64,000 bases of DNA, taken from positions 930,001 through 994,000 of the forward strand of contig JAENYZ010000001.1 in assembly GCA_016841525.1 (NCBI GenBank), given 5' to 3'. The translations under genes and the position numbers were made by a program. Of this stretch, positions 1 through 64,000 are shown one piece after another. Positions within the stretch are counted from its first letter, which is position 1, and every line of letters starts with the position of its first letter. The notes beneath the pieces are model-generated. The model was not told where the DNA came from and did not search any database. It saw only the letters and a program-made list of their open reading frames with translations. Source of the stretch: Anaerolineaceae bacterium (GTDB taxonomy: Bacteria; Chloroflexota; Anaerolineae; Anaerolineales; Anaerolineaceae).

Positions 1-1654
1 TGAGTTCTTTTTTCTTGCAGACATTTATTTCCAAGTCCCCGGGACGCTGGTGTTTCCCAACCACCATACCGGCATAGACTGGTATGCCTGGCCCGTAGAA
101 CAAAGTCCCCCGTTCTTCAGCGTTCTTCAAACCAAAGGTGGATGTCAAACCGGTCTCGTAGGCTACCAGGGAGCCCGATGCGCGCTCGCCGATTTCCCCT
201 GAGTGTGGTAAATAGCCATGAAAGAGCGTATGGATGACACCATCACCGCGCGTGGCAGATAGAAAGTTAGATCGAAAGCCCAGTAAACCGCGGGTTGGCA
301 CCAAGAATTCTAGACGTACGTTGCCTGTAGTTGTGTTAACCATATTCTTCATGACACCACGCCGTATCCCCAACATTTCGACGACCACACCAACTGTATC
401 CGGGCTGGTCTCGATATACACATCCTCGAAAGGCTCCAACGTTTTGCCCTCATCATTCTCCTTTAGGATCACATCTGGCCTCGACACTTGGAATTCATAC
501 CCTTCCCGACGTAAGGTTTCAATCAGAATAGCCAGATGCAGCTCCCCCCTGCCAGAGACTCGGAAGGAGTCTGGGCTATCGCCTTCGACCACTTTTAGGG
601 CGACGTTCGTCCGCAGTTCATCGAAGAGACGCTGGCGTAATTTTCGGGAGGTGCTCCATTTGCCCTCACGTCCAGAAAAAGGTGACGCGTTGACTCCAAA
701 GGTCATATGCACGGTAGGTTCCTCAACCTGGATAGGAGGCAAAGGTTGAGGGTGCTCCGGATCGGTCAGCGTCTCACCAATGGCAATCCCCTCCAACCCT
801 GCCAGGACGACGATATCCCCCGCCTGGGCGGAATCAACTGCGACCTGAACCAGTCCTTCATGGATGTTCAAATAGGGAACACTTTCAGGCAATATCTCAC
901 CATCAACGCGGATGCGGGCTAACGGCATGTTGACTTGCATCTGGCCGGCATGGATTCGTCCGATAGCTGTAACGCCCCGGTATTGATCGTAACCCAGATT
1001 GGTAACCAACATTTTCAGGGGTGCTTCGAGATCCACTTTTGGACAGGGTATTTGAGTTAAGATGGCGTCAAACAGAGGTTGCAGGTCGGGACCCAAATCC
1101 GGGCTTCGACCAGCCTGGGCGCTGACGGCATTGGTGTAAATCACCGGAAAATAAGCCTGCTCCTCACTGGCACCCAATTCGATGAATAAATCAAAGGTTT
1201 GGTTGAGCACTCGCTCTGGATCGGCACCTTTGCGATCCACTTTATTGATGACGACGATGGCGCGGTGATTCATTTCGAGGGCTTTCTTGAGCACGAAACG
1301 TGTCTGCGGCATGGGACCTTCGGCTGCATCCACCAGGAGCAGCACGCCATCAACCATATTCATGACCCGTTCCACTTCTCCACCAAAATCGGCATGCCCG
1401 GGCGTATCGACGATGTTGATTTTAACTTTTTGCTTCGCATCTTGATCCCAAATTTCGATAGCGGTGTTCTTGGCCAAAATGGTGATGCCGCGTTCGCGTT
1501 CTAAATCATTTGAGTCCATTACACGCTCGGCCACGTGTTGATTCGCACGGAAAACATGGGCCTGTTTGAGCAAGCCATCCACAAGCGTGGTTTTACCATG
1601 GTCAACATGAGCAATGATGGCAATATTTCGTAGATCAGTTCGTTTTGTAAGCAT
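1..1654 (-). CDS. typA: Translational GTPase TypA/BipA (3' end cut by window edge)
   Basis: Ribosome-associated GTPase of the EF-G/LepA superfamily, involved in ribosome assembly and stress adaptation. Reading from ATG at 1654, 551 codons are present out of about 610; the C-terminus lies outside the window. Visible motifs: P-loop [10 protein letters not shown] (residues 15-24), switch [11 protein letters not shown]3 DTPGHADF, G4 NKVD, then a domain 2 beta-barrel and the family hallmark region with [20 protein letters not shown] and TRGLLGFRS. There is no strong Shine-Dalgarno in front of the start. A GC-rich hairpin lies about 50 bases upstream in the leader. Identity is clear; no frameshift seen in the part present. 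Confidence 0.97.
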
Positions 1655-1695
1655 AAATCTAAAAGTCCCGATTAATCAGAAGATAGGTTTGTTCC

Positions 1696-1728
1696 ACAAA
1701 AAACATCGGCCAATCAGGCCGACGTTTT
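1696..1728. terminator. Hairpin with T tracts on both strands, in typA leader
   Basis: Stem near 1703-1711 and 1717-1725 (core TCGGCC/GGCCGA, loop AATCA). Plus-strand A run before it gives a T tract on the minus strand; TTTT follows on the plus strand. It sits 40-50 bases before the typA start on the minus strand, with no convincing gene upstream, so it may be a leader attenuator of typA or a terminator for plus-strand transcription. Confidence 0.45.
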
Positions 1729-2152
1729 CCTGCAGGGATATAATCCTATCCGATTGGATCGATTTTGGATAGAGGTAAGCTGCAAATTGTCAGGACTTGG
1801 GAAAAACATCTGATGTACGGAAAACTCGAACACCCTTTATTGGTGATTAAGGCGGGATTTGATTTTTAGGAACTTGTGGGAAACTGTCATCCTGTCAGGT
1901 TGTTTCACCGAAATCTCAAACGCTTCAACCAGCGGATCACCTTGCAGAAGTTTACTTCTTTCCAGTCTATCGATCCCGATATAGTGGCTGCAGAGCATTA
2001 TCTTGATGTGGTTCATCTTGATTTTGTTGGTCGATGGGCGATCAAAAACAATTTTATGGATCACTTCAACATCCTTCACAACAAAAATACTCTTTATTAA
2101 TTTTTACATGTGATCTTTATTCGTGGTTTAATTTCACCCAATGAGTGAAAGA

Positions 2153-2200
2153 GACCTGGCTCCAAATACTATCACAGTATCTGGATCAGTTTTTGGGGTC
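2153..2200 (-). repeat. 48-bp MITE/IS-end-like element, copy A
   Basis: Nearly identical, in inverted orientation, to 5813-5861 (one-base indel). The element has imperfect terminal inverted repeats starting TGACCTG with a run of C then A, like ends of IS3-family insertion sequences, and an inner palindrome ATACT-GTGAT-AGTAT. It looks like an IS with its middle deleted, or a tiny non-autonomous element. Family assignment is an inference. Confidence 0.6.
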
Positions 2201-2298
2201 CATTACAGACTGTTCTCCAGATAGTCCTGGAGGAGTTGGATAAGACCGGCCAGAAGAGCAGGTTTGCTAAGAAGATATTAGAAGGGTAAGGAGATAAG

Positions 2299-2502
2299 AT
2301 GAAATATAAGATAGTCTCTGCTGGCTGTGGAGTCAATAACTTACCAACTGTTGCGTTTGATAAGCTAAAATTAGAAGTTAACAAGCTGATAGATAGAGGA
2401 TGGCAGCCTCAAGGAGAAATTAGTATGATAACGAGGCCTCTCTACCTGGCGTCTCAAGCCATGATACACAAGCCAGCTCCTAAACCCCCAGGCAAGGCAT
2501 AA
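2299..2502 (+). CDS. DUF1737 small protein
   Basis: 67 residues, start ATG preceded by a strong AAGGAGAT ribosome binding site. The pattern MKYKIVSA...KLEVNKLIDRGWQPQGEIS...LYLASQAM fits the DUF1737 fold (short beta-alpha-beta protein of unknown role, often next to accessory genes). Compared with typical members it carries an insertion after the first strand and a Pro/Lys-rich tail. It stands alone in a repeat-rich region, between the first IS-like relic and tRNA-like fragments. Function is unknown. Confidence 0.75.
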   Translation: MKYKIVSAGCGVNNLPTVAFDKLKLEVNKLIDRGWQPQGEISMITRPLYLASQAMIHKPAPKPPGKA

Positions 2503-2888
2503 GGCTCTTAGTAGAGCAAAGGTCTTTGAGACGACTGTTTATATTTTTTTAGGTAGATTATTCATCTATAATGGTGACATCACCATAAAAACAGATTAAT
2601 ACCAAAATTAATAATAAAACTAATTATTGTTAGTGCAGCAATAATGTTTATCTACTTATTAATTTTATTAATCTCATTTCTCATTGAAGATAGATTGTTC
2701 CTAATTAAAAATAAAACTATTAGTTGAGCTTCGTCCATTGTTTCGGCTTGGTTGATTTTCTCAAGTATCTCTTCATTTTTAACTATGTGTTCGAAATACT
2801 CCATATCCATAATAAAACTCTCCTTTTTTTAATGTTGATTTTATTATTGCCTGCTTTAGTTTTTGAGTGTTGGTCTTTTAAGCCATTA

Positions 2889-2916
2889 GTTGGAAGTTCG
2901 AGCCTCCCCATGCTCA
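2889..2916 (+). repeat. tRNA 3'-end-like fragment, copy 1
   Basis: Matches the layout T-arm (AGTTCGAGC) plus acceptor strand ending CCATGCTCA, with no 5' half in front. Related copies lie at 6122-6152 and 6234-6254. Likely a relic of an attachment site or of tRNA-gene recombination; followed by a T-rich stretch as after a tRNA gene. Confidence 0.45.
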
Positions 2917-2998
2917 TTTTTTTATTAAAGTGAATGGGGGATTGTGAACAAGGGGATCATGTATAAGGCAATTCCAGGTTAAGTAAGTCAGCATCATT

Positions 2999-3040
2999 GT
3001 CATCGCGAGGAGAATTTCAGCGACGATTTGGCGATCTCAG
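2999..3040. repeat. Degenerate copy of a TCATTGCGAGGAGCG-type interspersed repeat
   Basis: The segments GTCATCGCGAGGAG, GCGACGA and GCGATCTCAG occur in the order and spacing of the interspersed repeat TCATTGCGAGGAGCG...GCGACGAAGCAATCTC that is common in many bacterial genomes. Only one copy was seen here. Confidence 0.4.
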
Positions 3041-3080
3041 TTTTAGACACCCTAAATCCCATTTCGCTACAGGCTGTTTA

Positions 3081-3250
3081 TTTAATTAAGGTACAAAAAT
3101 ATACTCTCTATCTTTGAATAGAACATGTTTCCTTTTTGATGCAATTTAATATTTTTATTGTTTGAGAGACTGCGCTATTCTGTGGTTTGATTTGGTTAGG
3201 TTTGGTTTTGGTGTTCTTTGCACCAGCCAAGCTATTTTATTTATTATAAA
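3081..3250. repeat. Diverged intergenic repeat block, copy 1
   Basis: Shares an ordered series of matches with 6348-6500: TTTAATTAAGGTA, AAAAATAT, CTCTCT, a TTTGGTTAGGTTTGG-like stretch, and CCAGCCAAGCTATTTT. The GGTTTGG...CCAAGCT part can pair as a hairpin. Could be a decayed mobile element or a structured RNA present twice. Confidence 0.5.
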
Positions 3251-3476
3251 CTCCTATTTCAGTTGAACAAACCTTTACACTTCCTCACAGATTGTGTTGT
3301 GGGAGCTAAAGGCTTTTGATTCAGAATTGGTCTACAAACTCTTAATGGGGAAACAAGAATTCAGCAATTAGGAATCATAGAGCGCTCTGTGCATTTCTGC
3401 ACACAATTTCATCTCAATATTAATTTAGATTAGGTCCTTCCCTTGGATCCAGAGCGTCTTCTTATTGATCTATCGT

Positions 3477-3836
3477 TCATTCATGAATGCCACCATGAGA
3501 TTCGTTCGTTCTCGATATGAACTGACGACCGTTCTCTGTCATCATCTCCAAACGGTCAAACTGACAGCGTAAAACCTCCTTCCCCTTCTCTGTAAGTTTA
3601 TATAGCTTTCGTCTGGTCTCAATCCGCTCCACTGATATCAGGTTTTCTTTCTCCAATGTTGAAAACGCACCATAGAGTGTTCCCGGCCCAATAACAACCT
3701 GACCGCCAGTTAATGCTTCGACTTTCTGCATGACACCATAGCCATGCAGGGGTTCTAAAAGGATCAACAAAATATAATACGTACTTTCACTTAACGGTAG
3801 ATATTTTTCAATCATATTATCGCTACTCATAACCAT
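3477..3836 (-). CDS. PadR-family transcriptional regulator
   Basis: 119 residues. N-terminal winged helix typical of PadR: LPLSESTYYILLILLEPLHGYGVMQ followed by GTLYGAFSTLEKENLI and the wing VERIETRRKLYKLTEKG; a short C-terminal helix for dimerisation. Such proteins repress neighbouring membrane-protein genes and are released by ligands. It lies 27 bases downstream of a DUF2812 gene on the same strand, a common pairing, and both are likely read from the promoter at 4456-4484. The start could also be the ATG six bases further in (MSSDN). Ligand unknown. Confidence 0.88.
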   Translation of the reverse strand: MVMSSDNMIEKYLPLSESTYYILLILLEPLHGYGVMQKVEALTGGQVVIGPGTLYGAFSTLEKENLISVERIETRRKLYKLTEKGKEVLRCQFDRLEMMTENGRQFISRTNESHGGIHE

Positions 3837-3863
3837 TCCATTTTTAATTTAGGCAACTTAATT

Positions 3864-4409
3864 TCAAAGAGGCTGGATTTGTTCAAGATCACGAATTCGC
3901 ATTGAAATTTTCACTAAATTTACGACTAAGAATAAAATATACAAAACAAAGATCGAGATAGTTGAAATGACAAACCACTGTGGATGCCTACCAGGGAATC
4001 GTTTGAACATAGCCAGCACAATAACGAAAATTGCTGGGGCCGGGCTGGACAGGCTAACACGCAATCGCTTGTATTTTCTTATCTTCGAATCAGTATCCGT
4101 GAATAATTCTGCTGTCCTTCCCTCACCCGCTTCCTTTCGCCAGAATTGCCATCCAAAAAGCTCAATGAGGTGTTCCCAACCCGCTTCTTGAATCAGATGA
4201 AAATAATCACTATCTTTACCCGATGACTGATCAAAATCCATTCGATAGGTGTAATGTTGTGGCTCTCCTACCTCAAAGACGTAGCGCCCAAATGCCTTAA
4301 TATTCTTTAGATGTAAACCTGCACAGGACATCGCCTCTAACCAGGCTTCTTGCTTGTCATCTTGCCAAACCCAAAACCATCTAAATTTTGTTACCTGAAC
4401 TCTGCTCAT
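3864..4409 (-). CDS. DUF2812 membrane protein
   Basis: 181 residues from the ATG at 4409, chosen because AAGGAGC lies six bases upstream; a longer frame upstream has no ribosome binding site and would overlap the promoter. The N-terminal soluble part (KFRWFWVWQDDKQEAWLEAMS, then AGLHLKNIKAFGRYVFEVGEP and the GWEHLIELFGWQFWRK segment) is the DUF2812 signature; two hydrophobic helices follow near the C-terminus. DUF2812 proteins are typically encoded with a PadR repressor; the role is unknown, possibly a stress-sensing membrane protein. Confidence 0.85.
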   Translation of the reverse strand: MSRVQVTKFRWFWVWQDDKQEAWLEAMSCAGLHLKNIKAFGRYVFEVGEPQHYTYRMDFDQSSGKDSDYFHLIQEAGWEHLIELFGWQFWRKEAGEGRTAELFTDTDSKIRKYKRLRVSLSSPAPAIFVIVLAMFKRFPGRHPQWFVISTISIFVLYILFLVVNLVKISMRIRDLEQIQPL

Positions 4410-4437
4410 AATATGCTCCTTGTTTATATCGCCAAAC

Positions 4438-4484
4438 AATATATCGTATATCGATATATTAGCATACGATATATATTTTGTCAA
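4438..4484 (-). promoter_or_regulatory. Sigma70-like promoter overlapped by nested palindromes (PadR operator candidate)
   Basis: On the minus strand TTGACA (4479-4484) and TAATAT (4456-4461) are separated by exactly 17 bases. The same stretch holds an inverted repeat with arms ATATATCGTAT (4439-4449) and ATACGATATAT (4464-4474) and a central palindrome ATATCGATAT (4448-4457). It lies just upstream of the DUF2812-PadR operon, so autoregulation by the PadR protein is likely; this last step is inference. Confidence 0.7.
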
Positions 4485-4771
4485 GTATTAAAATTACCAA
4501 CTGTACTGTTTGGAGGATCTCAATTAACAAAGCGTACGAAATCTAGCTTAAAGGATGCTGTGGACAAATGACCGAAGGTCTCCGAGATGCGCCGGTCCCT
4601 ACAGGAGGCTTTGCACTGAGGACACCTGCTTGATCAAGTATAAATTCTATTCTTTGATCTAACATCATCTTTATAGTGAAATCCCCTTATCTCTATGCAA
4701 GCGTGGATGAAGGCGCGTATAATTTGATTAGGATAATAGATCCTTAACCGATTGTAATGAAAAGAACTCCA

Positions 4772-5248
4772 ATGGGCACCAATATCCATTTGGCAGCAGA
4801 AGTATTTAAGGATGGGCGGTGGCATCTGGCGGAAGTTGACCTGCCAATTTACCCCAACTACCGCGCGTTCTTCGTTCTGGCGGATGTGCGTAATGGCTAT
4901 ACCTTTGCCGGTATGGACAGTGGCGATCCGGTCATCCCTATCAGTTATCCGCGCGGCTTTCCAAAGGACATGTCACTGGAACTGCGTGAATTGCTGGAAG
5001 GACAAGATAAAGAAGATTGGCTGGGTGATGAAGGGATGGGAGACTTTTCAGTGGATGACGAGGAACCTGAGGGCAACCATGAATTCCTGATCTATGTCAA
5101 GTATTGGGGCGATCCGGGAGTAGGCATTGACAGGTTCTGGATCGACGTTAGCGACGACGGAGGCAACCTGTCGCTGGGGTCAGACACTGAGGACGATTGG
5201 GTCCTTCTGGATGGTGACAACATTGTGGTACCTCAAACGCCGAAATAG
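4772..5248 (+). CDS. Conserved hypothetical protein (phage/accessory type)
   Basis: 158 residues if started at MGTNIHLAAEVFKDGRW (ATG 4772); an in-frame ATG at 4757 would add five residues; neither has a good ribosome binding site. The opening MGT-IH, the block NYRAFFVLADVRNGYTFAGMD and ISYPRGFPKDMS recall a protein family seen in phages and actinobacterial accessory regions, of unknown function. The C-terminal half is very acidic. The G+C content of this gene is clearly above the surrounding DNA, consistent with transfer. No function assigned. Confidence 0.7.
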   Translation: MGTNIHLAAEVFKDGRWHLAEVDLPIYPNYRAFFVLADVRNGYTFAGMDSGDPVIPISYPRGFPKDMSLELRELLEGQDKEDWLGDEGMGDFSVDDEEPEGNHEFLIYVKYWGDPGVGIDRFWIDVSDDGGNLSLGSDTEDDWVLLDGDNIVVPQTPK

Positions 5249-5808
5249 TTGTTAAAACAAGCGCCAATGGGATGGGTCGAGGAAACAGGCCCATCCCACA
5301 ATCCCTCTCTTACCATAAGCTTCGCTTCAGGTGATGACGAAGGTGAAAGGGCTTTGTTGGAGTGGGTGGATTGATCATGATATTAACCTTCAAAGTGTTG
5401 AGCTGCTACCAGGACAAAAATTTTCTTGGGTGCTTAATTAACCAACCTACTTTGGGTTTTTAAGATTACAAAGCGCATCACGCCCTTAATGCGTCAAACA
5501 TTCACCATTCACCAAATCATATAGACTTTACTTTTTTCCTGCCCAGACTGTACTTAAGTTCATTTTATGTCAAGGCTAAGTAGAAACGTCATATAGCTAG
5601 TCAGATAGAAATGTCCTAAAGGTCAGAGACAAGCACAGGTTTTCCATTCAATTTTTTTCCATAGGTACGCCAGGGGTGATCAACTGGCAGGGTGTAAATT
5701 TGAGGATCAAGGACTTAGACTAAGCAACCCTGGGAGGTTTTGATTGCTTATGGAATATTTTCGAAGTGAGCTTTTCATGGTTCAAATAAGCAGAAACTGC
5801 CCCACCTG

Positions 5809-5862
5809 ACCTGACCCCCAAAAACTGATCCAGATACTGTGATAGTATTTGGAGCCAGGTCA
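5809..5862 (+). repeat. MITE/IS-end-like element, copy B
   Basis: Inverted relative to 2153-2200. It starts TGACCTGACCCCC and ends GGAGCCAGGTCA, so the ends form an imperfect inverted repeat, with ATACT-GTGAT-AGTAT pairing inside. Together the two copies bracket 3.6 kb carrying the DUF1737, PadR, DUF2812 and 4772 genes. No target-site duplication could be confirmed. Confidence 0.6.
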
Positions 5863-6121
5863 TCATTTAGAATTACACCTAATATTTTCGCAATATTTAA
5901 GCATTACTCTAAAAGGTGGGCTTTTTAAGTGATTATAGCTAGTTAAAATATAGGTTTGTCTTCCCTAGCTCATTATTGGGTGCAATTTGGGTGCAGTTAG
6001 CATGGAAACCCTGTAATTTATGGACACAATGGACATGAAAATTGGCCATTTTATCCCTGAAAATCCCCCTTACGAAGGGATTTTCTGCTCTTTTCAGACT
6101 CTGGTTATGCCTTTTAAGCAA

Positions 6122-6152
6122 TTGGTTGGGAATTCGTGCCTCCCCACGCTCA
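6122..6152 (+). repeat. tRNA 3'-end-like fragment, copy 2
   Basis: Contains GCCTCCCCACGCTCA preceded by a T-arm-like GGGAATTCGTG, matching copy 1 at 2889-2916, whose flank TTTTAAGCCATTAGTTGG also matches (CTTTTAAGCAATTGGTTGG). Confidence 0.45.
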
Positions 6153-6233
6153 TATTTCCATATTTAAAAGACATAGTGGCTGGGAGTCCCCCACTGTCCC
6201 ACTCCGCTCCGCTTCGGGGATTATCAGGGGCAA

Positions 6234-6254
6234 TGTCGAGCCTCCCCACGCTCA
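6234..6254 (+). repeat. tRNA 3'-end-like fragment, copy 3
   Basis: Short match GTCGAGCCTCCCCACGCTCA, about 110 bases after copy 2. Same direction as copies 1 and 2. Confidence 0.4.
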
Positions 6255-6347
6255 TTTCACAATATATATTGGTTTATCACAGAGTTACACCCGCATCTGG
6301 GGGTATTTTTGTTATCCCCAAAATGCAATTTCGTGATAAGCCATTGG

Positions 6348-6500
6348 TTTAATTAAGGTATAAAAATATGCTCTCTGTCTTGGAAAAAAGAGCGTTCAGA
6401 TGGTGCAATAATCTTGTTAGCTGAACCGCTGTCTACTCAGTAGTTTGGTCAGGCTTGGTTTGATGTTACAGCACCTGCCAAGCTGTTTTGTTTATAATAC
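6348..6500. repeat. Diverged intergenic repeat block, copy 2
   Basis: Homologous to 3081-3250 in the same orientation. Contains an AGGCTTGG...CCAAGCT hairpin followed by a T-rich stretch, which would fit a structured RNA or a terminator-like end. Confidence 0.5.
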
Positions 6501-6687
6501 TGATAACTGAAGGCCCCTCACTCCTAACAATATACAATGAAAATATACTTAACAAAGTTCGTATCAGATTGTTGTCGTTTTGAAATGATATCCAAGAATT
6601 ACAATATATAATAACTCTACAAGACGATTAAAAGTATTTAAGGATATTGGACAATAATCAACCTTGAAAATATCAATAGGAGGCATC

Positions 6688-6870
6688 ATGAAATACCAGG
6701 TTCATCGCATGGAAATTAATGAAGATAATGCTCAAGAAAAGTTGGAGAATTATTTAAATCGACTCGAAGGAGAAATCCTGTCAGTAATTCCTATCGCTAC
6801 GCCAGCATTTCGAAAATTAGGTGCGGCTTCCGTTGTGAAATACTTGCTCATAGTGGAAAAATCAAAATAA
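6688..6870 (+). CDS. Small conserved hypothetical protein (DUF4177-like)
   Basis: 60 residues from ATG 6688, preceded by AGGAGG at optimal spacing; an upstream in-frame start at 6664 lacks one. The pattern MKYQVHRMEI...KLENYLNRLEGEILSVIPIATPAF...VKYLLIVEKSK suggests a small alpha/beta protein like DUF4177 or DUF1737 members, a fold related to that of the gene at 2299. Alone in a repeat-rich area. Function unknown. Confidence 0.7.
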   Translation: MKYQVHRMEINEDNAQEKLENYLNRLEGEILSVIPIATPAFRKLGAASVVKYLLIVEKSK

Positions 6871-7658
6871 TGATTTCCTGAGGAACGAAATTTATTACAA
6901 TTAGCTGCTCATATATACGAACCGTAATAAGAATTACAACACTTAAGATTTTGTAAAATATCCAAGGATTTTGAGTCCTTTCCATCCGCACTCCCCCTGG
7001 TCACCACACACTGCCCTAAATTACACTATATGTGGGGGTTGTTTGTTTATGTGTCCCTATTTATAAGGGATATTTCGGCCATCGTGAATTAGTAATTTTC
7101 AAAAATCCCATTTATCCCAAATGCTTATTAGCGTATGAGAAATATCCATTTTGCAGTTGTGATTTGATTTTCACCATCTCGTTTAACAAGGGTCACCCTT
7201 GCGTAATCCAGGAATTTATTTACATCTATTGCACTGCAGACAAGAGGGTATCATTGAGCAAGGCCCATCCCCTTATGAACTTCAGATGAGGTAAAACTTA
7301 CAGTCCTTTTTCTTTGCCTTCTTGCTGGTTCTATCGAGCTGACCCTATATTTGCATCCCTGATCCCTTTAACATTCTCAAAAAGAAATTTAATTTACTAA
7401 ATTTCCAAATTTTATTATATAATAAAAGCAATTACCCCATACCCTCATCGCAGCATAATAGTCTACTCACCTTATCAAAACATTTGGATAAATATTATCC
7501 CAAATAAATCAATTCTTTGAAAACCAACGCAATACCACATATGTTATTTCCGAGCCTTATCAGAGAAAGAATAAATTACTCAAGATCACATAATTATTTA
7601 CATGGCGGAACTTGATATCTAATAAAGCAAGCCAATCATCAATTTGCATCGGAGGAAT
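6871..7658. other. Gene-free A+T-rich stretch
   Basis: Nothing supportable. An open frame at 7032-7289 lacks a ribosome binding site and has atypical composition (many Cys/Tyr/Ile). Probably contains the promoter of the secreted protein at 7659, but no clear -35/-10 pair stands out. Confidence 0.5.
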
Positions 7659-9215
7659 ATGATGAAAAAAAATCGACTGTCCATTGCAATCCTAATACTC
7701 CTTAGTTTTTTACTGACAACCGGAGGTGAAGTTAAAGCAGAACCGCGAATGAGCTACCTTTTTGTCGTTCCCAATGGTTCCACAACAAGCGAATTCTGCA
7801 CAATATTAGAACCGTGTGATCTTAATTATGCAATTTATAAGGCCGATCCAGGCGATATCCTTATTGTTCACAGCGGTGTCTATACCCCAACGATAATGGG
7901 GGATGACTTTATTATTATTAATAAGAACCTTACCCTTTGGGGAAGCTGTGAGTTTGATGCAACAACCCCTTATATTTGCTCCCCAGATGAACGGAGTTCT
8001 TTCCTCGATGCTGAACTGTCAAAGCGGGTGGTCGGGATATATGGGACCGGAAGTGAAGAAGTCCATATTGAAGGATTTACCATCATGCGGGGCATCGGCA
8101 CCGGCATGGGTCCTTCCTGTTATGGATATAGTGGCTGCGGTGCGGGTATCCACGCTTCCAATCTGGAAAAATTGACCTTGATCAATAATGAACTGTGGGC
8201 CAATGAAGCAGGCAGTACCGATGGATTAGGCGGGGGTCTCTTTGCAGATAATGTTAATTTTGTGAAAGCTGAGGACAACACATTTAAATTCAACCAAGCA
8301 ACCGAAACAGGTATAGGCGGCGGCGGTGGGGCATTTGTAATTAATTCGGGCGGCCCCCATGCGGTTGAATTTGACCGTAACCTGTTCTATGGGAATGAAA
8401 TCAGCACAGAAAATAGTTCTGGCAATGCAGGGGCAGGTTTAGCAGTCACTGCCAGTAACAACGTCCAGGTCACCAATAATACATTTGAGTATCAAAACTC
8501 TCTCAATAAAAGCAATGATATAAGGGGGTCATCTCTGTATATCTCAAATACTACTGGTTATTCTATAGAAGGGAATACATTCAACAATGACTGGGGAAGA
8601 GCAGTCACATATATCGGTTATAACACGGACGGCAGCATATTTAAGAATAAGTGGTGGAACAACACAATAATTTATAACATTGAGCTTGCAGGATATTTAC
8701 AGGCGGATATTTTCAACAACTTCCTTGGAAGAGAGATCTTAACCACTGCATCCCGTGGCGGTGGTTCGAGTAATATCTATCTTCATTCAGATGATATTAG
8801 TGGTTACAATGACGTGGACATTTACTTCAATACTTTCGCTGCAGCTAATCTTGGTGTTGAAGTAGGCCAATATTCTTCTGTTGGAATTTTCAGCAACATA
8901 TTTACAGCGTTGTCTGACCCGATCTATTTATACCCAACCAATGTTACTTCCAATATTGTCAATAACCTCTTTTACAACAATCCTTCAAATAGTAATCCGG
9001 GAACAAATCCAATTTATGCAGATCCAAAATTGGTGGATGTTGACAATGGGGATTTCCACCTGCTGCCTGGATCAGGTGCGATTGACGAAGCTTCAGCATG
9101 TGATTTCAATCAAGATATCGATGGGGATTTCCGACCGGTCGGATCAGGTCTTACACCTTATGATATCGGCGCAGATGAATTTAATTATAAAATTTGGCTG
9201 CCGTTAATTCTGTGA
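7659..9215 (+). CDS. Secreted right-handed beta-helix protein with choice-of-anchor Q-like end
   Basis: 518 residues from ATG 7659 (GGAGGAAT directly upstream; a second ATG follows at 7662). A signal peptide MMKKNRLSIAILILLSFLLTT is followed by a region rich in Asn/Gly turns of the parallel beta-helix type (repeated N-x-L/F-x-x-N motifs such as NNELWANEA, DRNLFYGNE, TNNTFEY, FYNNP), as in pectate-lyase-like and polymorphic surface proteins. Near the C-terminus HLLPGSGAIDEA, DIDGDFRP and DIGADEF are the choice-of-anchor Q pattern. The last residues KIWLPLIL resemble the hydrophobic tails of many Anaerolineae exported proteins. Likely a surface or extracellular carbohydrate-related protein; substrate unknown. 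Confidence 0.85.
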   Translation: MMKKNRLSIAILILLSFLLTTGGEVKAEPRMSYLFVVPNGSTTSEFCTILEPCDLNYAIYKADPGDILIVHSGVYTPTIMGDDFIIINKNLTLWGSCEFDATTPYICSPDERSSFLDAELSKRVVGIYGTGSEEVHIEGFTIMRGIGTGMGPSCYGYSGCGAGIHASNLEKLTLINNELWANEAGSTDGLGGGLFADNVNFVKAEDNTFKFNQATETGIGGGGGAFVINSGGPHAVEFDRNLFYGNEISTENSSGNAGAGLAVTASNNVQVTNNTFEYQNSLNKSNDIRGSSLYISNTTGYSIEGNTFNNDWGRAVTYIGYNTDGSIFKNKWWNNTIIYNIELAGYLQADIFNNFLGREILTTASRGGGSSNIYLHSDDISGYNDVDIYFNTFAAANLGVEVGQYSSVGIFSNIFTALSDPIYLYPTNVTSNIVNNLFYNNPSNSNPGTNPIYADPKLVDVDNGDFHLLPGSGAIDEASACDFNQDIDGDFRPVGSGLTPYDIGADEFNYKIWLPLIL

Positions 9216-9379
9216 TAGATTATCCAGGGTGATTATCCTAACAACCTGATCTAAGTGGATAAAACTTAAACCGTATACAGATTGCGAAACAAGTCGCGAA
9301 AATTATCGTTGCGTTTTCCTTCCACCGCCTGAGATACTTGAGATAGTCGTCAGATTCCAATCGCCGATCACTCTAATAA

Positions 9380-9742
9380 TTATTCCTCAGGCCAAGGCAA
9401 ATAATCCTCAAATTTAATCAGGGCATATTCAAAAACCCAGCCCTCTATATCTTCATAGATTCCTTTTACAGGGCACATAACTTCACCATCATTTACTTTA
9501 CTCTCACGGCATCTCCCGGTCTTATTGACCCATAGTCCATCATAAAGCGGATCAAAGGATTCACTGTCTTTTAGTGATTCAAAGATACCTGATCCCGGTT
9601 GAACCATCATTGAATTTTCTACAATGGCATTTGCGTCAGTGAAACGATCGCTAATGCTGCAACTGGATAGCAAAGAGAATAGAATAATAAATCCAATCAA
9701 AATGATATATTGATTCCCCTTCTTATTTTCGATATATTTCAC
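9380..9742 (-). CDS. Small hypothetical lipoprotein
   Basis: 120 residues, GTG start with AAGGAG seven bases upstream. Residues 14-28 are hydrophobic and end in the lipobox LLSSC, so the mature protein should be lipid-anchored with Cys28 at its N-terminus. The remainder is acidic with a CRESKV...GEVMC pair of cysteines that might form a disulfide and a WVFEYALIKFEDYLPW end. No family recognised. Confidence 0.7.
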   Translation of the reverse strand: MKYIENKKGNQYIILIGFIILFSLLSSCSISDRFTDANAIVENSMMVQPGSGIFESLKDSESFDPLYDGLWVNKTGRCRESKVNDGEVMCPVKGIYEDIEGWVFEYALIKFEDYLPWPEE

Positions 9743-9891
9743 TATCTACTCCTTCTCCGGTTTTATATACATAACTAAACGATCTCATTCATCATCAAGA
9801 ATACAATACTTTTCAATTGTTCTACTGCAAAGGAAGCAATTGGACTTAGTTACATTTGTCTTTAAATACTATGCAAGTAAAAGGAAAGTGT

Positions 9892-10314
9892 TCAGACAGA
9901 TTCGCTTTCTACCTGGGATTTTTTACCCAGTTTTACAGCCGCGATAAAGTCAAATTGATCCATACCTTCGAGCTCAAAACCAGACTTGAAGCGTAACTTT
10001 AAGGGCTCACCTCGATAGGTCTTTTGGATATCCAGGATTGTGTTGTTCAACGGGTCTGTGGAGAAGTCAACCTCATCAAAATCAGCAAAAATCACAGACT
10101 CATGGCTTTTACTTGATTCAGGAAAAATGATCAGGCGTTGGTCTGTTACGCCAACATAAAATTTTGAGGCTAAAATCCAGGCCATTCCTCGGCTGAGCAG
10201 CAGCCATGAGGTTGAAGGAACTTTTTTCATGACGCCGATGGACAACAATTTTTCTTCGTCATCCAAGATATCAGAGAGAATCTTCTTAATTTGGGATTGG
10301 TTAATTTGTGCCAT
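9892..10314 (-). CDS. PH-domain-like (YokE-type) hypothetical protein
   Basis: 140 residues, ATG with AAAGGAAAT upstream. The arrangement LDDEEKLLSIGVMKKV...WILASKFYVGVTDQRLIIFP...VIFADFDEVDF...LRFKSG resembles the bacterial PH domain of YokE/DUF1696-like proteins (beta-sheet capped by a helix). Cytosolic, no signal or membrane segment apart from one apolar strand pair. Stands alone between a lipoprotein and the exporter module. Role unknown. Confidence 0.6.
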   Translation of the reverse strand: MAQINQSQIKKILSDILDDEEKLLSIGVMKKVPSTSWLLLSRGMAWILASKFYVGVTDQRLIIFPESSKSHESVIFADFDEVDFSTDPLNNTILDIQKTYRGEPLKLRFKSGFELEGMDQFDFIAAVKLGKKSQVESESV

Positions 10315-10636
10315 ACCGATTTCCTTTCATCAGGTCGCATTAATAGAACTTATTTACAGTATATAAAATAAAAATAGATATAGCAATAGATAATCTACGG
10401 AATATGGGTCATGTATGATTCAAAAAAGTCGGCTGGATACTCATTTAACAATTGGTATCCTTTTGTATTTCCCTTGAGTTTCATTAATAAGCCTGGTTCT
10501 TATTGACCTTAATAAATGTTCACAGATCAGCAGTTTACTATTACAATTTATAAATCTCTATTCTTCATTTCAGATCAAATCTCTTAATCACGATAATTAT
10601 CGATAAAAATCAACCAAAGTATGAAAAAGGATATCC
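10315..10636. promoter_or_regulatory. Divergent intergenic region with palindrome CGATAATTATCG
   Basis: This 322-base region separates a minus-strand gene from the ABC-LytTR regulator. A perfect 12-base palindrome lies at 10591-10602, 35 bases before the regulator start, a fitting place for an operator. No clear promoter pair was fixed. Confidence 0.35.
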
Positions 10637-11629
10637 ATGATCCAGATCAGAAACCTCTCTAAGATCATCAATGGTCGTACGATACTAGATTTAGAGGATA
10701 TATATGCCAATCCTGGTGAAATTATTGCCGTTGTTGGACCGGCGGACAGCGGCCTTGATATTTTGTTAGAAATTTTACTTGGAAAAGCATCACCATCATC
10801 CGGTGAGATCACAATTGAAGGCAAGATTCCTGCAAAAGATCAAAAAAACCTGGATAAAACGATGGGTGTGCTTTTCCAGGACGATGGTCTTTACCCGCAT
10901 CTATCCGTCGAAAAAAATCTGCAGTTCTTTGCACGATTATATGGGTTATCTAATAGAAGGGTTTCAGAAATCCTGGAAACCATAGGTCTTGCAGATCAAC
11001 CCAAAGGAAAGGTCAACCAGTTACCATCGGGGTTAGCAAGACGCCTTGCTTTTGGAAGGGCGCTTCTTCATCAACCATCAATTTTGATATTAGGATATCC
11101 CTTTGCAAGGTGCGATGAAGATTCCCTCAACCTGATCAAACAACTTATTCGCCAAGAATCCGATCAAGGAAAGTCGATAATGATCCTGGATGAAGATGCG
11201 GCAAACCTTGGAGATCTATGTTCCCGGATTTATTTTTTCAAGCAAGGGCGAATCGAGCAAATCCTTGAAGGAGACGAACCTCAGCCGTCCAACCTTCCAT
11301 TTAAAATTCCTGTAAAACTTGAAGGGAAAGTCGCCTTACTCAACCCGAGTGATATTCTCTATGCAGAGGCATTTGAAGGTCGTACCCTCCTGATCACCAG
11401 GGATGGAAAATTGGATTCGCAATACACCCTTCAGGATCTGGAAGAGCGTTTAAAGCGTTCAGGTTTTTTTCGGGCACATCGCTCTTTTTTAGTGAACCTC
11501 CAGCATGTTCAGGAGGTTATCCCCTATAGCAAAAACAGTTTCAGCCTCAGGTTAATTGACAAGGATCACACAGAAATCCCATTAAGCAAAAATTCAGCTG
11601 CAGAATTACGAGATATGCTTGATTATTAA
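10637..11629 (+). CDS. Degenerate ABC ATPase fused to a LytTR DNA-binding domain
   Basis: 330 residues; ATG with AAAGGAT upstream. Residues 1-210 have the fold order of an ABC ATPase, but key residues are lost: the Walker A position reads GPADSGLD (G34-D41, no Lys or Ser/Thr), the signature is LPSGLARRLAFGRAL, Walker B (ILILGYPFARCD) lacks the catalytic Asp-Glu, and the H-loop His is absent. Residues about 222-330 form a LytTR domain (GFFRAHRSFLVNLQHVQEVI is the hallmark). The protein is therefore probably not a transport ATPase but a regulator, perhaps sensing nucleotide or the partner exporter encoded just downstream (11755-14869). A rho-independent terminator follows. Confidence 0.88.
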   Translation: MIQIRNLSKIINGRTILDLEDIYANPGEIIAVVGPADSGLDILLEILLGKASPSSGEITIEGKIPAKDQKNLDKTMGVLFQDDGLYPHLSVEKNLQFFARLYGLSNRRVSEILETIGLADQPKGKVNQLPSGLARRLAFGRALLHQPSILILGYPFARCDEDSLNLIKQLIRQESDQGKSIMILDEDAANLGDLCSRIYFFKQGRIEQILEGDEPQPSNLPFKIPVKLEGKVALLNPSDILYAEAFEGRTLLITRDGKLDSQYTLQDLEERLKRSGFFRAHRSFLVNLQHVQEVIPYSKNSFSLRLIDKDHTEIPLSKNSAAELRDMLDY

Positions 11630-11664
11630 GGGGCCATTCAACCCTCAATTTTCACCTTTTATAT

Positions 11665-11691
11665 CGCCAGAGAGCCTTCTGGCGTTTTTTT
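11665..11691 (+). terminator. Rho-independent terminator after the ABC-LytTR gene
   Basis: Stem CGCCAGA / TCTGGCG with a short loop (11665-11684) followed by seven T. It separates the regulator from the exporter operon. Confidence 0.85.
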
Positions 11692-11754
11692 ATTGATTTG
11701 CTACCTTCAATTTAATATACTTGAGATAGAAAAAATCTTATTGAAAGGAAAACC

Positions 11755-11928
11755 ATGAACAAAAATTCCTCCCCAACAATCCTCTATCCAATCCTGGGCA
11801 GCCTTATTGGCATGATCCTAGGGTTCACCATCTTCATCATCACAGAGCAGATCATATTTCTTATCGTTTTCTTCACCATAGGAATGATCCTTGGCATGAT
11901 ACTAGGCCAACAGAAAGAAAATAAATAA
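11755..11928 (+). CDS. Small two-helix membrane protein
   Basis: 57 residues: MNKNSSPTILYPILGSLIGM onwards, two hydrophobic helices separated by ITEQI, with GMILG repeats, and a charged tail QQKENK. GAAAGG lies upstream at good spacing. It is 25 bases before the ATPase of the exporter and on the same strand, so it is likely the first gene of that operon. No family recognised; it could be an accessory subunit of the transporter. Confidence 0.7.
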   Translation: MNKNSSPTILYPILGSLIGMILGFTIFIITEQIIFLIVFFTIGMILGMILGQQKENK

Positions 11929-11953
11929 GACCCAGGAATAAGGAGTAAAATTG

Positions 11954-12685
11954 ATGAAAGCCATTACAACCACTAATTTAACAAAAAAGTTTGCTGACCT
12001 GACCGCAGTAGATGGAATCAGTTTCTCAGTCAATTCTGGAGAGGTATTTGGCTTCCTTGGTCCTAATGGAGCCGGAAAGACAACCACCATTCGTATGCTG
12101 ACAGGACAGCTGCTGCCCAGCTCGGGTCAGGCAACAGTTGCAGGTTTTGACATCCATTCAGAGCGAGAGTGCTTAAAACCAAAAATTGGTGTTATTTTCG
12201 AGTTTCAAAACCTATACGAAAGGCTTTCTGCCAAAGATAACCTGAACTTTATGCGCCAGCTCTATGGTGTCAAACAGGCAAGGGTTGACCAGGTACTGGA
12301 CCAGGTTGGCCTCAAGGACAGGGCGAATGAAAAGTTGAAAAATTATTCTAACGGCATGAAACAACGCTTATTGATTGCAAGGGCTTTGCTGCATGAGCCA
12401 GAGATCCTGTTCATGGACGAACCCACCCGTGGCCTTGACCCGGTGATCGCACTTCAAATTCGCCAGCTCATATCTCAGCTTGCTCTGGAAGGCAGAACCA
12501 TTTTCCTGACAACCCATTACATGGAGGAAGCAGACCGCCTCTGTGACCGGGTAGCGATCATCAACCATGGAAGGGTCATCGCGCTTGATACTCCCTTAAA
12601 ATTGAAGGAAAATTTTGGCCCCACATTGGAAGATGCCTATATCGAATTAACTGGGCATAGTATGGAAAGCAGTGTGTTACGATGA
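11954..12685 (+). CDS. ABC exporter ATP-binding protein (ABC-2 type)
   Basis: 243 residues from ATG 11954 (AGGAG eight bases upstream). All ATPase motifs are intact: Walker A GPNGAGKTTT, Q-loop replaced in context EFQNLYERLS, signature YSNGMKQRLLIARAL, Walker B ILFMDEPTRGLDP and H-loop TTHYMEEADRLCDR. This is the DrrA/NatA-like group that energises ABC-2 permeases. Its stop overlaps the start of the first permease (ATGA at 12682), so the three genes act together. Substrate unknown; drug, ion or lipid export are all possible. Confidence 0.93.
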   Translation: MKAITTTNLTKKFADLTAVDGISFSVNSGEVFGFLGPNGAGKTTTIRMLTGQLLPSSGQATVAGFDIHSERECLKPKIGVIFEFQNLYERLSAKDNLNFMRQLYGVKQARVDQVLDQVGLKDRANEKLKNYSNGMKQRLLIARALLHEPEILFMDEPTRGLDPVIALQIRQLISQLALEGRTIFLTTHYMEEADRLCDRVAIINHGRVIALDTPLKLKENFGPTLEDAYIELTGHSMESSVLR

Positions 12686-13776
12686 ATAAAAAATTTCGAA
12701 ATATAAGAATTGTTCTGGCAATCGCCTGGAAAGATATTTTGGAGGGATGGAAAAACAAGGTTATCATCACAGCTGTCATCACCGCCTTGTTCTTGGTCGT
12801 TTTCTACACTTACTTACCGGACCTCACCAGGGGAGATGAATTGCCTCTGATGGTTATTTTTGACCCATATGATTACATTTCATTTGAAGATACAACAGGT
12901 ATTAAAGATTTCAACTACCGCGTGGAAAAGATAGAACAAAATTTCCTATATGTTCTGAGGGATATGGAAACGCCTGTCATTGGTCTTCTGCTCGAAGAAG
13001 ACCCGCTAAATCCAACAGCAAATTCGCCGCTTATCCTTCAAGGATATTATCCATATTGGATGAAATCTTCCCAAATAGAAGATATCAAATCCTCTGCAGA
13101 AATGACTTTAGGAAACTTATGGGAAATCTCTATTGAATTTTATGATGATATGATAATCGTTTATCCCGTAATGGAAAATTATGCTTTTGGCAAAACTTTT
13201 ATTGCCAGCATAGGTCTATTGCTGCAATTAACCATCATGGGACTCTCAATGGCACCTCAATTAATCGTCGAGGAAAAGGATTCCCAAACCCTCCAGGCTA
13301 TTGTTGTGTCACCTGCAACGCTGGGACATTTTATTCTTGGAAAGACACTGGCAGTTCTTTTTTATACAATGCTTACAACCGCTATCGGATTAATTTTTGT
13401 TGGACCTCTAATCATACATTGGGGGTTAACATTGGCAGCTTTGTTCATCGGGATGCTTGTAATCATCACACCTGGAATACTTTTAGGAACACTGCTCGAG
13501 AACAAACAACAGATCCAGATTTGGGTATGGGTTATGTTCATTCCAATCATGCTGCCGATGTTCTTTTCAATCGTGCGTATATTACCTGAAGGTTTGATGA
13601 ATGTTTTAGATTGGTGGCCAACCGTCGCCTTAGCCCGACTTCTTCGAACTGGATTTACACTCAATCCTCCCATAAATACCTACAAAATGGAAATAATTTA
13701 TTTAGTTTCTCTAACCTTAATTCTATTTGGTATCACCTTATGGGTTATTAAAAAGAAAACTATAAAAGGAGCCTGA
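12682..13776 (+). CDS. ABC-2 type permease, first subunit
   Basis: 364 residues. One N-terminal transmembrane helix (about 30-48), a large extracytoplasmic domain (about 50-170), then five to six helices at the C-terminal end with the ABC-2 signature region VEEKDSQTLQAIVVSPATLGHFILGK. Architecture matches NatB-like permeases. It overlaps the ATPase by four bases and is followed one base later by a paralogue sharing the EK(D/E)...TL(Q/D)A..VSPATL motif, so the exporter is probably a heterodimer. Confidence 0.88.
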   Translation: MNKKFRNIRIVLAIAWKDILEGWKNKVIITAVITALFLVVFYTYLPDLTRGDELPLMVIFDPYDYISFEDTTGIKDFNYRVEKIEQNFLYVLRDMETPVIGLLLEEDPLNPTANSPLILQGYYPYWMKSSQIEDIKSSAEMTLGNLWEISIEFYDDMIIVYPVMENYAFGKTFIASIGLLLQLTIMGLSMAPQLIVEEKDSQTLQAIVVSPATLGHFILGKTLAVLFYTMLTTAIGLIFVGPLIIHWGLTLAALFIGMLVIITPGILLGTLLENKQQIQIWVWVMFIPIMLPMFFSIVRILPEGLMNVLDWWPTVALARLLRTGFTLNPPINTYKMEIIYLVSLTLILFGITLWVIKKKTIKGA

Positions 13777-13777
13777 A

Positions 13778-14869
13778 ATGGCAGCGAGAAAATCCAGACA
13801 TCTTAACATGATCTTTGCCATTGCGCAAAAAGATATTAGTCTTGCACTCAAAGATCGAATGATATTAGGCGTTATCATTGGTGTATTTCTCCTAATCTTG
13901 CCTTCACAATTATTACCAATCATTTTAAAAAATGAAAGCACGCCTCTGGCAGTAATTTATGGACTAGAACCCACTGCTATAGCAAATGGTTTGACCCACC
14001 TGCCAGATACCAGTGCCTTTTCAGTAAAAAGCGTTCCTGATCTTCGTGATGAAATTGCGAGTGGACGGAGCAGTATCATTGGCTTGGTACTGCCAGAAGA
14101 TTTTTCAGTAAGAGTCGCTACAAAAGAGAAAATCAATATTGATGCTTACGTTACTCACTGGACAGAACCAGAGGATGCAAGCCAATTGGAAGAGCATTTC
14201 GAAAATAAAATCAATGAACTGACAGGCAGCCCAATTGATATCACCATCGTTGATGATCAGGTTTATCCGGATGAAGACACACGCGGATTACAAGTAATGT
14301 TCATTTTACAATTGATAAACGCCGTCATGACCATCACCCTCATCCTGGTGCCACAGCTAATCATCACTGAAAAGGAAACCCATACACTGGATGCTTTACT
14401 GGTATCCCCTGCCACTTTAACTGAACTTGTTATTGGAAAAGGTCTGGTCGGTATCTTTTATGCTGCAATTGCTGTTTCCATTGTCATATCGATGAATATG
14501 AAAATTATTGCCCATTGGCCCCTTTTGATTGTGACGGTTTTCAGTGGGATCATCTTAGCAGTGCTAACGGGTTTATTGATTGGCCTCCTCTTTGGGAATT
14601 ATCAACAGGCTACGATTACAATGTGGTTTTTTGGGCTTTTAGCGATTGCTCCCCCATTCATTATTTTAATCCTGACTGCTGAATTACCAGGAATTTTGGA
14701 TACCATCATAAACTGGGTCCCTAGCGGACAGCTGGCAAACCTATTCTTGATGAGCCTGATGAAATCGGTGGAAAAACAAACAGCTTTTCTGGGTTTGGCA
14801 TCAATCTGGGTTGTGAATTTGATTCTCTTTGGCCTGACTCTCTGGCAAATTAAGCGGCAAATGAAATGA
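13778..14869 (+). CDS. ABC-2 type permease, second subunit
   Basis: 363 residues, paralogue of the gene before it: one N-terminal helix after IAQKDISLALKDRMILG, an exterior domain, then the conserved ITEKETHTLDALLVSPATL stretch and the terminal helix bundle ending LWQIKRQMK. The start is one base after the previous stop with AAAAGGAG upstream. Last gene of the exporter operon. Confidence 0.88.
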   Translation: MAARKSRHLNMIFAIAQKDISLALKDRMILGVIIGVFLLILPSQLLPIILKNESTPLAVIYGLEPTAIANGLTHLPDTSAFSVKSVPDLRDEIASGRSSIIGLVLPEDFSVRVATKEKINIDAYVTHWTEPEDASQLEEHFENKINELTGSPIDITIVDDQVYPDEDTRGLQVMFILQLINAVMTITLILVPQLIITEKETHTLDALLVSPATLTELVIGKGLVGIFYAAIAVSIVISMNMKIIAHWPLLIVTVFSGIILAVLTGLLIGLLFGNYQQATITMWFFGLLAIAPPFIILILTAELPGILDTIINWVPSGQLANLFLMSLMKSVEKQTAFLGLASIWVVNLILFGLTLWQIKRQMK

Positions 14870-14960
14870 GATATGCTGATCAAGGCGGAAAAAAGTTGAT
14901 TCACGCCTATCTAAATAGATCAACCAAGAAAGCCAATAAAGATCATTATTTCATTACTGG

Positions 14961-15299
14961 CTATTTCTGACGCCTACCCCACAAAATAAGCAGCCCACCA
15001 ATGATCAATGGCCCACCGACAGTCATCACTGGCAACAAACGGTTGCTGCCAGCAGTCACCAAGGCAAAGATGACGAACAGGATCCCCGCCCCTAGCACAA
15101 ACCATAAGCCAATCCTCACTTTAACCCATGCCGTGATAACACTGATAATGGTAAGCAAACTGAGTATTGCCATACCAAGCGTTTCAGCATCAGTGGATAT
15201 TGGCGCTCCTTCGAAAATACCTCCAACCATGATAAATAGAAGACCCCCAGCAATGACTGAGATCATAATTAACCCTATGATACGAGCTGTTTTTTTCAT
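14961..15299 (-). CDS. Small four-helix membrane protein
   Basis: 112 residues with four predicted helices (about 7-28, 38-58, 64-83, 88-108) separated by very short loops, ending LWGRRQK. AAGG lies upstream of the ATG. It is convergent with the exporter operon and divergent from the XRE regulator at 15589. No family recognised beyond general small hydrophobic proteins. Confidence 0.6.
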   Translation of the reverse strand: MKKTARIIGLIMISVIAGGLLFIMVGGIFEGAPISTDAETLGMAILSLLTIISVITAWVKVRIGLWFVLGAGILFVIFALVTAGSNRLLPVMTVGGPLIIGGLLILWGRRQK

Positions 15300-15588
15300 A
15301 ATAACCTTTCTTAATCAATTTATTACCTCAACAGCGTCCTATAATATCTTTTATATAAGTTTTTATTTCAAAGGTCAAGACTAATCAGAAACTTTTCATC
15401 AGCTTTAATCGCGAATTAAGTGGGGGTTTCTTACCCTCCAACTTCTCATACAAAATGGGGCTTTCTCCATGATACCAATGTCAACTTTGAGTTGCGCATT
15501 TAATAGTAATCGAAAAAATGGCTTGGTGGAATGTTATAAGACCGCATGTTATATTATAGAATATCAGTAGACAAAGGAGAAATATATC

Positions 15589-16296
15589 ATGAGCTTCGGG
15601 AAAAACCTTCAATACCTGCGCAAACTAAAAAACCTGACCCAGGAAGACCTTGCAGAAAAAATGGCTGTATCACGGCAGTCCATCTCCAAATGGGAATCTG
15701 ACGCAGCCTATCCAGAGATGGAAAAAATCTTTAAGCTATCCGATCTATTCAACATCTCGCTGGAGAAGCTGCTAAGGGAGGATCTAACCAGAAAAAGGGA
15801 TGCCTATTCAGAGATTCGAATAGAAACCGTCGATAGAATTCGCATGGCGCGTTATGTTGTCATCAGTCCTGAGCCAGAAAATGATTCCATCAATCATATG
15901 GAAAAGTGGCTGCCGGAAAGCGGTTTGCTGGATTACCCGGGTTACAAACCCAGGATGATCGGCTGGGATTTTCCCCATCTTTCCAGCGAACAGGTCAATG
16001 TTTACGGCTTACGCGGTTATGTTTCAGCCTATATCATCCCGGAAGACTTCACGCCCCACTGCGGCGGTGCAGAGATCGCATGGCAGGATAAGGACACTTA
16101 TGCTGTGATAACAATCACCGATCCATTCAGAGATGCCTTCGATTTAATTCCCAATGCATACAAAACTCTGCTCGCCCATATCAAGGAAAACAAGCTTGAG
16201 ATGAAATCCTGTGAGAACCGAATCTGTTTTGAGGAAGTCTACGAGCACGACGGCATTCAATATATGGATGTCTATATTCCCATCGATCAGGTGTGA
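15589..16296 (+). CDS. XRE-family regulator with GyrI-like effector-binding domain
   Basis: 235 residues, AAAGGAG upstream. Residues 5-60 are a Cro/C1 helix-turn-helix (LRKLKNLTQEDLAEKMAVSR then SISKWE and a short ALPELDKLF-like continuation). From about 75 to the end the sequence IRIETVDRIRMARYVVIS...EEVYEHDGIQYMDVYIPI is a GyrI-like/AraC effector-binding domain that binds small hydrophobic or cationic drugs in related proteins. Such fusions regulate drug efflux; the ABC exporter at 11.9-14.9 kb is a possible target, unproven. Confidence 0.88.
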   Translation: MSFGKNLQYLRKLKNLTQEDLAEKMAVSRQSISKWESDAAYPEMEKIFKLSDLFNISLEKLLREDLTRKRDAYSEIRIETVDRIRMARYVVISPEPENDSINHMEKWLPESGLLDYPGYKPRMIGWDFPHLSSEQVNVYGLRGYVSAYIIPEDFTPHCGGAEIAWQDKDTYAVITITDPFRDAFDLIPNAYKTLLAHIKENKLEMKSCENRICFEEVYEHDGIQYMDVYIPIDQV

Positions 16297-16339
16297 TAAA
16301 ACCGAGGATCATTAACCAACAGAACAGATAAATTATGGA

Positions 16340-17290
16340 TCAATTTCCCACAAAATGAACAAATCCCAGGTATACCGAACTTGATGTATTCTCTAATCCT
16401 TCAACCTGTCCTTCATCCTGCAGCCGCCAACCACAAGTCTCAATGATCAGCAAATCTTGGTTGAACAATTCTGGGTCAAGTGACAGCTGCCGATTGGCAA
16501 AATCAACCGCTTCTTGGGCTGATAACTTTGTGTAAGTTGAATAATCTTCCGGAGAAATTCTCGCGACTGCCTGCAAAGCCAAGCCTGTTATCTTCAGATC
16601 TCCTTGTTTGACCCGGATTTCTGACCCCTTCAAGGTTTTCAAATTATGCAGTACCTCGTCTTTATTGTATAAAGCCCGGTTGATTCCCGTACCCTCAAAC
16701 AAATCACGTAATGCATCCGCTTCTCCCCCCATCCCAGAGTGCACACTCACAAAAATGATTTTGTGGCCCGTTGGAGAGGAAAATTCAGAGACACAGGCAT
16801 ACCCATCGCCAAAGATGCAGTGATCACCCGGCAAAAATTTGATTTTCACGGGATTCTTGACGGTATTTTGTGATTTTTTTGGGTCAACAACAATCGTTAT
16901 TGGTCTTGCCCCTTGCTCAAAATCAACCGGAATAAAATTATCCTCCCCGGCAGTATCAACATGGTTTTGATTTTGGGGATCTTCCTTCAGAGGTTCTGCG
17001 ATCTGAGGTTCTTCTTTCGGGATTTGTACCCGGGTTTCCTCCTTTTGAAAGACAAGCGGAAAATAATACATGAATTCAGACGATTCAACTTCGTCTGCTC
17101 TCACAGAGATAAGCTCAGGCTGCATTACAATTTCATTCTTTTGTCTCATTTCATACTCGATTAAATCAAGAAAAACCGGGAAAAGATGCCTGACTGAAAA
17201 CAATAAGCCAATCCCAGTAAAAAGGCAGAAAACTATAAAGTACTTCTGCCAACGATTTTTAAGAAGTAAAGAAACCAGTTCTGTATTCAT
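16340..17290 (-). CDS. Divergent sortase-like membrane protein
   Basis: 316 residues. One N-terminal membrane helix (about 18-38), a Pro/Glu-rich linker to about 130, then a C-terminal domain with FVSVHSGMGGEAD and LLIIETCGWR. The His and the TC(x)nR arrangement are where sortases place their catalytic His, Cys and Arg, so a class-E/F-like sortase fold is proposed. The next gene on the same strand upstream (17367-18314) has a C-terminal sorting-signal-like end, which supports the idea. The sequence is far from typical sortases, so the assignment is moderate. Confidence 0.55.
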   Translation of the reverse strand: MNTELVSLLLKNRWQKYFIVFCLFTGIGLLFSVRHLFPVFLDLIEYEMRQKNEIVMQPELISVRADEVESSEFMYYFPLVFQKEETRVQIPKEEPQIAEPLKEDPQNQNHVDTAGEDNFIPVDFEQGARPITIVVDPKKSQNTVKNPVKIKFLPGDHCIFGDGYACVSEFSSPTGHKIIFVSVHSGMGGEADALRDLFEGTGINRALYNKDEVLHNLKTLKGSEIRVKQGDLKITGLALQAVARISPEDYSTYTKLSAQEAVDFANRQLSLDPELFNQDLLIIETCGWRLQDEGQVEGLENTSSSVYLGFVHFVGN

Positions 17291-17366
17291 CCATTTCCTG
17301 GACTTGTGCCCGATGCTTGTTCCCTGGTTAAAAGGGCCTTGATTTATCTGAGATAAAGAATAAATA

Positions 17367-18314
17367 TTATTTCTTGGCTCTTTTTGTCAGATACCGTTTT
17401 CCCTCAATTGCTGCCAGGACGCTGCTGATGCTTATCAAGCCAATTCCCATGGCCAATCGCAGGATATCACCGCTGCTGAGATTGCCATCACCGCCCATTT
17501 TCGGTCGGGGTGTCGCTGTGAACGCCTGATTGGGGACAGCTGTGTTTCTAGGGGTACTGGTCGCTGTGGACGTGGGCGTGCTTGACGGGGTATTCGTTGG
17601 CGTTGGCGTTGATGTATTCGTTGCAGTCGGCGTGAATGTCGGCGTGTTTGTTGCCGTAGCAGTCGGCGTTGATGTTGATATCTGGGTTGCAGCAGAAGTC
17701 GCTGTGTTCGTCTGGGCTGGCGGCGGAGGCGTTTGCACGATTTTATATCGACGAAGCAGTTGATATTCATCGCCGCACCAAAAAGTATCGCCTTCCACCA
17801 GGTCACATACAGCACCGATGGGAGGAGGTGGTTCATCCGGCTCAAGACAATACGCCAGCACTTCCCAGCCGTTATCGTGTTCCACAACAAAACGCTGTGC
17901 GGTCGGTCCGCCTGGCACATCGCCAACGCCTAAATCCTCAGTAACTTCCCAGCCATAAGGGGGCGGGTTGGCATCGAGCTGCTTTGAATCAATATTGGGC
18001 TGCTTTGCATGAATATCAGGCTGCTTTGAGTCAATATCTGGCTGAAAGAAGCGCATACCATACAGGAAACTCAATGCAAAAATCAAAATTCCAAGGCCAG
18101 CAAGAAGGGCAAACCTCGATTTTACACCCTTTTCTTTTTCTGGTGGTTCTACTTCTTCAGCATCAAAGCTAACATTTCCTGTGTTAAAAATTTCAACGGC
18201 AGGCGTTTTTGCTTCAAAATTTTCTATAGCAGGCGTTTCTAAATCAGACTTTTCTGCGCCAACTGTTTCTTCGGCACCCTTTTCAATTTCAGTTTTATCC
18301 ATCTCATTTTCCAT
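17367..18314 (-). CDS. Thr/Pro-rich membrane-anchored surface protein
   Basis: 315 residues from ATG 18314 (GAGGA upstream); a longer frame adds an implausible N-terminus. Order: acidic cytosolic region with alternating E-T-PAxE units (1-75), membrane helix (about 80-100), DIDSKQP/DIHAKQP short repeats, a Cys-containing domain (GWEVTEDLG...CLEPDEPPP...CDLVEGDTFWCGDEY), a 90-residue Thr/Pro/Ser stalk, then RPKMGGDGN, a hydrophobic helix and basic tail KRYLTKRAKK. The last three parts mirror a sortase sorting signal with a non-standard motif. Encoded directly before a sortase-like gene. Confidence 0.7.
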   Translation of the reverse strand: MENEMDKTEIEKGAEETVGAEKSDLETPAIENFEAKTPAVEIFNTGNVSFDAEEVEPPEKEKGVKSRFALLAGLGILIFALSFLYGMRFFQPDIDSKQPDIHAKQPNIDSKQLDANPPPYGWEVTEDLGVGDVPGGPTAQRFVVEHDNGWEVLAYCLEPDEPPPPIGAVCDLVEGDTFWCGDEYQLLRRYKIVQTPPPPAQTNTATSAATQISTSTPTATATNTPTFTPTATNTSTPTPTNTPSSTPTSTATSTPRNTAVPNQAFTATPRPKMGGDGNLSSGDILRLAMGIGLISISSVLAAIEGKRYLTKRAKK

Positions 18315-18558
18315 GATGACATTCCTCGCACTGTATGCAGCAAGTTTTATGCCATTATTCAGGAATTTTCGAAGGAGAAGTTTTTTATAAATTAGTGAAC
18401 AAAGCCCCCAATTGTGAATGGCCACCCTATTTTGAAAATCTTTAGTTATCCTTTAACTTCCAAGAACCTGAAACAAGTTTATATTAATACCTGCATAAAT
18501 GGTTGAAAATTAGGACTTAACTCGAAAAGCTAAGTTTTAAACTAAACTTTAGGAATAC

Positions 18559-19905
18559 TTACAAAGACATTAATAAATTAAGATAAGAGAATCCCGCAAT
18601 AAAACCTGCAGCTATTAAAAGGTTATCAATAAATTGACCCGACTTACGTTTTGCCAAGTCCTGGAAAATCATAATACTGCAGATGATAATTGATGTGATC
18701 ATCAAAAAATGTGTTCGAATACCGCTTGACCAAATTGTCGGAGAGAATGCCAGAATGAGCCTTGAAATCAGCCCCAAGATTAAGACGCCGAGAGCAATGG
18801 TGCTTTTCCAGGTATTCCCAAAATTTATGTAGATCAAAATCAAAATGACAAAGGCTGTCATCAGCAGCAAGAACAAAGGAATATACGACTGAATTCTTGT
18901 GAAGTTCCCCAGGGTGATCAGTCCAAATTGGGTAATTTCTGTGTCGATTGTTGCCAGATGCGGAAAGAGACGATCCACAATCATATAAAAACCATTCCCA
19001 AATACCATGGACATAACAAGAGGGATCAACGCAAAGACTCTGTATAAAAGATCTTTGTACTTTGAAAAATTCGCGATGGCCAATAATGAGCTGAATATGA
19101 AGAAGAGGAAATTGAAGTTAAAAACATAATGTGCCAGCGTCGATGAGATGCCAATCTCCAATTTTTCCACAAAAGAAATGTAATTAAAATCAATAAACCA
19201 TCTTATCTCAGCCTGCTGCCTCAGATGATTTCCTGGCGCTGTCAGGGTAAATATAATACTGCCGAGACATAAAACAAAGCCTAGCACGATAAACCAATGG
19301 AATCGTTTATTCAGAATGAGGTAAACAGCAGAAACCAAGAACACAATTCCCAAAATGACAGCCATAATTTCCTGGTTGACTGCAAATATCAAAAGTAAAC
19401 CCGACAGGAAATATTCAATTACCCAAATCTTTTTATCCAAAATGATCTTTTTGACCACAATCAAAGCCAGCAGCCCAAAGGTAAGCGGCCAAATATAATT
19501 GATCGATATTGTGACCCAACCTGCTGAAAGCATTTCTCGTAATGGGAAAAGAAACAAAAGGAAAACAATAAACCAGTTGAAAACTTTCTGATTTTTTTCG
19601 ACGAAAAGTTCAGACAGAGCCACGCCCAGCAAAACCAACACCCCCGAGTTCAGAACTCGCCAGATGATGGAGGGCAGTTTCAGAAAGGCAACGACAAAAA
19701 ATTCCAGGATCAGCCTTGAACTCCACTCAATATAACGCCCCTTATAAAAAGCCCAATCAAAAATCCCGGCAGGATTCCCTTTAAAGAAGACATCATCCGC
19801 TATCGGGATGGGTGCAAGTAGGTGGACCAAAAGCATGCCAAGCCCCAAAACGAGGAGCGGCAAGTTCTTTTTTTTGAACAATTTCTTTATTGAAAGTTTT
19901 TTCAA
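18559..19905 (-). CDS. Polytopic membrane protein (DUF6056-like)
   Basis: 448 residues, about 11-12 transmembrane helices. The first loop carries PIADDVFFKGNPAG...YKGRYIEWSSR, an Asp-containing exterior loop as in GT-C glycosyltransferases and DUF6056 proteins, which likely act on lipid-linked sugars at the outside of the membrane. The start is preceded by GGAG. It follows the 163-residue gene 19918-20409 by 12 bases, so the two probably form an operon for an envelope glycan. Exact reaction unknown. Confidence 0.65.
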   Translation of the reverse strand: MKKLSIKKLFKKKNLPLLVLGLGMLLVHLLAPIPIADDVFFKGNPAGIFDWAFYKGRYIEWSSRLILEFFVVAFLKLPSIIWRVLNSGVLVLLGVALSELFVEKNQKVFNWFIVFLLFLFPLREMLSAGWVTISINYIWPLTFGLLALIVVKKIILDKKIWVIEYFLSGLLLIFAVNQEIMAVILGIVFLVSAVYLILNKRFHWFIVLGFVLCLGSIIFTLTAPGNHLRQQAEIRWFIDFNYISFVEKLEIGISSTLAHYVFNFNFLFFIFSSLLAIANFSKYKDLLYRVFALIPLVMSMVFGNGFYMIVDRLFPHLATIDTEITQFGLITLGNFTRIQSYIPLFLLLMTAFVILILIYINFGNTWKSTIALGVLILGLISRLILAFSPTIWSSGIRTHFLMITSIIICSIMIFQDLAKRKSGQFIDNLLIAAGFIAGFSYLNLLMSL

Positions 19906-19917
19906 GAACTGAACTCC

Positions 19918-20409
19918 TTAAGGCTTCCTCACAACCTGATCCGTTTTGATAAAGACAGGCTGACTCCGGCTGATGAATTCGATGTAAATGTCATAAGATG
20001 TCTCTTCTAAATCAAGAAACTGATTATTCACCCTGGATAAAAAGCCGGTTTTTGAATAATCAATGTCATCCGCATATTGATCGTTAATATCGTCTCTTAC
20101 GGTCAGTGTTGTCGGTAATTCAAAGGATTCTTTCGTTTCAGTGTTTTGCAGGACCACTTTAATCGCCATGTCGGAGGGAGCTTGCCCTGGAATGAAAGCC
20201 CAGCCAGTAATCGCAGTAAAATTTCGATCGACCCTGACCATGTCGATTTGCCACACAACACTACCTTCTTCTGAAGTGTCTGTGATTATTGCAGTGCGAA
20301 CTAAGCTGTAATCTAAAATTTGCACAACAGCAAATACGAAGAAGATAACGAAGCCTAGCAAAATCAACTTCACAATAAATTTTTTCTTAACAGCTTTCTT
20401 ATGGGACAA
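19918..20409 (-). CDS. Single-pass membrane protein with exterior beta domain
   Basis: 163 residues: basic N-terminus, helix 10-33, then an exterior domain with VVWQIDMVRVDRNFTAITGWAFIPG and LQNTETKESFELPTTLTVRDDIND, reminiscent of small beta-sandwich domains seen beside glycosyltransferase-like proteins. It sits 12 bases upstream of the polytopic protein and should be co-expressed with it. Family not recognised. Confidence 0.55.
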   Translation of the reverse strand: MSHKKAVKKKFIVKLILLGFVIFFVFAVVQILDYSLVRTAIITDTSEEGSVVWQIDMVRVDRNFTAITGWAFIPGQAPSDMAIKVVLQNTETKESFELPTTLTVRDDINDQYADDIDYSKTGFLSRVNNQFLDLEETSYDIYIEFISRSQPVFIKTDQVVRKP

Positions 20410-20665
20410 AATACCTCACATTCAAAACAGAAATTTCAAATGACGTGAATTTTCACTTTGACCTTATGAGATATTACCATGAAACCATGCTCAAATCACT
20501 ACATAATTTCGAATCCGCACCCACCAAGGCATCCATTGAACCCAATTAAAAAACTTATCCTTTCTTTACAGCATCTTCACAATTTTTTCATAAGTCTATT
20601 GCATAATAATAAGGATAAAAGAAACAATCATAGATGAAAATCTAGTTGTACAAATTGGAGAACAA

Positions 20666-21475
20666 ATGAAAAATATTAATAATCACAAAATAAAAATAAT
20701 AGCCGTGCTTCTTGCATCCATCTTTTTACTTGGTGCATGCACATTGGCTGATCAAGATGACGCAAGCAAGATTCCCCAGGTAGAAGACGAAGCGATCTCA
20801 GATGAAGAACCCGAAGTCCTGGCTGAAGAAGCAATCGAAACCCTGGAGGTTGTTGAAACGGATGATCTGGAAGAGGATCAGATTGCGGAAACCTTAGATC
20901 AAGCAAGTACTGAACAGGTCAACCTGCCAAGTGGATTGACTGATGATGAAGTCGCCGGACTGATTTATATGCGAGAAGAGGAAAAATTGGCAAAAGATGT
21001 TTATCTTGGTCTTTATGATTTATGGGGATTGAACACCTTCCTGAATATTGCCGGCAGCGAACAAACCCATATGGATTCATTTAAGAATCTGCTCGACATG
21101 TTTGACATTGAAGATCCAGCAGACACATCCCCGACCGGCGTCTTCGTCAATGAGGATTTGCAAAACCTATATGATGATTTAATGGCAGTTGGCGCACAAT
21201 CTCTGGGAGATTCATTGAAGGTCGGCGCTGCTATTGAAGAAATCGATATCCTTGACTTGCAGGAAAATCTTGAATTAACTCAAAACGCAGAAATCCGCAG
21301 GGTCTATCAAAACCTATTACGAGGATCAGAGAACCACTTGCGCGCCTTTACCAGCACCCTGGAACGGCAAACCGGTGAAATTTACGAACCGCAGTACATG
21401 AGTCAGCCTGATTATGATTCTGTCGTGACAGGCAGCTCGTCCCGCAACGGTAGTGGAAGAGGCAATCGACCATAA
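20666..21475 (+). CDS. DUF2202 lipoprotein (ferritin-like fold)
   Basis: 269 residues with GGAGAACAA upstream. Lipobox LLGAC at about residue 25, an acidic linker (residues 28-95), then the DUF2202 helical domain: LIYMREEEKLAKDVYLGLYDLWG, SEQTHMDSFKNLLDMF, GENHLRAF-like SENHLRAFTSTLERQTG. The E...E..H and E..H pairs are those expected of a four-helix metal-binding ferritin-like fold. Ends in a Gly/Ser/Arg tail. Probably a lipid-anchored exterior metal or redox protein. Followed by a clear terminator. Confidence 0.9.
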   Translation: MKNINNHKIKIIAVLLASIFLLGACTLADQDDASKIPQVEDEAISDEEPEVLAEEAIETLEVVETDDLEEDQIAETLDQASTEQVNLPSGLTDDEVAGLIYMREEEKLAKDVYLGLYDLWGLNTFLNIAGSEQTHMDSFKNLLDMFDIEDPADTSPTGVFVNEDLQNLYDDLMAVGAQSLGDSLKVGAAIEEIDILDLQENLELTQNAEIRRVYQNLLRGSENHLRAFTSTLERQTGEIYEPQYMSQPDYDSVVTGSSSRNGSGRGNRP

Positions 21476-21499
21476 ACAATAAATCTTCTTATATCTAAA

Positions 21500-21537
21500 G
21501 CACCCACCGTGTTAATGGATAGTGGGTGCATTGTTTT
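21500..21537 (+). terminator. Terminator after the DUF2202 gene
   Basis: Stem GCACCCAC (21500-21507) / GTGGGTGC (21522-21529) followed by a T-rich tail; it lies between convergent operons. Confidence 0.8.
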
Positions 21538-21546
21538 AAGAGAAAA

Positions 21547-21927
21547 CTATTCTTGTGAAGCTTTACTTTCTTTAAACACCAGAACCCAATCATCCTTATG
21601 AGTGGTTGCTCCCACTAAATTATTTGAATGTGATATCGCGCCATGATGGCAGCTGTCTTCACACTGACCACAGTAAGCACAACGAGCCGGATAATACAGG
21701 AGTGTATATTCCTCTCGAGATTTTTTATTAAGTTGTAATGCATCTGCCGGGCAATCCCTGACGCATAAACCGCAGCCACTGCATTTATCAGGATCGAACT
21801 CAATCTTTCCGCGATAACCTTCTGGCAGCGCCAAATCCCCAAATGGATACTTCACAGTTTCAGGACCTTTAATCAATGCCTCGATTACAGCATTAAGTAT
21901 CGTCAAACGTTTCTTAAATTTTTCCAT
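21547..21927 (-). CDS. Group 4 hydrogenase ferredoxin-type subunit (NuoI-like, 2x[4Fe-4S])
   Basis: 126 residues. Two cluster motifs: CSGCGLCVRDCP and CAYCGQCEDSC, giving eight cysteines for two [4Fe-4S] clusters that carry electrons from ferredoxin to the small subunit. The N-terminus has an amphipathic helix and LALPEGYRG-like segment as in EchF/MbhN/NuoI. Last gene of the operon, one base after the NuoH-like gene. C-terminal 20 residues after the second cluster are unusual but short. Confidence 0.9.
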   Translation of the reverse strand: MEKFKKRLTILNAVIEALIKGPETVKYPFGDLALPEGYRGKIEFDPDKCSGCGLCVRDCPADALQLNKKSREEYTLLYYPARCAYCGQCEDSCHHGAISHSNNLVGATTHKDDWVLVFKESKASQE

Positions 21928-21928
21928 A

Positions 21929-22855
21929 TTAATTTCCCATCAAAATAATAAGGCCAAGCTGCAGAAGCGCCAAAGGCACCAATATCCGCCATCCCAAACC
22001 CGCCAGTTGGTCAATTCTCAGTCTTGCAAAAATAGCGCTGGTTCCGCTCAGGATGAGAACAAGAATGAGACATTCTATAATAAAAATTATGATTGCTAGA
22101 GAAGGATGACTCATTTTTGTCCAACCAAAATACAGGTCAATCAGCAAGAAGATACCAATCACTGCCTGAATATCCATTACCAAATTCCAAAATCCTAATG
22201 TTGGGCCTGAAAATTCCGTCAGTGATCCGCCTACTACCTCTGACTTTGCTTTGGGGATATCAAATGGATCACGTTTTAATTTCCCAATCAAACCAATCAC
22301 AGCCAGAATGAACCCCAGCGGCTGAAAGAGAATAAATGGACCCAAATTGACCTGAGCTTCCATGATTGTTGAAACTGACCAGGATCCGCCCAATATTGCA
22401 GGGCCGCTGAGGGCAATTAACAACGGGACTTCATAGGAAAAGAATTGCAATAATGAACGACCACCACCCAAAACGCTGTAAATACCCAGAGAAATTATGC
22501 CGGCAAGGTAATAAGCCAATGTCGGCACACTCATCAAAAATATAATGACGATTAAATCGCCTTCAAAGGAAAAAGCTTTATAACCTGCAATGGGGACATA
22601 TAAACCAGCTGTAAGAACTGACGCTAAGGAAACTAAAGGAAGCAAAGCAGCTAAAAAGTCGTTTGCATTTTTAGGCAGCAAATCCTCTTTGCTGAATAAT
22701 TTAATTAAATCAGCTAAAGGCTGGTACCAGGGAGGCCCAACCCGGCGTTGAAACCGCGCCAGAAACTTGCGATCTAACCACTCAAAAGTTAAACCAGACA
22801 TAACCAAAAATAAAAAACCTGGAAAAACCAATAAATTGAACAAACTTTTAATCAC
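21929..22855 (-). CDS. Group 4 hydrogenase membrane subunit (NuoH/HycD-like)
   Basis: 308 residues, about 8 transmembrane helices. Family segments: WLDRKFLARFQRRVGPPWYQPLADLIKL (the ERK-x-GR-x-Q-x-R-GP-type loop), KLFSKEDLLP, and KLKRDPFDIPKAKSEVVGGSLTEFSGP with the conserved Asp/Glu cluster that couples the redox module to ion movement. Encoded between the large catalytic subunit and the ferredoxin-type subunit, as in ech, mbh and hyc operons. Confidence 0.93.
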   Translation of the reverse strand: MIKSLFNLLVFPGFLFLVMSGLTFEWLDRKFLARFQRRVGPPWYQPLADLIKLFSKEDLLPKNANDFLAALLPLVSLASVLTAGLYVPIAGYKAFSFEGDLIVIIFLMSVPTLAYYLAGIISLGIYSVLGGGRSLLQFFSYEVPLLIALSGPAILGGSWSVSTIMEAQVNLGPFILFQPLGFILAVIGLIGKLKRDPFDIPKAKSEVVGGSLTEFSGPTLGFWNLVMDIQAVIGIFLLIDLYFGWTKMSHPSLAIIIFIIECLILVLILSGTSAIFARLRIDQLAGLGWRILVPLALLQLGLIILMGN

Positions 22856-22867
22856 AAAAATGCTTCC

Positions 22868-23950
22868 TTATCGATCTGCACATGCAATACAAAGATCCAC
22901 CCCAGCAAGAACAACCGGGATGTCCGCGACATTGATTTCTGCCAATTGCACTGGCAGCAAACTCAATGTTGCTAATGTAGGCGTGCGAACTTTGAGCCGA
23001 GCAGGTTTATCGCTGCCATCACTCCGCAGATAATAAAACAATTCGCCTCGAGGTGCTTCAGCGCGGATTATCACTTCACCTTCTGGCACCCTTCTGGGTG
23101 TGCGAAGGCTAACATCACCTTCAGGTAGATCTTCAAGAATCTTTTCGCATAAATTTAAACTCACCCTTGTTTCCTCTGCCCTGACAAACGTCCTGGCCCA
23201 TGCGTCTCCACCTGGATGGGTAACCACCTTAACCTCCAGTTGATCGTACGGTGGTAATGGTGCATCTCTGCGCAGGTCAATATCAACACCTGAAGCGCGG
23301 GCAACCGGACCAACAACGCCATATGCTTTGATCATATCAGGACTTATTGGTGCAACACCTTTTGTCCTTGCCATCGCTGCCGGCTCCGTTTCGATAATAT
23401 CCACCAAACCATCAACCTGTGAGTGAAGTTTTTTCAGAATTCCTCTGATCATGTCGATGTGTTCTTCATCCAGATCAAAACGGACACCGCCAATTTGATT
23501 GGCAGCATGGGAAACTCTGCCTCCAGAAATTTCTTCCATAATATCCAGCGCCATTTCACGATCATGCCAGGTATGCATAAAAATAGTTTCCAAACCAATA
23601 TGTTTTGCGAGAATTCCCAGCCATAATAAATGACTGTGGATGCGCTCTAATTCACACATTAACGCTCGAATATACTGGGCTCGTGGCGGTATCTCAATCC
23701 CCAACAAAGCCTCTACGGCATAACAATAGGCAGTTGTGTGCACATGTGAACAAATGCCGCAAATCCGTTCTATCAAGTGAACATTTTGCACATAGGTTCT
23801 CTGCTGAGCCAGGCGTTCAATACCCCGATGGACATAACCTAACCGTAAAGATCCGCCAAGAACCTTTTCGCCCGCAATATCAACCATCATGGATAAAGGT
23901 TCCTTTAAAAGCGGGTGCTGCGGTCCAATTGGAATTGAAATCTTATCCAT
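22868..23950 (-). CDS. [NiFe]-hydrogenase large (catalytic) subunit, group 4 (NuoD-like)
   Basis: 360 residues from ATG 23950, preceded by AAGGAG; a longer reading upstream overlaps the NuoC-like gene wholly and is rejected. The proximal NiFe motif RICGICSHVH gives Cys64 and Cys67; the distal motif DLCIACADR gives Cys354 and Cys357, so all four NiFe ligands are present, unlike NuoD of complex I. The protein stops right after ...CADR, with no C-terminal extension to be cleaved by a maturation peptidase. Predicted to reduce protons to H2 with ferredoxin electrons while the membrane arm pumps ions. Overlaps the NuoC-like gene by 8 bases. Confidence 0.93.
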   Translation of the reverse strand: MDKISIPIGPQHPLLKEPLSMMVDIAGEKVLGGSLRLGYVHRGIERLAQQRTYVQNVHLIERICGICSHVHTTAYCYAVEALLGIEIPPRAQYIRALMCELERIHSHLLWLGILAKHIGLETIFMHTWHDREMALDIMEEISGGRVSHAANQIGGVRFDLDEEHIDMIRGILKKLHSQVDGLVDIIETEPAAMARTKGVAPISPDMIKAYGVVGPVARASGVDIDLRRDAPLPPYDQLEVKVVTHPGGDAWARTFVRAEETRVSLNLCEKILEDLPEGDVSLRTPRRVPEGEVIIRAEAPRGELFYYLRSDGSDKPARLKVRTPTLATLSLLPVQLAEINVADIPVVLAGVDLCIACADR

Positions 23951-24395
23951 TTTTCTCCTTCTTAGCAATAAATGGTGGTCCCTGGTCCCAATCATCAGGC
24001 AGTAATAGGGGAGGAGTTTCATTTCGACCCGTGAATTCGATGCCAAACATTTCCGCGGCTTCACGCTCATAAAAATCCGCACCCGGGATGGTCGAGATTA
24101 TTGATGGCAATTTTGCTGATTCAACAGGAAGCTTGAGCATTAAAGAAAATCCGGAACCACTCCAAAAATTGTAGAAAACCTCAATTTCATCTGGTTGATC
24201 ATTTCGCTGCTGGACGGTAATAGCTGAAAGATGACAATATTCAAAAGACTCAAGTATCACATCGATCACTGGTTTTAATTGATTCGGCTTTATAAGAATG
24301 GTATGGTCTCCATGAATGCCATCATAGACCTCACAATGAAAGCTGGTTTTCGTTTCAATTTCTATACAGAGATCTAATATGTTAAATTTTTTCAT
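23943..24395 (-). CDS. Group 4 hydrogenase NuoC-like subunit
   Basis: 150 residues from ATG 24395 (MKKFNIL). C-terminal part with SIISTIPGADFYEREAAEMFGIEFTGR and LLLPDDWDQGPP is the 30-kDa NuoC/HycE N-terminal signature (E-R-E-x-x-D/E-M-F-G-I). The protein links the large and small subunits. It overlaps the NuoB-like gene by 14 bases and the NuoD-like gene by 8; such overlaps imply translational coupling. A TTG-started longer form is unlikely. Confidence 0.88.
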   Translation of the reverse strand: MKKFNILDLCIEIETKTSFHCEVYDGIHGDHTILIKPNQLKPVIDVILESFEYCHLSAITVQQRNDQPDEIEVFYNFWSGSGFSLMLKLPVESAKLPSIISTIPGADFYEREAAEMFGIEFTGRNETPPLLLPDDWDQGPPFIAKKEKNG

Positions 24396-24831
24396 TTTGA
24401 GAAATCTTTTCTCGCAATTGAAGTAATCCTTCAATAATCGCTTCTGGTCTTACCGGGCAGCCTGGAATGTAGATATCAACTGGCAAAGCCTTATCCACAC
24501 CACCTAAGACGGTGTCGCTGTTTACAAAAACGCCGCCCGTATTGCTGCAGCTGCCAATTGCAACGACATATTTTGGAGAAGGCATTTGCGAATATATTTG
24601 CACCAAACCATCCCTGGTTTGCCTGGTCACAGGACCTGTGCATAATAAAACATCCGCATGCCTGGGGGAAGCCTGGGCGACAATTCCAAGACGCTCAACA
24701 TCATACCGGGGTGTTAATAAATCTAAAATCTCAATATCACATCCATTACAACCGCCGGTATTAAAATGAATTACCCAGATCGAATTCTTTTGAGCCCAGC
24801 GATAGGCTTTCTGGATTACGTTGTTCAACAT
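24382..24831 (-). CDS. [NiFe]-hydrogenase small subunit, group 4 (NuoB-like)
   Basis: 149 residues from ATG 24831 (GAGG nine bases upstream). Cysteine ligands for the proximal [4Fe-4S] cluster: GGCNGCDIE, AIGSCSNTGG and IPGCPVRPE. These four cysteines accept electrons from the ferredoxin-type subunit and pass them to the NiFe site. No Tat signal, as expected for cytosol-facing group 4 enzymes. Confidence 0.93.
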   Translation of the reverse strand: MLNNVIQKAYRWAQKNSIWVIHFNTGGCNGCDIEILDLLTPRYDVERLGIVAQASPRHADVLLCTGPVTRQTRDGLVQIYSQMPSPKYVVAIGSCSNTGGVFVNSDTVLGGVDKALPVDIYIPGCPVRPEAIIEGLLQLREKISQNEKI

Positions 24832-24850
24832 CGACTTATACCTCAAATTC

Positions 24851-25186
24851 CTAATCCGGTTTTCTTTGTGCTAAAACAAGGGCGCTTATCGAAAAACCAA
24901 GTAAATACACCAATCCAAGACCAGCATTACCAATACCCATCGGGAATGTTGCCAAAACAAGCACAGCCACATGAGTCACACCAAATAACAAACCGAGCCT
25001 GAAATAAGTTGTGTAGGATAATCGAACCTCCACGGGTGGAAGTTTCTGACCGCCAGAGTAAGGCAAGTATTTGTCAGGATGGTCTGGTCCTTTTACAGAA
25101 TGCTTCCGAAGAAACAGATAAATTAATGTCAAAAGACCAAGAAATAGAATGAAAGCAATAGGTGGGCTGAGAATTAATTGCGCCAT
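24851..25186 (-). CDS. Small membrane subunit (NuoA-like)
   Basis: 111 residues, three helices with a loop KYLPYSGGQKLPPVEVRLSYTTYF between the first and second, recalling the loop of NuoA (there with Glu-Cys-Gly) but lacking its Cys. It overlaps the NuoN-like gene by one base and precedes the NuoB-like gene, the position taken by small membrane subunits in mbh-type operons. Function is probably to tie the redox module to the ion-pumping arm. Confidence 0.75.
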   Translation of the reverse strand: MAQLILSPPIAFILFLGLLTLIYLFLRKHSVKGPDHPDKYLPYSGGQKLPPVEVRLSYTTYFRLGLLFGVTHVAVLVLATFPMGIGNAGLGLVYLLGFSISALVLAQRKPD

Positions 25187-26673
25187 TATATCACCATCCA
25201 GTTAATGACCTGCTCAATCCAATTTATCCATGGCGTTGGATAAACACCGATTATAAGGACCAAAAATGACAATATGCTTACAGGGATCAACAACCAATTT
25301 GATACTCGCTTTTTCGATGAAAGAAAGACAGGTGCCCTCAAATTATCAGTAGTTGTATCAAAAATCTTTACAATCATTGGAAGGTATCCCCCCAGACTGA
25401 TTACGGAACTGAGCACGAAAATCACAAGCCCTATGATGGACAATCTGTCTCCTGCTGTAATTGCTGTTGAGAAAATCATCCATTTTCCATTGAATCCAGC
25501 CAACAAAGGAATGCCCGCCAGACCAGCCAGTGCAATAGAGAAACAAACGGCTGGGAAAGGTAACTTTTTTGATATACCTGTAAGCAATATAATATCCTGT
25601 GTGCCATAATAATATTCAAAAATACCCACGCAAAGAAAAGCAAGAGATTTCATCCCCGCAATAACCAAGAATAGAAACAATCCTGCTGAAAAAGCTTGAT
25701 CAAGCCCATAATAAAAACCCATTCCAAGCCCAAACATTAAGTAGCCCGTTTGGCCAATGGAAGAAAAAGATAAGAATCGCCTGAGCAAAGACTGCCTGAG
25801 CATCCGCACTGCCCCAACTAGCATGTTCAGGCACCCAAACAGAATCAAGTACACACCAAGCTCCCGACTTGTCAGCCCTAAACGAAGACAAATCACCGGC
25901 ATGATGAATAACATGCTTTTCGACAAAACACCCGCGAGCAATCCACTCACAGAACTTGGGGCGTGGCCGTAAACATCCGGTACCCAGGTGTGAAGCGGTA
26001 CCACACCAGCCTTTAAGCTGAATCCCAATAGAAAACAGGCAGCTCCTATTCTTGTGAAGGTATCAATTAAAGGTAAAGGTTGGTATAAATGCATATCTCC
26101 GGTGCTTCTATACACAAAGTAAATACCCAGAAGCATCATCATCGTCCCAATGCTGCTCATGATCAGATATTTAAAGCCAGCTTTGATAGATATATCCCTT
26201 TGGAAGCGGAAGGCAATTAACGCGCTGGCAGCAATGGTCGTTAATTCTGTGAGAAGAAACAGGTTGAACAAATTTTTTGAAAGGAAAATACCCATCATCC
26301 CTGCCAAAGTCATCAGGATTAAAGGATAAAAGACCAGGTAACGGGGGTCTTTTGAAAGATATTCACCAGAAAATATGGTGATCAATGTGCTGATAAAAAT
26401 TGCAATGATCAAAATAAAGACACCATAAGCGTCAGGTTTGTAAACAATTCCGCCAAATGACTCCGTGCCGAAGTAGCTGTTCGGGTCTGCTGCAAGCACT
26501 GGCAGCCTTTGATGAAGAACGAGAAGCACAATTGAGGATCCAACCAATATCAATGCAGTCAAAAGGGATTCTATACGATTTTTTAAGTTCAATGTCCTGC
26601 TGACAACATATAAAAGGAATGCACCAATAATCAATATCCCTAGCGGGATTACCATTAAACTTTTATCCGACAT
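25186..26673 (-). CDS. Antiporter-like membrane subunit (NuoN/MrpD-like)
   Basis: 495 residues, about 14 helices. The Proton_antipo_M core is visible: FLLTELTTIAASALIAF (Glu of TM5), FSLKAGVVPLHTWVPDVYGHAPSSVSGLLAG (Lys of TM7 and the HxxxPDxxxxAPxxxS motif) and SSIGQTGYLMFGLGMGF. Such subunits move H+ or Na+ in complex I, Mrp antiporters and group 4 hydrogenases. Shares its start/stop base overlaps with both neighbours. Confidence 0.93.
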   Translation of the reverse strand: MSDKSLMVIPLGILIIGAFLLYVVSRTLNLKNRIESLLTALILVGSSIVLLVLHQRLPVLAADPNSYFGTESFGGIVYKPDAYGVFILIIAIFISTLITIFSGEYLSKDPRYLVFYPLILMTLAGMMGIFLSKNLFNLFLLTELTTIAASALIAFRFQRDISIKAGFKYLIMSSIGTMMMLLGIYFVYRSTGDMHLYQPLPLIDTFTRIGAACFLLGFSLKAGVVPLHTWVPDVYGHAPSSVSGLLAGVLSKSMLFIMPVICLRLGLTSRELGVYLILFGCLNMLVGAVRMLRQSLLRRFLSFSSIGQTGYLMFGLGMGFYYGLDQAFSAGLFLFLVIAGMKSLAFLCVGIFEYYYGTQDIILLTGISKKLPFPAVCFSIALAGLAGIPLLAGFNGKWMIFSTAITAGDRLSIIGLVIFVLSSVISLGGYLPMIVKIFDTTTDNLRAPVFLSSKKRVSNWLLIPVSILSFLVLIIGVYPTPWINWIEQVINWMVI

Positions 26674-28148
26674 TAATTCACCCCCCCGAAGATGCCTGCT
26701 AAACCTTTAATCGTCCACGCCATTAATGGCCCGGGCATCAAACCTTCGATGACTAAGAATGCTGTTACTGCAATGGTTGGAATGATCAAAGCTCGAGGGG
26801 ATTTAATTGCCAATCCTTCAGGTTTTGTCTCGCCAAAAAATATGCTTCCAAAAAACCTTAAAGCGTAGATCACTGTTAAAATTGAGCCAATTAGCGTGAT
26901 CACTGTTAAGGCAGTTGAGATATTCGACTCAAAACCCCCTGCAAAGATCATCCATTCACTATTGAATATCCCTAATGGGGGCATACCTGAAATACCCAAC
27001 ACTCCAATTGCCGCGCATACACAAAGCGCCGGAAACTTTTTCCCAAGCCCAGATATTTTTTCAATATCTCTTTCGCGTGCAAGGGATATGACTATGCCGA
27101 CGACCATAAACAACAAAGCTTTAACAATTGCATGATAAACAACATGCATAACTGAACCTTGCATGCCGCTGGCAGTAAGGGTACCTAACCCAAACAGGAT
27201 ATATCCCATCTGGCTGACTGAACTGTAGGCAATAATTCGCTTAACATCCTTTTCCGCCAAAGCCATTAAAGCCCCATAGACTTCAGAAATCAACCCGGCA
27301 ATCATCATCCAGATAGCAAAGTTTTGAAGTGTTTCCACCGGGAAAAGGGTGAAAGGAAAACGCAAAATACCATAGGTGCCCATAGATAACATTGCAGCTG
27401 CAAGGATGATCGTCACTGGCATAGGCGCAACCGTGTGCGCGTCTGGAAGCCAAATATGTAATGGGAAAATCGCCATTTTAACAGAGAAACCAATAATGAA
27501 GAATAATGTCAGAAATACCTGAACATTTTGTGCCAAAGAACTTGCCTGTTGTGTTAGCTCAGTCAAATTAGCAGTGCCAAAATTAATGTATAAAGTCACT
27601 AAACATACCAGGACCATCAAAGAGCCTAAATGTGTAATGATGAAGTACTTCAAAGCTACTTTGAACCGAATCTCGCCATGTCCCCATAGGAGGATCAATA
27701 ACACAGATGCAATCAACATCAATTCCCAAAAGACATAAAACAAAAAAACATCATTGGCAAGCGTTGTACCCGACATACCCAGACTGAACAACAACAATAA
27801 GGCATAATAATAATTGCTGTTCTTTTCACCAGTCTCCTCCCCCAGGGAATAAATCATCGCTGCCAATGTGACTAAAACCTCAGTCAATAAGAAAACCAGA
27901 GAGAGCCAATTTAAAGCCAGGCTGAAGGAAATGCTCATGTTTGGAATCCATCTCAGTGAGAAGATGATTTCACCTTTATTTCTTATAGAAGGTAATAAAA
28001 GTATAGGGATGAACAACGCAAAACCCTCACTGAGAATCCCAATTACTGCAGCCTGGTTTTTTGTCGCTCTTTGCCACAAGAGCAAAATCACAACACCTAA
28101 GATTGGAATAAGGGTGATACCCGGCAATAAAATGTCAAAGCTCATCAT
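26673..28148 (-). CDS. Antiporter-like membrane subunit (NuoM/MrpD-like)
   Basis: 491 residues, about 14 helices; the second of three paralogous pumps. Conserved parts: FYVFWELMLIASVLLILLWG (TM5 Glu), FSVKMAIFPLHIWLPDAHTVAPMPVTIILAAAMLSMGTYGILRF (TM7 Lys and the HxWLPDAHxxAPxPVT motif) and AYSSVSQMGYILFGLG. The best-conserved of the three, with all key charged residues. One-base overlap with the next gene (26673). Confidence 0.94.
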   Translation of the reverse strand: MMSFDILLPGITLIPILGVVILLLWQRATKNQAAVIGILSEGFALFIPILLLPSIRNKGEIIFSLRWIPNMSISFSLALNWLSLVFLLTEVLVTLAAMIYSLGEETGEKNSNYYYALLLLFSLGMSGTTLANDVFLFYVFWELMLIASVLLILLWGHGEIRFKVALKYFIITHLGSLMVLVCLVTLYINFGTANLTELTQQASSLAQNVQVFLTLFFIIGFSVKMAIFPLHIWLPDAHTVAPMPVTIILAAAMLSMGTYGILRFPFTLFPVETLQNFAIWMMIAGLISEVYGALMALAEKDVKRIIAYSSVSQMGYILFGLGTLTASGMQGSVMHVVYHAIVKALLFMVVGIVISLARERDIEKISGLGKKFPALCVCAAIGVLGISGMPPLGIFNSEWMIFAGGFESNISTALTVITLIGSILTVIYALRFFGSIFFGETKPEGLAIKSPRALIIPTIAVTAFLVIEGLMPGPLMAWTIKGLAGIFGGVN

Positions 28149-28157
28149 TTTTCCTCT

Positions 28158-29828
28158 CTACACCACGAGAATTAATACAAAGATTATCAATAAAAACAAA
28201 GGAATCCATACCAAATCCAGGCGCAGGTTTTTTCTAAGCACATTTTGCTCATATTTATCAAGGGAATTGAGGGCGTTATCCAGCAAGATTTCAGATTTTT
28301 GAGAAGGTTCAACCTCAAATTTTACAAATGTTCCTTCGGAAATTTTCATTAAAGTATTGCCACTCCAGGACCAGAACCTTTCCATTCCTTGTTCAACCTT
28401 GTCGCTTAACCAACCTGCAGATCCCTCAAGGACATCACTCAACCGATAAAATCCATTTGTAAAAATACCAATTTCAATCTTTTCATTTATCCATCTTGCC
28501 GAATCATTGAATGCGCGCCCCAAGGTATAAATCCCATTAGTAAAAATCGCAATCTCAAGATTTTTATTTATCCAAAGTGCACCTTTTTCAATCCAATGAA
28601 GTGATTTATCCCCCAAATACGTCTTTATTACTCTTACTCGGACATCACCCAATCTTAAGCGCTGATCTCTCAGAAAACCCCAAACCGCAACCAGAAGCGA
28701 AAATGTAGCCCAACCAAATATAAATGCCAGGGGCAGTTGATCTGAGCTAACAACAACAAAAGCCGTATTGATAATTAAGAACATCAGGGTCACAAATTTA
28801 TTAAAACCAGAAGAAAATAATTTACCTTGCAAATAATACATAAAACGGTAAAGAAGCAGCGCTGCAATTAAGTACTTGAGATGATCTTTCGGACCAAAAG
28901 CAGATGCAGCAAATAGAAAGCTCCCCGATAAACCGCCCATCAGTGAAAAATAATCAAAGCTGTGATGATCGAGAAAATCTAACAATAACGTCATTAGAAT
29001 CAAACCCCCACCTATCAAAACAACAAATGTTTTTATTTGTCCACTTGAATCAATTAAGGGCTGGATCCGGTACAGCAAATAGTAACCCAGCGAAGGCATA
29101 AGCATTCCTGAAACCCAAAAAGTTGCGCCATTTGACCCCTTGTGTGCGTGACGCATCCATAAGACAAATGGCCAAACCGCTGTCTTGACCAACACCGCAA
29201 GGAAGAAACCAGCAAATACCCACAACCGGACATTCAGTGGCAGTGTGACGGCAGTGTTTAACATATCTGTAATATTCAATGTGCCAGTGTAAGACTTGAG
29301 CAATAATATTGAAGCTAAAAGGCTCAGATCACCAAAACGCAAAATAACAAAAATGAGTGTAAAGCTTCTAAAAGTCACCTGATCCTTAAGCGATTTGAGT
29401 ACCATTAAGGCCGCGATCAAGCCCACAATATCCAGGGCAATATAACGAATCATAAATTGACCGCTGATAAAGGCAATAAACCCAAAAGAGATAGAAACGC
29501 ACAACAAAAGTGCAGTAATCCCTGAAATCTGATGCTTAGCATCATCATGTAAAAAGATCATGCCAATTAAAGACAACAATGATGCAAAAAATATCAACAA
29601 CGAGGCATTACTAATGCTGATTGAAATCTCCTCCACCATGAAGGACAAAGGTGTGATGATCTCTAATTCTCCAAATCGATATACCCAAAATATGCTAAAC
29701 AACAAACTCAGTGCTAAATACAGCAAGAACTTTTTTCTCATGACAGCATCAACAAATGCCAAGCCAAAGCCAACTAAAATTGGCAAAGAAAAAATTAATG
29801 CAATTAAGAATACAGACCCATCTACCAT
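28158..29828 (-). CDS. Divergent antiporter-like subunit (NuoL-like) with repeat-bearing C-terminal extension
   Basis: 556 residues. An antiporter-like core (about 1-380) keeps the lysine in FLAVLVKTAVWPFVLWMRHAHKGSNGATFWVSG, but the usual HxxLPxAxxxP motif is altered. After the core, residues 419-472 hold two 27-residue repeats starting WIN (WINKNLEIAIFTNGIYTLG, WINEKIEIGIFTNGFYRLS), then a related WLSDKVEQGMERF unit, an amphipathic stretch and a last membrane helix. The layout mimics the long lateral helix of NuoL that braces neighbouring pumps. First of the large pumps in the operon. Confidence 0.85.
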   Translation of the reverse strand: MVDGSVFLIALIFSLPILVGFGLAFVDAVMRKKFLLYLALSLLFSIFWVYRFGELEIITPLSFMVEEISISISNASLLIFFASLLSLIGMIFLHDDAKHQISGITALLLCVSISFGFIAFISGQFMIRYIALDIVGLIAALMVLKSLKDQVTFRSFTLIFVILRFGDLSLLASILLLKSYTGTLNITDMLNTAVTLPLNVRLWVFAGFFLAVLVKTAVWPFVLWMRHAHKGSNGATFWVSGMLMPSLGYYLLYRIQPLIDSSGQIKTFVVLIGGGLILMTLLLDFLDHHSFDYFSLMGGLSGSFLFAASAFGPKDHLKYLIAALLLYRFMYYLQGKLFSSGFNKFVTLMFLIINTAFVVVSSDQLPLAFIFGWATFSLLVAVWGFLRDQRLRLGDVRVRVIKTYLGDKSLHWIEKGALWINKNLEIAIFTNGIYTLGRAFNDSARWINEKIEIGIFTNGFYRLSDVLEGSAGWLSDKVEQGMERFWSWSGNTLMKISEGTFVKFEVEPSQKSEILLDNALNSLDKYEQNVLRKNLRLDLVWIPLFLLIIFVLILVV

Positions 29829-30166
29829 TATTTTTCCAAATAATCTAAAGACTTAGCTTCGGTAATGAATACTTTTTCCTGAGAATGTTTTGCAATCCGA
29901 ATAATCATCGTTAATGCCAGCCCAATCACAACGGCTTCAATAACAAGGGCGGATATCACCATAGATTGGGATAAAAACATGTCGTCCCTTTGCCATCCTG
30001 TAAATAACAAACCAAGGCTGACGCTTTGCAGCATTAATTTCAAGCCAACAAGCTGTCTAATAAAGCGTTTACGAAGGAAAAAACACAATAAGCCAATTGA
30101 GAATACAAGAACGACACAAATATGAACTAAAGAAATGATCCAATCAGACAACATAATCTCATTCAT
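29828..30166 (-). CDS. NuoK/MrpC-like membrane subunit
   Basis: 112 residues with three helices: VHICVVLVFSIGLLCFF, RQLVGLKLMLQSVSLGLLFTG and SQSMVISALVIEAVVIGLALTMIIRI. The central glutamate of the last helix (VIEAVVIGLAL) is the NuoK/MrpC hallmark and takes part in ion translocation. The start overlaps the previous gene by eight bases and the stop overlaps the next start. Confidence 0.88.
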   Translation of the reverse strand: MNEIMLSDWIISLVHICVVLVFSIGLLCFFLRKRFIRQLVGLKLMLQSVSLGLLFTGWQRDDMFLSQSMVISALVIEAVVIGLALTMIIRIAKHSQEKVFITEAKSLDYLEK

Positions 30167-30392
30167 TTTCTTCGTCCTCTATTGGCAATATTGCCGCAAT
30201 TCCAAGAGCCCCTGAGAATACCAGCAATACCTGTACAATCAAATCCAACCCGCGTTGATCCCAAAACCAGGCTTGAAAGCTTGTTGTCATTCCCTCTGTA
30301 TCCAGATTTTTGTTCAAAAGCATGAACAAAGCCCAGCCAGAAACAATAATTAAAATCGTGAAAATGATCATTAATTTACGTGATCGGTTCAT
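30159..30392 (-). CDS. MbhE/MrpB-like small membrane subunit
   Basis: 77 residues, two helices flanking an exterior loop with NKNLDTEGMTTSF and WDQRGLDLIVQVLLVFSGALGIAAIL. The pattern of a loop and then an RGxDxxxQ helix resembles MbhE or the N-terminal piece of MrpB in Mrp-type antiporters. It overlaps both neighbours by a few bases. Confidence 0.75.
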   Translation of the reverse strand: MNRSRKLMIIFTILIIVSGWALFMLLNKNLDTEGMTTSFQAWFWDQRGLDLIVQVLLVFSGALGIAAILPIEDEENE

Positions 30393-30652
30393 TCCTGGAT
30401 AACCTCATCAACAGCGCTTTCTGTGACACTATTTGCAATAATAAATAAAACACTGATCAGACCAGCACCAACACTCAGCTCAAAAGCGCCAGCAAACGGC
30501 GCATCCAAAACAAAAAATATGATTGAGAGGACAACGCTGCCCAAACCTATTGCTGTAATAATGACGATTAAGTTTCTTGCCAGTAAAACAAGAATGGAGG
30601 TTATCAGAAATCCTGATAGCAAGACTAGAATGATCCCTTCAAATGCGGTCAT
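30389..30652 (-). CDS. DUF4040/MbhD-like membrane subunit (first gene of the hydrogenase operon)
   Basis: 87 residues, three helices. LARNLIVIITAIGLGSVVLSIIFFVLDAPFAGAFELSVGAGLISVLFI matches the DUF4040 (MnhB/MbhD) helix pair, with DAP...E..VGAGL the conserved core. AGGAGGT stands just before the ATG, the best ribosome binding site of the operon, marking it as the first gene. Stop overlaps the next start. Confidence 0.85.
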   Translation of the reverse strand: MTAFEGIILVLLSGFLITSILVLLARNLIVIITAIGLGSVVLSIIFFVLDAPFAGAFELSVGAGLISVLFIIANSVTESAVDEVIQE

Positions 30653-31017
30653 ACGACCTCCTGCTTACGCGAGAGAATTCAATGAGTTCGTGAACTCACT
30701 GCAATGTTGTTTTTTGATTTTAAATAATAAAAAGGCTTACACAATAAAGAAACTATCCTGAGGTCAAGTCGCTTCCGTTGACAGCTCCCAGTTTTTCTGC
30801 AACGGTTAACGCCTCGGTAAAACGGCTCGACGAGGGTCTACTAAATTATATTGAATATGGAAAACTCTGTCAAATAATTTAGGTAGGTCAGTATTGTTAT
30901 ATTTTTATCAGAATTCCCGGGAAATAGTAGAAAGAGACCAAGGATGCCGGTAAAATTATATTAATGTAGGATTTACTATTTTTTCAAACATAAATCAAAT
31001 TGAAACGGAGAAAACAC
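30653..31017. promoter_or_regulatory. Divergent intergenic region between hydrogenase operon and dps
   Basis: 365 bases expected to hold both promoters. On the minus strand TTGACC (near 30765) is followed by A+T-rich sequence at about -10 distance, a weak match. No riboswitch or palindromic operator was recognised. Confidence 0.35.
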
Positions 31018-31458
31018 ATGAACAAAGATCTATTCGAAAAATTAAACAAGTACCTGGCTGATACTGGCGTAATGTACATCAAGCTGCATAACCTGCACTG
31101 GAATGTTTATGGTGCGCAATTCAAACCTGTCCATGAATATCTTGAAGAACTTTACGACGGGTTCACAGAGAATATGGATGCAATCGCCGAACTTATCCGA
31201 ATGCATGGTGAATACCCCGCTGCTTCACTGGCAGATTTCTTGAAAATCAGTGATGTTAAAGAGCTTCCCACTCAGAAGGTTGCTGTAAAAGAGGCGCTCT
31301 CCATCGTTTTAGAAGATTTGAAAGCTCTGGACAAAGAAGCCAAAGAAATTCGATCAACTGCAGATGAAGATGATCTATTTGATGTCGTTGCCATGATGGA
31401 AGATCATTGCGCGAATTATCAGAAGACAATCTGGTTCATAAGCTCAATGCTTGTCTAA
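31018..31458 (+). CDS. dps: Dps-family ferritin-like DNA-protecting protein
   Basis: 146 residues from ATG 31018, with CGGAG upstream; an earlier in-frame TTG is part of the leader. The ferroxidase signature is clear: KLHNLHWNVYGAQFKPVHEYLEELYDGFTENMDAIAELI with the H..HW..........H...E..Y motif, then a second helical pair EDHCANYQKTIWFISSML. Dps dodecamers store iron and consume peroxide, shielding DNA in anaerobes exposed to air. Single gene, divergent from the hydrogenase operon. Followed by a palindromic element and a terminator. Confidence 0.92.
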   Translation: MNKDLFEKLNKYLADTGVMYIKLHNLHWNVYGAQFKPVHEYLEELYDGFTENMDAIAELIRMHGEYPAASLADFLKISDVKELPTQKVAVKEALSIVLEDLKALDKEAKEIRSTADEDDLFDVVAMMEDHCANYQKTIWFISSMLV

Positions 31459-31483
31459 TTAAAATCAAAAAATTAATAATTGT

Positions 31484-31511
31484 GTAGAGGCTCGGCATGC
31501 CGAGCCCCTAC
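31484..31511. repeat. 28-bp palindromic intergenic element
   Basis: GTAG(A)GGCTCGGC / GCCGAGCC(C)CTAC, a near-perfect palindrome with GTAG/CTAC ends, of the type scattered in Chloroflexi and cyanobacterial genomes. Directly after dps; might also work as a terminator although no T run follows. Confidence 0.6.
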
Positions 31512-31539
31512 GAGTTTAATGATGGAAGATTTTCATTTC

Positions 31540-31576
31540 GAGGATAAGATTCAAACCTGCCAATACCCATTGGTAC
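31540..31576 (-). repeat. Degenerate tRNA-Ser 3'-half copy 1
   Basis: On the minus strand GTACCAATGGGTATTGGCAG followed by GTTTGAATC matches the variable arm and T-arm of the tRNA-Ser at 31751-31838, but the acceptor part has decayed. Confidence 0.55.
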
Positions 31577-31591
31577 TTTCTAAGTTTTAAT

Positions 31592-31627
31592 AAAAACCAA
31601 AATCGCCCAACGAATATTGAGCGATTT
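31592..31627 (-). terminator. Hairpin with T tract on the minus strand
   Basis: Stem AAATCGC/GCGATTT (31600-31606, 31621-31627) followed on the minus strand by TGGTTTTTATT; lies between the two tRNA-like copies. Confidence 0.5.
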
Positions 31628-31663
31628 ATAAATCCCAGCAGAGAGGGCTGCGAAGCGCTCCCG

Positions 31664-31702
31664 CAGGGAGTGGGATTCAAACCTGCCAATACCCGTTGGT
31701 AC
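31664..31702 (-). repeat. Degenerate tRNA-Ser 3'-half copy 2
   Basis: On the minus strand GTACCAACGGGTATTGGCAG, then GTTTGAATCCCACTCCC, clearly akin to the tRNA-Ser 3' half just upstream (GTACC...GGGTAC, GGTTCGAATCCCACTC). No 5' half. Suggests past integration or slippage at this tRNA gene. Confidence 0.6.
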
Positions 31703-31718
31703 AAGCATTTAACAACAA

Positions 31719-31746
31719 ACCGCCCCATAAAAGGGCGGTGTTTTTT
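31719..31746 (+). terminator. Rho-independent terminator (plus strand, also plausible for tRNA-Ser)
   Basis: Stem ACCGCCC (31719-31725) / GGGCGGT (31733-31739) with six T after it on the plus strand. On the minus strand the same hairpin follows the tRNA-Ser gene, with a weaker T tract. Confidence 0.8.
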
Positions 31747-31750
31747 CTAG

Positions 31751-31838
31751 CGGAGAGAGTGGGATTCGAACCCACGGTACCCAAAGGGTACACGCGCTCT
31801 CCAGGCGCGCGCATTAGGCCGGACTATGCTATCTCTCC
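31751..31838 (-). tRNA. tRNA-Ser (anticodon GGA)
   Basis: 88 bases on the minus strand. Acceptor GGAGAGA pairs with TCTCTCC, discriminator G. Anticodon arm CGCGC-CTGGAGA-GCGCG gives anticodon GGA (codons UCC/UCU). Long variable arm GTACC-CTTT-GGGTAC marks a class II tRNA-Ser, T-arm GTGGGTTCGAATCCCAC. CCA is not encoded. Degenerate 3'-half copies follow downstream. Confidence 0.95.
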
Positions 31839-31972
31839 AATGCCTGAATAAGTTCTCGTTATTCAGTTTTTCAAGCGAGAAAAATTATACCAGACACCAA
31901 TAAACTTGTTAAGAGCGAGCCGCAATTTGCAACTTTTTATCCACATCATCGTATATTATATTGGAGGTAATA

Positions 31973-32200
31973 ATGACAGAACATAATAAAAAACGTGTCC
32001 ACTGGCTCTTGTATCCTTTTTGGTTGATATGGCGCCTGGTGATCTGGATCATTGAAGCAACCGGCCGCTTAATTGGTGCCGTTCTGGGGCTTGTGCTGAT
32101 GATTGTGGGTGTGGTTGTTTCACTCACCGTGGTCGGTGCAATTGTCGGCATCCCCCTGGTCATCTTTGGCTTTATGCTGCTTGTTCGCAGTCTCTTTTAA
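31973..32200 (+). CDS. Small two-helix membrane protein
   Basis: 75 residues from ATG 31973 with GGAGG at good spacing. A basic, Trp-rich start (KKRVHWLLYPFWLIWRLVIWIIEATGRLIG) is followed by a long Gly/Val-rich hydrophobic hairpin GAVLGLVLMIVGVVVSLTVVGAIVGIPLVIFGFMLLVRSLF. Likely inserted in the membrane as two helices. Single gene; no family assigned. Confidence 0.7.
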   Translation: MTEHNKKRVHWLLYPFWLIWRLVIWIIEATGRLIGAVLGLVLMIVGVVVSLTVVGAIVGIPLVIFGFMLLVRSLF

Positions 32201-32253
32201 ACAGGATCAAAAGCGCTAAATTGGATGATCGTCCAAAATTTTTATAATTGATC

Positions 32254-33285
32254 TCATTCTATTGCGGTTGACCATGTCAAAAAGTGTATTGAGAGCTGCC
32301 CTGCCAGAAAATCCTCAAACAAAAACCAACCGGGTAATCCCTCTGAGGACTTAAAACACACATACGTCCCAATTGGCAATTCCTGGTAATTGAGGGGGTC
32401 TTCTGAAAATTTTGCGGAAATACACTCATTATATCTGGGTACGGTTTCGCCCATAACCAGCCATTCAAGGCCGTTCATTGTTGAAAGGGTATGGGCAGGT
32501 TCTGCACCTTGCTGATAGAGAAAGTCTGCTTCGGTAACGTTTACGGGATTGATCACCCCTGTGTCAAGATCCAATTGATCCTGGTTGTTTAATAAGACTT
32601 CCCCCGTCAGGTAGACCATGGGTGTCAGGGTCACCGTCGGTGTTACTCCAGGGGTGCTGGTGATGGATGCAACAACTTCTATTTGCACCCAGAATGGCGC
32701 ATCACCATTGGGACCAATCCCAAACAAATCCCCACGAGGATCAAGCAGCATCCAATTTCCCTGGTATAAGCCTGAAGAAGCCGGCGCCTCCATATCCACT
32801 GTGATGTCGATCACTTCACCAGGTTCAACTTCAGCTGAAAGGAAATGGCTTTGGATAGCATCCATGCTATTCCCCGAGAAAAAAGTGACGGTATACTGGC
32901 GTGTCCAGGTACAGCGCCCCACATTTTCAAGTCGCCAGGTCTTTGAAAATGTTTCGCCGGGAATCATCACCGTCCCATCCGGGATTGTTACATCAATGGG
33001 GTGACCGGCGGCCGCCATATTACAAACTTGCTCAGGCGTTGGAGAATGAACAGGGGGGCGCGTTCGATCCAGGGTAGCTACTGCAGTCCAGGTATGAACC
33101 GGCGCCAACGTTTGTGTTGGGACAACAACCTGAGCTTGAGTTTGAATATAATCGGAAGTTGCCAGGCTGACAGCCGTTTCATTCAATTTATCTGCGTCCA
33201 ATGTAGGGATGCTCACAGGTGTATTGGCTGGCACACAGGAAGCCAAAAGAAGCAGTAAAATGCAAAAGTAAAAAGTTTTCTTCAT
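32254..33285 (-). CDS. Lipoprotein with NBR1-like Ig domain
   Basis: 343 residues from ATG 33285 (MKKTFYFC). Lipobox LLASC gives an acylated Cys. Residues about 100-215 form an NBR1-like immunoglobulin domain (IPDGTVMIPGETFSKTWRLE, VGRCTWTRQYTV, VDMEAPASSGLYQGNWMLLDP, FGIGPNGDAPFWVQI), a domain found in many Anaerolineae exported proteins, perhaps for binding at the cell surface. A Thr/Pro/Val spacer is followed by a C-terminal domain with two cysteines (NECISAKF, TYVCFKSSEG). Role unknown, probably envelope. Confidence 0.8.
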   Translation of the reverse strand: MKKTFYFCILLLLLASCVPANTPVSIPTLDADKLNETAVSLATSDYIQTQAQVVVPTQTLAPVHTWTAVATLDRTRPPVHSPTPEQVCNMAAAGHPIDVTIPDGTVMIPGETFSKTWRLENVGRCTWTRQYTVTFFSGNSMDAIQSHFLSAEVEPGEVIDITVDMEAPASSGLYQGNWMLLDPRGDLFGIGPNGDAPFWVQIEVVASITSTPGVTPTVTLTPMVYLTGEVLLNNQDQLDLDTGVINPVNVTEADFLYQQGAEPAHTLSTMNGLEWLVMGETVPRYNECISAKFSEDPLNYQELPIGTYVCFKSSEGLPGWFLFEDFLAGQLSIHFLTWSTAIE

Positions 33286-33466
33286 GATTGCGGTTATTAT
33301 CACCTATTTATTTTCAAATTAGATTCTACCCTAAAGGACTGAATGCAAAGGTGCCAATTATAGCCTATACCCCAAAGCTTGTCAGGAATTGAAGATTAAA
33401 GTATAGTTCTAAAATCAAGCCGATCTACTGACCTCTACAACCAAAGTGCTTATAGAAAATAAAATC

Positions 33467-36400
33467 ATGATAACAAACTCAAAAATTAACACCTGGTTAG
33501 ATCGCCCTGTTCTTCCCATCTGGCCTCGTTTTACAATTTATCACCTGATCGTAACGCTGATTCTGATCACAACCGTCCTGACCCGGTTCATCATGCTTGG
33601 TGAACGTGTGATGAGCCATGACGAGGTCAACCACGTTGTCCCAGCCCACACCTTCTACCAGGGCGGCGGCTATCGTTACGACCCAGTCACACATGGTCCG
33701 CTTCAATTTCACCTGATCGCCCTGTCCTACACTTTATTCGGCGATAACGATTTTACGGCTCGCATACCCGATGCTGTTTTTGGGATTGCTGTTGTCGCTT
33801 TCGCACTTTTTGCCTTCAAGGATTACCTCGGTCGTGCAGGATCATTGATCGCCGGGTTTTTATTTACGATATCTCCCTACATTAGTTTTTACAGCCGCTA
33901 TACACGCAATGAAATCTACATTGTCTTTTGGGGAATGGTGCTCATTTGGGGTGTCCTGAGATACCTTGAATTTGGCCGGAAGCGCACCTTGTTATTGATC
34001 ACCATTATCACAGCACTTCACTTCACCGATAAAGCTACTTCTTATATATTCACAGCAGAATTATTAATATTCTTAGCCGTCGTCTTTATTTCACGCATTC
34101 TGACCAAACCCTGGCATCATAAGCGCTATCGCAATATTTTCTTGCTCGTTGTCGCCATCGCCATGATAGCGGGGGTTGCGACTTTCGGCATCGGGTACAA
34201 CGCCTTGACCAATGCACCCCAAACCCAAGACGAAGATAGCATTGGCGTCATGCTCAATGAACTCGATACAGGCACACGCATCCTGATCGGCAGCCTGGGA
34301 TTGATATTAATTGCCGGTATAGTGGCAGCAGCGTACATCCTGATCAAAGGCATCGGATGGCACAGCTTACGAGATGAACGCTCCTTTGATTTGCTTATAA
34401 TGCAGGGAACAATCGTCCTGCCCTTGCTGGCAGCTTTACCCATGGACATATTGGGCTTCAACCCCATGGATTACAGCAGCAGCGGAATCATCACATCGGT
34501 GCTTTTCATCATTCCACTTTTTATCATCGCCTTGCTGATCGGAATCTGGTGGAATTGGAAGATCTGGGCGATCAATATCGGTACCTTCTGGGCAATTTTC
34601 GCCATCTTTTACACGTCATTGTTCACCCAGGGCAGCGGCTTTCCGATGGGATTAATGGGTGCCCTTGGTTACTGGATGGCACAGCAAGGTGTCACACGGG
34701 GCACACAACCGCTTTACTACTACGCACTCGTCCAGATCCCGATGTACGAATTTTTTCCTGCTTTTGGGACTATCCTGGCAGCCATTATGGCTGTGCCGAA
34801 AGTTCTCAAATCATTACGAGCACGAGAAATTGAATTTGAAATTGACGAAAACCAGGAAGAACTTGAATCAGTTGAAAATCAAGCGCTTGAATTTGAAACA
34901 AATGAAGTAGAAGCTGAAACAGAAGAAGAACGAGCGAACATAGAAGAAGAACATCAATCACGGATTGTGGACAATGAGGGTGAGGTACGTCAGCCGCCTG
35001 TTTTAGCCTTGCTCCTGTACTGGTCTGTAATGAGCCTGATCGCGTTCAGCTTTGCAGGCGAGCGTATGCCCTGGCTGACCTCCCATATCACCATGCCGAT
35101 GATCCTCACCAGCGGGTGGAGCTTCGGGCAGGTATTCAAAGGCTTTGATTGGCAGTCTTTCAAAAAGCAGCGCGGATGGCTGGTATTAATCATCGGCTTC
35201 CTTTTCCTGCTGACAACAGCACGCACATTTGGTTCACTTTTAGGGACAAATCCACCTTTCCAGGGGAGAGAACTCGCACAACTTGAAGCCACCAGCACCT
35301 TTTTAATGGCATTCATCGGGATGGCTGCATCTGTGACTGCATTGTTCTTCCTGCTGCAGGACTGGACGCTTAAACAAATCGGAAAATTATCCTTGATCGT
35401 GTTCATTGTCGTACTTTCTGGGATAACCATACGGACAAGCTTCCGTGCAAATTTCATTTTATATGACACAGCCAAAGAATTCCTGGTTTATGCCCACGCT
35501 ACCAGGGACCCAAAAGATGTTCTGGAACAGGTTGAGGAGATCAGCCATCGGACAACGGGCGGCAAAGACATTATTGTTGCCTATGATAGTGATTTGCTCT
35601 ATCCCTACTGGTGGTATTTCCGTGATTATCCAAACAAACGATGGTATTCGGATAATCCCACCCGTGATTTGCAGGATGCACCTGTTATCCTTGTGGGAAG
35701 TGGAAACTACGGCCTGATCGAACCGGTTGTGGGTGACGATTACATTCGTTTTGACTACACCAGGTTGTGGTGGCCTTCACAGGCTTATTACAACCTGACG
35801 TTTGAACGCGTTTGGAATTCCTTTACAGATCCTGCAACACGGAATGCCCTGTGGGAAATCTGGTTCAATCGCAATTACGATCCCTATGCTCAGCTTGCGA
35901 ACATCGATACCCTTACGCTTGAAAACTGGCAGCCTTCAGATTCCTTCCGGATGTACATCAGAAAGGATGTCGTTTCCCAAATTTGGGAATACGGCGCAAC
36001 ACCCGTTACGTTGGAACCCAGTGTCGATCCTTACGAAGCGAATACGATTGATCTGCAAGCCAGCCAGCTTATTCAAGGCGGTGAGCAATTCCAGTTGAGT
36101 GCCCCGAAAGATATCGATTTTGCTGAGGATGGCACATTTTACGTCAGCGATTCTCAGAACCACCGCATCCTGCATATAGACCAGGAAGGAAACCTGCTCC
36201 ATTCCTGGGGACAATACGGGGCAAGTGACTATAGTGCTATGGTGATGGCACCAGGAGGGAGCTTCAACGAACCCTGGGGGTTGGCTGTTGGACCGGATGG
36301 ATCCGTTTATGTGGCAGACACATGGAACAACCGCATTCAGAAATTCACTTCTGATGGCGAATTTGTTACAATGTGGGGCGAATTCGGTGCTGCAGAAACT

Positions 36401-36979
36401 CCTTATCACTTCTGGGGGCCGCGCGGCGTTGCGGTGGATGATCAGGGCAGGGTCTATGTCACTGATACAGGCAACAAGCGCGTGGTCATCTTTGACAGCG
36501 ATGGCAGCAGCCTTGCTTCCTTTGGCGGCGCCGGCCTGGGGGTAGGTCAATTCGATGAGCCGGTTGGCATCGCCGTGGACGACCAGGAACGCATTTATAT
36601 TGCGGATACCTGGAACAAACGCATCCAGGTCATGATCCCATCCGGGGATAATCTAAGCTATCCCACCCATATCACCTGGGACATCGAAGCCTGGTACGGC
36701 GAATCACTGGATAATAAACCCTTCCTGGCAGTTGATGAGGATTACAATTCATACATCGCTGATCCAATTTTTGGGCGAGTGCTCGTCTTTGATATTCAAG
36801 GGAACTTCTTGCGAGCGTGGGGTGGTTACGGAAGCGGTTTAAATGAAATTGGTACCGTTGGCGGTCTGGCTGTTGACTCTCAAGGAAGCGTTTGGGTGAC
36901 CGATTCAAGAAATAATCGAATTATGCGCTTTGATTTACCGCCTGCTGCCTCAGAAGAAGGTCAAAGCGTCGAATATTAA
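33467..36979 (+). CDS. Agl23-like (TIGR03663) GT-C membrane protein fused to NHL beta-propeller
   Basis: 1170 residues from ATG 33467 (GTG 33446 is an alternative; neither has a good ribosome binding site). The N-terminal 700 residues hold about 13 membrane helices; the first exterior loop ERVMSHDEVNHVVPAHTFYQGGGYRYDPVTHGPLQFHL carries the Asp-Glu motif of GT-C glycosyltransferases and the TIGR03663/Agl23 family. A Glu-rich cytosolic insert lies near 460-510. From about 870, repeats such as VYVADTWNNRIQKF, VYVTDTGNKRVVIF, IYIADTWNKRIQVM and VWVTDSRNNRIMRF form an NHL propeller outside the cell. Likely glycan transfer or sensing; the fusion is typical for Anaerolineae. Confidence 0.88.
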   Translation: MITNSKINTWLDRPVLPIWPRFTIYHLIVTLILITTVLTRFIMLGERVMSHDEVNHVVPAHTFYQGGGYRYDPVTHGPLQFHLIALSYTLFGDNDFTARIPDAVFGIAVVAFALFAFKDYLGRAGSLIAGFLFTISPYISFYSRYTRNEIYIVFWGMVLIWGVLRYLEFGRKRTLLLITIITALHFTDKATSYIFTAELLIFLAVVFISRILTKPWHHKRYRNIFLLVVAIAMIAGVATFGIGYNALTNAPQTQDEDSIGVMLNELDTGTRILIGSLGLILIAGIVAAAYILIKGIGWHSLRDERSFDLLIMQGTIVLPLLAALPMDILGFNPMDYSSSGIITSVLFIIPLFIIALLIGIWWNWKIWAINIGTFWAIFAIFYTSLFTQGSGFPMGLMGALGYWMAQQGVTRGTQPLYYYALVQIPMYEFFPAFGTILAAIMAVPKVLKSLRAREIEFEIDENQEELESVENQALEFETNEVEAETEEERANIEEEHQSRIVDNEGEVRQPPVLALLLYWSVMSLIAFSFAGERMPWLTSHITMPMILTSGWSFGQVFKGFDWQSFKKQRGWLVLIIGFLFLLTTARTFGSLLGTNPPFQGRELAQLEATSTFLMAFIGMAASVTALFFLLQDWTLKQIGKLSLIVFIVVLSGITIRTSFRANFILYDTAKEFLVYAHATRDPKDVLEQVEEISHRTTGGKDIIVAYDSDLLYPYWWYFRDYPNKRWYSDNPTRDLQDAPVILVGSGNYGLIEPVVGDDYIRFDYTRLWWPSQAYYNLTFERVWNSFTDPATRNALWEIWFNRNYDPYAQLANIDTLTLENWQPSDSFRMYIRKDVVSQIWEYGATPVTLEPSVDPYEANTIDLQASQLIQGGEQFQLSAPKDIDFAEDGTFYVSDSQNHRILHIDQEGNLLHSWGQYGASDYSAMVMAPGGSFNEPWGLAVGPDGSVYVADTWNNRIQKFTSDGEFVTMWGEFGAAETPYHFWGPRGVAVDDQGRVYVTDTGNKRVVIFDSDGSSLASFGGAGLGVGQFDEPVGIAVDDQERIYIADTWNKRIQVMIPSGDNLSYPTHITWDIEAWYGESLDNKPFLAVDEDYNSYIADPIFGRVLVFDIQGNFLRAWGGYGSGLNEIGTVGGLAVDSQGSVWVTDSRNNRIMRFDLPPAASEEGQSVEY

Positions 36980-37013
36980 CAAAGTTCAGAAAAGAAAATT
37001 TGATTTTAAACAC

Positions 37014-37044
37014 AAAAGAGGCTGCCGTGTTGGCAGCCTCTTTT
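37014..37044. terminator. Bidirectional terminator between the Agl23-like gene and rplT
   Basis: AAAA-GAGGCTGCC-GTGTT-GGCAGCCTC-TTTT: a 9-bp perfect stem (37018-37040) with A and T runs on both sides, serving both convergent genes. Confidence 0.9.
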
Positions 37045-37066
37045 GTTCATTTGATGCCTAATTTTA

Positions 37067-37414
37067 TTATTCCATTGCTTTTTCAACAATGGCTGAGAAG
37101 GCTTCTGGTTCTCGCACAGCCAGATCAGCCAGCATCTTTCGATTCAGGTTGATATTGGTCTGTCTCAAACCATGGACCAATCGGCTGTATGTCGTACCGT
37201 TCATACGAGCGGCAGCATTGATCCGAGAAATCCATAACCTTCGCAGATCCCGTTTGCGATTCCGGCGGTCACGATAAGCATACCATTGGCTTTTCAGGTA
37301 TTGCTCATTTGCCCTGCGGAATAACTTGCTCTTGGTACCGTAGTAACCTTTGTTGAGCTTCAGGATCTTCTTGTGCCGACGGTAACCGTGCGGTCCACTT
37401 TTTACACGTGCCAT
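37067..37414 (-). CDS. rplT: 50S ribosomal protein L20
   Basis: 115 residues, AAAGGAGTG upstream. [26 protein letters not shown], then [20 protein letters not shown] and [21 protein letters not shown] are the full L20 pattern. Binds 23S rRNA early in 50S assembly and represses its own operon in other bacteria. Last gene of thrS-infC-rpmI-rplT; a terminator follows. Confidence 0.98.
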
Positions 37415-37507
37415 TTCACACTCCTTTGCGAGCCCCTGAGCGTCGGCAGTTTATTTCAACCACCTGTTGCAAACACCCAACAGCCGCAACCAAAAAAATA
37501 ATACGAT

Positions 37508-37744
37508 TTATTTGTTCTTGTCCATATAGGGCGCAAGACGCTTCACGGTCTTCTTAAGAGATCGGGTCTTGACCGGGATCATTCGCTCAAACAACATCTT
37601 TGTGCGATCGGGTGTCCGTCGGCGAAGGTGACCTTTACCGATTTTTGTCCGCATGATTTTTCCGGAGCCTGTCATCTTGAAGCGTTTCGAGGTTGCCTTA
37701 TGGGTCTTCATTTTGAACTTGCCGTCTTTTTGTTTACGTGGCAT
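37508..37744 (-). CDS. rpmI: 50S ribosomal protein L35
   Basis: 78 residues, somewhat longer at the N-terminus than the usual 64-66 (MPRKQKDGKFKMKTHKATSKRFKMTGSGKI). KMKTHKATSKRFKMTGSGKI, GKGHLRRRTPDRTK and KRLAPYM identify L35. GAGGAG precedes the ATG. It lies between infC and rplT as in most bacteria; a hairpin in the spacer before it may serve regulation. Confidence 0.96.
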   Translation of the reverse strand: MPRKQKDGKFKMKTHKATSKRFKMTGSGKIMRTKIGKGHLRRRTPDRTKMLFERMIPVKTRSLKKTVKRLAPYMDKNK

Positions 37745-37767
37745 TCCTAAACTCCTCTCATGAAAAT

Positions 37768-37797
37768 CCTACGGCACATTGCTTACACAGCCGTAGG
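37768..37797 (-). promoter_or_regulatory. Hairpin in the infC-rpmI spacer
   Basis: Perfect 8-bp stem CCTACGGC (37768-37775) / GCCGTAGG (37790-37797). It sits 24 bases upstream of rpmI within the operon mRNA, the region where L20 or attenuation control acts in other bacteria. The plus strand has TTTTT after it. Regulatory role is inference. Confidence 0.45.
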
Positions 37798-37845
37798 GCT
37801 TTTTCCAATTTATGAACCTGTTGTGTTTTTTAGATTTCTTATTTA

Positions 37846-38361
37846 CTACTTATTCGGAGCAAGCATCATGAACATCGTTCGCCCCTCTAATTTCGGGGCT
37901 TGTTCCACTTCTGAAACATCCGATAATTCTTCCGCGATCTCTCGCAAATCTTCCAGAGCAATTTCTGGGTAGGTGATTTCGCGTCCCCGGAATCGAATGG
38001 TCACTCGAACCTTCATTCCGTCATTCAACCACCGGCGTGCATCCCGGACTTTGAATCCTTTGTGGTGATCGGTCGTTTTTGGGCGCAAACGGATCTCTTT
38101 GATCTCGATTTTTGTCTGCGATTTCCGTGCTTCGCGTTCTTTCTTTTCCTTTTCGTAAAGAAATTTACTGAAGTTCATGATCCTGGCGACCGGTGGGTTA
38201 GCGTTTGGAGCGACTTCTACCAGGTCAAACCCTGCTTCTTCTGCCCGAGTCAGACCTTCCCGCAGACTGACAACACCTACGTTTTCACCATCCTGATCAA
38301 TTAATCGAATTGATGTTGCACGGATTTGCTTGTTGATCCGAAAATCATCTTTGTTACTTAT
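37846..38361 (-). CDS. infC: Translation initiation factor IF-3 with non-canonical start (probably ATA)
   Basis: 171 residues if started at ATA 38361. N-domain: KDDFRINKQIRATSIRLIDQDGENVGVVSL...FDLVEVAPNANPPVARIMNFSK; C-domain: EIRLRPKTTDHHKGFKVRDARRWL...GREITYPEIALEDL. The frame stays open upstream of 38361 but contains no ATG, GTG or TTG before residue FDLVE..IM (the internal ATG at 38178 would remove the whole N-domain). AAGGAGAG (38370-38377) sits 8-10 bases before ATA. An AUU/AUA start that IF-3 itself discriminates against is the known autoregulation principle of infC in E. coli. Operon: thrS, RAYT island, infC, rpmI, rplT. Confidence 0.92.
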   Translation of the reverse strand: MSNKDDFRINKQIRATSIRLIDQDGENVGVVSLREGLTRAEEAGFDLVEVAPNANPPVARIMNFSKFLYEKEKKEREARKSQTKIEIKEIRLRPKTTDHHKGFKVRDARRWLNDGMKVRVTIRFRGREITYPEIALEDLREIAEELSDVSEVEQAPKLEGRTMFMMLAPNK

Positions 38362-38546
38362 AGTTAACGCTCTCCTTCTGATAAAATCATCATGATTAAC
38401 ACAAACATTATTCCCATTAAGGGAACGGACTTCATATTACCATATATTTGAGGGAATCGTCAACAGATTCCAGAAAGTTATTGTTTGAGAATTGCTGAGT
38501 TTTGCTCTGTTGCAAATGCAATTCCATACTAGACGCTGTACCAATT

Positions 38547-38575
38547 GTTCTCTCTGGTGTCTCACCAGAGAGAAC
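38547..38575. repeat. REP-like hairpin a
   Basis: Perfect palindrome: GTTCTCTCTGGTG, loop TCT, CACCAGAGAGAAC (13-bp arms). Core GGTG/CACC; on the minus strand the loop reads AGA. Confidence 0.85.
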
Positions 38576-38621
38576 CCTATCCGATATCCCTGGTCCCCTA
38601 CCAACATTATCAAGAAAGGTC

Positions 38622-38642
38622 ATCTCGGTGAGACACCGGGAT
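38622..38642. repeat. REP-like hairpin b
   Basis: ATCTCGGTG, loop AGA, CACCGGGAT; one mismatch in the arms. Same AGA loop class as hairpins a and f. Confidence 0.8.
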
Positions 38643-38667
38643 GATCATAAGATACCCACTACCAGAT

Positions 38668-38691
38668 CGTTCTGGTGTCCCCACCAGAACG
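38668..38691. repeat. REP-like hairpin c
   Basis: Perfect 10-bp arms CGTTCTGGTG / CACCAGAACG with loop TCCC (GGGA on the minus strand). Confidence 0.85.
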
Positions 38692-38712
38692 AGAACTGAT
38701 GCAAACACACCT

Positions 38713-38757
38713 GATCTCCCATCCCGCTGGTGAGGACACCAGCAGGATCATGAGATC
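38713..38757. repeat. REP-like hairpin d
   Basis: Core GCTGGTG, loop AGGA, CACCAGC, extended by imperfect outer pairing ATCC/GGAT and GATCTC/GAGATC. Lies 45 bases downstream of the transposase stop codon. Confidence 0.85.
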
Positions 38758-38802
38758 AAATAGGAATGTGAAACATTATAAAATCACCATCACAACTGCC
38801 CA

Positions 38803-39351
38803 CTACTCCGTCTCTTCAATCAACGTTGAAATTGGGATCTCACCTTCCTGCCCACTTACCCAATATGCTGCTGAGGAATATCGCCAAGCTTCAGGTACGT
38901 CCACAAATCCTTTCCTGACCGGATTTTGATGGATATATTCCACTTTTTGATTTAAAAACGCTTCACTCGCCAATGCCTCGGCGTGCCAGCCCGGTATCCA
39001 AACCAGTCTTCTGCGATCATTCAATGAATTATTTCGAATAACTCTCGAAAGCGATGTGGCAAGATTATTATCAACATAGTCTGCCAACTTGTGCCCGGTG
39101 AATTTTCTAAATTCAGCTAGAGTCATCTGCAAATGGGCATTATCAAATTTTGCATCAAAAACCACCATGTGAAGGTGATTAGGCATGATCACATAAGCGT
39201 AAACTCTCAGGGATCTCTCATTGATACAAAAATTCAAATTGTCGGTAATAATATTTATAGGTTCTCGATTAATGAAAATGGGCAGCCAATCTACCACCTT
39301 GAAAGTCACAAAGTAAAGGTAAACACCTTCGATAAATTTAAAGCTGTCCAT
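38803..39351 (-). CDS. REP-associated tyrosine transposase (RAYT, IS200-like Y1 family)
   Basis: 182 residues. HUH motif MPNHLHMVV gives His59 and His61 for the metal; the catalytic tyrosine is Tyr139 in KVEYIHQNPVRKGFV, followed by PEAWRYSSAAYW, the hallmark of RAYT/TnpA-REP proteins. These are single-copy domesticated relatives of IS200/IS605 transposases that nick and join single-stranded DNA at REP hairpins. Seven REP-like hairpins flank the gene (four on the infC side, three on the thrS side), so enzyme and substrates are found together. The gene has no visible ribosome binding site and may be read from the thrS transcript. Confidence 0.9.
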   Translation of the reverse strand: MDSFKFIEGVYLYFVTFKVVDWLPIFINREPINIITDNLNFCINERSLRVYAYVIMPNHLHMVVFDAKFDNAHLQMTLAEFRKFTGHKLADYVDNNLATSLSRVIRNNSLNDRRRLVWIPGWHAEALASEAFLNQKVEYIHQNPVRKGFVDVPEAWRYSSAAYWVSGQEGEIPISTLIEETE

Positions 39352-39424
39352 GAAATTATTATATATTGAAATTTCTTAAACTTTGGGAGGGTGATTAAAA
39401 TCCAAAATGTCAATTTCAGCTTTT

Positions 39425-39454
39425 GATGTGGCTGGTGAGGACACCAGCCACATC
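39425..39454. repeat. REP-like hairpin e
   Basis: Perfect 13-bp arms GATGTGGCTGGTG / CACCAGCCACATC, loop AGGA, the same loop as hairpin d on the other side of the transposase. Confidence 0.85.
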
Positions 39455-39479
39455 TTGAATGTATATCAATCACCATAAT

Positions 39480-39512
39480 AAGATAATCCCGGTGAGACAC
39501 CGGGATTATCTT
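39480..39512. repeat. REP-like hairpin f
   Basis: Perfect 15-bp arms AAGATAATCCCGGTG / CACCGGGATTATCTT, loop AGA. The longest of the set. Confidence 0.85.
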
Positions 39513-39541
39513 AAGCTTGTTAATTTCACTGGTTTTTTTGG

Positions 39542-39569
39542 ATCTCACTGGTGTCCCCACCGGTGAGAT
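39542..39569. repeat. REP-like hairpin g
   Basis: ATCTCACTGGTG, loop TCCC, CACCGGTGAGAT with one T-G pair; 53 bases after the thrS stop codon on the minus-strand transcript, so it could also stabilise the thrS 3' end. Confidence 0.8.
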
Positions 39570-39621
39570 TAATGAAAATCATTGGGTCATAACCAACAAA
39601 TTCGTTGCAAAAACGAAAGTT

Positions 39622-41403
39622 CTATCCTTCAACCTTTTCTTCAACATCCTTTATCGCAAGGTCTCTGAAGTCATTCACCAGCATCGCTCCAAGACGCTCG
39701 CCGCTTCGTCGGCGGATATCCACCTGCCCGTTCTCCATCTCGCGATCACCAACCACGAGCATATATGGCACCTTCCGCTTCTCAGCATCTCGGATCTTCG
39801 CATTCATCCGGTCACTTCTATCATCTACTTCAACACGCAAATCCGCTTCTTTAAGCTGCTCGGCAACTTCGTTAGCGAAATCGACATGGCGGTCAGCAAT
39901 CGGGATGATCACTGCCTGGGTTGGCGACAGCCAAACCGGGAATGCGCCGCCGTAATGCTCAATCAACACACCAAAGAAACGCTCAATGCTGCCTAAAAGT
40001 GCCCGGTGAATCATATACGGACGATAAGCTTGACCATCCTCTTCAATGTAGGTCATGTCGAATCGTTCGGGATTATTGAAGTCAAACTGGATCGTCGATA
40101 GCTGCCATTCTCTGCCCAAAGCATCTTTGACCTTCAAATCAATCTTCGGCCCATAGAAAGCACCGCCGCCTTCATCGACATGGTAGGGCAATTCTGCCCG
40201 TTTAAGAGATTGTTCCAATGCTGCTTCAGCATCCTCCCAACGCTGTGGATCGCCAACAGCTTTTTCTGGTCGCGTGCTCAAGTAAGCTTCAATTTCCTGG
40301 AAGCCAAAGGCGCGCAGCATATTCAGGCTGAAGGACAACACAAAATCAATCTCTCCTGGCATCTGGGCAGGGGTGCAGAAGTGATGTGCATCATCCTGGG
40401 TAAAGCCACGTACACGCAGCAAGCCGTGCATCACACCGCTGCGCTCATAACGATAAACCGTGCCTTTTTCAGCATAGCGCATGGGTAAATCACGATATGA
40501 TCGAATGTCCGATTTGTAGATCTCAATGTGGAAGGGGCAGTTCATCGGCTTGAGATAATACTTCTGATCCTCAATCACGATCGGGGCGTACATGTTCTCA
40601 GCATAAAAATCAAGATGCCCACTGGTCTTCCACAAATCAACCTTACCAATGTGAGGCGTGTATACAAAATCATAACCATTTTTCAGATGCTGATCTTCCC
40701 AAAACCGCTCTGCCAAAAAGCGAACCTTAGCGCCGTTTGGATGCCACAAGACAAGCCCTGATCCGACATTATCACTCACGCTGTAAAGGTCAAGTTCCTT
40801 ACCAAGTTTGCGATGATCTCGTTTCTTGGCTTCCTCTAGCTTCCACAAGTATTGCTTCAGATCTTTGGGTGAGAGCCAGGCGGTACCATAGATGCGCTGA
40901 AGCATGGGATTGTGCTCATCGCCGCGCCAGTATGCGCCGGCAACATTCATCAATTTGATCGCCTTGGGATGGATTTTGCCAGTCCTTTCCAGGTGCGGTC
41001 CTCGGCACAGGTCAACAAATGCATCACTCTTATAAATCGTGATGACCTCTTTCTCATCCACCGGGTCACCATGCTCATCCACATCGCCCTTTTCGAGACC
41101 TTCGATCAGCTCAAGTTTGTAGGGCTGATCCGCAAATATTTCACGGGCTTGCTCAGCCGAAACCTCTTCTCGGACAAATTCGCTGTCATTTTTAATGATC
41201 TCCCGCATTCGATCTTCAATTTCCTCGAGATCTTCAGGGGTCAAAGGCCTCGGGAGTTCAAAGTCGTAATAGAAACCGTCCTCAATGGGTGGACCTATTG
41301 CGACTTTTCCTTCCGGAAATTTCTCCAAGACTGCCTGCGCCATCACATGGGCAGCAGAGTGACGTAACCGATATAATTTTGATTCTTCATAATTTTCTGC
41401 CAT
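39622..41403 (-). CDS. thrS: Threonyl-tRNA synthetase without the N-terminal TGS domain
   Basis: 593 residues; GGAGGAGG precedes the ATG. It starts directly at the editing domain (LYRLRHSAAHVMAQAV, with VDLCRGPHLERTGKI), so the about 60-residue TGS domain of long ThrRS is absent. Catalytic core motifs: YLKPMNCPFHIEIYKS, RVRGFTQDDAHHF, GGGAFYGPKIDLKVKDALGR and HRALLGSIERFFGVLIEH; a C-terminal anticodon-binding domain follows. Charges tRNA-Thr and removes mischarged Ser. Expression is under a T-box in the leader. First gene of the translation operon here. Confidence 0.97.
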   Translation of the reverse strand: MAENYEESKLYRLRHSAAHVMAQAVLEKFPEGKVAIGPPIEDGFYYDFELPRPLTPEDLEEIEDRMREIIKNDSEFVREEVSAEQAREIFADQPYKLELIEGLEKGDVDEHGDPVDEKEVITIYKSDAFVDLCRGPHLERTGKIHPKAIKLMNVAGAYWRGDEHNPMLQRIYGTAWLSPKDLKQYLWKLEEAKKRDHRKLGKELDLYSVSDNVGSGLVLWHPNGAKVRFLAERFWEDQHLKNGYDFVYTPHIGKVDLWKTSGHLDFYAENMYAPIVIEDQKYYLKPMNCPFHIEIYKSDIRSYRDLPMRYAEKGTVYRYERSGVMHGLLRVRGFTQDDAHHFCTPAQMPGEIDFVLSFSLNMLRAFGFQEIEAYLSTRPEKAVGDPQRWEDAEAALEQSLKRAELPYHVDEGGGAFYGPKIDLKVKDALGREWQLSTIQFDFNNPERFDMTYIEEDGQAYRPYMIHRALLGSIERFFGVLIEHYGGAFPVWLSPTQAVIIPIADRHVDFANEVAEQLKEADLRVEVDDRSDRMNAKIRDAEKRKVPYMLVVGDREMENGQVDIRRRSGERLGAMLVNDFRDLAIKDVEEKVEG

Positions 41404-41479
41404 TTTATCCTCCTCCGGATAAATTTATCTTTAGTTGTTTTTTTTCAATCCTTAGTTCCACAATCATTCCAATTGTTAA

Positions 41480-41720
41480 ACAAAAAACCCTCGCCCACTG
41501 GGGCGAGAGTAATCTCACGCGGTTCCACCCAGATTAGCCGATAATTGTTGTCAGCGGCCATCTCTTGGTGCCGATAACGGGGCAAGCCGTTCACCTTACT
41601 TTGCCTGGGCATTTCGGGGTCATGCTCTCGGGGGGTTTTCTCTGGTTCGTATCTAAGAAGACTTCCAGCCAATGGTCTTCTCTCTCTATTGAACGCAAAC
41701 CCAGTTACTCGTCCCGGTCA
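41480..41720 (-). promoter_or_regulatory. T-box riboswitch (threonine) with terminator, leader of thrS
   Basis: The T-box core TGGGTGGAACCGCG is at 41518-41531 on the minus strand. A terminator hairpin CTCGCCC / GGGCGAG (41490-41507) with a T run follows and competes with the antiterminator. Upstream, a stem I region around 41640-41700 has a candidate specifier ACC (Thr) at 41644-41646 within GATACGAACCAGAG. Uncharged tRNA-Thr would pair with specifier and T-box and switch thrS on. Confidence 0.92.
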
Positions 41721-41726
41721 ACGCAA

Positions 41727-41732
41727 ATTATA
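41727..41732 (-). promoter_or_regulatory. -10 box of the thrS T-box transcript
   Basis: TATAAT on the minus strand, about 7 bases before the start of the leader; the -35 is not well defined. Confidence 0.5.
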
Positions 41733-41873
41733 TAGAATAAATATACTCTTTTTTTCGTGATTTCACAAGCCCTGTTATAAGGTTCCAAAAAAAGCGAAAA
41801 TGATTGCGTATGCCCTCTTCCTATTATAAAATAGAAATAAAATACCTCACCTTAATCAAAAAAGGACGTCAAG

Positions 41874-42707
41874 ATGATTGAACTCCCGGAATCATATACT
41901 CTCGCAAAACAAATCAATGAAAACCTCCTAGGAAAAAGGGTCACCGCCGTGACTGCGGCTGCCTCCCCTCATAAATTTGCCTGGTATTATGGCGACCCGG
42001 CTGATTACGCAAGCCGACTGATAGATCGTGAAATTACATCCGCGATTGGTCTTGGAATATTTGTCGAAATTTGTTTATCACATACCCGGCTCTTGTTCAG
42101 CGATGGGGTCAACCTGCGCTGGCATCCTAAAGCCGGTCCTATACCCAAAAAACATCAACTTCTTCTGGCTTTTGATGATGGCTCATCGCTGTCAGCAACT
42201 ATTGCCATGTATGGTGGGATCCAATGCTGGGAAGAAGGGAATGATTTTGATAATCCTTATTACAAGATCGCAAAGGAAAAACCCTCCCCATTAACCGACG
42301 ATTTTGACAAGAACTACTTCAATCAACTGCTTTCGCCAGAAGAGGTTCAAAAACTTTCCCTCAAAGCTGCACTTGCCACGGAACAGCGCATCCCGGGATT
42401 GGGAAACGGCAGCTTACAAGACATCCTCTGGAAAGCCAAATTGAATCCCAGGCAGAAAACAAACACCTTAACAAAAGAAGAAACAAATCGGCTTTATATC
42501 AGCATCAAAGAAACATTCTTTGAAATGGCGCATTCAGGTGGACGCAGCACCGAAAAAGATCTATTTGGTGAACCCGGCGGTTACCAGGTGGTAATGTGTG
42601 CAGCAAACAAAGAAAAACCCTGTCCCGAATGCGGCAACCTGATTCAGAAAGAATCCTACATGGGCGGCAGTGTTTACACCTGTCCAGGCTGCCAACCCTT
42701 GGCTTAG
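41874..42707 (+). CDS. Fpg/Nei-like protein lacking the catalytic proline
   Basis: 277 residues, divergent from thrS. Fold of formamidopyrimidine-DNA glycosylases: N-terminal beta-sandwich, H2TH region (LKAALATEQRIPGLGNGSLQDILWKAKLNP) and a zinc finger CPECGNLIQKESYMGGSVYTCPGC. The N-terminus is MIELPES instead of MPELPE: Ile replaces the Pro2 nucleophile, while Glu3 is kept. Related MIELPE proteins exist in clostridia. It may have lost glycosylase/lyase activity or use other chemistry, or serve in binding damaged DNA. Confidence 0.85.
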   Translation: MIELPESYTLAKQINENLLGKRVTAVTAAASPHKFAWYYGDPADYASRLIDREITSAIGLGIFVEICLSHTRLLFSDGVNLRWHPKAGPIPKKHQLLLAFDDGSSLSATIAMYGGIQCWEEGNDFDNPYYKIAKEKPSPLTDDFDKNYFNQLLSPEEVQKLSLKAALATEQRIPGLGNGSLQDILWKAKLNPRQKTNTLTKEETNRLYISIKETFFEMAHSGGRSTEKDLFGEPGGYQVVMCAANKEKPCPECGNLIQKESYMGGSVYTCPGCQPLA

Positions 42708-42735
42708 AGCAATCCAGGTTAATAGTGGCTTAAAT

Positions 42736-42762
42736 AAAAAAGCACCTGCGGTTTGCAGGTAC
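42736..42762 (-). terminator. Terminator of the tRNA-Val transcript
   Basis: On the minus strand ACCTGC-AAAC-CGCAGGT stem followed by GCTTTTTTATTT, directly after the tRNA. Confidence 0.8.
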
Positions 42763-42766
42763 TTAG

Positions 42767-42840
42767 TGGGTGGTATAGGGCTCGAACCTACGACCTCCGC
42801 GATGTCAACGCGACGCTCTAACCAACTGAGCTAACCACCC
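42767..42840 (-). tRNA. tRNA-Val (anticodon GAC)
   Basis: 74 bases on the minus strand. Acceptor GGGTGGT pairs with ACCACCC, discriminator A. D-arm TAGCTCAGTTGGTTAGAGC, anticodon loop TTGACAT with anticodon GAC (codons GUC/GUU), T-arm GTAGGTTCGAGCCCTAT. CCA not encoded. Confidence 0.95.
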
Positions 42841-43030
42841 GAGGGATATGCATTATACAGCGAAGATATCTTAAATGCAAGCGTTAAATCAGGAATAAGA
42901 TGCCTTTTATCATATAATATTTGAGATATTTTCATGACCTATTTCGCCTTGTCAGCATTTCAGGGGAATGATAATATTAAGTCGGAAGTAGTGGAATTGA
43001 CTGTCTCTAATAACCCAAAAGGAGCCTTTT

Positions 43031-44101
43031 ATGTCTCATATGTTTGTCCCCGGTCCCGTTGATGTGGACCAAGATGTACTTGAAGCCCAGACGAAACCAA
43101 TGATCCCGCACCGCTCAGCGGAATTTGAAACAATCTTTCGCGGGACGGAAGCCAAGCTTAAGAAGGTCTTTTTAACTGAAAATCGTGTTTTTCAGCCGCC
43201 TTCCTCAGGTACCGGAATGCAGGAAGCTGGCATTCGCAACCTTGTTCAAAAAGATGTCCTTTCATGCGTCAATGGTGCTTTTGCTGAACGCTGGTACCAG
43301 GTTGCAGTCACCAATGGTAAACAAGCAGATCGTTTGGAAGCTGAATGGGGAGACATCATTTCCCCGGACAAATTAGCCGATGCTCTTAAAGCAAAAAAAT
43401 ATGAGGCTGTCACCATTGTGCACAATGAGACCTCAACCGGTGTTGAAAACCCCATCAAAGATTTGGCTGCAGTTGTTCATGAAGTCAGCCCGGATACATT
43501 AATCCTTATTGATGCCGTTTCTTCGTTGGCTGGTGCAAAGATCGAGACGGATGCCTGGGGCTTGGACTTCGTCCTGACATCCTCACAAAAAGCCTTAGCG
43601 CTGCCCCCCGGCATGTCCTTTGCTGCCGTAACAGATCGCTGCCTTGAGCGAGCTGAAAAGGTGGAAAATCGAGGCTGGTATTTCGATCTCCTCCGGATGG
43701 AAAAACACCGCATCAAAAATTCAACCGCAATGACACCCACAATGTCATTAATTTGGGCACTGGATGTACAGCTTGACAAGATTCTGGCTGAAGGGGTTGA
43801 AAACCGCTTCGCACGGCATCAAGCCATGGCAGAAAGGGTCCAATCCTGGGCTGTGGAACACGGCATGGAACCCCTGGCACCCCAGGGTTACCGCTCAAAG
43901 ACCGTTTCGACCATTAAGAACCTTCGCGGAGTGGATATCGCAGCCCTCAATACCTACCTTCTCACCAAGGGGATGCGCCTGTCCAACGGCTACGGCGACT
44001 TGAAGAATAAGACCTTCCGCATTGCACACATGGGCGAAACAAAAATGCATCATGTGGATGAATTACTGGAAGCCTTTGAAGCCTTCATGGAGAAAATGTA
44101 A
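43031..44101 (+). CDS. Class V aminotransferase (alanine-glyoxylate / serine-pyruvate type)
   Basis: 356 residues, AAAGGAG upstream. MFVPGPVDVDQDVLEAQTKPMIPHRSAEFETIF is the usual opening; PSSGTGMQEAGIRNL binds the cofactor phosphate; LILIDAVSSLAGAKIETDAWGLDF has the PLP-contacting Asp; VLTSSQKALALPPG holds the PLP lysine. Pyridoxal-phosphate enzymes of this type interconvert Ala/Ser with glyoxylate or pyruvate; some act on phosphoserine or in the serine cycle. Monocistronic by position. Confidence 0.92.
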   Translation: MSHMFVPGPVDVDQDVLEAQTKPMIPHRSAEFETIFRGTEAKLKKVFLTENRVFQPPSSGTGMQEAGIRNLVQKDVLSCVNGAFAERWYQVAVTNGKQADRLEAEWGDIISPDKLADALKAKKYEAVTIVHNETSTGVENPIKDLAAVVHEVSPDTLILIDAVSSLAGAKIETDAWGLDFVLTSSQKALALPPGMSFAAVTDRCLERAEKVENRGWYFDLLRMEKHRIKNSTAMTPTMSLIWALDVQLDKILAEGVENRFARHQAMAERVQSWAVEHGMEPLAPQGYRSKTVSTIKNLRGVDIAALNTYLLTKGMRLSNGYGDLKNKTFRIAHMGETKMHHVDELLEAFEAFMEKM

Positions 44102-44192
44102 GCTAAAAGAACCTTCAAAACGGATTGCCCGGTCAGCAGCTTATGTGGCCGGGCATCTTTAATTAATGATTTTACGCAAAGTCAGGTGCTCT

Positions 44193-45428
44193 ATGGTTGA
44201 GATCGTTCAAATTAAGATGGAAAAACTGGTGTACGGCGGTGACTGTTTGGGCAGGCATCCCGATGGACGTGCTGTCTTTGTACCCTTCGTTCTGCCCGGT
44301 GAGGTTGTAAATGTTGAAATTGTTGATGATAAACAGCGTTTTGCTCGTGCAATCCCTGTTGAAATCGTTCAAGAATCACCTGGCCGCATCACGCCGCGCT
44401 GTATTCACTTTGGCGAATGCGGCGGCTGCCAGTATCAAAATCTCGACTATGCGAAACAGTTGAAGGCGAAAGCGGATATCGTTAGAGATCAATTTGAACG
44501 CATCGGCAAGTTCGATGATCCGCCGATCAAGCCAATTATCCCCTCCCCATCGCCATGGAATTATCGCAACAATGTCCAATTTCAAATTGGCAAGGGCGGC
44601 GAGCTGGGTTATATCCATGCCGATGGTGAACACTTACTGCCGATCTACGAATGCCACCTCCCCCAAACCATGATCAACGACTTGTGGCTTCAAATTAATC
44701 TGGGGGAAGACCCGGGGCTGTACCGCCTTGGGATCAGGCAGGACACTTACGAGAACCTGATGTTGGTCCTGGAAGGTGAAGACAAAACCCCTCCAGAATT
44801 CAGTTTGGATATCCCGGTTTCGGCAGTTTACACCCCACCGGAAGACAGGCTGACCGTCCTGGCAGGTGACGATCATCTCACTTATGAAATCCTTGGACGA
44901 AATTTCCAGGTATCAGCTCGTTCCTTCTTCCAGGTTAATACAAAGATGGCTGAGAAAATGGTTCAATTTCTCCTTGAGAGTATCAAGTTTGAAGCAGACA
45001 CACGAGCGGTTGAGCTGTATGCGGGCGTGGGGCTCTTCAGCGCATTCATCGCTGAAAAGGTTGGGCATCTGACCGCCGTTGAAAGCTCAGGGACTGCCTG
45101 CCATGACTTCGCCGTTAATCTTGATGAATTCGATAACGTTGCCCTTTACGAAGCAGAAGCCGAGGAAGTATTGCCAACTCTGAACCTCCCAATCGATGTG
45201 CTGATTGCCGACCCGCCCCGTTCTGGCCTGGCGCTGTCGGTTCATGATGCCATCACAGCGCTTCAACCAGAACAAATCGCCTATATCTCCTGCGATCCTG
45301 CCACCCTAGCAAGGGATCTGAAGAAGATCACTCGCAATGGCTACCGCCTGGTCTCCGCCACACCCTTTGATTTGTTTCCGCAAACAGCGCATGTGGAGAC
45401 GATTTGTTTGCTTGAGACAACAGTATAA
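44193..45428 (+). CDS. RlmD/RumA-like 23S rRNA (uracil-5)-methyltransferase
   Basis: 411 residues from ATG 44193 (AGGTG upstream; an in-frame ATG at 44166 lacks a site). Order: TRAM domain (EIVQIKMEKLVYGGDCLGRHPDGRAVFVPFVLPGE), iron-sulfur cysteines RCIHFGECGGCQYQNL and a fourth in YECHL, methyltransferase core DTRAVELYAGVGLFSAFIAEK, DPPRSGL and the catalytic YISCDPATLARDL. Methylates a uridine in rRNA using SAM. The paralogue identity (RlmD, RlmCD or TrmA) cannot be settled by eye. Confidence 0.92.
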   Translation: MVEIVQIKMEKLVYGGDCLGRHPDGRAVFVPFVLPGEVVNVEIVDDKQRFARAIPVEIVQESPGRITPRCIHFGECGGCQYQNLDYAKQLKAKADIVRDQFERIGKFDDPPIKPIIPSPSPWNYRNNVQFQIGKGGELGYIHADGEHLLPIYECHLPQTMINDLWLQINLGEDPGLYRLGIRQDTYENLMLVLEGEDKTPPEFSLDIPVSAVYTPPEDRLTVLAGDDHLTYEILGRNFQVSARSFFQVNTKMAEKMVQFLLESIKFEADTRAVELYAGVGLFSAFIAEKVGHLTAVESSGTACHDFAVNLDEFDNVALYEAEAEEVLPTLNLPIDVLIADPPRSGLALSVHDAITALQPEQIAYISCDPATLARDLKKITRNGYRLVSATPFDLFPQTAHVETICLLETTV

Positions 45429-45477
45429 AAATCACCTTAATTGAGCAATTCTTATAAAACCATTGGAGAATGAATTA

Positions 45478-46191
45478 ATGATGGCAAATTATAGTAAATC
45501 CAAAAAATATGATAAAAACTTCGTGGCGCAAAACCTAATGGGGCCTAACGTATTGATTCTTCTTGAGGAACTCTTAGAAAAAGTATCCCTTAAGCGCGGT
45601 ATGCGAGTATTGGATTTAGGCTGCGGCTGTGCATTGAGTTCCATCTTTTTGGCTAAAGAATATGGCGTTCAGGTTTTCGCTGTAGATTTATGGATTGACG
45701 CAACAGATAACTATAAGCGTCTGCAGCAAATGGCCGTTGATGATTCAGTCATTCCCATTCACGCCGATGCGCATCAACTTCCATTTGCTGATGAATATTT
45801 TGATGCTGTGATCAGCGTCGATGCGTACCAATATTTTGGATATAAAGATGACTATTATGATCAATACCTCAGACCAATTTTAAAGAAAGATGCATTGGTT
45901 GCGATTTCCATTCCTGGATTGAAGTATGAATTACATAAAAACGTGCCTGATGAAATGAAGCCATTTTGGCCTGATGAAGCGCTTGAGACATGGCACGCTG
46001 TCAACTGGTGGAAAGAAAAATTTGAAAACAAGTTAAATGGCCTTGAAATTAAAGAAATGACTACTTTTGATGACGCCTGGCAAGATTGGATGTCCACTGA
46101 TAATCCCTACGCAGTTGGGGATAGAAAAATGATGGCTGCTGATCAAGGAAGGTACATGAACCTGATTTCTATAACGGGTAGAAGTATTTGA
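45478..46191 (+). CDS. SAM-dependent class I methyltransferase
   Basis: 237 residues from ATG 45478 (GGAG upstream). SAM motif I VLDLGCGCALSSIFLAKEYG, motif II VFAVDLW, and DAHQLPFADEYFDAVISVDAYQYFG with motif IV. Small-molecule methyltransferase of the cyclopropane/UbiE-like superfamily; substrate not deducible. It lies alone on the plus strand between the rRNA methyltransferase and a small membrane protein. Confidence 0.88.
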   Translation: MMANYSKSKKYDKNFVAQNLMGPNVLILLEELLEKVSLKRGMRVLDLGCGCALSSIFLAKEYGVQVFAVDLWIDATDNYKRLQQMAVDDSVIPIHADAHQLPFADEYFDAVISVDAYQYFGYKDDYYDQYLRPILKKDALVAISIPGLKYELHKNVPDEMKPFWPDEALETWHAVNWWKEKFENKLNGLEIKEMTTFDDAWQDWMSTDNPYAVGDRKMMAADQGRYMNLISITGRSI

Positions 46192-46237
46192 AAAAAAAGT
46201 TTCTCAATAAAAGAATTGTCTTTGGAGGGCAACTTTC

Positions 46238-46549
46238 ATGTTTGGCCTATTGAATCTTGGCAGTTTACTTTTCGGGCTTGCATCCTGGATCATTCCCCTG
46301 GCCCTGCTGGTCAGCAACAAATTTACAGCCAGCCGTTCGATCAAAGCGATATTCGCCAGCCTGATAAGTGTCTTTATTGCGCTCATGATGCAAATACTTT
46401 ACACAAAACATCTTGTCGAAATTGAAGATTGGAGTGCATTGATGGACATCCAGGGAAGCCTTGTCTTAGTTTCTTCAGTCCTGTGTATTGTCGCAAGTGT
46501 GCTCAACGGCATATTGCTGGTCAAATCACTTAACCGCTGCGAGCAATGA
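46238..46549 (+). CDS. Small three-helix membrane protein
   Basis: 103 residues, GGAGGGC upstream of the ATG. Helices at about 5-27, 35-55 and 70-92, short charged loop KHLVEIEDWSALMD between the second and third, tail KSLNRCEQ. Located 46 bases after the methyltransferase and before an esterase. No family recognised. Confidence 0.65.
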   Translation: MFGLLNLGSLLFGLASWIIPLALLVSNKFTASRSIKAIFASLISVFIALMMQILYTKHLVEIEDWSALMDIQGSLVLVSSVLCIVASVLNGILLVKSLNRCEQ

Positions 46550-46617
46550 ATTTAAGCTCGCTGTAACAACATCCAGATATTAAAAATAACTTTGGCGTAC
46601 GTTTTTATCAAGGTGAA

Positions 46618-47580
46618 ATGAAAATTAAATTTAATCAGATTGACAAAGAATTAAGATTCAATGGACGATTGGTCAAGCTGATCAATCCCACCTTTACCGA
46701 GGGAAGATTACGCCTGTTTGCCAAATTAAAATATCGACCGACATTTAGAGACAGGTCAATCGATTTGTTCGAGAATTACATTCCACGAGCAGATGGTTCC
46801 AATCTACGCCTGTGTGTCTTCAAACCAAAAGACCAAACGGGAAAAATACCGGGGGTGCTTTGGCTGCACGGCGGGGGCTATGCCATCGGAACGCCAGAAC
46901 AATCAATGAGCAAGGCAAAGAGTCTAATCAATGCAAGTCAATGCGTGGTCACCGCGCCTGATTACCGGCTATCCACCGAAGCACCCTATCCAGCCGCCCT
47001 GGAAGACAGTTATGCAGCACTGTTATGGATGAAAGACAACGCCAGTGCATTGGGCATCCGGGAGGATCAGTTAATGGTCGGCGGTGAAAGCGCTGGCGGC
47101 GGGTTGACGGCTGCCCTGACGCTATTCGCCAGGGATAAAGGTGAGGTTGCAATAGCATTTCAAATGCCGCTGTACCCAATGCTGGACGATAGAATGTCAA
47201 GTGAATCAGCAAAGGATAATAACGCCCCTGTTTGGAATTCGAAATCCAACACCAATGCCTGGAAATTGTATTTGGGTGATCTTTTTGGCACAGCAAATGT
47301 TAAACGCTATGCTGCCCCTGCCAGGGCAGAAGATTACAGCAATCTACCCCCAACAGCAACCTTTGTTGGCGACTTGGAACCCTTCAGAGATGAAACCATA
47401 CAGTATGTGGAGAATCTGAGAAATGCCGGCGTGCCCGTAAATTTTGAACTTTATAAGGGTTGTTATCACGCCTTTGAGACCATCTGCCCTAATGCCGAAG
47501 TCAGTAAAAAAGCTTTATCATTTTTGTTGAATTCCTATAAATATGCAGTTGATCATTACTTTGCAGAACAAAGCTATTAA
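46618..47580 (+). CDS. Alpha/beta hydrolase of the hormone-sensitive lipase family
   Basis: 320 residues. Oxyanion motif LWLHGGGYAIG, nucleophile VGGESAGGG, acid FVGDLEPFRDE and base CYHAFE form the HSL esterase set. A N-terminal cap region precedes the core. Cytosolic carboxylesterase with unknown natural substrate. The ATG has GGTGA upstream. Confidence 0.92.
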   Translation: MKIKFNQIDKELRFNGRLVKLINPTFTEGRLRLFAKLKYRPTFRDRSIDLFENYIPRADGSNLRLCVFKPKDQTGKIPGVLWLHGGGYAIGTPEQSMSKAKSLINASQCVVTAPDYRLSTEAPYPAALEDSYAALLWMKDNASALGIREDQLMVGGESAGGGLTAALTLFARDKGEVAIAFQMPLYPMLDDRMSSESAKDNNAPVWNSKSNTNAWKLYLGDLFGTANVKRYAAPARAEDYSNLPPTATFVGDLEPFRDETIQYVENLRNAGVPVNFELYKGCYHAFETICPNAEVSKKALSFLLNSYKYAVDHYFAEQSY

Positions 47581-47669
47581 ATCATGTGACAGGTGTTGGA
47601 AATCCTTATTAAGAAACTTCTGCCCTGAGAGCTAAAAGTTGGGAAACCATCCAGATTTAGAATCCATTA

Positions 47670-47978
47670 TCAAAACACCAAATACAACACCATATCTACA
47701 GCAATTGCCGCAATTACGCAAATGATGACGGGGCAATTTAACCATGCAAGGATGCCGGCTGCTGTACCACCAATAATGCCAATTTCCGGTCGTTCGGTAT
47801 CCACATATAAAACACTGGGGAAAATTAATGCGGCCATGGCGGTATACGGGATCAACCTTAGAAATTTCCCCACTTTTGGACTCGGTTTTATCCGATCAAT
47901 CAAAACTGCGGGCAGTGCCCGGGGAATATACGTCACCACAGCCATACCAAGTATTAAAAAAATGACAGGATAATTCAT
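47670..47978 (-). CDS. azlD: AzlD-family branched-chain amino acid exporter subunit
   Basis: 102 residues, three to four helices. YIPRALPAVLIDRIKPSPKVGKFLRLIPYTAMAALIFPSVL is the AzlD pattern. Its start overlaps the stop of the AzlC-like gene by four bases; the pair exports branched-chain amino acids (BrnFE-like). Confidence 0.9.
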   Translation of the reverse strand: MNYPVIFLILGMAVVTYIPRALPAVLIDRIKPSPKVGKFLRLIPYTAMAALIFPSVLYVDTERPEIGIIGGTAAGILAWLNCPVIICVIAAIAVDMVLYLVF

Positions 47979-48679
47979 ACTGTCCCCTCGCCATCGACCA
48001 GAGGGATTTCATCTTCCACAACGAACACACCGATCGCTGCGCCCAGGACCATCGCAAGAATCAAAGACCAGCTTGGGGGCAGGAAAAACTGCATCAGCCA
48101 ATTCAACAATGCTGTCCCCACAACCAGAAAAATTAATTGGAAATTGTGTTTGATGCTGGGAAGGAGCAATCCCAGAAAAGCTGCATATAAAGCGATGCTG
48201 AAGCTGTCAATCACAATTTGGGGCAAGAAATCGGTCATCAGGCTGCCGATGACAGTGCTGGCAATAAAACTGCCATATAATGCCGAGTTTATCCCCAGCA
48301 AAAAGAAATAACTGTCCTCCTCAGACAGGGAGTAAATCGCAAAGGACTCATCGCATAAGGCAAATGCGGCAATCAACCTCTGTACCGGTGCTGCTTTCCT
48401 CATCCGATGCATGACAGAACTGCTCATGACAATATGTCGCAGATTAATAAAAAAGGTGCCCAAAATAATTGCGGAAAGGGCTGCCCCCTGAGTGATCATG
48501 CTAATTGACATCAACTGTGCAGCGCCAGCCATCACCATAGCAGACATCAACATTGCTTCAAAGTTGGTCAAACCTGCTTTGACTGCTAAGAGCCCAAAGG
48601 AAATCCCGACCGGAATCACACCAAGACAGGCTGGAATTGAGGCTTTCATACCCGATAAAAATTTGTTGTTCAAATCCAC
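47975..48679 (-). CDS. azlC: AzlC-family branched-chain amino acid exporter, large subunit
   Basis: 234 residues, about 7-8 helices. ACLGVIPVGISFGLLAVKAGLTNFEAMLMSAMVMAGAAQLMSI, LRHIVMSSSVMHRM and ALCDESFAIY are characteristic of AzlC/BrnF. Acts with the AzlD subunit encoded next. Confidence 0.93.
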   Translation of the reverse strand: MDLNNKFLSGMKASIPACLGVIPVGISFGLLAVKAGLTNFEAMLMSAMVMAGAAQLMSISMITQGAALSAIILGTFFINLRHIVMSSSVMHRMRKAAPVQRLIAAFALCDESFAIYSLSEEDSYFFLLGINSALYGSFIASTVIGSLMTDFLPQIVIDSFSIALYAAFLGLLLPSIKHNFQLIFLVVGTALLNWLMQFFLPPSWSLILAMVLGAAIGVFVVEDEIPLVDGEGTV

Positions 48680-48857
48680 TCCAATTTTCTTTTGGATTCC
48701 TAATTATAAAACAGGAACAAAACGAAGGCTACAGAGCTGTAATTGATACATAGAATAAAAAATTCATGTGGACTTCCAGGCAATCCGGGTAATGGCATAT
48801 GAATATTATTGGGTAACATTAAAAGACAAGAATTACAATAAATCAAAGGAGCGAAAC

Positions 48858-49289
48858 ATGATTGGTACTGAAATTGACTTCATTGTCTCAAACAGTTTAA
48901 AAGCTTTGGAACTTTATGAGGAAATATTTGATATTGAGATTATCGAGGTGACAAATTTTCCTAAAGGTGAAAATGAAGTTATCTTTACTCTCTATGGCTT
49001 AAGATTCCACATGCTGGATGAAAATCCCGAGTTCCAGATGATCGCACCTAAACATGGTGATCCAAAACCATTCTGGTTTAATATTATGATCCCTGATATC
49101 GAGAAAACTTTTAACAAGGCAATCAATGAGGGTTGTACTGAGGTGCAACCAGTGACAGAAATGAAGGAAATGGGTGTGTCAAATGCAATCTTCGCCGATC
49201 CATTTGGCTACCTGTGGATGCTCCACCAAATACATAATGAAGTAAGCTTTGAAGAACGAAAAAGGATTTGGGAAGAAAGGGATCAATAA
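48858..49289 (+). CDS. VOC-family (glyoxalase/PhnB-like) protein
   Basis: 143 residues from ATG 48858 with AAGGAG upstream (an earlier in-frame ATG at 48768 is unlikely). SNSLKALELYEEIFDIEIIEVTNFPKGENEVIFTLYGLRFHMLDENP followed by FADPFGYLWMLHQ fits the vicinal oxygen chelate fold of the PhnB/DUF group. Metal-binding role possible; substrate unknown. First of a run of small accessory genes. Confidence 0.85.
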   Translation: MIGTEIDFIVSNSLKALELYEEIFDIEIIEVTNFPKGENEVIFTLYGLRFHMLDENPEFQMIAPKHGDPKPFWFNIMIPDIEKTFNKAINEGCTEVQPVTEMKEMGVSNAIFADPFGYLWMLHQIHNEVSFEERKRIWEERDQ

Positions 49290-49290
49290 T

Positions 49291-49749
49291 ATGCAATACG
49301 AAGTAAATTCTATTGAAGAGTATATCGCGGCAGTACCAGAAGACAGAAAACCTGTAATAGAGAAACTCCGTAAAGTAATTTTGGACAACCTGCCGGAAGG
49401 ATTTGAGGAACAATTATCCTATGGCATGATCGGTTATGTCGTACCCTTATCAAGGTACCCAAAGGGATATCATGTAAAAGAAGGTGAGCCCCTTCCCTTT
49501 CTTTCATTAGCCTCTCAGAAAAATTACATAGCGCTGTATCATATGGGCTTGTACGGGAAGCCAGAAGTAGAAGAATGGTTTGTCAAAGAATATGCTGAGC
49601 GAGTGCCCACGAAGCTCGATATGGGAAAAAGCTGCATCCGATTCAAGAACCCGGACCATATCCCCTATGATCTCGTTGCTGAGCTGTGCCAGAAAATGAC
49701 GGTTGATGAATACATCCAGGCTTATGAGACAGCGCTAAACAGAAAATAA
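49291..49749 (+). CDS. DUF1801 (YdhG-like) protein
   Basis: 152 residues from ATG 49291, one base after the previous stop. IEEYIAAVPEDRKPVIEKLRKVILDNLPEGFEEQLSYGMIGYVVPLSRYP and FLSLASQKNYIALYHMG are typical of DUF1801 proteins, small beta-rich cytosolic proteins that resemble iron chaperone frataxin folds. Function unknown. Followed by a second DUF1801-type gene at 49856. Confidence 0.85.
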   Translation: MQYEVNSIEEYIAAVPEDRKPVIEKLRKVILDNLPEGFEEQLSYGMIGYVVPLSRYPKGYHVKEGEPLPFLSLASQKNYIALYHMGLYGKPEVEEWFVKEYAERVPTKLDMGKSCIRFKNPDHIPYDLVAELCQKMTVDEYIQAYETALNRK

Positions 49750-49758
49750 GCGCACCAA

Positions 49759-49848
49759 ATGATGAAACAAACCTATGCGTTTGAAGCAGAAAACAAGAAA
49801 CCACCGGACGACAGCATCAAGGTTAAAATTGTTGAAAGAGAAAGCTGA
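49759..49848 (+). pseudogene. Possible gene remnant (29 codons)
   Basis: A short open frame MMKQTYAFEAENKKPPDDSI then KVKIVERES and stop sits between the two DUF1801-type genes. The end KVKIVERES recalls the beginning of GyrI-like effector-binding domains (VKIVEREPF), so this may be the junction of a deleted gene. No ribosome binding site. Confidence 0.3.
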
Positions 49849-49855
49849 GGATACT

Positions 49856-50266
49856 ATGTGGACATGCCCCGAATGCGGACGCACGTTTGAAGTTGAAAAT
49901 CAGAGCCATGACTGCCTCAATAAGAAGACACCTATTGATGATTATATTGCTGCCCAACCTGAGAATATTCAACCTTATCTAATCCAAGTTCACAACACAA
50001 TCAGCGCTGTTCTGCCAGATGCTGAAGAACGCATCTCGTGGCGGATGCCAACTTATTGGAAAGACCATAACATCATCCATTTTGCGGCACATAAAAACCA
50101 TATCGGCTTGTACCCTGGTCCGGAAGCAATTGTTCACTTTTCTGACCGATTAAAGGACTATAAAACCAGTAAGGGCGCTGCCCAGTTCCCATACGACAGG
50201 GAAATACCTGTAAAGTTGATCGAAGCGATAGCAATTTGGTGTTATGAAACAGGCCATCATCATTAA
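49856..50266 (+). CDS. Zinc-ribbon DUF1801 protein
   Basis: 136 residues from ATG 49856 (GAGG upstream). A short zinc motif WTCPECGRTFEVENQSHDC (C..C....H.C) leads into the DUF1801 domain: IDDYIAAQPENIQPYLIQVHNTISAVLPDAEERISWRMPTYW, HIGLYPGPEAI, PYDREIPVKLI. Probably a paralogue of the gene before it with an added metal finger. Function unknown. Confidence 0.82.
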   Translation: MWTCPECGRTFEVENQSHDCLNKKTPIDDYIAAQPENIQPYLIQVHNTISAVLPDAEERISWRMPTYWKDHNIIHFAAHKNHIGLYPGPEAIVHFSDRLKDYKTSKGAAQFPYDREIPVKLIEAIAIWCYETGHHH

Positions 50267-50269
50267 TCG

Positions 50270-51157
50270 ATGTATCAAATGCTCATCACGCAACACTTGA
50301 AGCAATTACTCGGAATTTACTTAATACTCTTGCTTGCTGCAAGCTTAACGGCATGCGACAATCCCGCCCCTGCAAATGCACCTCAGACCGCTGCACGAAC
50401 AGAATTTGCAAAAGAAACGGTCGATCCAGAAGTCAGTATTCGCGCCTCTGAAGAGACAGCAAAAGCGACTGTCACCTCTGTATCGAAAAACAGCAGTTTT
50501 GAGATCCCATCCCTTCCCAGTAATGAAAAAGATTTTTTTGATGACCTCGATATTTCTGTTTTGGAAAGGATTGCTTCAGAAATCCAATCGCTGGTGGCGG
50601 AAATTGGGGAAAAAGAAAAGGCGGACCCCGATTTCGTTCTGCAGGGAAAATGGAACGAGTATTTTCGATCAAGTGAACAATACAATGTCGTTCTTGACTT
50701 AGGCTTGAAAGCCGTCAAACCGGCTTACTACATCATTTATAAGAGCCCACTAAGCGGGCTTTATGAATACATTCTGGCAAGCGCTATTGATGAGATAACT
50801 GGTTATGACTATGCAGTCACAGAGAGTTATGGATGGAGCACCTCAAAACAATTCCTGGAGATGTACAATGAAAAGGTATTGAAAACACTGGCATCCTTCA
50901 AGGAAATTTTAGAGAATCAGTCATTAAGCCAGGAAGAAAAGGTGAAACAAATTCGCTCACTTGGTATATTTGCAGTTGCTCCGCTGCTGAACGAAATTGA
51001 CAATCCTTCTTCTGACTTATCAGGGGAATCTTTGGAATCCTGTTTGTGGGGAATTATTGAAGACTATAGCATTGAAAGTGTGGACCATACCTTGAAAATT
51101 GGCGAAGTGAAAATGAACAGACCTATCAGAATATCATTGAAATATTGGAATAAGTAA
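50270..51157 (+). CDS. Hypothetical lipoprotein
   Basis: 295 residues. A hydrophobic segment LLGIYLILLLAASLTAC ends in the lipobox SLTAC, followed by a Thr/Ala spacer and a mostly helical, acidic domain (LERIASEIQSLVAEIGEKEKAD, LKAVKPAYYIIYKSPLSGLYEYILASAIDEITGYDY, NEKVLKTLASFKEILENQSL). Three bases after the previous stop, so probably co-transcribed. No family recognised; lipid-anchored exterior protein. Confidence 0.65.
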   Translation: MYQMLITQHLKQLLGIYLILLLAASLTACDNPAPANAPQTAARTEFAKETVDPEVSIRASEETAKATVTSVSKNSSFEIPSLPSNEKDFFDDLDISVLERIASEIQSLVAEIGEKEKADPDFVLQGKWNEYFRSSEQYNVVLDLGLKAVKPAYYIIYKSPLSGLYEYILASAIDEITGYDYAVTESYGWSTSKQFLEMYNEKVLKTLASFKEILENQSLSQEEKVKQIRSLGIFAVAPLLNEIDNPSSDLSGESLESCLWGIIEDYSIESVDHTLKIGEVKMNRPIRISLKYWNK

Positions 51158-51229
51158 AGCTTATCGTTTTATTATAGAAGTGCAGAATAACATCTCAAAC
51201 AATATTCCACTAAGGGAAAAAGGTAAAAA

Positions 51230-51718
51230 ATGAATTCTCTTAATAAACATATAAAGGAATATCGGCTTCAATTGAGCAAGGGTCATATCCAAAAAGCCTA
51301 CAAAGGCATCATGACATTTATGTCTGGCTTGAAATCCCATCTCGAAAAGGATTACCCCGATTATCTCACAAGCGCACTGTACTTTGGCTATATGGATAAG
51401 AGTTATTTTGCTTTCACATCACCTGGTTTGAAAACAAAAGGGCTGAAGGTTGCGATTGTTTATCTACACGAGCCAGGCAGATTCGAAGCCTGGCTGGGTG
51501 GGAACAATCGAAAGATCCAGGCTGAGTTTATTGAACGGCTGAGTGAAAAGGACTTAGGTAAATATTGACTCTCAAAACCAGCCCCTGGCGTGGATTCGAT
51601 CATTGAATCAGTCCTGGTTGAGAATCCGGATTTTGATAAGCTTGAAGAACTCAAAATGCAAATAGAAAAGAAAACGATTGAATTTATTAACGACATGACT
51701 ACCATATTAGATCAGTGA
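51230..51718 (+). pseudogene. DUF7000-like gene with in-frame TGA at 51566-51568
   Basis: The first part encodes 112 residues (MNSLNKHIKEYRLQLSKGHI, AYKGIMTFMSGLKSHLEKDYP, KVAIVYLHEPGRFEAWLGGNN, LSEKDLGKY) and ends in TGA. The same frame then continues without interruption for 49 more codons (LSKPAPGVDSIIESVLVENP, DFDKLEELKMQIEKKTIEFI) to TGA 51716-51718, giving the full length expected of this family. So a single nonsense change (or sequencing error, or recoding) splits the gene. The next gene starts 13 bases after the second stop. Function unknown. Confidence 0.8.
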
Positions 51719-51731
51719 AGGAAAAAATCAG

Positions 51732-52688
51732 ATGAACACTGTGATCGATTGGCTGCTTGAAGGTGATGTTAGCATCCAATATTTAACGAAGAAATACTTA
51801 CTGAAGGTTGAACCAGATGAGCTTCAAGGTCTGAGAAAAAGAATTGCCCTTGAAGGCTGGGGAAGAAAATTCCTTGATGCAAGAAATAAAACCGGTCACT
51901 GGGGCGTGGATTTCTACCTGCCAAAGTGGATCAGCTCCCATTACACCCTGCTGGATCTGCGGTATCTTGAAATTGAGCCGGTTGAACCAATTATGGAATC
52001 CATCGCTCTAATTCTACAGGAATCTAAATCGCCTGACGGCAGCATCAACGAGTCAAAAACAGTCCCATCCGGAGATCTTTGCGTCAACGGTATGTTCCTC
52101 AACTACGCATCTTTCTTTGGGGTCTCTGAAACAAATCTCCAGACAGTTGTTGATTACATTCTGGCAAATCAAATGCCCGACGGCGGATTCAATTGTGAGA
52201 TTACTAGAAAAAACCCAATTCACAGCTCCATGCACACCACCATTTCCGTACTTGAGGGCATCTGGGAATATATGAAGGCGGGAAATCAACACAGGCTTGA
52301 TGAATTAATCCAGGCTAAAAAAGATGGGGAGGCGTTCCTTCTCAAACATCGATTGTATAAATCCAGCAGATCCGGAGAAATCATTGATAAAAAATGGGCC
52401 ATGCTTTCTTTCCCGTCGAGATGGCGCTATGACATCCTGAGGGCACTAATTTATTTTGTCGATGCTGGTTTGCTATACGACCCACGCATGGAGGATGCCC
52501 TTGTTGTGCTACTTACAAAACAAAGAAAAGATGGGACATGGCCCGTCCAGGCAAAGCATCCCGGCCAGGTGCATTTTGACATGGAACAAACGGGGACTTC
52601 AAGCAGGTTCAATACCTTACGAGCACTGAGAGTGTTAAGTACCTATGACACAAACACAAGCATGCTACATGTAAACCCTCTTAATTAA
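51732..52688 (+). CDS. Terpene-cyclase/prenyltransferase-like alpha-toroid protein
   Basis: 318 residues, GAAGGA upstream. Repeated helical units with DGG/DGS-type turns (SPDGSINESK, QMPDGGFNCEI, QRKDGTWPVQAK) as in squalene cyclase and prenyltransferase alpha/alpha toroids; also WGVDFYLPKWISSHYTLLDL. The catalytic DxDD motif of cyclases is not seen, so it is probably a structural relative of unknown function, as found in many small clusters. Confidence 0.8.
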   Translation: MNTVIDWLLEGDVSIQYLTKKYLLKVEPDELQGLRKRIALEGWGRKFLDARNKTGHWGVDFYLPKWISSHYTLLDLRYLEIEPVEPIMESIALILQESKSPDGSINESKTVPSGDLCVNGMFLNYASFFGVSETNLQTVVDYILANQMPDGGFNCEITRKNPIHSSMHTTISVLEGIWEYMKAGNQHRLDELIQAKKDGEAFLLKHRLYKSSRSGEIIDKKWAMLSFPSRWRYDILRALIYFVDAGLLYDPRMEDALVVLLTKQRKDGTWPVQAKHPGQVHFDMEQTGTSSRFNTLRALRVLSTYDTNTSMLHVNPLN

Positions 52689-52715
52689 TCCCACTCACCA
52701 TTCACTAATCACCAT

Positions 52716-53546
52716 TTAGAACAACGCCGCTGATAGGTCGTTTCGATACTGACGTGCTTCTGGATGGGAGTCGCCAATCAGGGCTAACAATCCCACAAAG
52801 ACATCCTTTACCTGATCACCCCTGTAGTGCTTGTCTTTTCTGAGGATATCCAAAAAGCCATCCATCGCAGCTAAAATGTTCCCGTGCTTTGCCAAACGAA
52901 TCCCATTTCTAAAGGCTGCTTCCAACGGTTCAAGGTCCTCGACAATGTTAATATCCATCTCATTGAATGCTTTCGCAACCGGGATCAATAACTGTGCAGT
53001 ATTATAGGAAGAGCTGGCAGGGAAATTCTTTAGAAGAATTTGAGCCTCGCGCCCCTCACCCTGGAATAACAAAGCCCGGACCAGCCCTAACAATGCTTTA
53101 GGATGGCTGGGGCGCATAGATAAAAACTCCCTGAAGGCTTCTTCTGCCCCGGCAAAATCACCAAGGGTCAGCAAGCTCTCCCCTTTTTCATAAATTAATT
53201 CTTCAGGTTCAGGAGCAAGCCGCCTGACAAAATCGCGCAACTGATCCTCTTCAAGCACACCCGAAAATTCAGAAACCAACCGCCCATCCACAAAAGCCTT
53301 AACCGCCGGGATATTTCTGACTTTATATTGTCTTGTCAGTCTTGCATTTTCATCAACATTGACCTTTGCCAGCCGGAAACTTCCTTCACCTTTCCTGGCG
53401 AGTTCTTCAAGCCTGGGACCAAGAACACGGCAAGGGACACACCACGTTGCCCAGAAATCCACCACAACCGGGACTTGTGTGGAATACTGCAGTACTTCGT
53501 ATTCAAAATCGGATTCGTCGACGTGCACAATAAAATCAGAAACCAT
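52716..53546 (-). CDS. Thioredoxin/TPR co-chaperone (CnoX/YbbN-like)
   Basis: 276 residues. N-terminal thioredoxin fold with WATWCVPCRVLGP and cis-Pro VRNIPAVKAFVDGR; then TPR-like helices (GDFAGAEEAFREFLSMRPSHPKALLGLVRALL) and a C-terminal domain. Length and order match CnoX/YbbN, a holdase that passes clients to GroEL and DnaK. WCVPC retains both cysteines, so redox activity is likely. Followed on the same strand by no gene; preceded by a hypothetical protein gene. Confidence 0.9.
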   Translation of the reverse strand: MVSDFIVHVDESDFEYEVLQYSTQVPVVVDFWATWCVPCRVLGPRLEELARKGEGSFRLAKVNVDENARLTRQYKVRNIPAVKAFVDGRLVSEFSGVLEEDQLRDFVRRLAPEPEELIYEKGESLLTLGDFAGAEEAFREFLSMRPSHPKALLGLVRALLFQGEGREAQILLKNFPASSSYNTAQLLIPVAKAFNEMDINIVEDLEPLEAAFRNGIRLAKHGNILAAMDGFLDILRKDKHYRGDQVKDVFVGLLALIGDSHPEARQYRNDLSAALF

Positions 53547-53596
53547 GTCTGTACTCCTGTGCCTTAATTTTAACCGATTTTCTCATACTGGCAGGG

Positions 53597-54022
53597 TCAT
53601 TCTCCATCATTGTCTTCAATGATCCCGGGCTGAATAATATCCAGTACATCACCATGTATTGAAATGATGATTTTAAAGCCCATCATACCCAGGTACATGC
53701 GCGTTTCTTCAGGGATTCCAACCTGTGCTAGTTGATCAAACTGCGAATCCAGGTTCTTGAATTGATTTTGGATTGCAGCCATTGTAAAAATATCATCCTG
53801 ACCAAGCATTTCTGCCGCTTTTTCAGAAAGTAAATCTTCATGTCCTTCAATCTGTTCCTGCATTATTCGCCAAACTTGCCTGTCCACTTCTTCAGCAGGA
53901 ATGTGCCGCTTGAAGCCCTGGTCATCAACAATATAACAGGGTTCATCGCCAATCCAACCGGATTGCACCGGGTTATCATATTCGTCATAGATTAAACCTG
54001 TAAAAATTGCTTTGTTGGGCAA
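53597..54022 (-). CDS. Conserved hypothetical protein
   Basis: 141 residues from TTG 54022 (MPNKAIFTGLIYDEYDNPV), chosen because GGAGG lies just before it; the upstream TTG at 54034 would overlap that site. GWIGDEPCYIVDDQGFKRHIPAEEVDRQVWRIMQEQIEGHEDLLSEKAAEMLGQDDIFT and a beta-rich end PEETRMYLGMMGFKIIISIHGDV. Acidic, cytosolic, helical centre. Not recognised, but the even codon use and ribosome binding site support a real gene. Confidence 0.75.
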   Translation of the reverse strand: MPNKAIFTGLIYDEYDNPVQSGWIGDEPCYIVDDQGFKRHIPAEEVDRQVWRIMQEQIEGHEDLLSEKAAEMLGQDDIFTMAAIQNQFKNLDSQFDQLAQVGIPEETRMYLGMMGFKIIISIHGDVLDIIQPGIIEDNDGE

Positions 54023-54122
54023 ACAATCCTCCAAATTCTAAAATTTATATGGATACATAGTATAGTCAACAGGTATTAGATTCTGGTTAATCTTTTAGAA
54101 TAAATTGTTTATAAACAGGGAA

Positions 54123-55196
54123 TTAACGAATGATCACGCGAGTACCGTTATCATCAGAATAAATATATTCTTTAGGAGGCACCGCAGGAGTCGTCCAGCG
54201 ATACACCCATTTTGCATCTTCAGGCGTCAAATTAATACACCCATGGCTGTGGGGAACGCCATAATCATTATGCCAGTATGTACCATGAAAGGCAACACCA
54301 TTGGATGTAAAATAACTGACCCAGGGGACTCCCGGCAAATCGTAGCCGATATACACATTATCAGATGGATAAGTCATATGCCGGCAGGGACGTTTTCGGG
54401 TCGTACGATAGAATCCCTTCGGCGTCAGAAAGCCGCCTTCCCGTGAATATCTCCCGCTTGAGATGCGAGACATAAATACAACTTCATCACCTTCGTAAGC
54501 CTTCATCGCCTGCGCCGCCAGATCAACCTCGATGCGTTTCTCGTCCCAGGGAACATCGGGTGAAATCGGTAGTAATTCTGAAGATGGGACCAAACGGAGG
54601 CTGACGGCTGGCACATAAAAATGGTTATAAAGACGATCATCCAGCAGCTTATACCAAACATTGCCAAGCCTGTCGATCTCACGAGCTTTAACCCAATATG
54701 TCGAGGCATAATACAACCGGTAAACAAACTGGCTGTTTTTATCCATTTGCCGAAAAGCATCAACAAAAGGGACTGTGATCTCACCTAAACAGCCGTCACC
54801 TGGAATTACAGTGTTTGTGTTGTTCTCAACATTGCGAACAGGCTGAATATATCGCGAATGAGCAAATCCTTTTCCTTCAATTTCATACCATACACGGTTT
54901 GGTGAGGAATCACTTTGACTGAGCTTTTCACCAGTTATCGTTACGATCTCGTCCAGCAATAATGTCACAATAGGCTTGGCGTTTTCGTCTGGCGCTTTAT
55001 GGAGCAAATGACCGTTCCGTGTGACCCTGCCCAATAATTGATCGCCAGAACCAGTAATGGGTTTAGGTAAAGAATTATCAGCTATGCGCATTGGCAGCAT
55101 CAATCCAGCCGTACCCATGACACAGGATCTTAAAAAGTCTCGTCGTGAAAACTGCTTTTGAAGGAATTCAAACGGAGAAACTTTATTGGTGGACAT
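54123..55196 (-). CDS. L,D-transpeptidase with Tat signal
   Basis: 357 residues from ATG 55196. Twin-arginine signal QFSRRDFLRSCVMGTAGLML, an SH3-like middle region (RNGHLLHKAPDENAKPIVTLLLDEIVTITGE), a second fold, and the C-terminal YkuD domain with GVAFHGTYWHNDYGVPHSHGCINLTPEDAKW, catalytic Cys in SHGCINL and its His. Makes 3-3 cross-links or attaches proteins in peptidoglycan. Its start overlaps the end of the upstream paralogue, implying coupled expression. Confidence 0.9.
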   Translation of the reverse strand: MSTNKVSPFEFLQKQFSRRDFLRSCVMGTAGLMLPMRIADNSLPKPITGSGDQLLGRVTRNGHLLHKAPDENAKPIVTLLLDEIVTITGEKLSQSDSSPNRVWYEIEGKGFAHSRYIQPVRNVENNTNTVIPGDGCLGEITVPFVDAFRQMDKNSQFVYRLYYASTYWVKAREIDRLGNVWYKLLDDRLYNHFYVPAVSLRLVPSSELLPISPDVPWDEKRIEVDLAAQAMKAYEGDEVVFMSRISSGRYSREGGFLTPKGFYRTTRKRPCRHMTYPSDNVYIGYDLPGVPWVSYFTSNGVAFHGTYWHNDYGVPHSHGCINLTPEDAKWVYRWTTPAVPPKEYIYSDDNGTRVIIR

Positions 55197-56214
55197 TGAC
55201 CAAAATTCCAACGTGGGACCAATCAAACAGCCAGCCAGCCTCTTCAGTGACCATATTTACACAACCATGGCTCATTGGCGTGCCAAAATTATCATGCCAA
55301 TAAGTACCGTGAATGCCATAACCATGATAAAAATACATAGTGTAAGGCACGTCGGGCAGGTAATAGCCGGGCCCAGACATGTCGTCGTACCTCAACTTGA
55401 TCCAGACTGAAAATTGACCAACTGGTGTAGGGGTCAGCCAGGTGCCTGTTGAAACAACAAAAGAACGAACCAGTTCTTTACCTTCATAAGCATACAACCG
55501 CTGTTCTGAAAGATCGATATCAATCCAACGTTCATCAAATCCAACCTTTTCTGGTAATACAGGCCTATTAACCTGGGTTGGACGGGGTGTATTGGTCGGG
55601 ATTAATGTTGCTGTAGGTGTTGGGGTAGGCGTAGGTGTTAATGTTGGCGTGCTTGTCGGCGTCGGTGTTAATGTCGGTGTGGATGTGGGTGTTGGTGTGT
55701 TGGTCGCAGTTGGTGTGAGACTTGGCTTTGGCAGATTGTCCTGGCTGACTGGGCCAGCCTTTTCCACTGCCTGAACGAAACCGCCTGGCAGGAGGTCAAA
55801 ACAGAAAAACGCCAGACTCATCGCCAATAATATGATGAAGGTCCAAACCCATACCGGTCGGTGTGTGGTCGTAGTGATGGGCGGTGAAATTTTTAAGGAA
55901 TCTTGCGGAAGGAATGTTCCAAGTTTGTGTGTATCTTCCAGGTTCCTACCACGGTGGATCAAACCTGAACGTCCCCTTGCCCAGGCAAGTGCTTTTTCCA
56001 CCCTGGGGTCTTCCGGCGCAATTTGTTGGGCTTTTTCGATATAAGCCAGGCTCGATTTTGGACTGGAAAGACCGCCCAGCAAAAGCCAGGCTTCCACTTC
56101 GTTTGGATTTATTGCGATGATTTCATGTGCAATCTCTCTTGCCAATGATCGCTGTCCGCGACGAAGTGCTGCCCTGACACTTGCTAATAATTGGTGAGTA
56201 GATTCTGTCATCAT
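55183..56214 (-). CDS. L,D-transpeptidase with TPR, membrane helix and Thr/Pro stalk
   Basis: 343 residues. Order: cytosolic TPR-like region (LLASVRAALRRGQRSLAREIAHEIIAINPNEVEAWLLLGGL), membrane helix (WVWTFIILLAMSLAFFCF), a 60-residue TPTPTPTLTP stalk, and YkuD domain with GYGIHGTYWHDNFGTPMSHGCVNMVTEEAGWL. The stalk spaces the enzyme from the membrane to reach the wall. Three bases after the amidase stop, overlapping the second transpeptidase, so the three genes form one wall-remodelling operon. Confidence 0.92.
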   Translation of the reverse strand: MMTESTHQLLASVRAALRRGQRSLAREIAHEIIAINPNEVEAWLLLGGLSSPKSSLAYIEKAQQIAPEDPRVEKALAWARGRSGLIHRGRNLEDTHKLGTFLPQDSLKISPPITTTTHRPVWVWTFIILLAMSLAFFCFDLLPGGFVQAVEKAGPVSQDNLPKPSLTPTATNTPTPTSTPTLTPTPTSTPTLTPTPTPTPTATLIPTNTPRPTQVNRPVLPEKVGFDERWIDIDLSEQRLYAYEGKELVRSFVVSTGTWLTPTPVGQFSVWIKLRYDDMSGPGYYLPDVPYTMYFYHGYGIHGTYWHDNFGTPMSHGCVNMVTEEAGWLFDWSHVGILVNVHQ

Positions 56215-56216
56215 CT

Positions 56217-57071
56217 TTATGGGTTATTATTGGATTGGATTATTTCGTTATTGATGTAGCACAAAATACCAGCTGATATTCCTTCTGCGACGACATCTGT
56301 CTTTTCAGTAAGAAAACGGTAGTCCATGTTCATAAAACCGGCTTCAATAATTGCTGCACTGGTTTCAGGTGCAATTTCATAAAAAGCATGGTAATAGGTC
56401 ATGTCATCCGTGACGGATCCCGCATGGTAGGGCAAGCCAGTGATATTGGCATACCGGTCAGAGATGCAGGCGACCAATCGCTGACTGCCAGTGACATCCT
56501 GCGCAGAAAGCGCTGAGGTCACCTTGAAACCAGTTGCCTGATCGTTTACGTATTCACAAGAATCGAGGTGAATTGACACAACAACAGCACCCTGGTAACC
56601 GGTCAACCTCGCATCGAATTCTTCCAGCAAATCCACTTCATAACCCAGATCCGCAAGCTGCTTTTGGACCATGGTTGCGATTTCCAGGTTTAATTCTGCC
56701 TCCGTCATACCATTTGAACACACTGCACCCGGATCAGAGCCGTAATGCCCTGCTACAATACCGATCCGGTTGGATCGTGCTTCCTCCTCAGGGTCAACCG
56801 CCGGTGCGATCCCACCAAGCTCCTGGGCAGACTCAAGCGCCTGTGCCATTTTTGCTTCCAAACCGCTTTCAACGAGGCTGCCGGGCGTCCATAAAGTAAA
56901 TAATGAAGCGACAATAAAAGCAGCAGCCAAAACTGTTTGCAAACCACGCCAAAAAGTAAAGTCGACAGGCGTTTTATCTTTGCCTGCATTTGCCTTTGGC
57001 TCATCCACATTTTGTGGATTTTCCTCAGTTTGAGATTGAAAATTCTCTTCAGAAATATCGTTGGTAGCCAT
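56217..57071 (-). CDS. N-acetylmuramoyl-L-alanine amidase-like protein (Amidase_3)
   Basis: 284 residues: acidic cytosolic start, membrane helix (LQTVLAAAFIVASLFTLWTP), spacer, then the Amidase_3 fold with IGIVAGHYGSDPGAVC (zinc His), TEAELNLEIA (zinc Glu), VVSIHLDSC (zinc His) and AAIIEAGFMNMDYRFL (catalytic Glu). Cleaves the amide between N-acetylmuramic acid and L-Ala. Cysteines near the zinc His are unusual. First gene of the operon with two L,D-transpeptidases. Confidence 0.9.
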   Translation of the reverse strand: MATNDISEENFQSQTEENPQNVDEPKANAGKDKTPVDFTFWRGLQTVLAAAFIVASLFTLWTPGSLVESGLEAKMAQALESAQELGGIAPAVDPEEEARSNRIGIVAGHYGSDPGAVCSNGMTEAELNLEIATMVQKQLADLGYEVDLLEEFDARLTGYQGAVVVSIHLDSCEYVNDQATGFKVTSALSAQDVTGSQRLVACISDRYANITGLPYHAGSVTDDMTYYHAFYEIAPETSAAIIEAGFMNMDYRFLTEKTDVVAEGISAGILCYINNEIIQSNNNP

Positions 57072-57218
57072 TAATTTAAATCTTACCTTGATTCTATGAT
57101 TTTAGACAATTGCAATGTTCTCGATTCAATTATAAAGCCATTACACCCTGTTCAACAACTTGACGCTAAGGGATGGACAAAGTATAACAAAATTATCATA
57201 AAAGGAAAGATAAAATAA

Positions 57219-57710
57219 ATGAAAAAAGAAGTAAACCCGGAAGAACTGAAACAAGCCATGCGCGCCTGGATAACCGGTGTGGCTATTGTCACCGGCTATC
57301 ACAATGGAATTGTTCATGGCATGACCGCAAATAGTTTTAATTCAATTTCATTATCCCCACCAACCGTCCTGGTTGCACTCAGGCATCATACTCGAACACA
57401 GCAGCTCGTCAAAGAAGGCGGCGTTTTTGGCGTCAGCATATTGAACACAGAGCAAGTAAACCTGGCAATGCGTTTTGCAGGACAAATAGATACTGACCAG
57501 CCCAGGTTTGAAGGGGTCGATACTTTTACAATGGAGACCAATGCGCCATTGATCCGCCAGGGAATGGCATTTTTTGATTGCAAGGTTGTCAATTCTTTTG
57601 ATGTGGGTGGAACCACCGTTTTCCTCGGGGAAGTCCTGGCTGCACTCAACAACGGCAATGGCCATGATCCTTTGCTTTACCTAAATCGAGAATGGCGGAG
57701 ACTGGCATAA
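57219..57710 (+). CDS. Flavin reductase-like FMN-binding protein (HpaC type)
   Basis: 163 residues, AAAGGAAAG upstream. MRAWITGVAIVTGYHNGIVHGMTANSFNSISLSPPTVLVALRHHTRTQ is the flavin reductase split-barrel signature; FFDCKVVNSFDVGGTTVFLGEVL and YLNREWRRL close the fold. Supplies reduced flavin or acts as oxidoreductase; partner unknown. The stop is three bases before the next gene. Confidence 0.92.
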   Translation: MKKEVNPEELKQAMRAWITGVAIVTGYHNGIVHGMTANSFNSISLSPPTVLVALRHHTRTQQLVKEGGVFGVSILNTEQVNLAMRFAGQIDTDQPRFEGVDTFTMETNAPLIRQGMAFFDCKVVNSFDVGGTTVFLGEVLAALNNGNGHDPLLYLNREWRRLA

Positions 57711-57712
57711 GG

Positions 57713-58282
57713 ATGGCGGGAAAATTGAATCAGCTTGAACAGGAGACGCTCTTAAAAATTGCTCGTGAAGCACTAATAAAATCCGCCCAAGCCCAAAATT
57801 TACTGGAAATCACATTGGATGATCTCCCCAAATCCCTGCAAGTCAAGGGGGCATCTTTTGTGACTCTCACTAAAAATGGTCACCTCCGAGGCTGCATCGG
57901 GACACTGGAGGCATACCAGCCGTTAGCCCTGGATGTACAGGAACACGCGGTTGCGGCTGCACAACAAGACCCACGCTTCCCAAGTGTCAGGTTTGAAGAA
58001 GTTGACCAAATCAAGATTGAAATTTCTGTTCTGACGCCAAAAATCCCCTTAGTATATGAGGTGCCAGAAGAACTCCCTGGGAAAATCTGCCCAAAAATCG
58101 ATGGTGTCGTTTTGCAGGACGGTTTTCGGAAAGCAACCTTCCTCCCCCAAGTATGGGATCAATTAGAAGATCCTGAAGCCTTTCTTTCTCATCTATGTGC
58201 AAAGATGGGTGCACCGTCCAATTTATGGCAAAAAAAGCTGCTAAGTGTTTACACTTATCAAGTTCAGGAATTTCACGAATAA
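57713..58282 (+). CDS. AMMECR1-domain protein (AmmeMemoRadiSam system protein A)
   Basis: 189 residues from ATG 57713. HLRGCIGTLEAYQPLALDVQEHAVAAAQQDPRFPSVRFEEVDQIKIEISVLTPK is the AMMECR1 core with the LRGCIGT motif. In many bacteria it is encoded with a Memo protein and a radical SAM enzyme, which are not in this window. Molecular role unknown. Directly follows the flavin reductase gene; a shared terminator follows. Confidence 0.92.
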   Translation: MAGKLNQLEQETLLKIAREALIKSAQAQNLLEITLDDLPKSLQVKGASFVTLTKNGHLRGCIGTLEAYQPLALDVQEHAVAAAQQDPRFPSVRFEEVDQIKIEISVLTPKIPLVYEVPEELPGKICPKIDGVVLQDGFRKATFLPQVWDQLEDPEAFLSHLCAKMGAPSNLWQKKLLSVYTYQVQEFHE

Positions 58283-58301
58283 GTTCCATTTACCTTAAAA
58301 C

Positions 58302-58332
58302 AAAAAGGGCTTCCATCTGGAAACCCTTTGTC
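58302..58332. terminator. Terminator between convergent genes
   Basis: AAAAGGGCTTCC-ATCT-GGAAACCCTTTG stem near 58303-58329 with a single mismatch; flanked by A and T runs. Confidence 0.75.
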
Positions 58333-58352
58333 CTTCAAATATCTGCTAAAAC

Positions 58353-59021
58353 CTAAGTTGTTTCAACTTCGACGATGGCGGGTGCTGCACTCTGGTTGTA
58401 TGCTTGCCCAAGTAAATGAGAATAAACTGCGGTTCCATAAACAAAAGTCAGCAATGCGCCAATACCACAGGCAATTGCACCTAATGGGGCAATAAAACCA
58501 AGGGCAATAATTTGACCTAATATCACGAGCAGCCATGATACAAAGGATTTTTTAAGCATTGCAAATATTTCCTTGAACTTAAATGCCGCACTAAAATTGC
58601 CTTTAGCAACATAGTTTGCTACGGCAGGACCGGCGAAAAATGCTGATGCAATCCCCAAGACCAGCCCCAACAAGCCGATGCAGCTGCCCAGGGTGATCAA
58701 TACCCAATTCCCTGAACGACTTTGTTCTGATGCAAATCCATACATGGCGCCGCTAATCCCAACAACAATTGCTACAGGGAGGCTGTAGATCAAAGTAATC
58801 ACCGATGCCATAAAGCCGTGCCCAAGATTGTTACCAAAATCCAGCTCTGGAAGCGCGTTTCTTTCTTTCCCATCAATCACATTCTTTGTGGCACGAAGTC
58901 CCCACCCAACCACAACAAACTCGCCTATGACGGGGATAAGCGCACAAAGAGCAGGAATGGCAATTTTCTTAAACCAGTCCTTGTCTTCAAAAACATAACC
59001 AAATGATAGCCCAAAGTCCAT
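58353..59021 (-). CDS. DUF4013 membrane protein
   Basis: 222 residues, about six helices. The start MDFGLSFGYVFEDKDWFKKIAIPALCALIPVIGEFVVVGWGLRATKNVIDGKE...LPELDFG is the DUF4013 pattern (W-x-x-K, GE..V.GW, LP.....). GAGGAG upstream. Function unknown; single gene. Confidence 0.85.
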   Translation of the reverse strand: MDFGLSFGYVFEDKDWFKKIAIPALCALIPVIGEFVVVGWGLRATKNVIDGKERNALPELDFGNNLGHGFMASVITLIYSLPVAIVVGISGAMYGFASEQSRSGNWVLITLGSCIGLLGLVLGIASAFFAGPAVANYVAKGNFSAAFKFKEIFAMLKKSFVSWLLVILGQIIALGFIAPLGAIACGIGALLTFVYGTAVYSHLLGQAYNQSAAPAIVEVETT

Positions 59022-59149
59022 AATTTTCTCCTCTTCTAAATGATGATTAATTTTCTATTTCAAAACACCTTAAAACTTGCTCGGTGATGTCACAAAATGA
59101 AATATCCTTCTACATACTTATGATTTCAGTAAATCAAATGCCCAACATT

Positions 59150-59416
59150 TCACAACTGGGTAAATTTATCAACCTTCAACACGAAGATCGTTGCCCGTTT
59201 CTCTTGCGGTTTTTCTGGTTTCTTACAGCTTTCCCTGATAAGATCCAGCGCTTTTTCGACCTGCTCATCTTCAACGCCAATCAATAAGGTACTTCGCCCG
59301 CTCCTTAAAAAGCCTCCTGTCGAAGCAATAAAGGTTACCCTGAATTTTTCATTGGTTAATGCCTTCGAGACGGCGTCGTTATCCTCATCTTTAATAATCG
59401 CAATAATCAGTTTCAT
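59150..59416 (-). CDS. P-II-like c-di-AMP receptor-like protein (DarA/DUF970 type), first copy
   Basis: 88 residues: MKLIIAIIKDEDNDAVSKALTNEKFRVTFIASTGGFLRSGRSTLLIGVEDEQVEKALDLIRESC. This is the P-II-like fold of the DarA/PstA family, with the TGGFL(R/G)xGxxT motif that contacts cyclic di-AMP. Trimeric signalling protein in other bacteria. Two bases after a paralogue on the same strand. No c-di-AMP synthase in the window. Confidence 0.88.
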   Translation of the reverse strand: MKLIIAIIKDEDNDAVSKALTNEKFRVTFIASTGGFLRSGRSTLLIGVEDEQVEKALDLIRESCKKPEKPQEKRATIFVLKVDKFTQL

Positions 59417-59418
59417 TG

Positions 59419-59772
59419 CTAAAATTCCTCGTAATGATCCACTTCAAGCGTAAATACATTTGCACCGCCAATTGTTACCGGTGTTGGTGCGGGCATGGGC
59501 AATGGCGAATTTTCCATCGGGACAGCGATAAATGCCACCCGCTGACGGCAGGTCCTGTCCAAAATTTCAATTGCCCGATCATGATTTTCAACATTGACGC
59601 CAATCATCAAGGTAGCGCTTTTTCTGCCGAGGAATCCACCGACGCTTGGCAGCCTTGTGACCGTGAAATCCGCGTCAGTCAGTGCCTCAATTGCCATATC
59701 CGCATCCTGCCCCTGGACAACAGCAAGTAATAAATCGCTTCTCTCAACATCAGATGGTATTGTTGCTGACAT
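59419..59772 (-). CDS. P-II-like c-di-AMP receptor-like protein, second copy
   Basis: 117 residues from ATG 59772 (AAGGAAG upstream). DLLLAVVQGQDADMAIEALTDADFTVTRLPSVGGFLGRKSATLMIGVNVENHDRAIEILDRTC repeats the fold of the next gene; VGGFLGRKSATL is the ligand-loop motif. The insert VAFIAVPMENSPLPMPAPTPVTIGGANVFTLEV is longer than in its partner. Likely co-transcribed, so the two may form mixed trimers. Confidence 0.88.
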   Translation of the reverse strand: MSATIPSDVERSDLLLAVVQGQDADMAIEALTDADFTVTRLPSVGGFLGRKSATLMIGVNVENHDRAIEILDRTCRQRVAFIAVPMENSPLPMPAPTPVTIGGANVFTLEVDHYEEF

Positions 59773-59910
59773 ACTGACTTCCTTTAACAACGAGCTAATT
59801 TAATTGATTTCAGGAATAACCTAAGTATACCTTAATCCGCTATTCCGCTATCACAATTTTTCTTCCGTTTCACTAATTTGTTAATGATAACATGCAGATC
59901 ATAAACCAGA

Positions 59911-60357
59911 TCAATCAAACCCATCAACAACCCTTTCTTCAATACGATCCAAATTCACCATGTCTTCTGGCACAATCTTCCCGCAAATGCTGATTCCAGC
60001 CTGCAAAACAGTATTTTGATCACCGGAAACCAGGGGATGCCACCAGGCTAAATCTCTGCCTTCTGCTAACCTGCGATAAGCACAGGATTCAGGCAGCCAG
60101 CTGATCTCTTTCAGCAATTCAGGCGTTAAAACAAGGCAATCGCTGACAACTTCTGATCGGTGTTGATAATCTTTACAGCGGCAGGTATTGATATCCAAAA
60201 GCCGGCAGGCAATATCGGTAAAGAAAACTTCGCCTGTTTCTATATCCTCAATTTTATGCAGACAACACTTCGCACAGCCATCACACAAAGACTCCCATTC
60301 CTCAGGGGTCATTTCTTCAAGTATTTTGGTTTTCCAGAAAGGCGCTTCTCGATTCAA
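59911..60357 (-). CDS. UPF0260 (YcgN-like) cysteine-rich protein
   Basis: 148 residues, TTG start with GAGG five bases upstream. WESLCDGCAKCCLHKIED, ACRLLDINTCRCKDYQHRSEVVSDC and LPESCAYRRLAEGRDLAWWHPLVSG are the YcgN/YkgJ pattern, a zinc- or iron-sulfur-binding cluster of eight or more cysteines. Length and order match YcgN (about 150). Role unknown. Confidence 0.93.
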   Translation of the reverse strand: MNREAPFWKTKILEEMTPEEWESLCDGCAKCCLHKIEDIETGEVFFTDIACRLLDINTCRCKDYQHRSEVVSDCLVLTPELLKEISWLPESCAYRRLAEGRDLAWWHPLVSGDQNTVLQAGISICGKIVPEDMVNLDRIEERVVDGFD

Positions 60358-60733
60358 TTTGACCTCATTAAAATTTTTTTGCTAAGATTTGTTCGTAAGG
60401 GTCGTTACCACCTTATTGAGTCTAACAGAATTTTGTTCTCAATTAGATAAGTCTTTTCTAATTTCTCCATTGATTTTATGTGCAAAGAAAAATTCATTAC
60501 TTTCTTGCCCTCTTCTAATAGATTGTTCAATTGGATTGAATCAAACGTTTTTTCTCAAATGACCTAAAAAATACTCATTCTAAACGCTTCATCACGACTC
60601 TCAATTTACGATTATTTAATGGCTCAATAAGCCAATTATTCACCTTTATAATTGTAATTAGTCGGTATTCACGTTATACTAAATAAAATCGAATGGTATT
60701 AATAAAAGCGTAACAGGGTTTCAGGAGACAACC
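60358..60733. other. Divergent intergenic region
   Basis: 376 bases, A+T-rich. Contains the promoter at 60652-60680 for the HhH gene; on the other side the ribosome binding site of the UPF0260 gene. No repeat or RNA gene recognised. Confidence 0.5.
60652..60680 (+). promoter_or_regulatory. Sigma70-like promoter of the HhH gene
   Basis: TTGTAA (60652-60657), 17-base spacer, TATACT (60675-60680); transcription would start about 45 bases before the ATG at 60734. Confidence 0.7.
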
Positions 60734-61102
60734 ATGACAGAAAAGCAAAATTTATCCGTCAATGTAAATGATGCAAAAGCAAACGAATTAATTGCGGTTC
60801 CCGGGATTGGGCCAAGCCTCGCAAAAAGGATCATTGATAAACGTCCTTATGCTGAATTGCACGAGCTGGTAGAAGTATCCGGCATCAATGAGCTTAAACT
60901 GGCTGCCCTTTTGCCCTATCTGACAATCGAAAAACCGCAGAAAAGTGAAACAAAAGCTGAAGAATACACACCGAAAACGGTAGAGACAGAAGCTTTCCTT
61001 TTCCTGGAAGATCAAAGGGAAAAAGAAGATGCTTTATTGATCATCTTTGGCGGCTTCATTCTCGGATTAATCCTCCTTCTACTTCGTCGCAGAAGCCAGT
61101 AA
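60734..61102 (+). CDS. Helix-hairpin-helix (ComEA-like) protein with C-terminal membrane helix
   Basis: 122 residues, AGGAGA upstream. VNVNDAKANELIAVPGIGPSLAKRIIDKRPYAELHELVEVSGINELKLAALLPYL is a ComEA-type double HhH domain that would bind DNA or RNA without sequence specificity. An acidic linker is followed by a membrane helix (LLIIFGGFILGLILLLL) and RRRSQ. The topology, soluble domain first and helix last, differs from ComEA (helix first), so it probably faces the cytosol as a tail-anchored protein. Confidence 0.85.
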   Translation: MTEKQNLSVNVNDAKANELIAVPGIGPSLAKRIIDKRPYAELHELVEVSGINELKLAALLPYLTIEKPQKSETKAEEYTPKTVETEAFLFLEDQREKEDALLIIFGGFILGLILLLLRRRSQ

Positions 61103-61229
61103 TCACTTTTGGATTTCGAGCACAAAAATCAGCTGAATTTCAACAATCTGGTATTTGTGCATTCAATTAAACTTGAACTCATTTCTTGATGGATTTCAAT
61201 AAAGCTGAATTACCAGTAAACTGGACAAA

Positions 61230-62315
61230 ATGCGTAAGTCGTCCCTGATTTTATTTTTGCTCTGTGTCATCTGCCTGTCTGCCTGTGAACAAACATCAGC
61301 GGAGCCATTGAGCACAGCGGCTGTAGCCACACCTTTTGAACTTACAAAAACCCTTATCCCAACAAGCCCTATCATCACGAGCACACAATCGACTCCGGTA
61401 ATTAAGCAAAGCCCAATGCCAACATTAACAACCAGCAGTCAACATGTGACGCTTATGGCCGTGGGCGACATCATGCTGGGAAGAACCATCGCTGATCTGA
61501 TCCTTAATGAAGGCTTCCAGGCACCCTTTGCTTTCACTGCCAACACACTTTCATCAGCAGATGTAACCATCGGCAACCTGGAATGCCCTATTTCAACCCG
61601 GGGTGAAGCTGCACAAAAAAATTATGTGTTTCGATCCCCATTTGCTGCTGCAAAGTCCTTGTCTTATGCAGGTTTCGACATCTTGAGTCTCGGCAACAAT
61701 CATATCCTGGATTATGGGGTGGAAGGACTAACCGACACGCTAACCGCCCTGATGTCAGAAAACATCCTTGTTGTTGGTGCTGGGTTGGACGCAAGCCAGG
61801 CATACGCACCGCAGTTTTTAGAACTTAATGGTCTGAAATTGGCTTTTCTCTCGTATGTCGATGTCCCCACAACCGATTTTGATTATCTTAACTGGGAAGC
61901 AGGAATTGAACGACCGGGCATTGCCTGGGCACATGCTGACCGGGTGCGAGAAGGCGTTCAGATCGCAAAGGAAGAAGCCGACATTGTTATTGTTCTGCTC
62001 CACAACGGGTACGAATTCTGGCAAAAAGTGTCAGATGGACAGCAAGAGATCGCCAAATTGGCTATAGACAGCGGGGCATCCCTGGTCATCGGAAGCCACC
62101 CCCATGTACTCCAGAGAATTGAACCTTATAAGGATGGGTTGATCGCCTACAGCATGGGCAATTTTGTCTTCGACAATTTTCTGTTCCCCCCAAATTACTC
62201 CGCCATTCTAAGTGTCGAGCTATCCCCAGAAGGGGTTGAGTCATACGAATTAATCCAGGTCGTCGTTCAACTCAACGGCGTCCCACAAATCATGCCCTAT
62301 ACAATCAAAGAATAA
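61230..62315 (+). CDS. CapA-like metallophosphatase-family lipoprotein
   Basis: 361 residues. Signal peptide with lipobox LSAC at about residue 19, Thr/Pro spacer, then the CapA (PgsA) fold: MAVGDIMLGRTIAD, GNLECPIS, ILSLGNNHILDYG, IVIVLLHNGYEFWQ, GASLVIGSHPHVLQRIE and AYSMGNFVFDN. The Asp, Asn and His residues form a metallophosphatase-like site. In Bacillus the family serves poly-gamma-glutamate synthesis; no pgs genes are here, so the substrate is open. Convergent with the DUF84 gene, three bases apart. Confidence 0.92.
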   Translation: MRKSSLILFLLCVICLSACEQTSAEPLSTAAVATPFELTKTLIPTSPIITSTQSTPVIKQSPMPTLTTSSQHVTLMAVGDIMLGRTIADLILNEGFQAPFAFTANTLSSADVTIGNLECPISTRGEAAQKNYVFRSPFAAAKSLSYAGFDILSLGNNHILDYGVEGLTDTLTALMSENILVVGAGLDASQAYAPQFLELNGLKLAFLSYVDVPTTDFDYLNWEAGIERPGIAWAHADRVREGVQIAKEEADIVIVLLHNGYEFWQKVSDGQQEIAKLAIDSGASLVIGSHPHVLQRIEPYKDGLIAYSMGNFVFDNFLFPPNYSAILSVELSPEGVESYELIQVVVQLNGVPQIMPYTIKE

Positions 62316-62318
62316 AAC

Positions 62319-62846
62319 CTAATATAGCTCCGGGTTTTTAAATGGAATAAATGCAAGGATTACAGCTTGTTCGTACAGGGTGGTGCGGGTGACCACATCA
62401 CCTGTCAACAAGCCAACAGCTCCGGAGTTTTGTTTTGAATTTTCTTCACCAAAAACCTGGTCATCCGCCAGTCCCAACTCCATGCCGGATGCCACCAAAT
62501 CCTGAACCTTCTTGGGGAGTCTGAATAAGGCTGTGCGAGCGGACCCATGATTATTCTCGCCAAGCACCACAATCCATGCAAATGCAACCATGTCCTCACC
62601 AAGGAAATCACAGCCCCCTTCAACCCCGACCCAATAATCCCCTCCTGGTACGGCCTCACGAGCCTCGATTGCCCTGTTGGTTGCACCTGCGCGAGTCTCC
62701 TCATCGTTCATCGGTTGATCGGAGACACCAGATTCAACAGACACATTGATCATTTCAAAGGGTGTGTCCAGAAATAATCGCTTAAAACCATTTCTTACTG
62801 CTTCTAATTTAACCGGGTTCTGGGATGAAACAACGATCTTTTTCAT
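62319..62846 (-). CDS. DUF84 inosine/xanthosine triphosphatase (YjjX-like)
   Basis: 175 residues: IVVSSQNPVKLEAVRNGFKRLF, VSDQPMNDEETRAGATNRAIEARE, DYWVGVEGGCDF, LGLADDQVFG, NSGAVGLLTGDVVTRTTLYEQAVILAFIPF. These are the nucleotide-binding loops of YjjX, which hydrolyses ITP/XTP and protects DNA and RNA from deaminated bases. Placed 13 bases after dCTP deaminase on the same strand, so both are nucleotide-pool genes in one operon. Confidence 0.92.
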   Translation of the reverse strand: MKKIVVSSQNPVKLEAVRNGFKRLFLDTPFEMINVSVESGVSDQPMNDEETRAGATNRAIEAREAVPGGDYWVGVEGGCDFLGEDMVAFAWIVVLGENNHGSARTALFRLPKKVQDLVASGMELGLADDQVFGEENSKQNSGAVGLLTGDVVTRTTLYEQAVILAFIPFKNPELY

Positions 62847-62859
62847 TTATTAACAACCT

Positions 62860-63414
62860 TTATAGTTTTGGCAGTTCAATGGATTGTTGATACTGATATT
62901 TTCCGTTTTTATCTTTATAGGATGTCTCACAGGGATCATCTGATTCAAAAAATAAGACCTGGGCAATTCCCTCATTAGAATAAATCTTGGCGGGCAGTGG
63001 GGTTGTATTTGAAATCTCAAGGGTGACAAAACCCTCCCACTCTGGCTCAAATGGCGTGACATTGACAATAATTCCACAGCGGGCGTAGGTGCTTTTACCA
63101 ACACAAATGGTCAAAATATTACGCGGAATCCGAAAATATTCAACCGTTCTTGCCAGGGCAAAGGAGTTGGGCGGGATGATGCAAACGTCGCCTTTAAAAT
63201 CGACCATTGATTTTGGATCAAAATTCTTTGGATCAACAACAGCAGAAAAAACATTGGTAAAAATCTTATATTCATCAGCAACACGAATATCATACCCATA
63301 GGAAGATGTACCAAAAGAGATCTTGCCCTGTCGGACCTGGCCTTCTTCAAAAGGCTCAATCATCCCATGTTCTTTAGCCATTTGTCGAATCCAATGGTCA
63401 GCTTTGATTGTCAT
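62860..63414 (-). CDS. dcd: dCTP deaminase
   Basis: 184 residues. [91 protein letters not shown] are the Dcd signature with the catalytic Ser-Arg (KSTYAR) and Glu (TLEISN). Makes dUTP from dCTP for thymidylate synthesis; whether it is the bifunctional form also cleaving dUTP is not decidable. Encoded before DUF84. Confidence 0.95.
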
Positions 63415-63459
63415 TGTTAATTTTCTCCTCGTTTAATTAGATGATGAAAGTTGAATAAA

Positions 63460-64000
63460 TTATTTCACATGTACATTAATAAAACCAAGCGTGCCGGGTT
63501 CCAAAGTAAATAATACTTCATAGAGCGTCCCAACAACGACAGATAAGCGATAGTCTCCCGGGGGGATATCTGGCAGGGCAAAATTCTCCGCCAGGGCTGG
63601 ATGTGGATTAATGCCTTCCTGAGCGTAAGTTTTTAGATAATAGGTTTTTTCAACCGTGCCATTCCTGTCGAGTTTCTGGAGTGTTATTGAAGTATCAGAG
63701 ACTGGTTCACCAAACTGATCAAAGATACGGCCTGCTATGGTGGCTGTCTTTGCTGAATCTTGATCTGCCAGTGGTAAAAACCATAAGACCGGGTTCGTGG
63801 TCGAAGCGTAATAATTGTTCTCATAACGCACTTCAAAATGCAAATGGGAACCTATTGCAATCCCGCTAGCGCCGACTCTTCCCAGTATATCCCCCGGTTC
63901 AAGGATCTCGCCCTGTGCCACATCAATTGAGGAAAGATGCCCATAAAGTGTGTATAAATCTTCATCATTAAACTGACCTGAATGTTTCAGAACGACCACG
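63460..64000 (-). CDS. M23-family peptidase, C-terminal part (5' end outside window)
   Basis: About 180 residues present. LYTLYGHLSSIDVAQGEILEPGDILGRVGASGIAIGSHLHFEVRYENNYYASTTNPVLWFLP is the end of the LytM/M23 zinc peptidase domain with the HLHFEV motif; the upstream HxxxD part is outside. After it follows a carboxypeptidase-regulatory-like beta domain (AGRIFDQFGEPVSDTSITLQ, YAQEGINPHP, LPDIPPGDYRLSVVVG). Likely secreted wall hydrolase. Confidence 0.88.
   Translation of the reverse strand, partial: VVVLKHSGQFNDEDLYTLYGHLSSIDVAQGEILEPGDILGRVGASGIAIGSHLHFEVRYENNYYASTTNPVLWFLPLADQDSAKTATIAGRIFDQFGEPVSDTSITLQKLDRNGTVEKTYYLKTYAQEGINPHPALAENFALPDIPPGDYRLSVVVGTLYEVLFTLEPGTLGFINVHVK

Follow-up and report, generated by a model that had tools for sequence, protein, structure and literature searches.

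A RAYT transposase and its hairpins in a Brevefilum genome: arms that vary in matched pairs

Background

How can the arms of a repeated hairpin differ from copy to copy and still pair? The question is raised by a stretch of 64,000 nucleotides (the window) from an Anaerolineaceae genome of 3.2 Mb, here called G000, in which a transposase gene lies among palindromes between thrS and infC. The original prediction, made from the window alone, was of a living RAYT acting on REP hairpins, inserted into an operon, with arms that had co-varied and hairpins that might tune the neighbouring genes.

As far as the available parts of the sources go, REP stems that vary with complementarity kept are already in print (PMC2817692, PMC3733652), including subfamilies with other, still complementary residues in the stem (PMC3733652), and so are classes without GTAG (PMC6006769). 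Whether such pairing has a selective or a mutational cause can be tested directly on orthologous hairpins. A sister species, with genome G006, provides them; its contig C15 is identical to JARGGB010000023.1 of Brevefilum sp. C14-21, and by this genome the genus is Brevefilum.

Results and discussion

The transposase gene

The gene occupies positions 38803-39351 of the window (minus strand) and encodes 182 amino acids, with an HUH motif at N58-H59-L60-H61 and a catalytic tyrosine predicted at Tyr139. The product matches NCBIfam NF047646 (REP_Tyr_transpos) with 96 bits against a cut-off of 80, a cut-off also passed by all nine other RAYT proteins and by one more; all 11 aligned relatives have N58, H59, H61 and Y139 unchanged. 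This agrees with the original prediction of a RAYT with an HUH motif and Tyr139. A profile search with the protein retrieved E. coli TnpA-REP (PDB 4er8, E 1e-7), Tyr139 aligning with its Tyr115 by position counted on the profile alignment. The same structure is the best Foldseek match of the predicted model (E 1.5e-6, TM 0.59/0.64), a model of moderate confidence (mean pLDDT 68) built from 7 sequences. A Pfam scan of the protein at E 0.001 returned no family.

We rejected the idea of an IS200/IS605 element. The IS200 model NF033573 is absent among matches of the RAYT protein up to E 1, and there is one close copy per genome in six genomes rather than multiple mobile copies. Orthologs 63-81% identical are present in 6 of 16 genomes of the genus (G000, G006, G011, G012, G013 and G015). 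The frame is intact in all six, which agrees with the RAYT being "living", as had been proposed; its activity is a prediction from sequence.

A second, distant RAYT is encoded elsewhere in G000 (L022, G000:C9:543922-547371). It is 33% identical and scores 172 bits against NF047646. It adjoins 221-bp tandem repeats, and the five hairpins around it all read GGCGGGATGTAACCGCATCCCGCC, quite unlike the hairpins at thrS-infC with their variable arms.

Seven hairpins at the RAYT locus

All seven palindromes originally described, with the tip GGTG-loop-CACC, the same loop types and both orientations, were found within 38547-39570. Four lie 3' of the RAYT gene: H1 (38547-38575, plus strand) with 13-bp arms, loop TCT and a GTTC foot; H2 (38618-38646, minus) with loop AGA on the plus strand and a GATC tag on the minus strand; H3 (38665-38694, plus) with loop TCCC and tag GATC; and H4 (38720-38749, minus) with loop AGGA on the plus strand and GATC on the minus strand. 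Three lie 5' of it: H5 (39425-39454, minus) with 13-bp arms, loop AGGA on the plus strand and a GATG tag on the minus strand; H6 (39479-39513, minus) with 16-bp arms and loop AGA on the plus strand; and H7 (39541-39570, plus) with loop TCCC and tag GATC. Read along the plus strand the loops are therefore TCT, AGA, TCCC and AGGA, then the gene, then AGGA, AGA and TCCC. H1/H2 and H3/H4 form inverted pairs; the remaining pairs in G000 are direct. Folded as single-stranded DNA, each of the seven does better than any of 200 shuffles (z -4.4 to -9.9). A G.T pair is present in the stems at 38618 and 39541, and an A.C mismatch in that at 38720. A known Rfam family over the hairpins was considered and discarded, the matches being sub-threshold only.

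Copies elsewhere in the genome

The original prediction stood to fall if the genome held no further hairpins. The whole of G000 contains GGTGAGACACC six times and GGTGRGGACACC 14 times, each with a control count of 0. There are 20 strict-tip sites, degenerate copies being left out of the count; the RAYT locus accounts for seven of them, and contig C5, from 655 to 780 kb, for most of the rest. The extragenic copies elsewhere thus remove that objection. With the loop unspecified, the pattern GATC-N5-GGTG-N3-4-CACC has 12 matches in G000 (control 0), of which 10 carry family loops. The stem is unconvincing at no fewer than four of the 20 sites (L001, L006, L028:11167 and L030:5485).

When three sites with a variant tip are included, 20 of 23 lie outside ORFs of at least 110 aa. 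The other three are H7, which overlaps an antisense frame at the end of thrS, and L032 and L033, which are tips without arms. Five strict-tip hairpins are found in L027 and L028 (G000:C5:705-745 kb), a region for which two queries (2.0 and 4.8 kb) gave no syntenic counterpart in G006 or G008. Among cases read by eye, it is the sense strand that carries the pyrimidine loop in hairpins of L024, L027, L028 and L030 that lie between or after co-directional ORFs. An orientation bias of hairpins away from the RAYT is possible.

Distribution within and beyond the genus

Counts of GGTG and GGTC tips follow the transposase. The six genomes with a RAYT ortholog have 17 (G000), 27 (G006), 19 (G011), 13 (G012), 28 (G013) and 16 (G015); eight of the ten without it have between 0 and 5. 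The exceptions are G004 with 19 tips and G008 with 7, assemblies that are 69% and 71% complete, and the RAYT may be absent from them through incompleteness. In G000, 14 tips are GGTG (with a strict four-base loop) and 3 are GGTC. G012, which likewise has its RAYT between thrS and infC, has 12 GGTC tips and one GGTG tip, so the pair closing the loop has been swapped while the loop was kept.

A profile search of Chloroflexota found RAYT matches in 13 of 400 genomes, and a pattern scan contributed loci from Armatimonadota, Cloacimonadota and Patescibacteria (L157-L161). We examined 25 RAYT loci, 6 in the genus and 19 outside it. A perfect hairpin (arm of at least 8, loop of 3-5) lies within 500 nt of the RAYT in 22 of the 25, and two or more in 15, a density of 2.64 per kb. 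Among 22 control thrS loci, three of them RAYT-adjacent, 12 have a hairpin and 8 have two or more (1.00 per kb). Outside the genus, ten RAYT loci have at least two hairpins; in eight of these, judged by eye, the hairpins have a loop or tip in common and differing arms. The arms are identical at L168 and L171, so arm drift is not universal. One distant Chloroflexota RAYT (L169, from G383) has at least six hairpins with the tip CAGT-NNN-ACTG (1329-1468 and 2056-2138 of the locus), with differing arms and in both orientations.

The foot tag and the strand

The hairpins are not symmetric at the foot. On the strand whose loop contains GGA, the 3' foot is GATC in 23 of 38 sites of G000, G004, G006 and G008, and GAAC (GTTC on the opposite strand) in 17 of 26 sites of G011, G013 and G015; these are the sites that passed a filter for a stem, out of 47 and 32. 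At positions 7-9 of the GGA strand, information on the 3' side (1.4-1.6 bits in the first set, 1.5-1.9 in the second) exceeds that on the 5' side (0.1-0.9 and 0.1-0.5). Since it is the 3' foot of the GGA strand that is conserved, the strand with the pyrimidine loop carries a 5' GATC or GTTC tag. This tag occupies the place where classic REPs have GTAG, and replaces the 5' GTAG or GTGG by which these are recognized. Nine REPIN-like dimers of 62-79 bp, of the form GTT(C/T)...(G/C)AAC, occur in 16 loci of G011, G013 and G015.

The thrS-infC gap and a possible role in mRNA

Upstream of the locus, thrS (39622-41403, minus; Pfam tRNA-synt_2b, HGTP_anticodon, tRNA_SAD) is preceded by a T-box leader (41496-41730, minus; Rfam RF00230, 99.7 bits, gathering 93). 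Downstream, infC encodes an IF3 of 171 aa (37846-38361, minus; Pfam IF3_C). We place its start at an ATA codon at 38361, as against the start at 38178 in the ORF list. This ATA (38359-38361, minus) follows a good ribosome-binding sequence and is kept in 10 of 10 genomes of the genus.

The RAYT was originally described as inserted in the operon. It does lie between thrS and infC in G000, G006 and G012, a position that it has in these three genomes only; other insertions occupy the gap in G015 and G013. The gap is 188-275 nt in five relatives, 913 nt in G015 and 1358 nt in G013. The insertion in G015 (L092 878-1243) contains a gene for a DUF559 protein, and that in G013 (L130 5892-7249) consists of different sequence, some 1.36 kb long. 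With regard to a common origin of the RAYT insertion in G000/G006 and G012, a tree of thrS groups G012 with G005 and G014, neither of which has a RAYT ortholog. No GGTG or GGTC tip with a loop of 3-4 nt is present in the gap of the seven genus genomes that lack a RAYT there (in G010 the gap has GGTG-TT-CACC), so the second ground on which the original prediction might have been refuted, the same hairpins conserved at this place without the transposase, falls away as well.

Could the hairpins act in the mRNA of thrS or infC, as terminators or as signals for stability or attenuation? The extragenic position of most sites would suit such a role, and REPs elsewhere are often transcribed, according to the part of the source available (PMC3733652). 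For infC, however, all seven hairpins lie on the far side of a promoter-like site (TTGACG-N18-TAATAT with TG; 38434-38463, minus), and a transcript begun at that site would therefore lack them. TTGACG...TGGTAAKAT stands directly upstream of infC in 10 of 10 genus genomes examined with thrS and infC adjacent, and our reading of the site rests on this conservation and not on a simple promoter scan, which gave no excess of promoter-like sites (7 against 6.4 expected). We therefore rejected the hairpins as an RNA element for infC, and the earlier suggestion that they tune its expression is not supported. More generally, two sites in L031 lie between divergent ORFs, the tag is strand-asymmetric, and copies cluster by RAYT-bearing genome rather than by particular genes. 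Taken as a whole, a function of the hairpins in mRNA seems to us very improbable.

Arms vary from copy to copy and remain paired

Twenty sites of G000, picked by their tip and none by their arms, were compared over seven positions per arm. The arms pair at 75.7% of positions, against 44.2% for shuffled partners (sd 4.0, maximum 57.9%; 5000 shuffles, none as high as observed). In G006 (17 sites) the figures are 79.8% against 46.1%, and in G011, G013 and G015 together (32 sites) 60.7% against 50.0%, again with none of 5000 shuffles reaching them. Slid partners pair at 20-38% in G000 and at 15-42% over all sets. Chance palindromes are ruled out by these shuffles, by the folding shuffles and by the control counts of 0. 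Thirteen copies in G000 are stemmed (at least 5 of 6 positions paired) and have 13 distinct arm hexamers, so the co-variation of arms with pairing kept, as first proposed, is borne out. Arms are more uniform in G011, G013 and G015, with AGCGAG in 8 of 26 and AGCAAG in 5 of 26. A paired difference beside the RAYT can be seen by eye there, TTGCT/AGCAA in G015 against TCGCT/AGCGA in G011 and G013.

As to an excess of G.U of the RNA type, eighteen cells in 27 stemmed hairpins are not Watson-Crick; on the GGA strand G.T accounts for 3 and A.C for 8, small counts. The idea that template switching shows itself generally in pairing that runs on past the tag was dropped, as positions 10-13 pair at only 18-34% (filtered sites of G000, G004, G006 and G008).

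Paired changes and inverted loops in orthologous hairpins

Aligned DNA of G000 and G006 differs at 10.1% over 82,916 bases. Hairpins of G000 with a counterpart in the examined stretches of G006 were picked by hand and anchored on the tip, which gave 12 orthologous hairpins with 149 base pairs. Seven pairs have changed on both sides, all of them to another Watson-Crick pair; broken doubles number 0, and 18 pairs have changed on one side. Under independence 0.57 paired doubles would be expected (Poisson P 2e-6). These changes, drawn from two genomes, are not polarised by an outgroup. The control, 45 hairpins outside the family with 372 pairs, has 58 singles, 3 broken doubles and not one paired double (for paired doubles, family against control, Fisher P 1.4e-4). 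The difference is less marked with stricter controls, P being 0.045 (arms of at least 8; 9 hairpins, 94 pairs) and 0.20 (arms of at least 9; 4 hairpins, 46 pairs). An automatic comparison, in which gaps were misplaced in several hairpins, had given 6 doubles in the family (10 hairpins, 121 pairs) and 0 doubles with one flagged loop inversion in the control (7 hairpins, 84 pairs); it is superseded by the tip-anchored pairs.

Against G006, H2 has a paired C-G to G-C change, H3 T-A to C-G, H4 G-C to A-T and H5 G-C to C-G, and H6 has two adjacent paired changes. The loop itself is inverted in place, as an exact reverse complement, at 2 of the 12 sites, H7 and L031:9943; in H7, TCCC in G000 is GGGA in G006. 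A third inverted loop (L025:16860) has one further substitution. Outside the no-gap, tip-anchored set, one hairpin that does not belong to the family (L025:16700) came out as loop-inverted in the gapped automatic alignment.

One might suppose that a hairpin was simply replaced by another REP copy, through re-insertion or gene conversion. The arm of H6 in G006, GGGAAGATC, does recur in a neighbouring hairpin of that genome (L118:4827), and G006 carries extra tandem hairpins at the RAYT locus, where the counterpart of H1 is ambiguous. Against this, most orthologous hairpins differ by one pair, with the remaining arm and the flanks aligning; without H6 there are still 5 paired doubles against 0.48 expected (P 1.4e-4); and donors are few, because all 13 stemmed arms of G000 differ. 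Replacement is in our opinion improbable.

A more serious competitor keeps the same REPtron and has pairing maintained by ordinary compensatory selection, the RAYT or the host needing an intact stem. Nunvar et al. explained the preservation of REP palindromes by "selection for complementary mutations" (PMC2817692), and group 3 systems cleave less well when the stem has a mismatch (PMC8266576), going by the portions of both papers available. The seven hairpins of the RAYT locus, moreover, hold six of the seven paired doubles, and those elsewhere one in 61 pairs (P 0.18), a concentration that such selection could account for. On the other hand, 7 paired and 0 broken doubles at about 10% divergence are 12 times the expectation, selection on pairing leaves the inversion of a loop in place unexplained, and there is no obvious reason why dispersed old copies should be selected one by one. 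We hold compensatory selection to be unlikely, if less so than replacement.

A proposed explanation

The system is a REPtron, a single RAYT gene together with the REP hairpins cognate to it. Family membership, conservation of tag and tip, pairing, paired changes and loop inversions are seen in the sequences themselves. The explanation that we prefer, and regard as moderately probable, is that its arms drift as matched pairs through template switching while the RAYT reads loop and tag. The RAYT would act on the single strand whose loop is of the pyrimidine form, TCCY or TCT, and whose foot bears GATC or GTTC as a 5' tag, and the arm sequence would be free provided that the arms pair. By analogy with group 3 systems, the RAYT may recognize and cleave this strand; there, loop and pairing weigh more than stem sequence, and a reversed loop severely impairs cleavage (PMC8266576, in the part available).

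Hairpin copies would mostly be old and stay in place. A replicating polymerase may switch template within the inverted repeat and so sometimes copy a mutation of one arm into the other, and arms in which this happens would drift as matched pairs. A switch spanning the tip would invert the loop and turn the REP to the other strand; if reversed loops impair cleavage here as in group 3, the flip would move the substrate to that strand. Homogenised arms and inverted spacers are together the signature of template switching at quasi-palindromes in the portions available of PMC8604942 and PMC8794818, so one process fits both kinds of change. The data suggest template switching as the cause of the paired changes and loop flips, and any part played by nicking by the RAYT would be a further step. 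A bolder version, which we put forward tentatively, is that a REP consists of loop and foot tag only, its arms being re-matched by template switching that is perhaps provoked by nicks, with the flip alternating the cleavable strand.

Comparison with known systems

The closest published relatives, judged from the available part of PMC8266576, are the group 3 REPtrons of Stenotrophomonas (Sm) and Marinomonas (Mb). They share an HUH/Tyr RAYT, perfect-palindrome REPs, a 5' tag, strand specificity and a small loop whose sequence matters in a stem that is tolerant if paired; their tag is GTAG rather than GATC or GTTC, whereas the present arms vary from copy to copy, copies number tens at most, and the system is known by sequence. 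E. coli TnpA-REP is the best match in sequence and fold and likewise has REPs that flank the gene and occur elsewhere, but E. coli REPs are bulged and carry GTAG, while the Anaerolineae hairpins are unbulged. The GTAG and CGTC REP families, as presented in part of PMC3733652, are also extragenic palindromes with a terminal tag; the tag here is neither of these and the diversity is from one copy to the next. Palindromes near the gene are also found in TnpA-REP classes 2.6 and 3, which lack GT(A/G)G; by the description available (PMC6006769) they are weaker structures, in contrast to the strong stems here.

REPs usually exceed 100 copies, unlike the 20 strict-tip sites of G000. The present system differs from known REPtrons in the GATC/GTTC tag, the low copy number and the swap of GGTG to GGTC in a relative. 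The paired changes and loop inversions in orthologous hairpins are new, and are the most informative result. Template switching at quasi-palindromes is not linked to RAYTs or REPs in the available portions of PMC8604942 and PMC8794818, and among the papers searched there was none treating both repetitive extragenic palindromes and template switching, and none on Brevefilum together with transposase.

Conclusion

Hairpins that are defined by their loop, lack GTAG and accompany a RAYT are now extended to Chloroflexota and, by the loci examined, to Armatimonadota, Cloacimonadota and Patescibacteria. Confirmation of template switching would mean that the upkeep of REP palindromes needs no selection on each copy and that the diversity of arms from copy to copy follows naturally. 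The strand chosen as substrate by a single-strand transposase would then be reversible.
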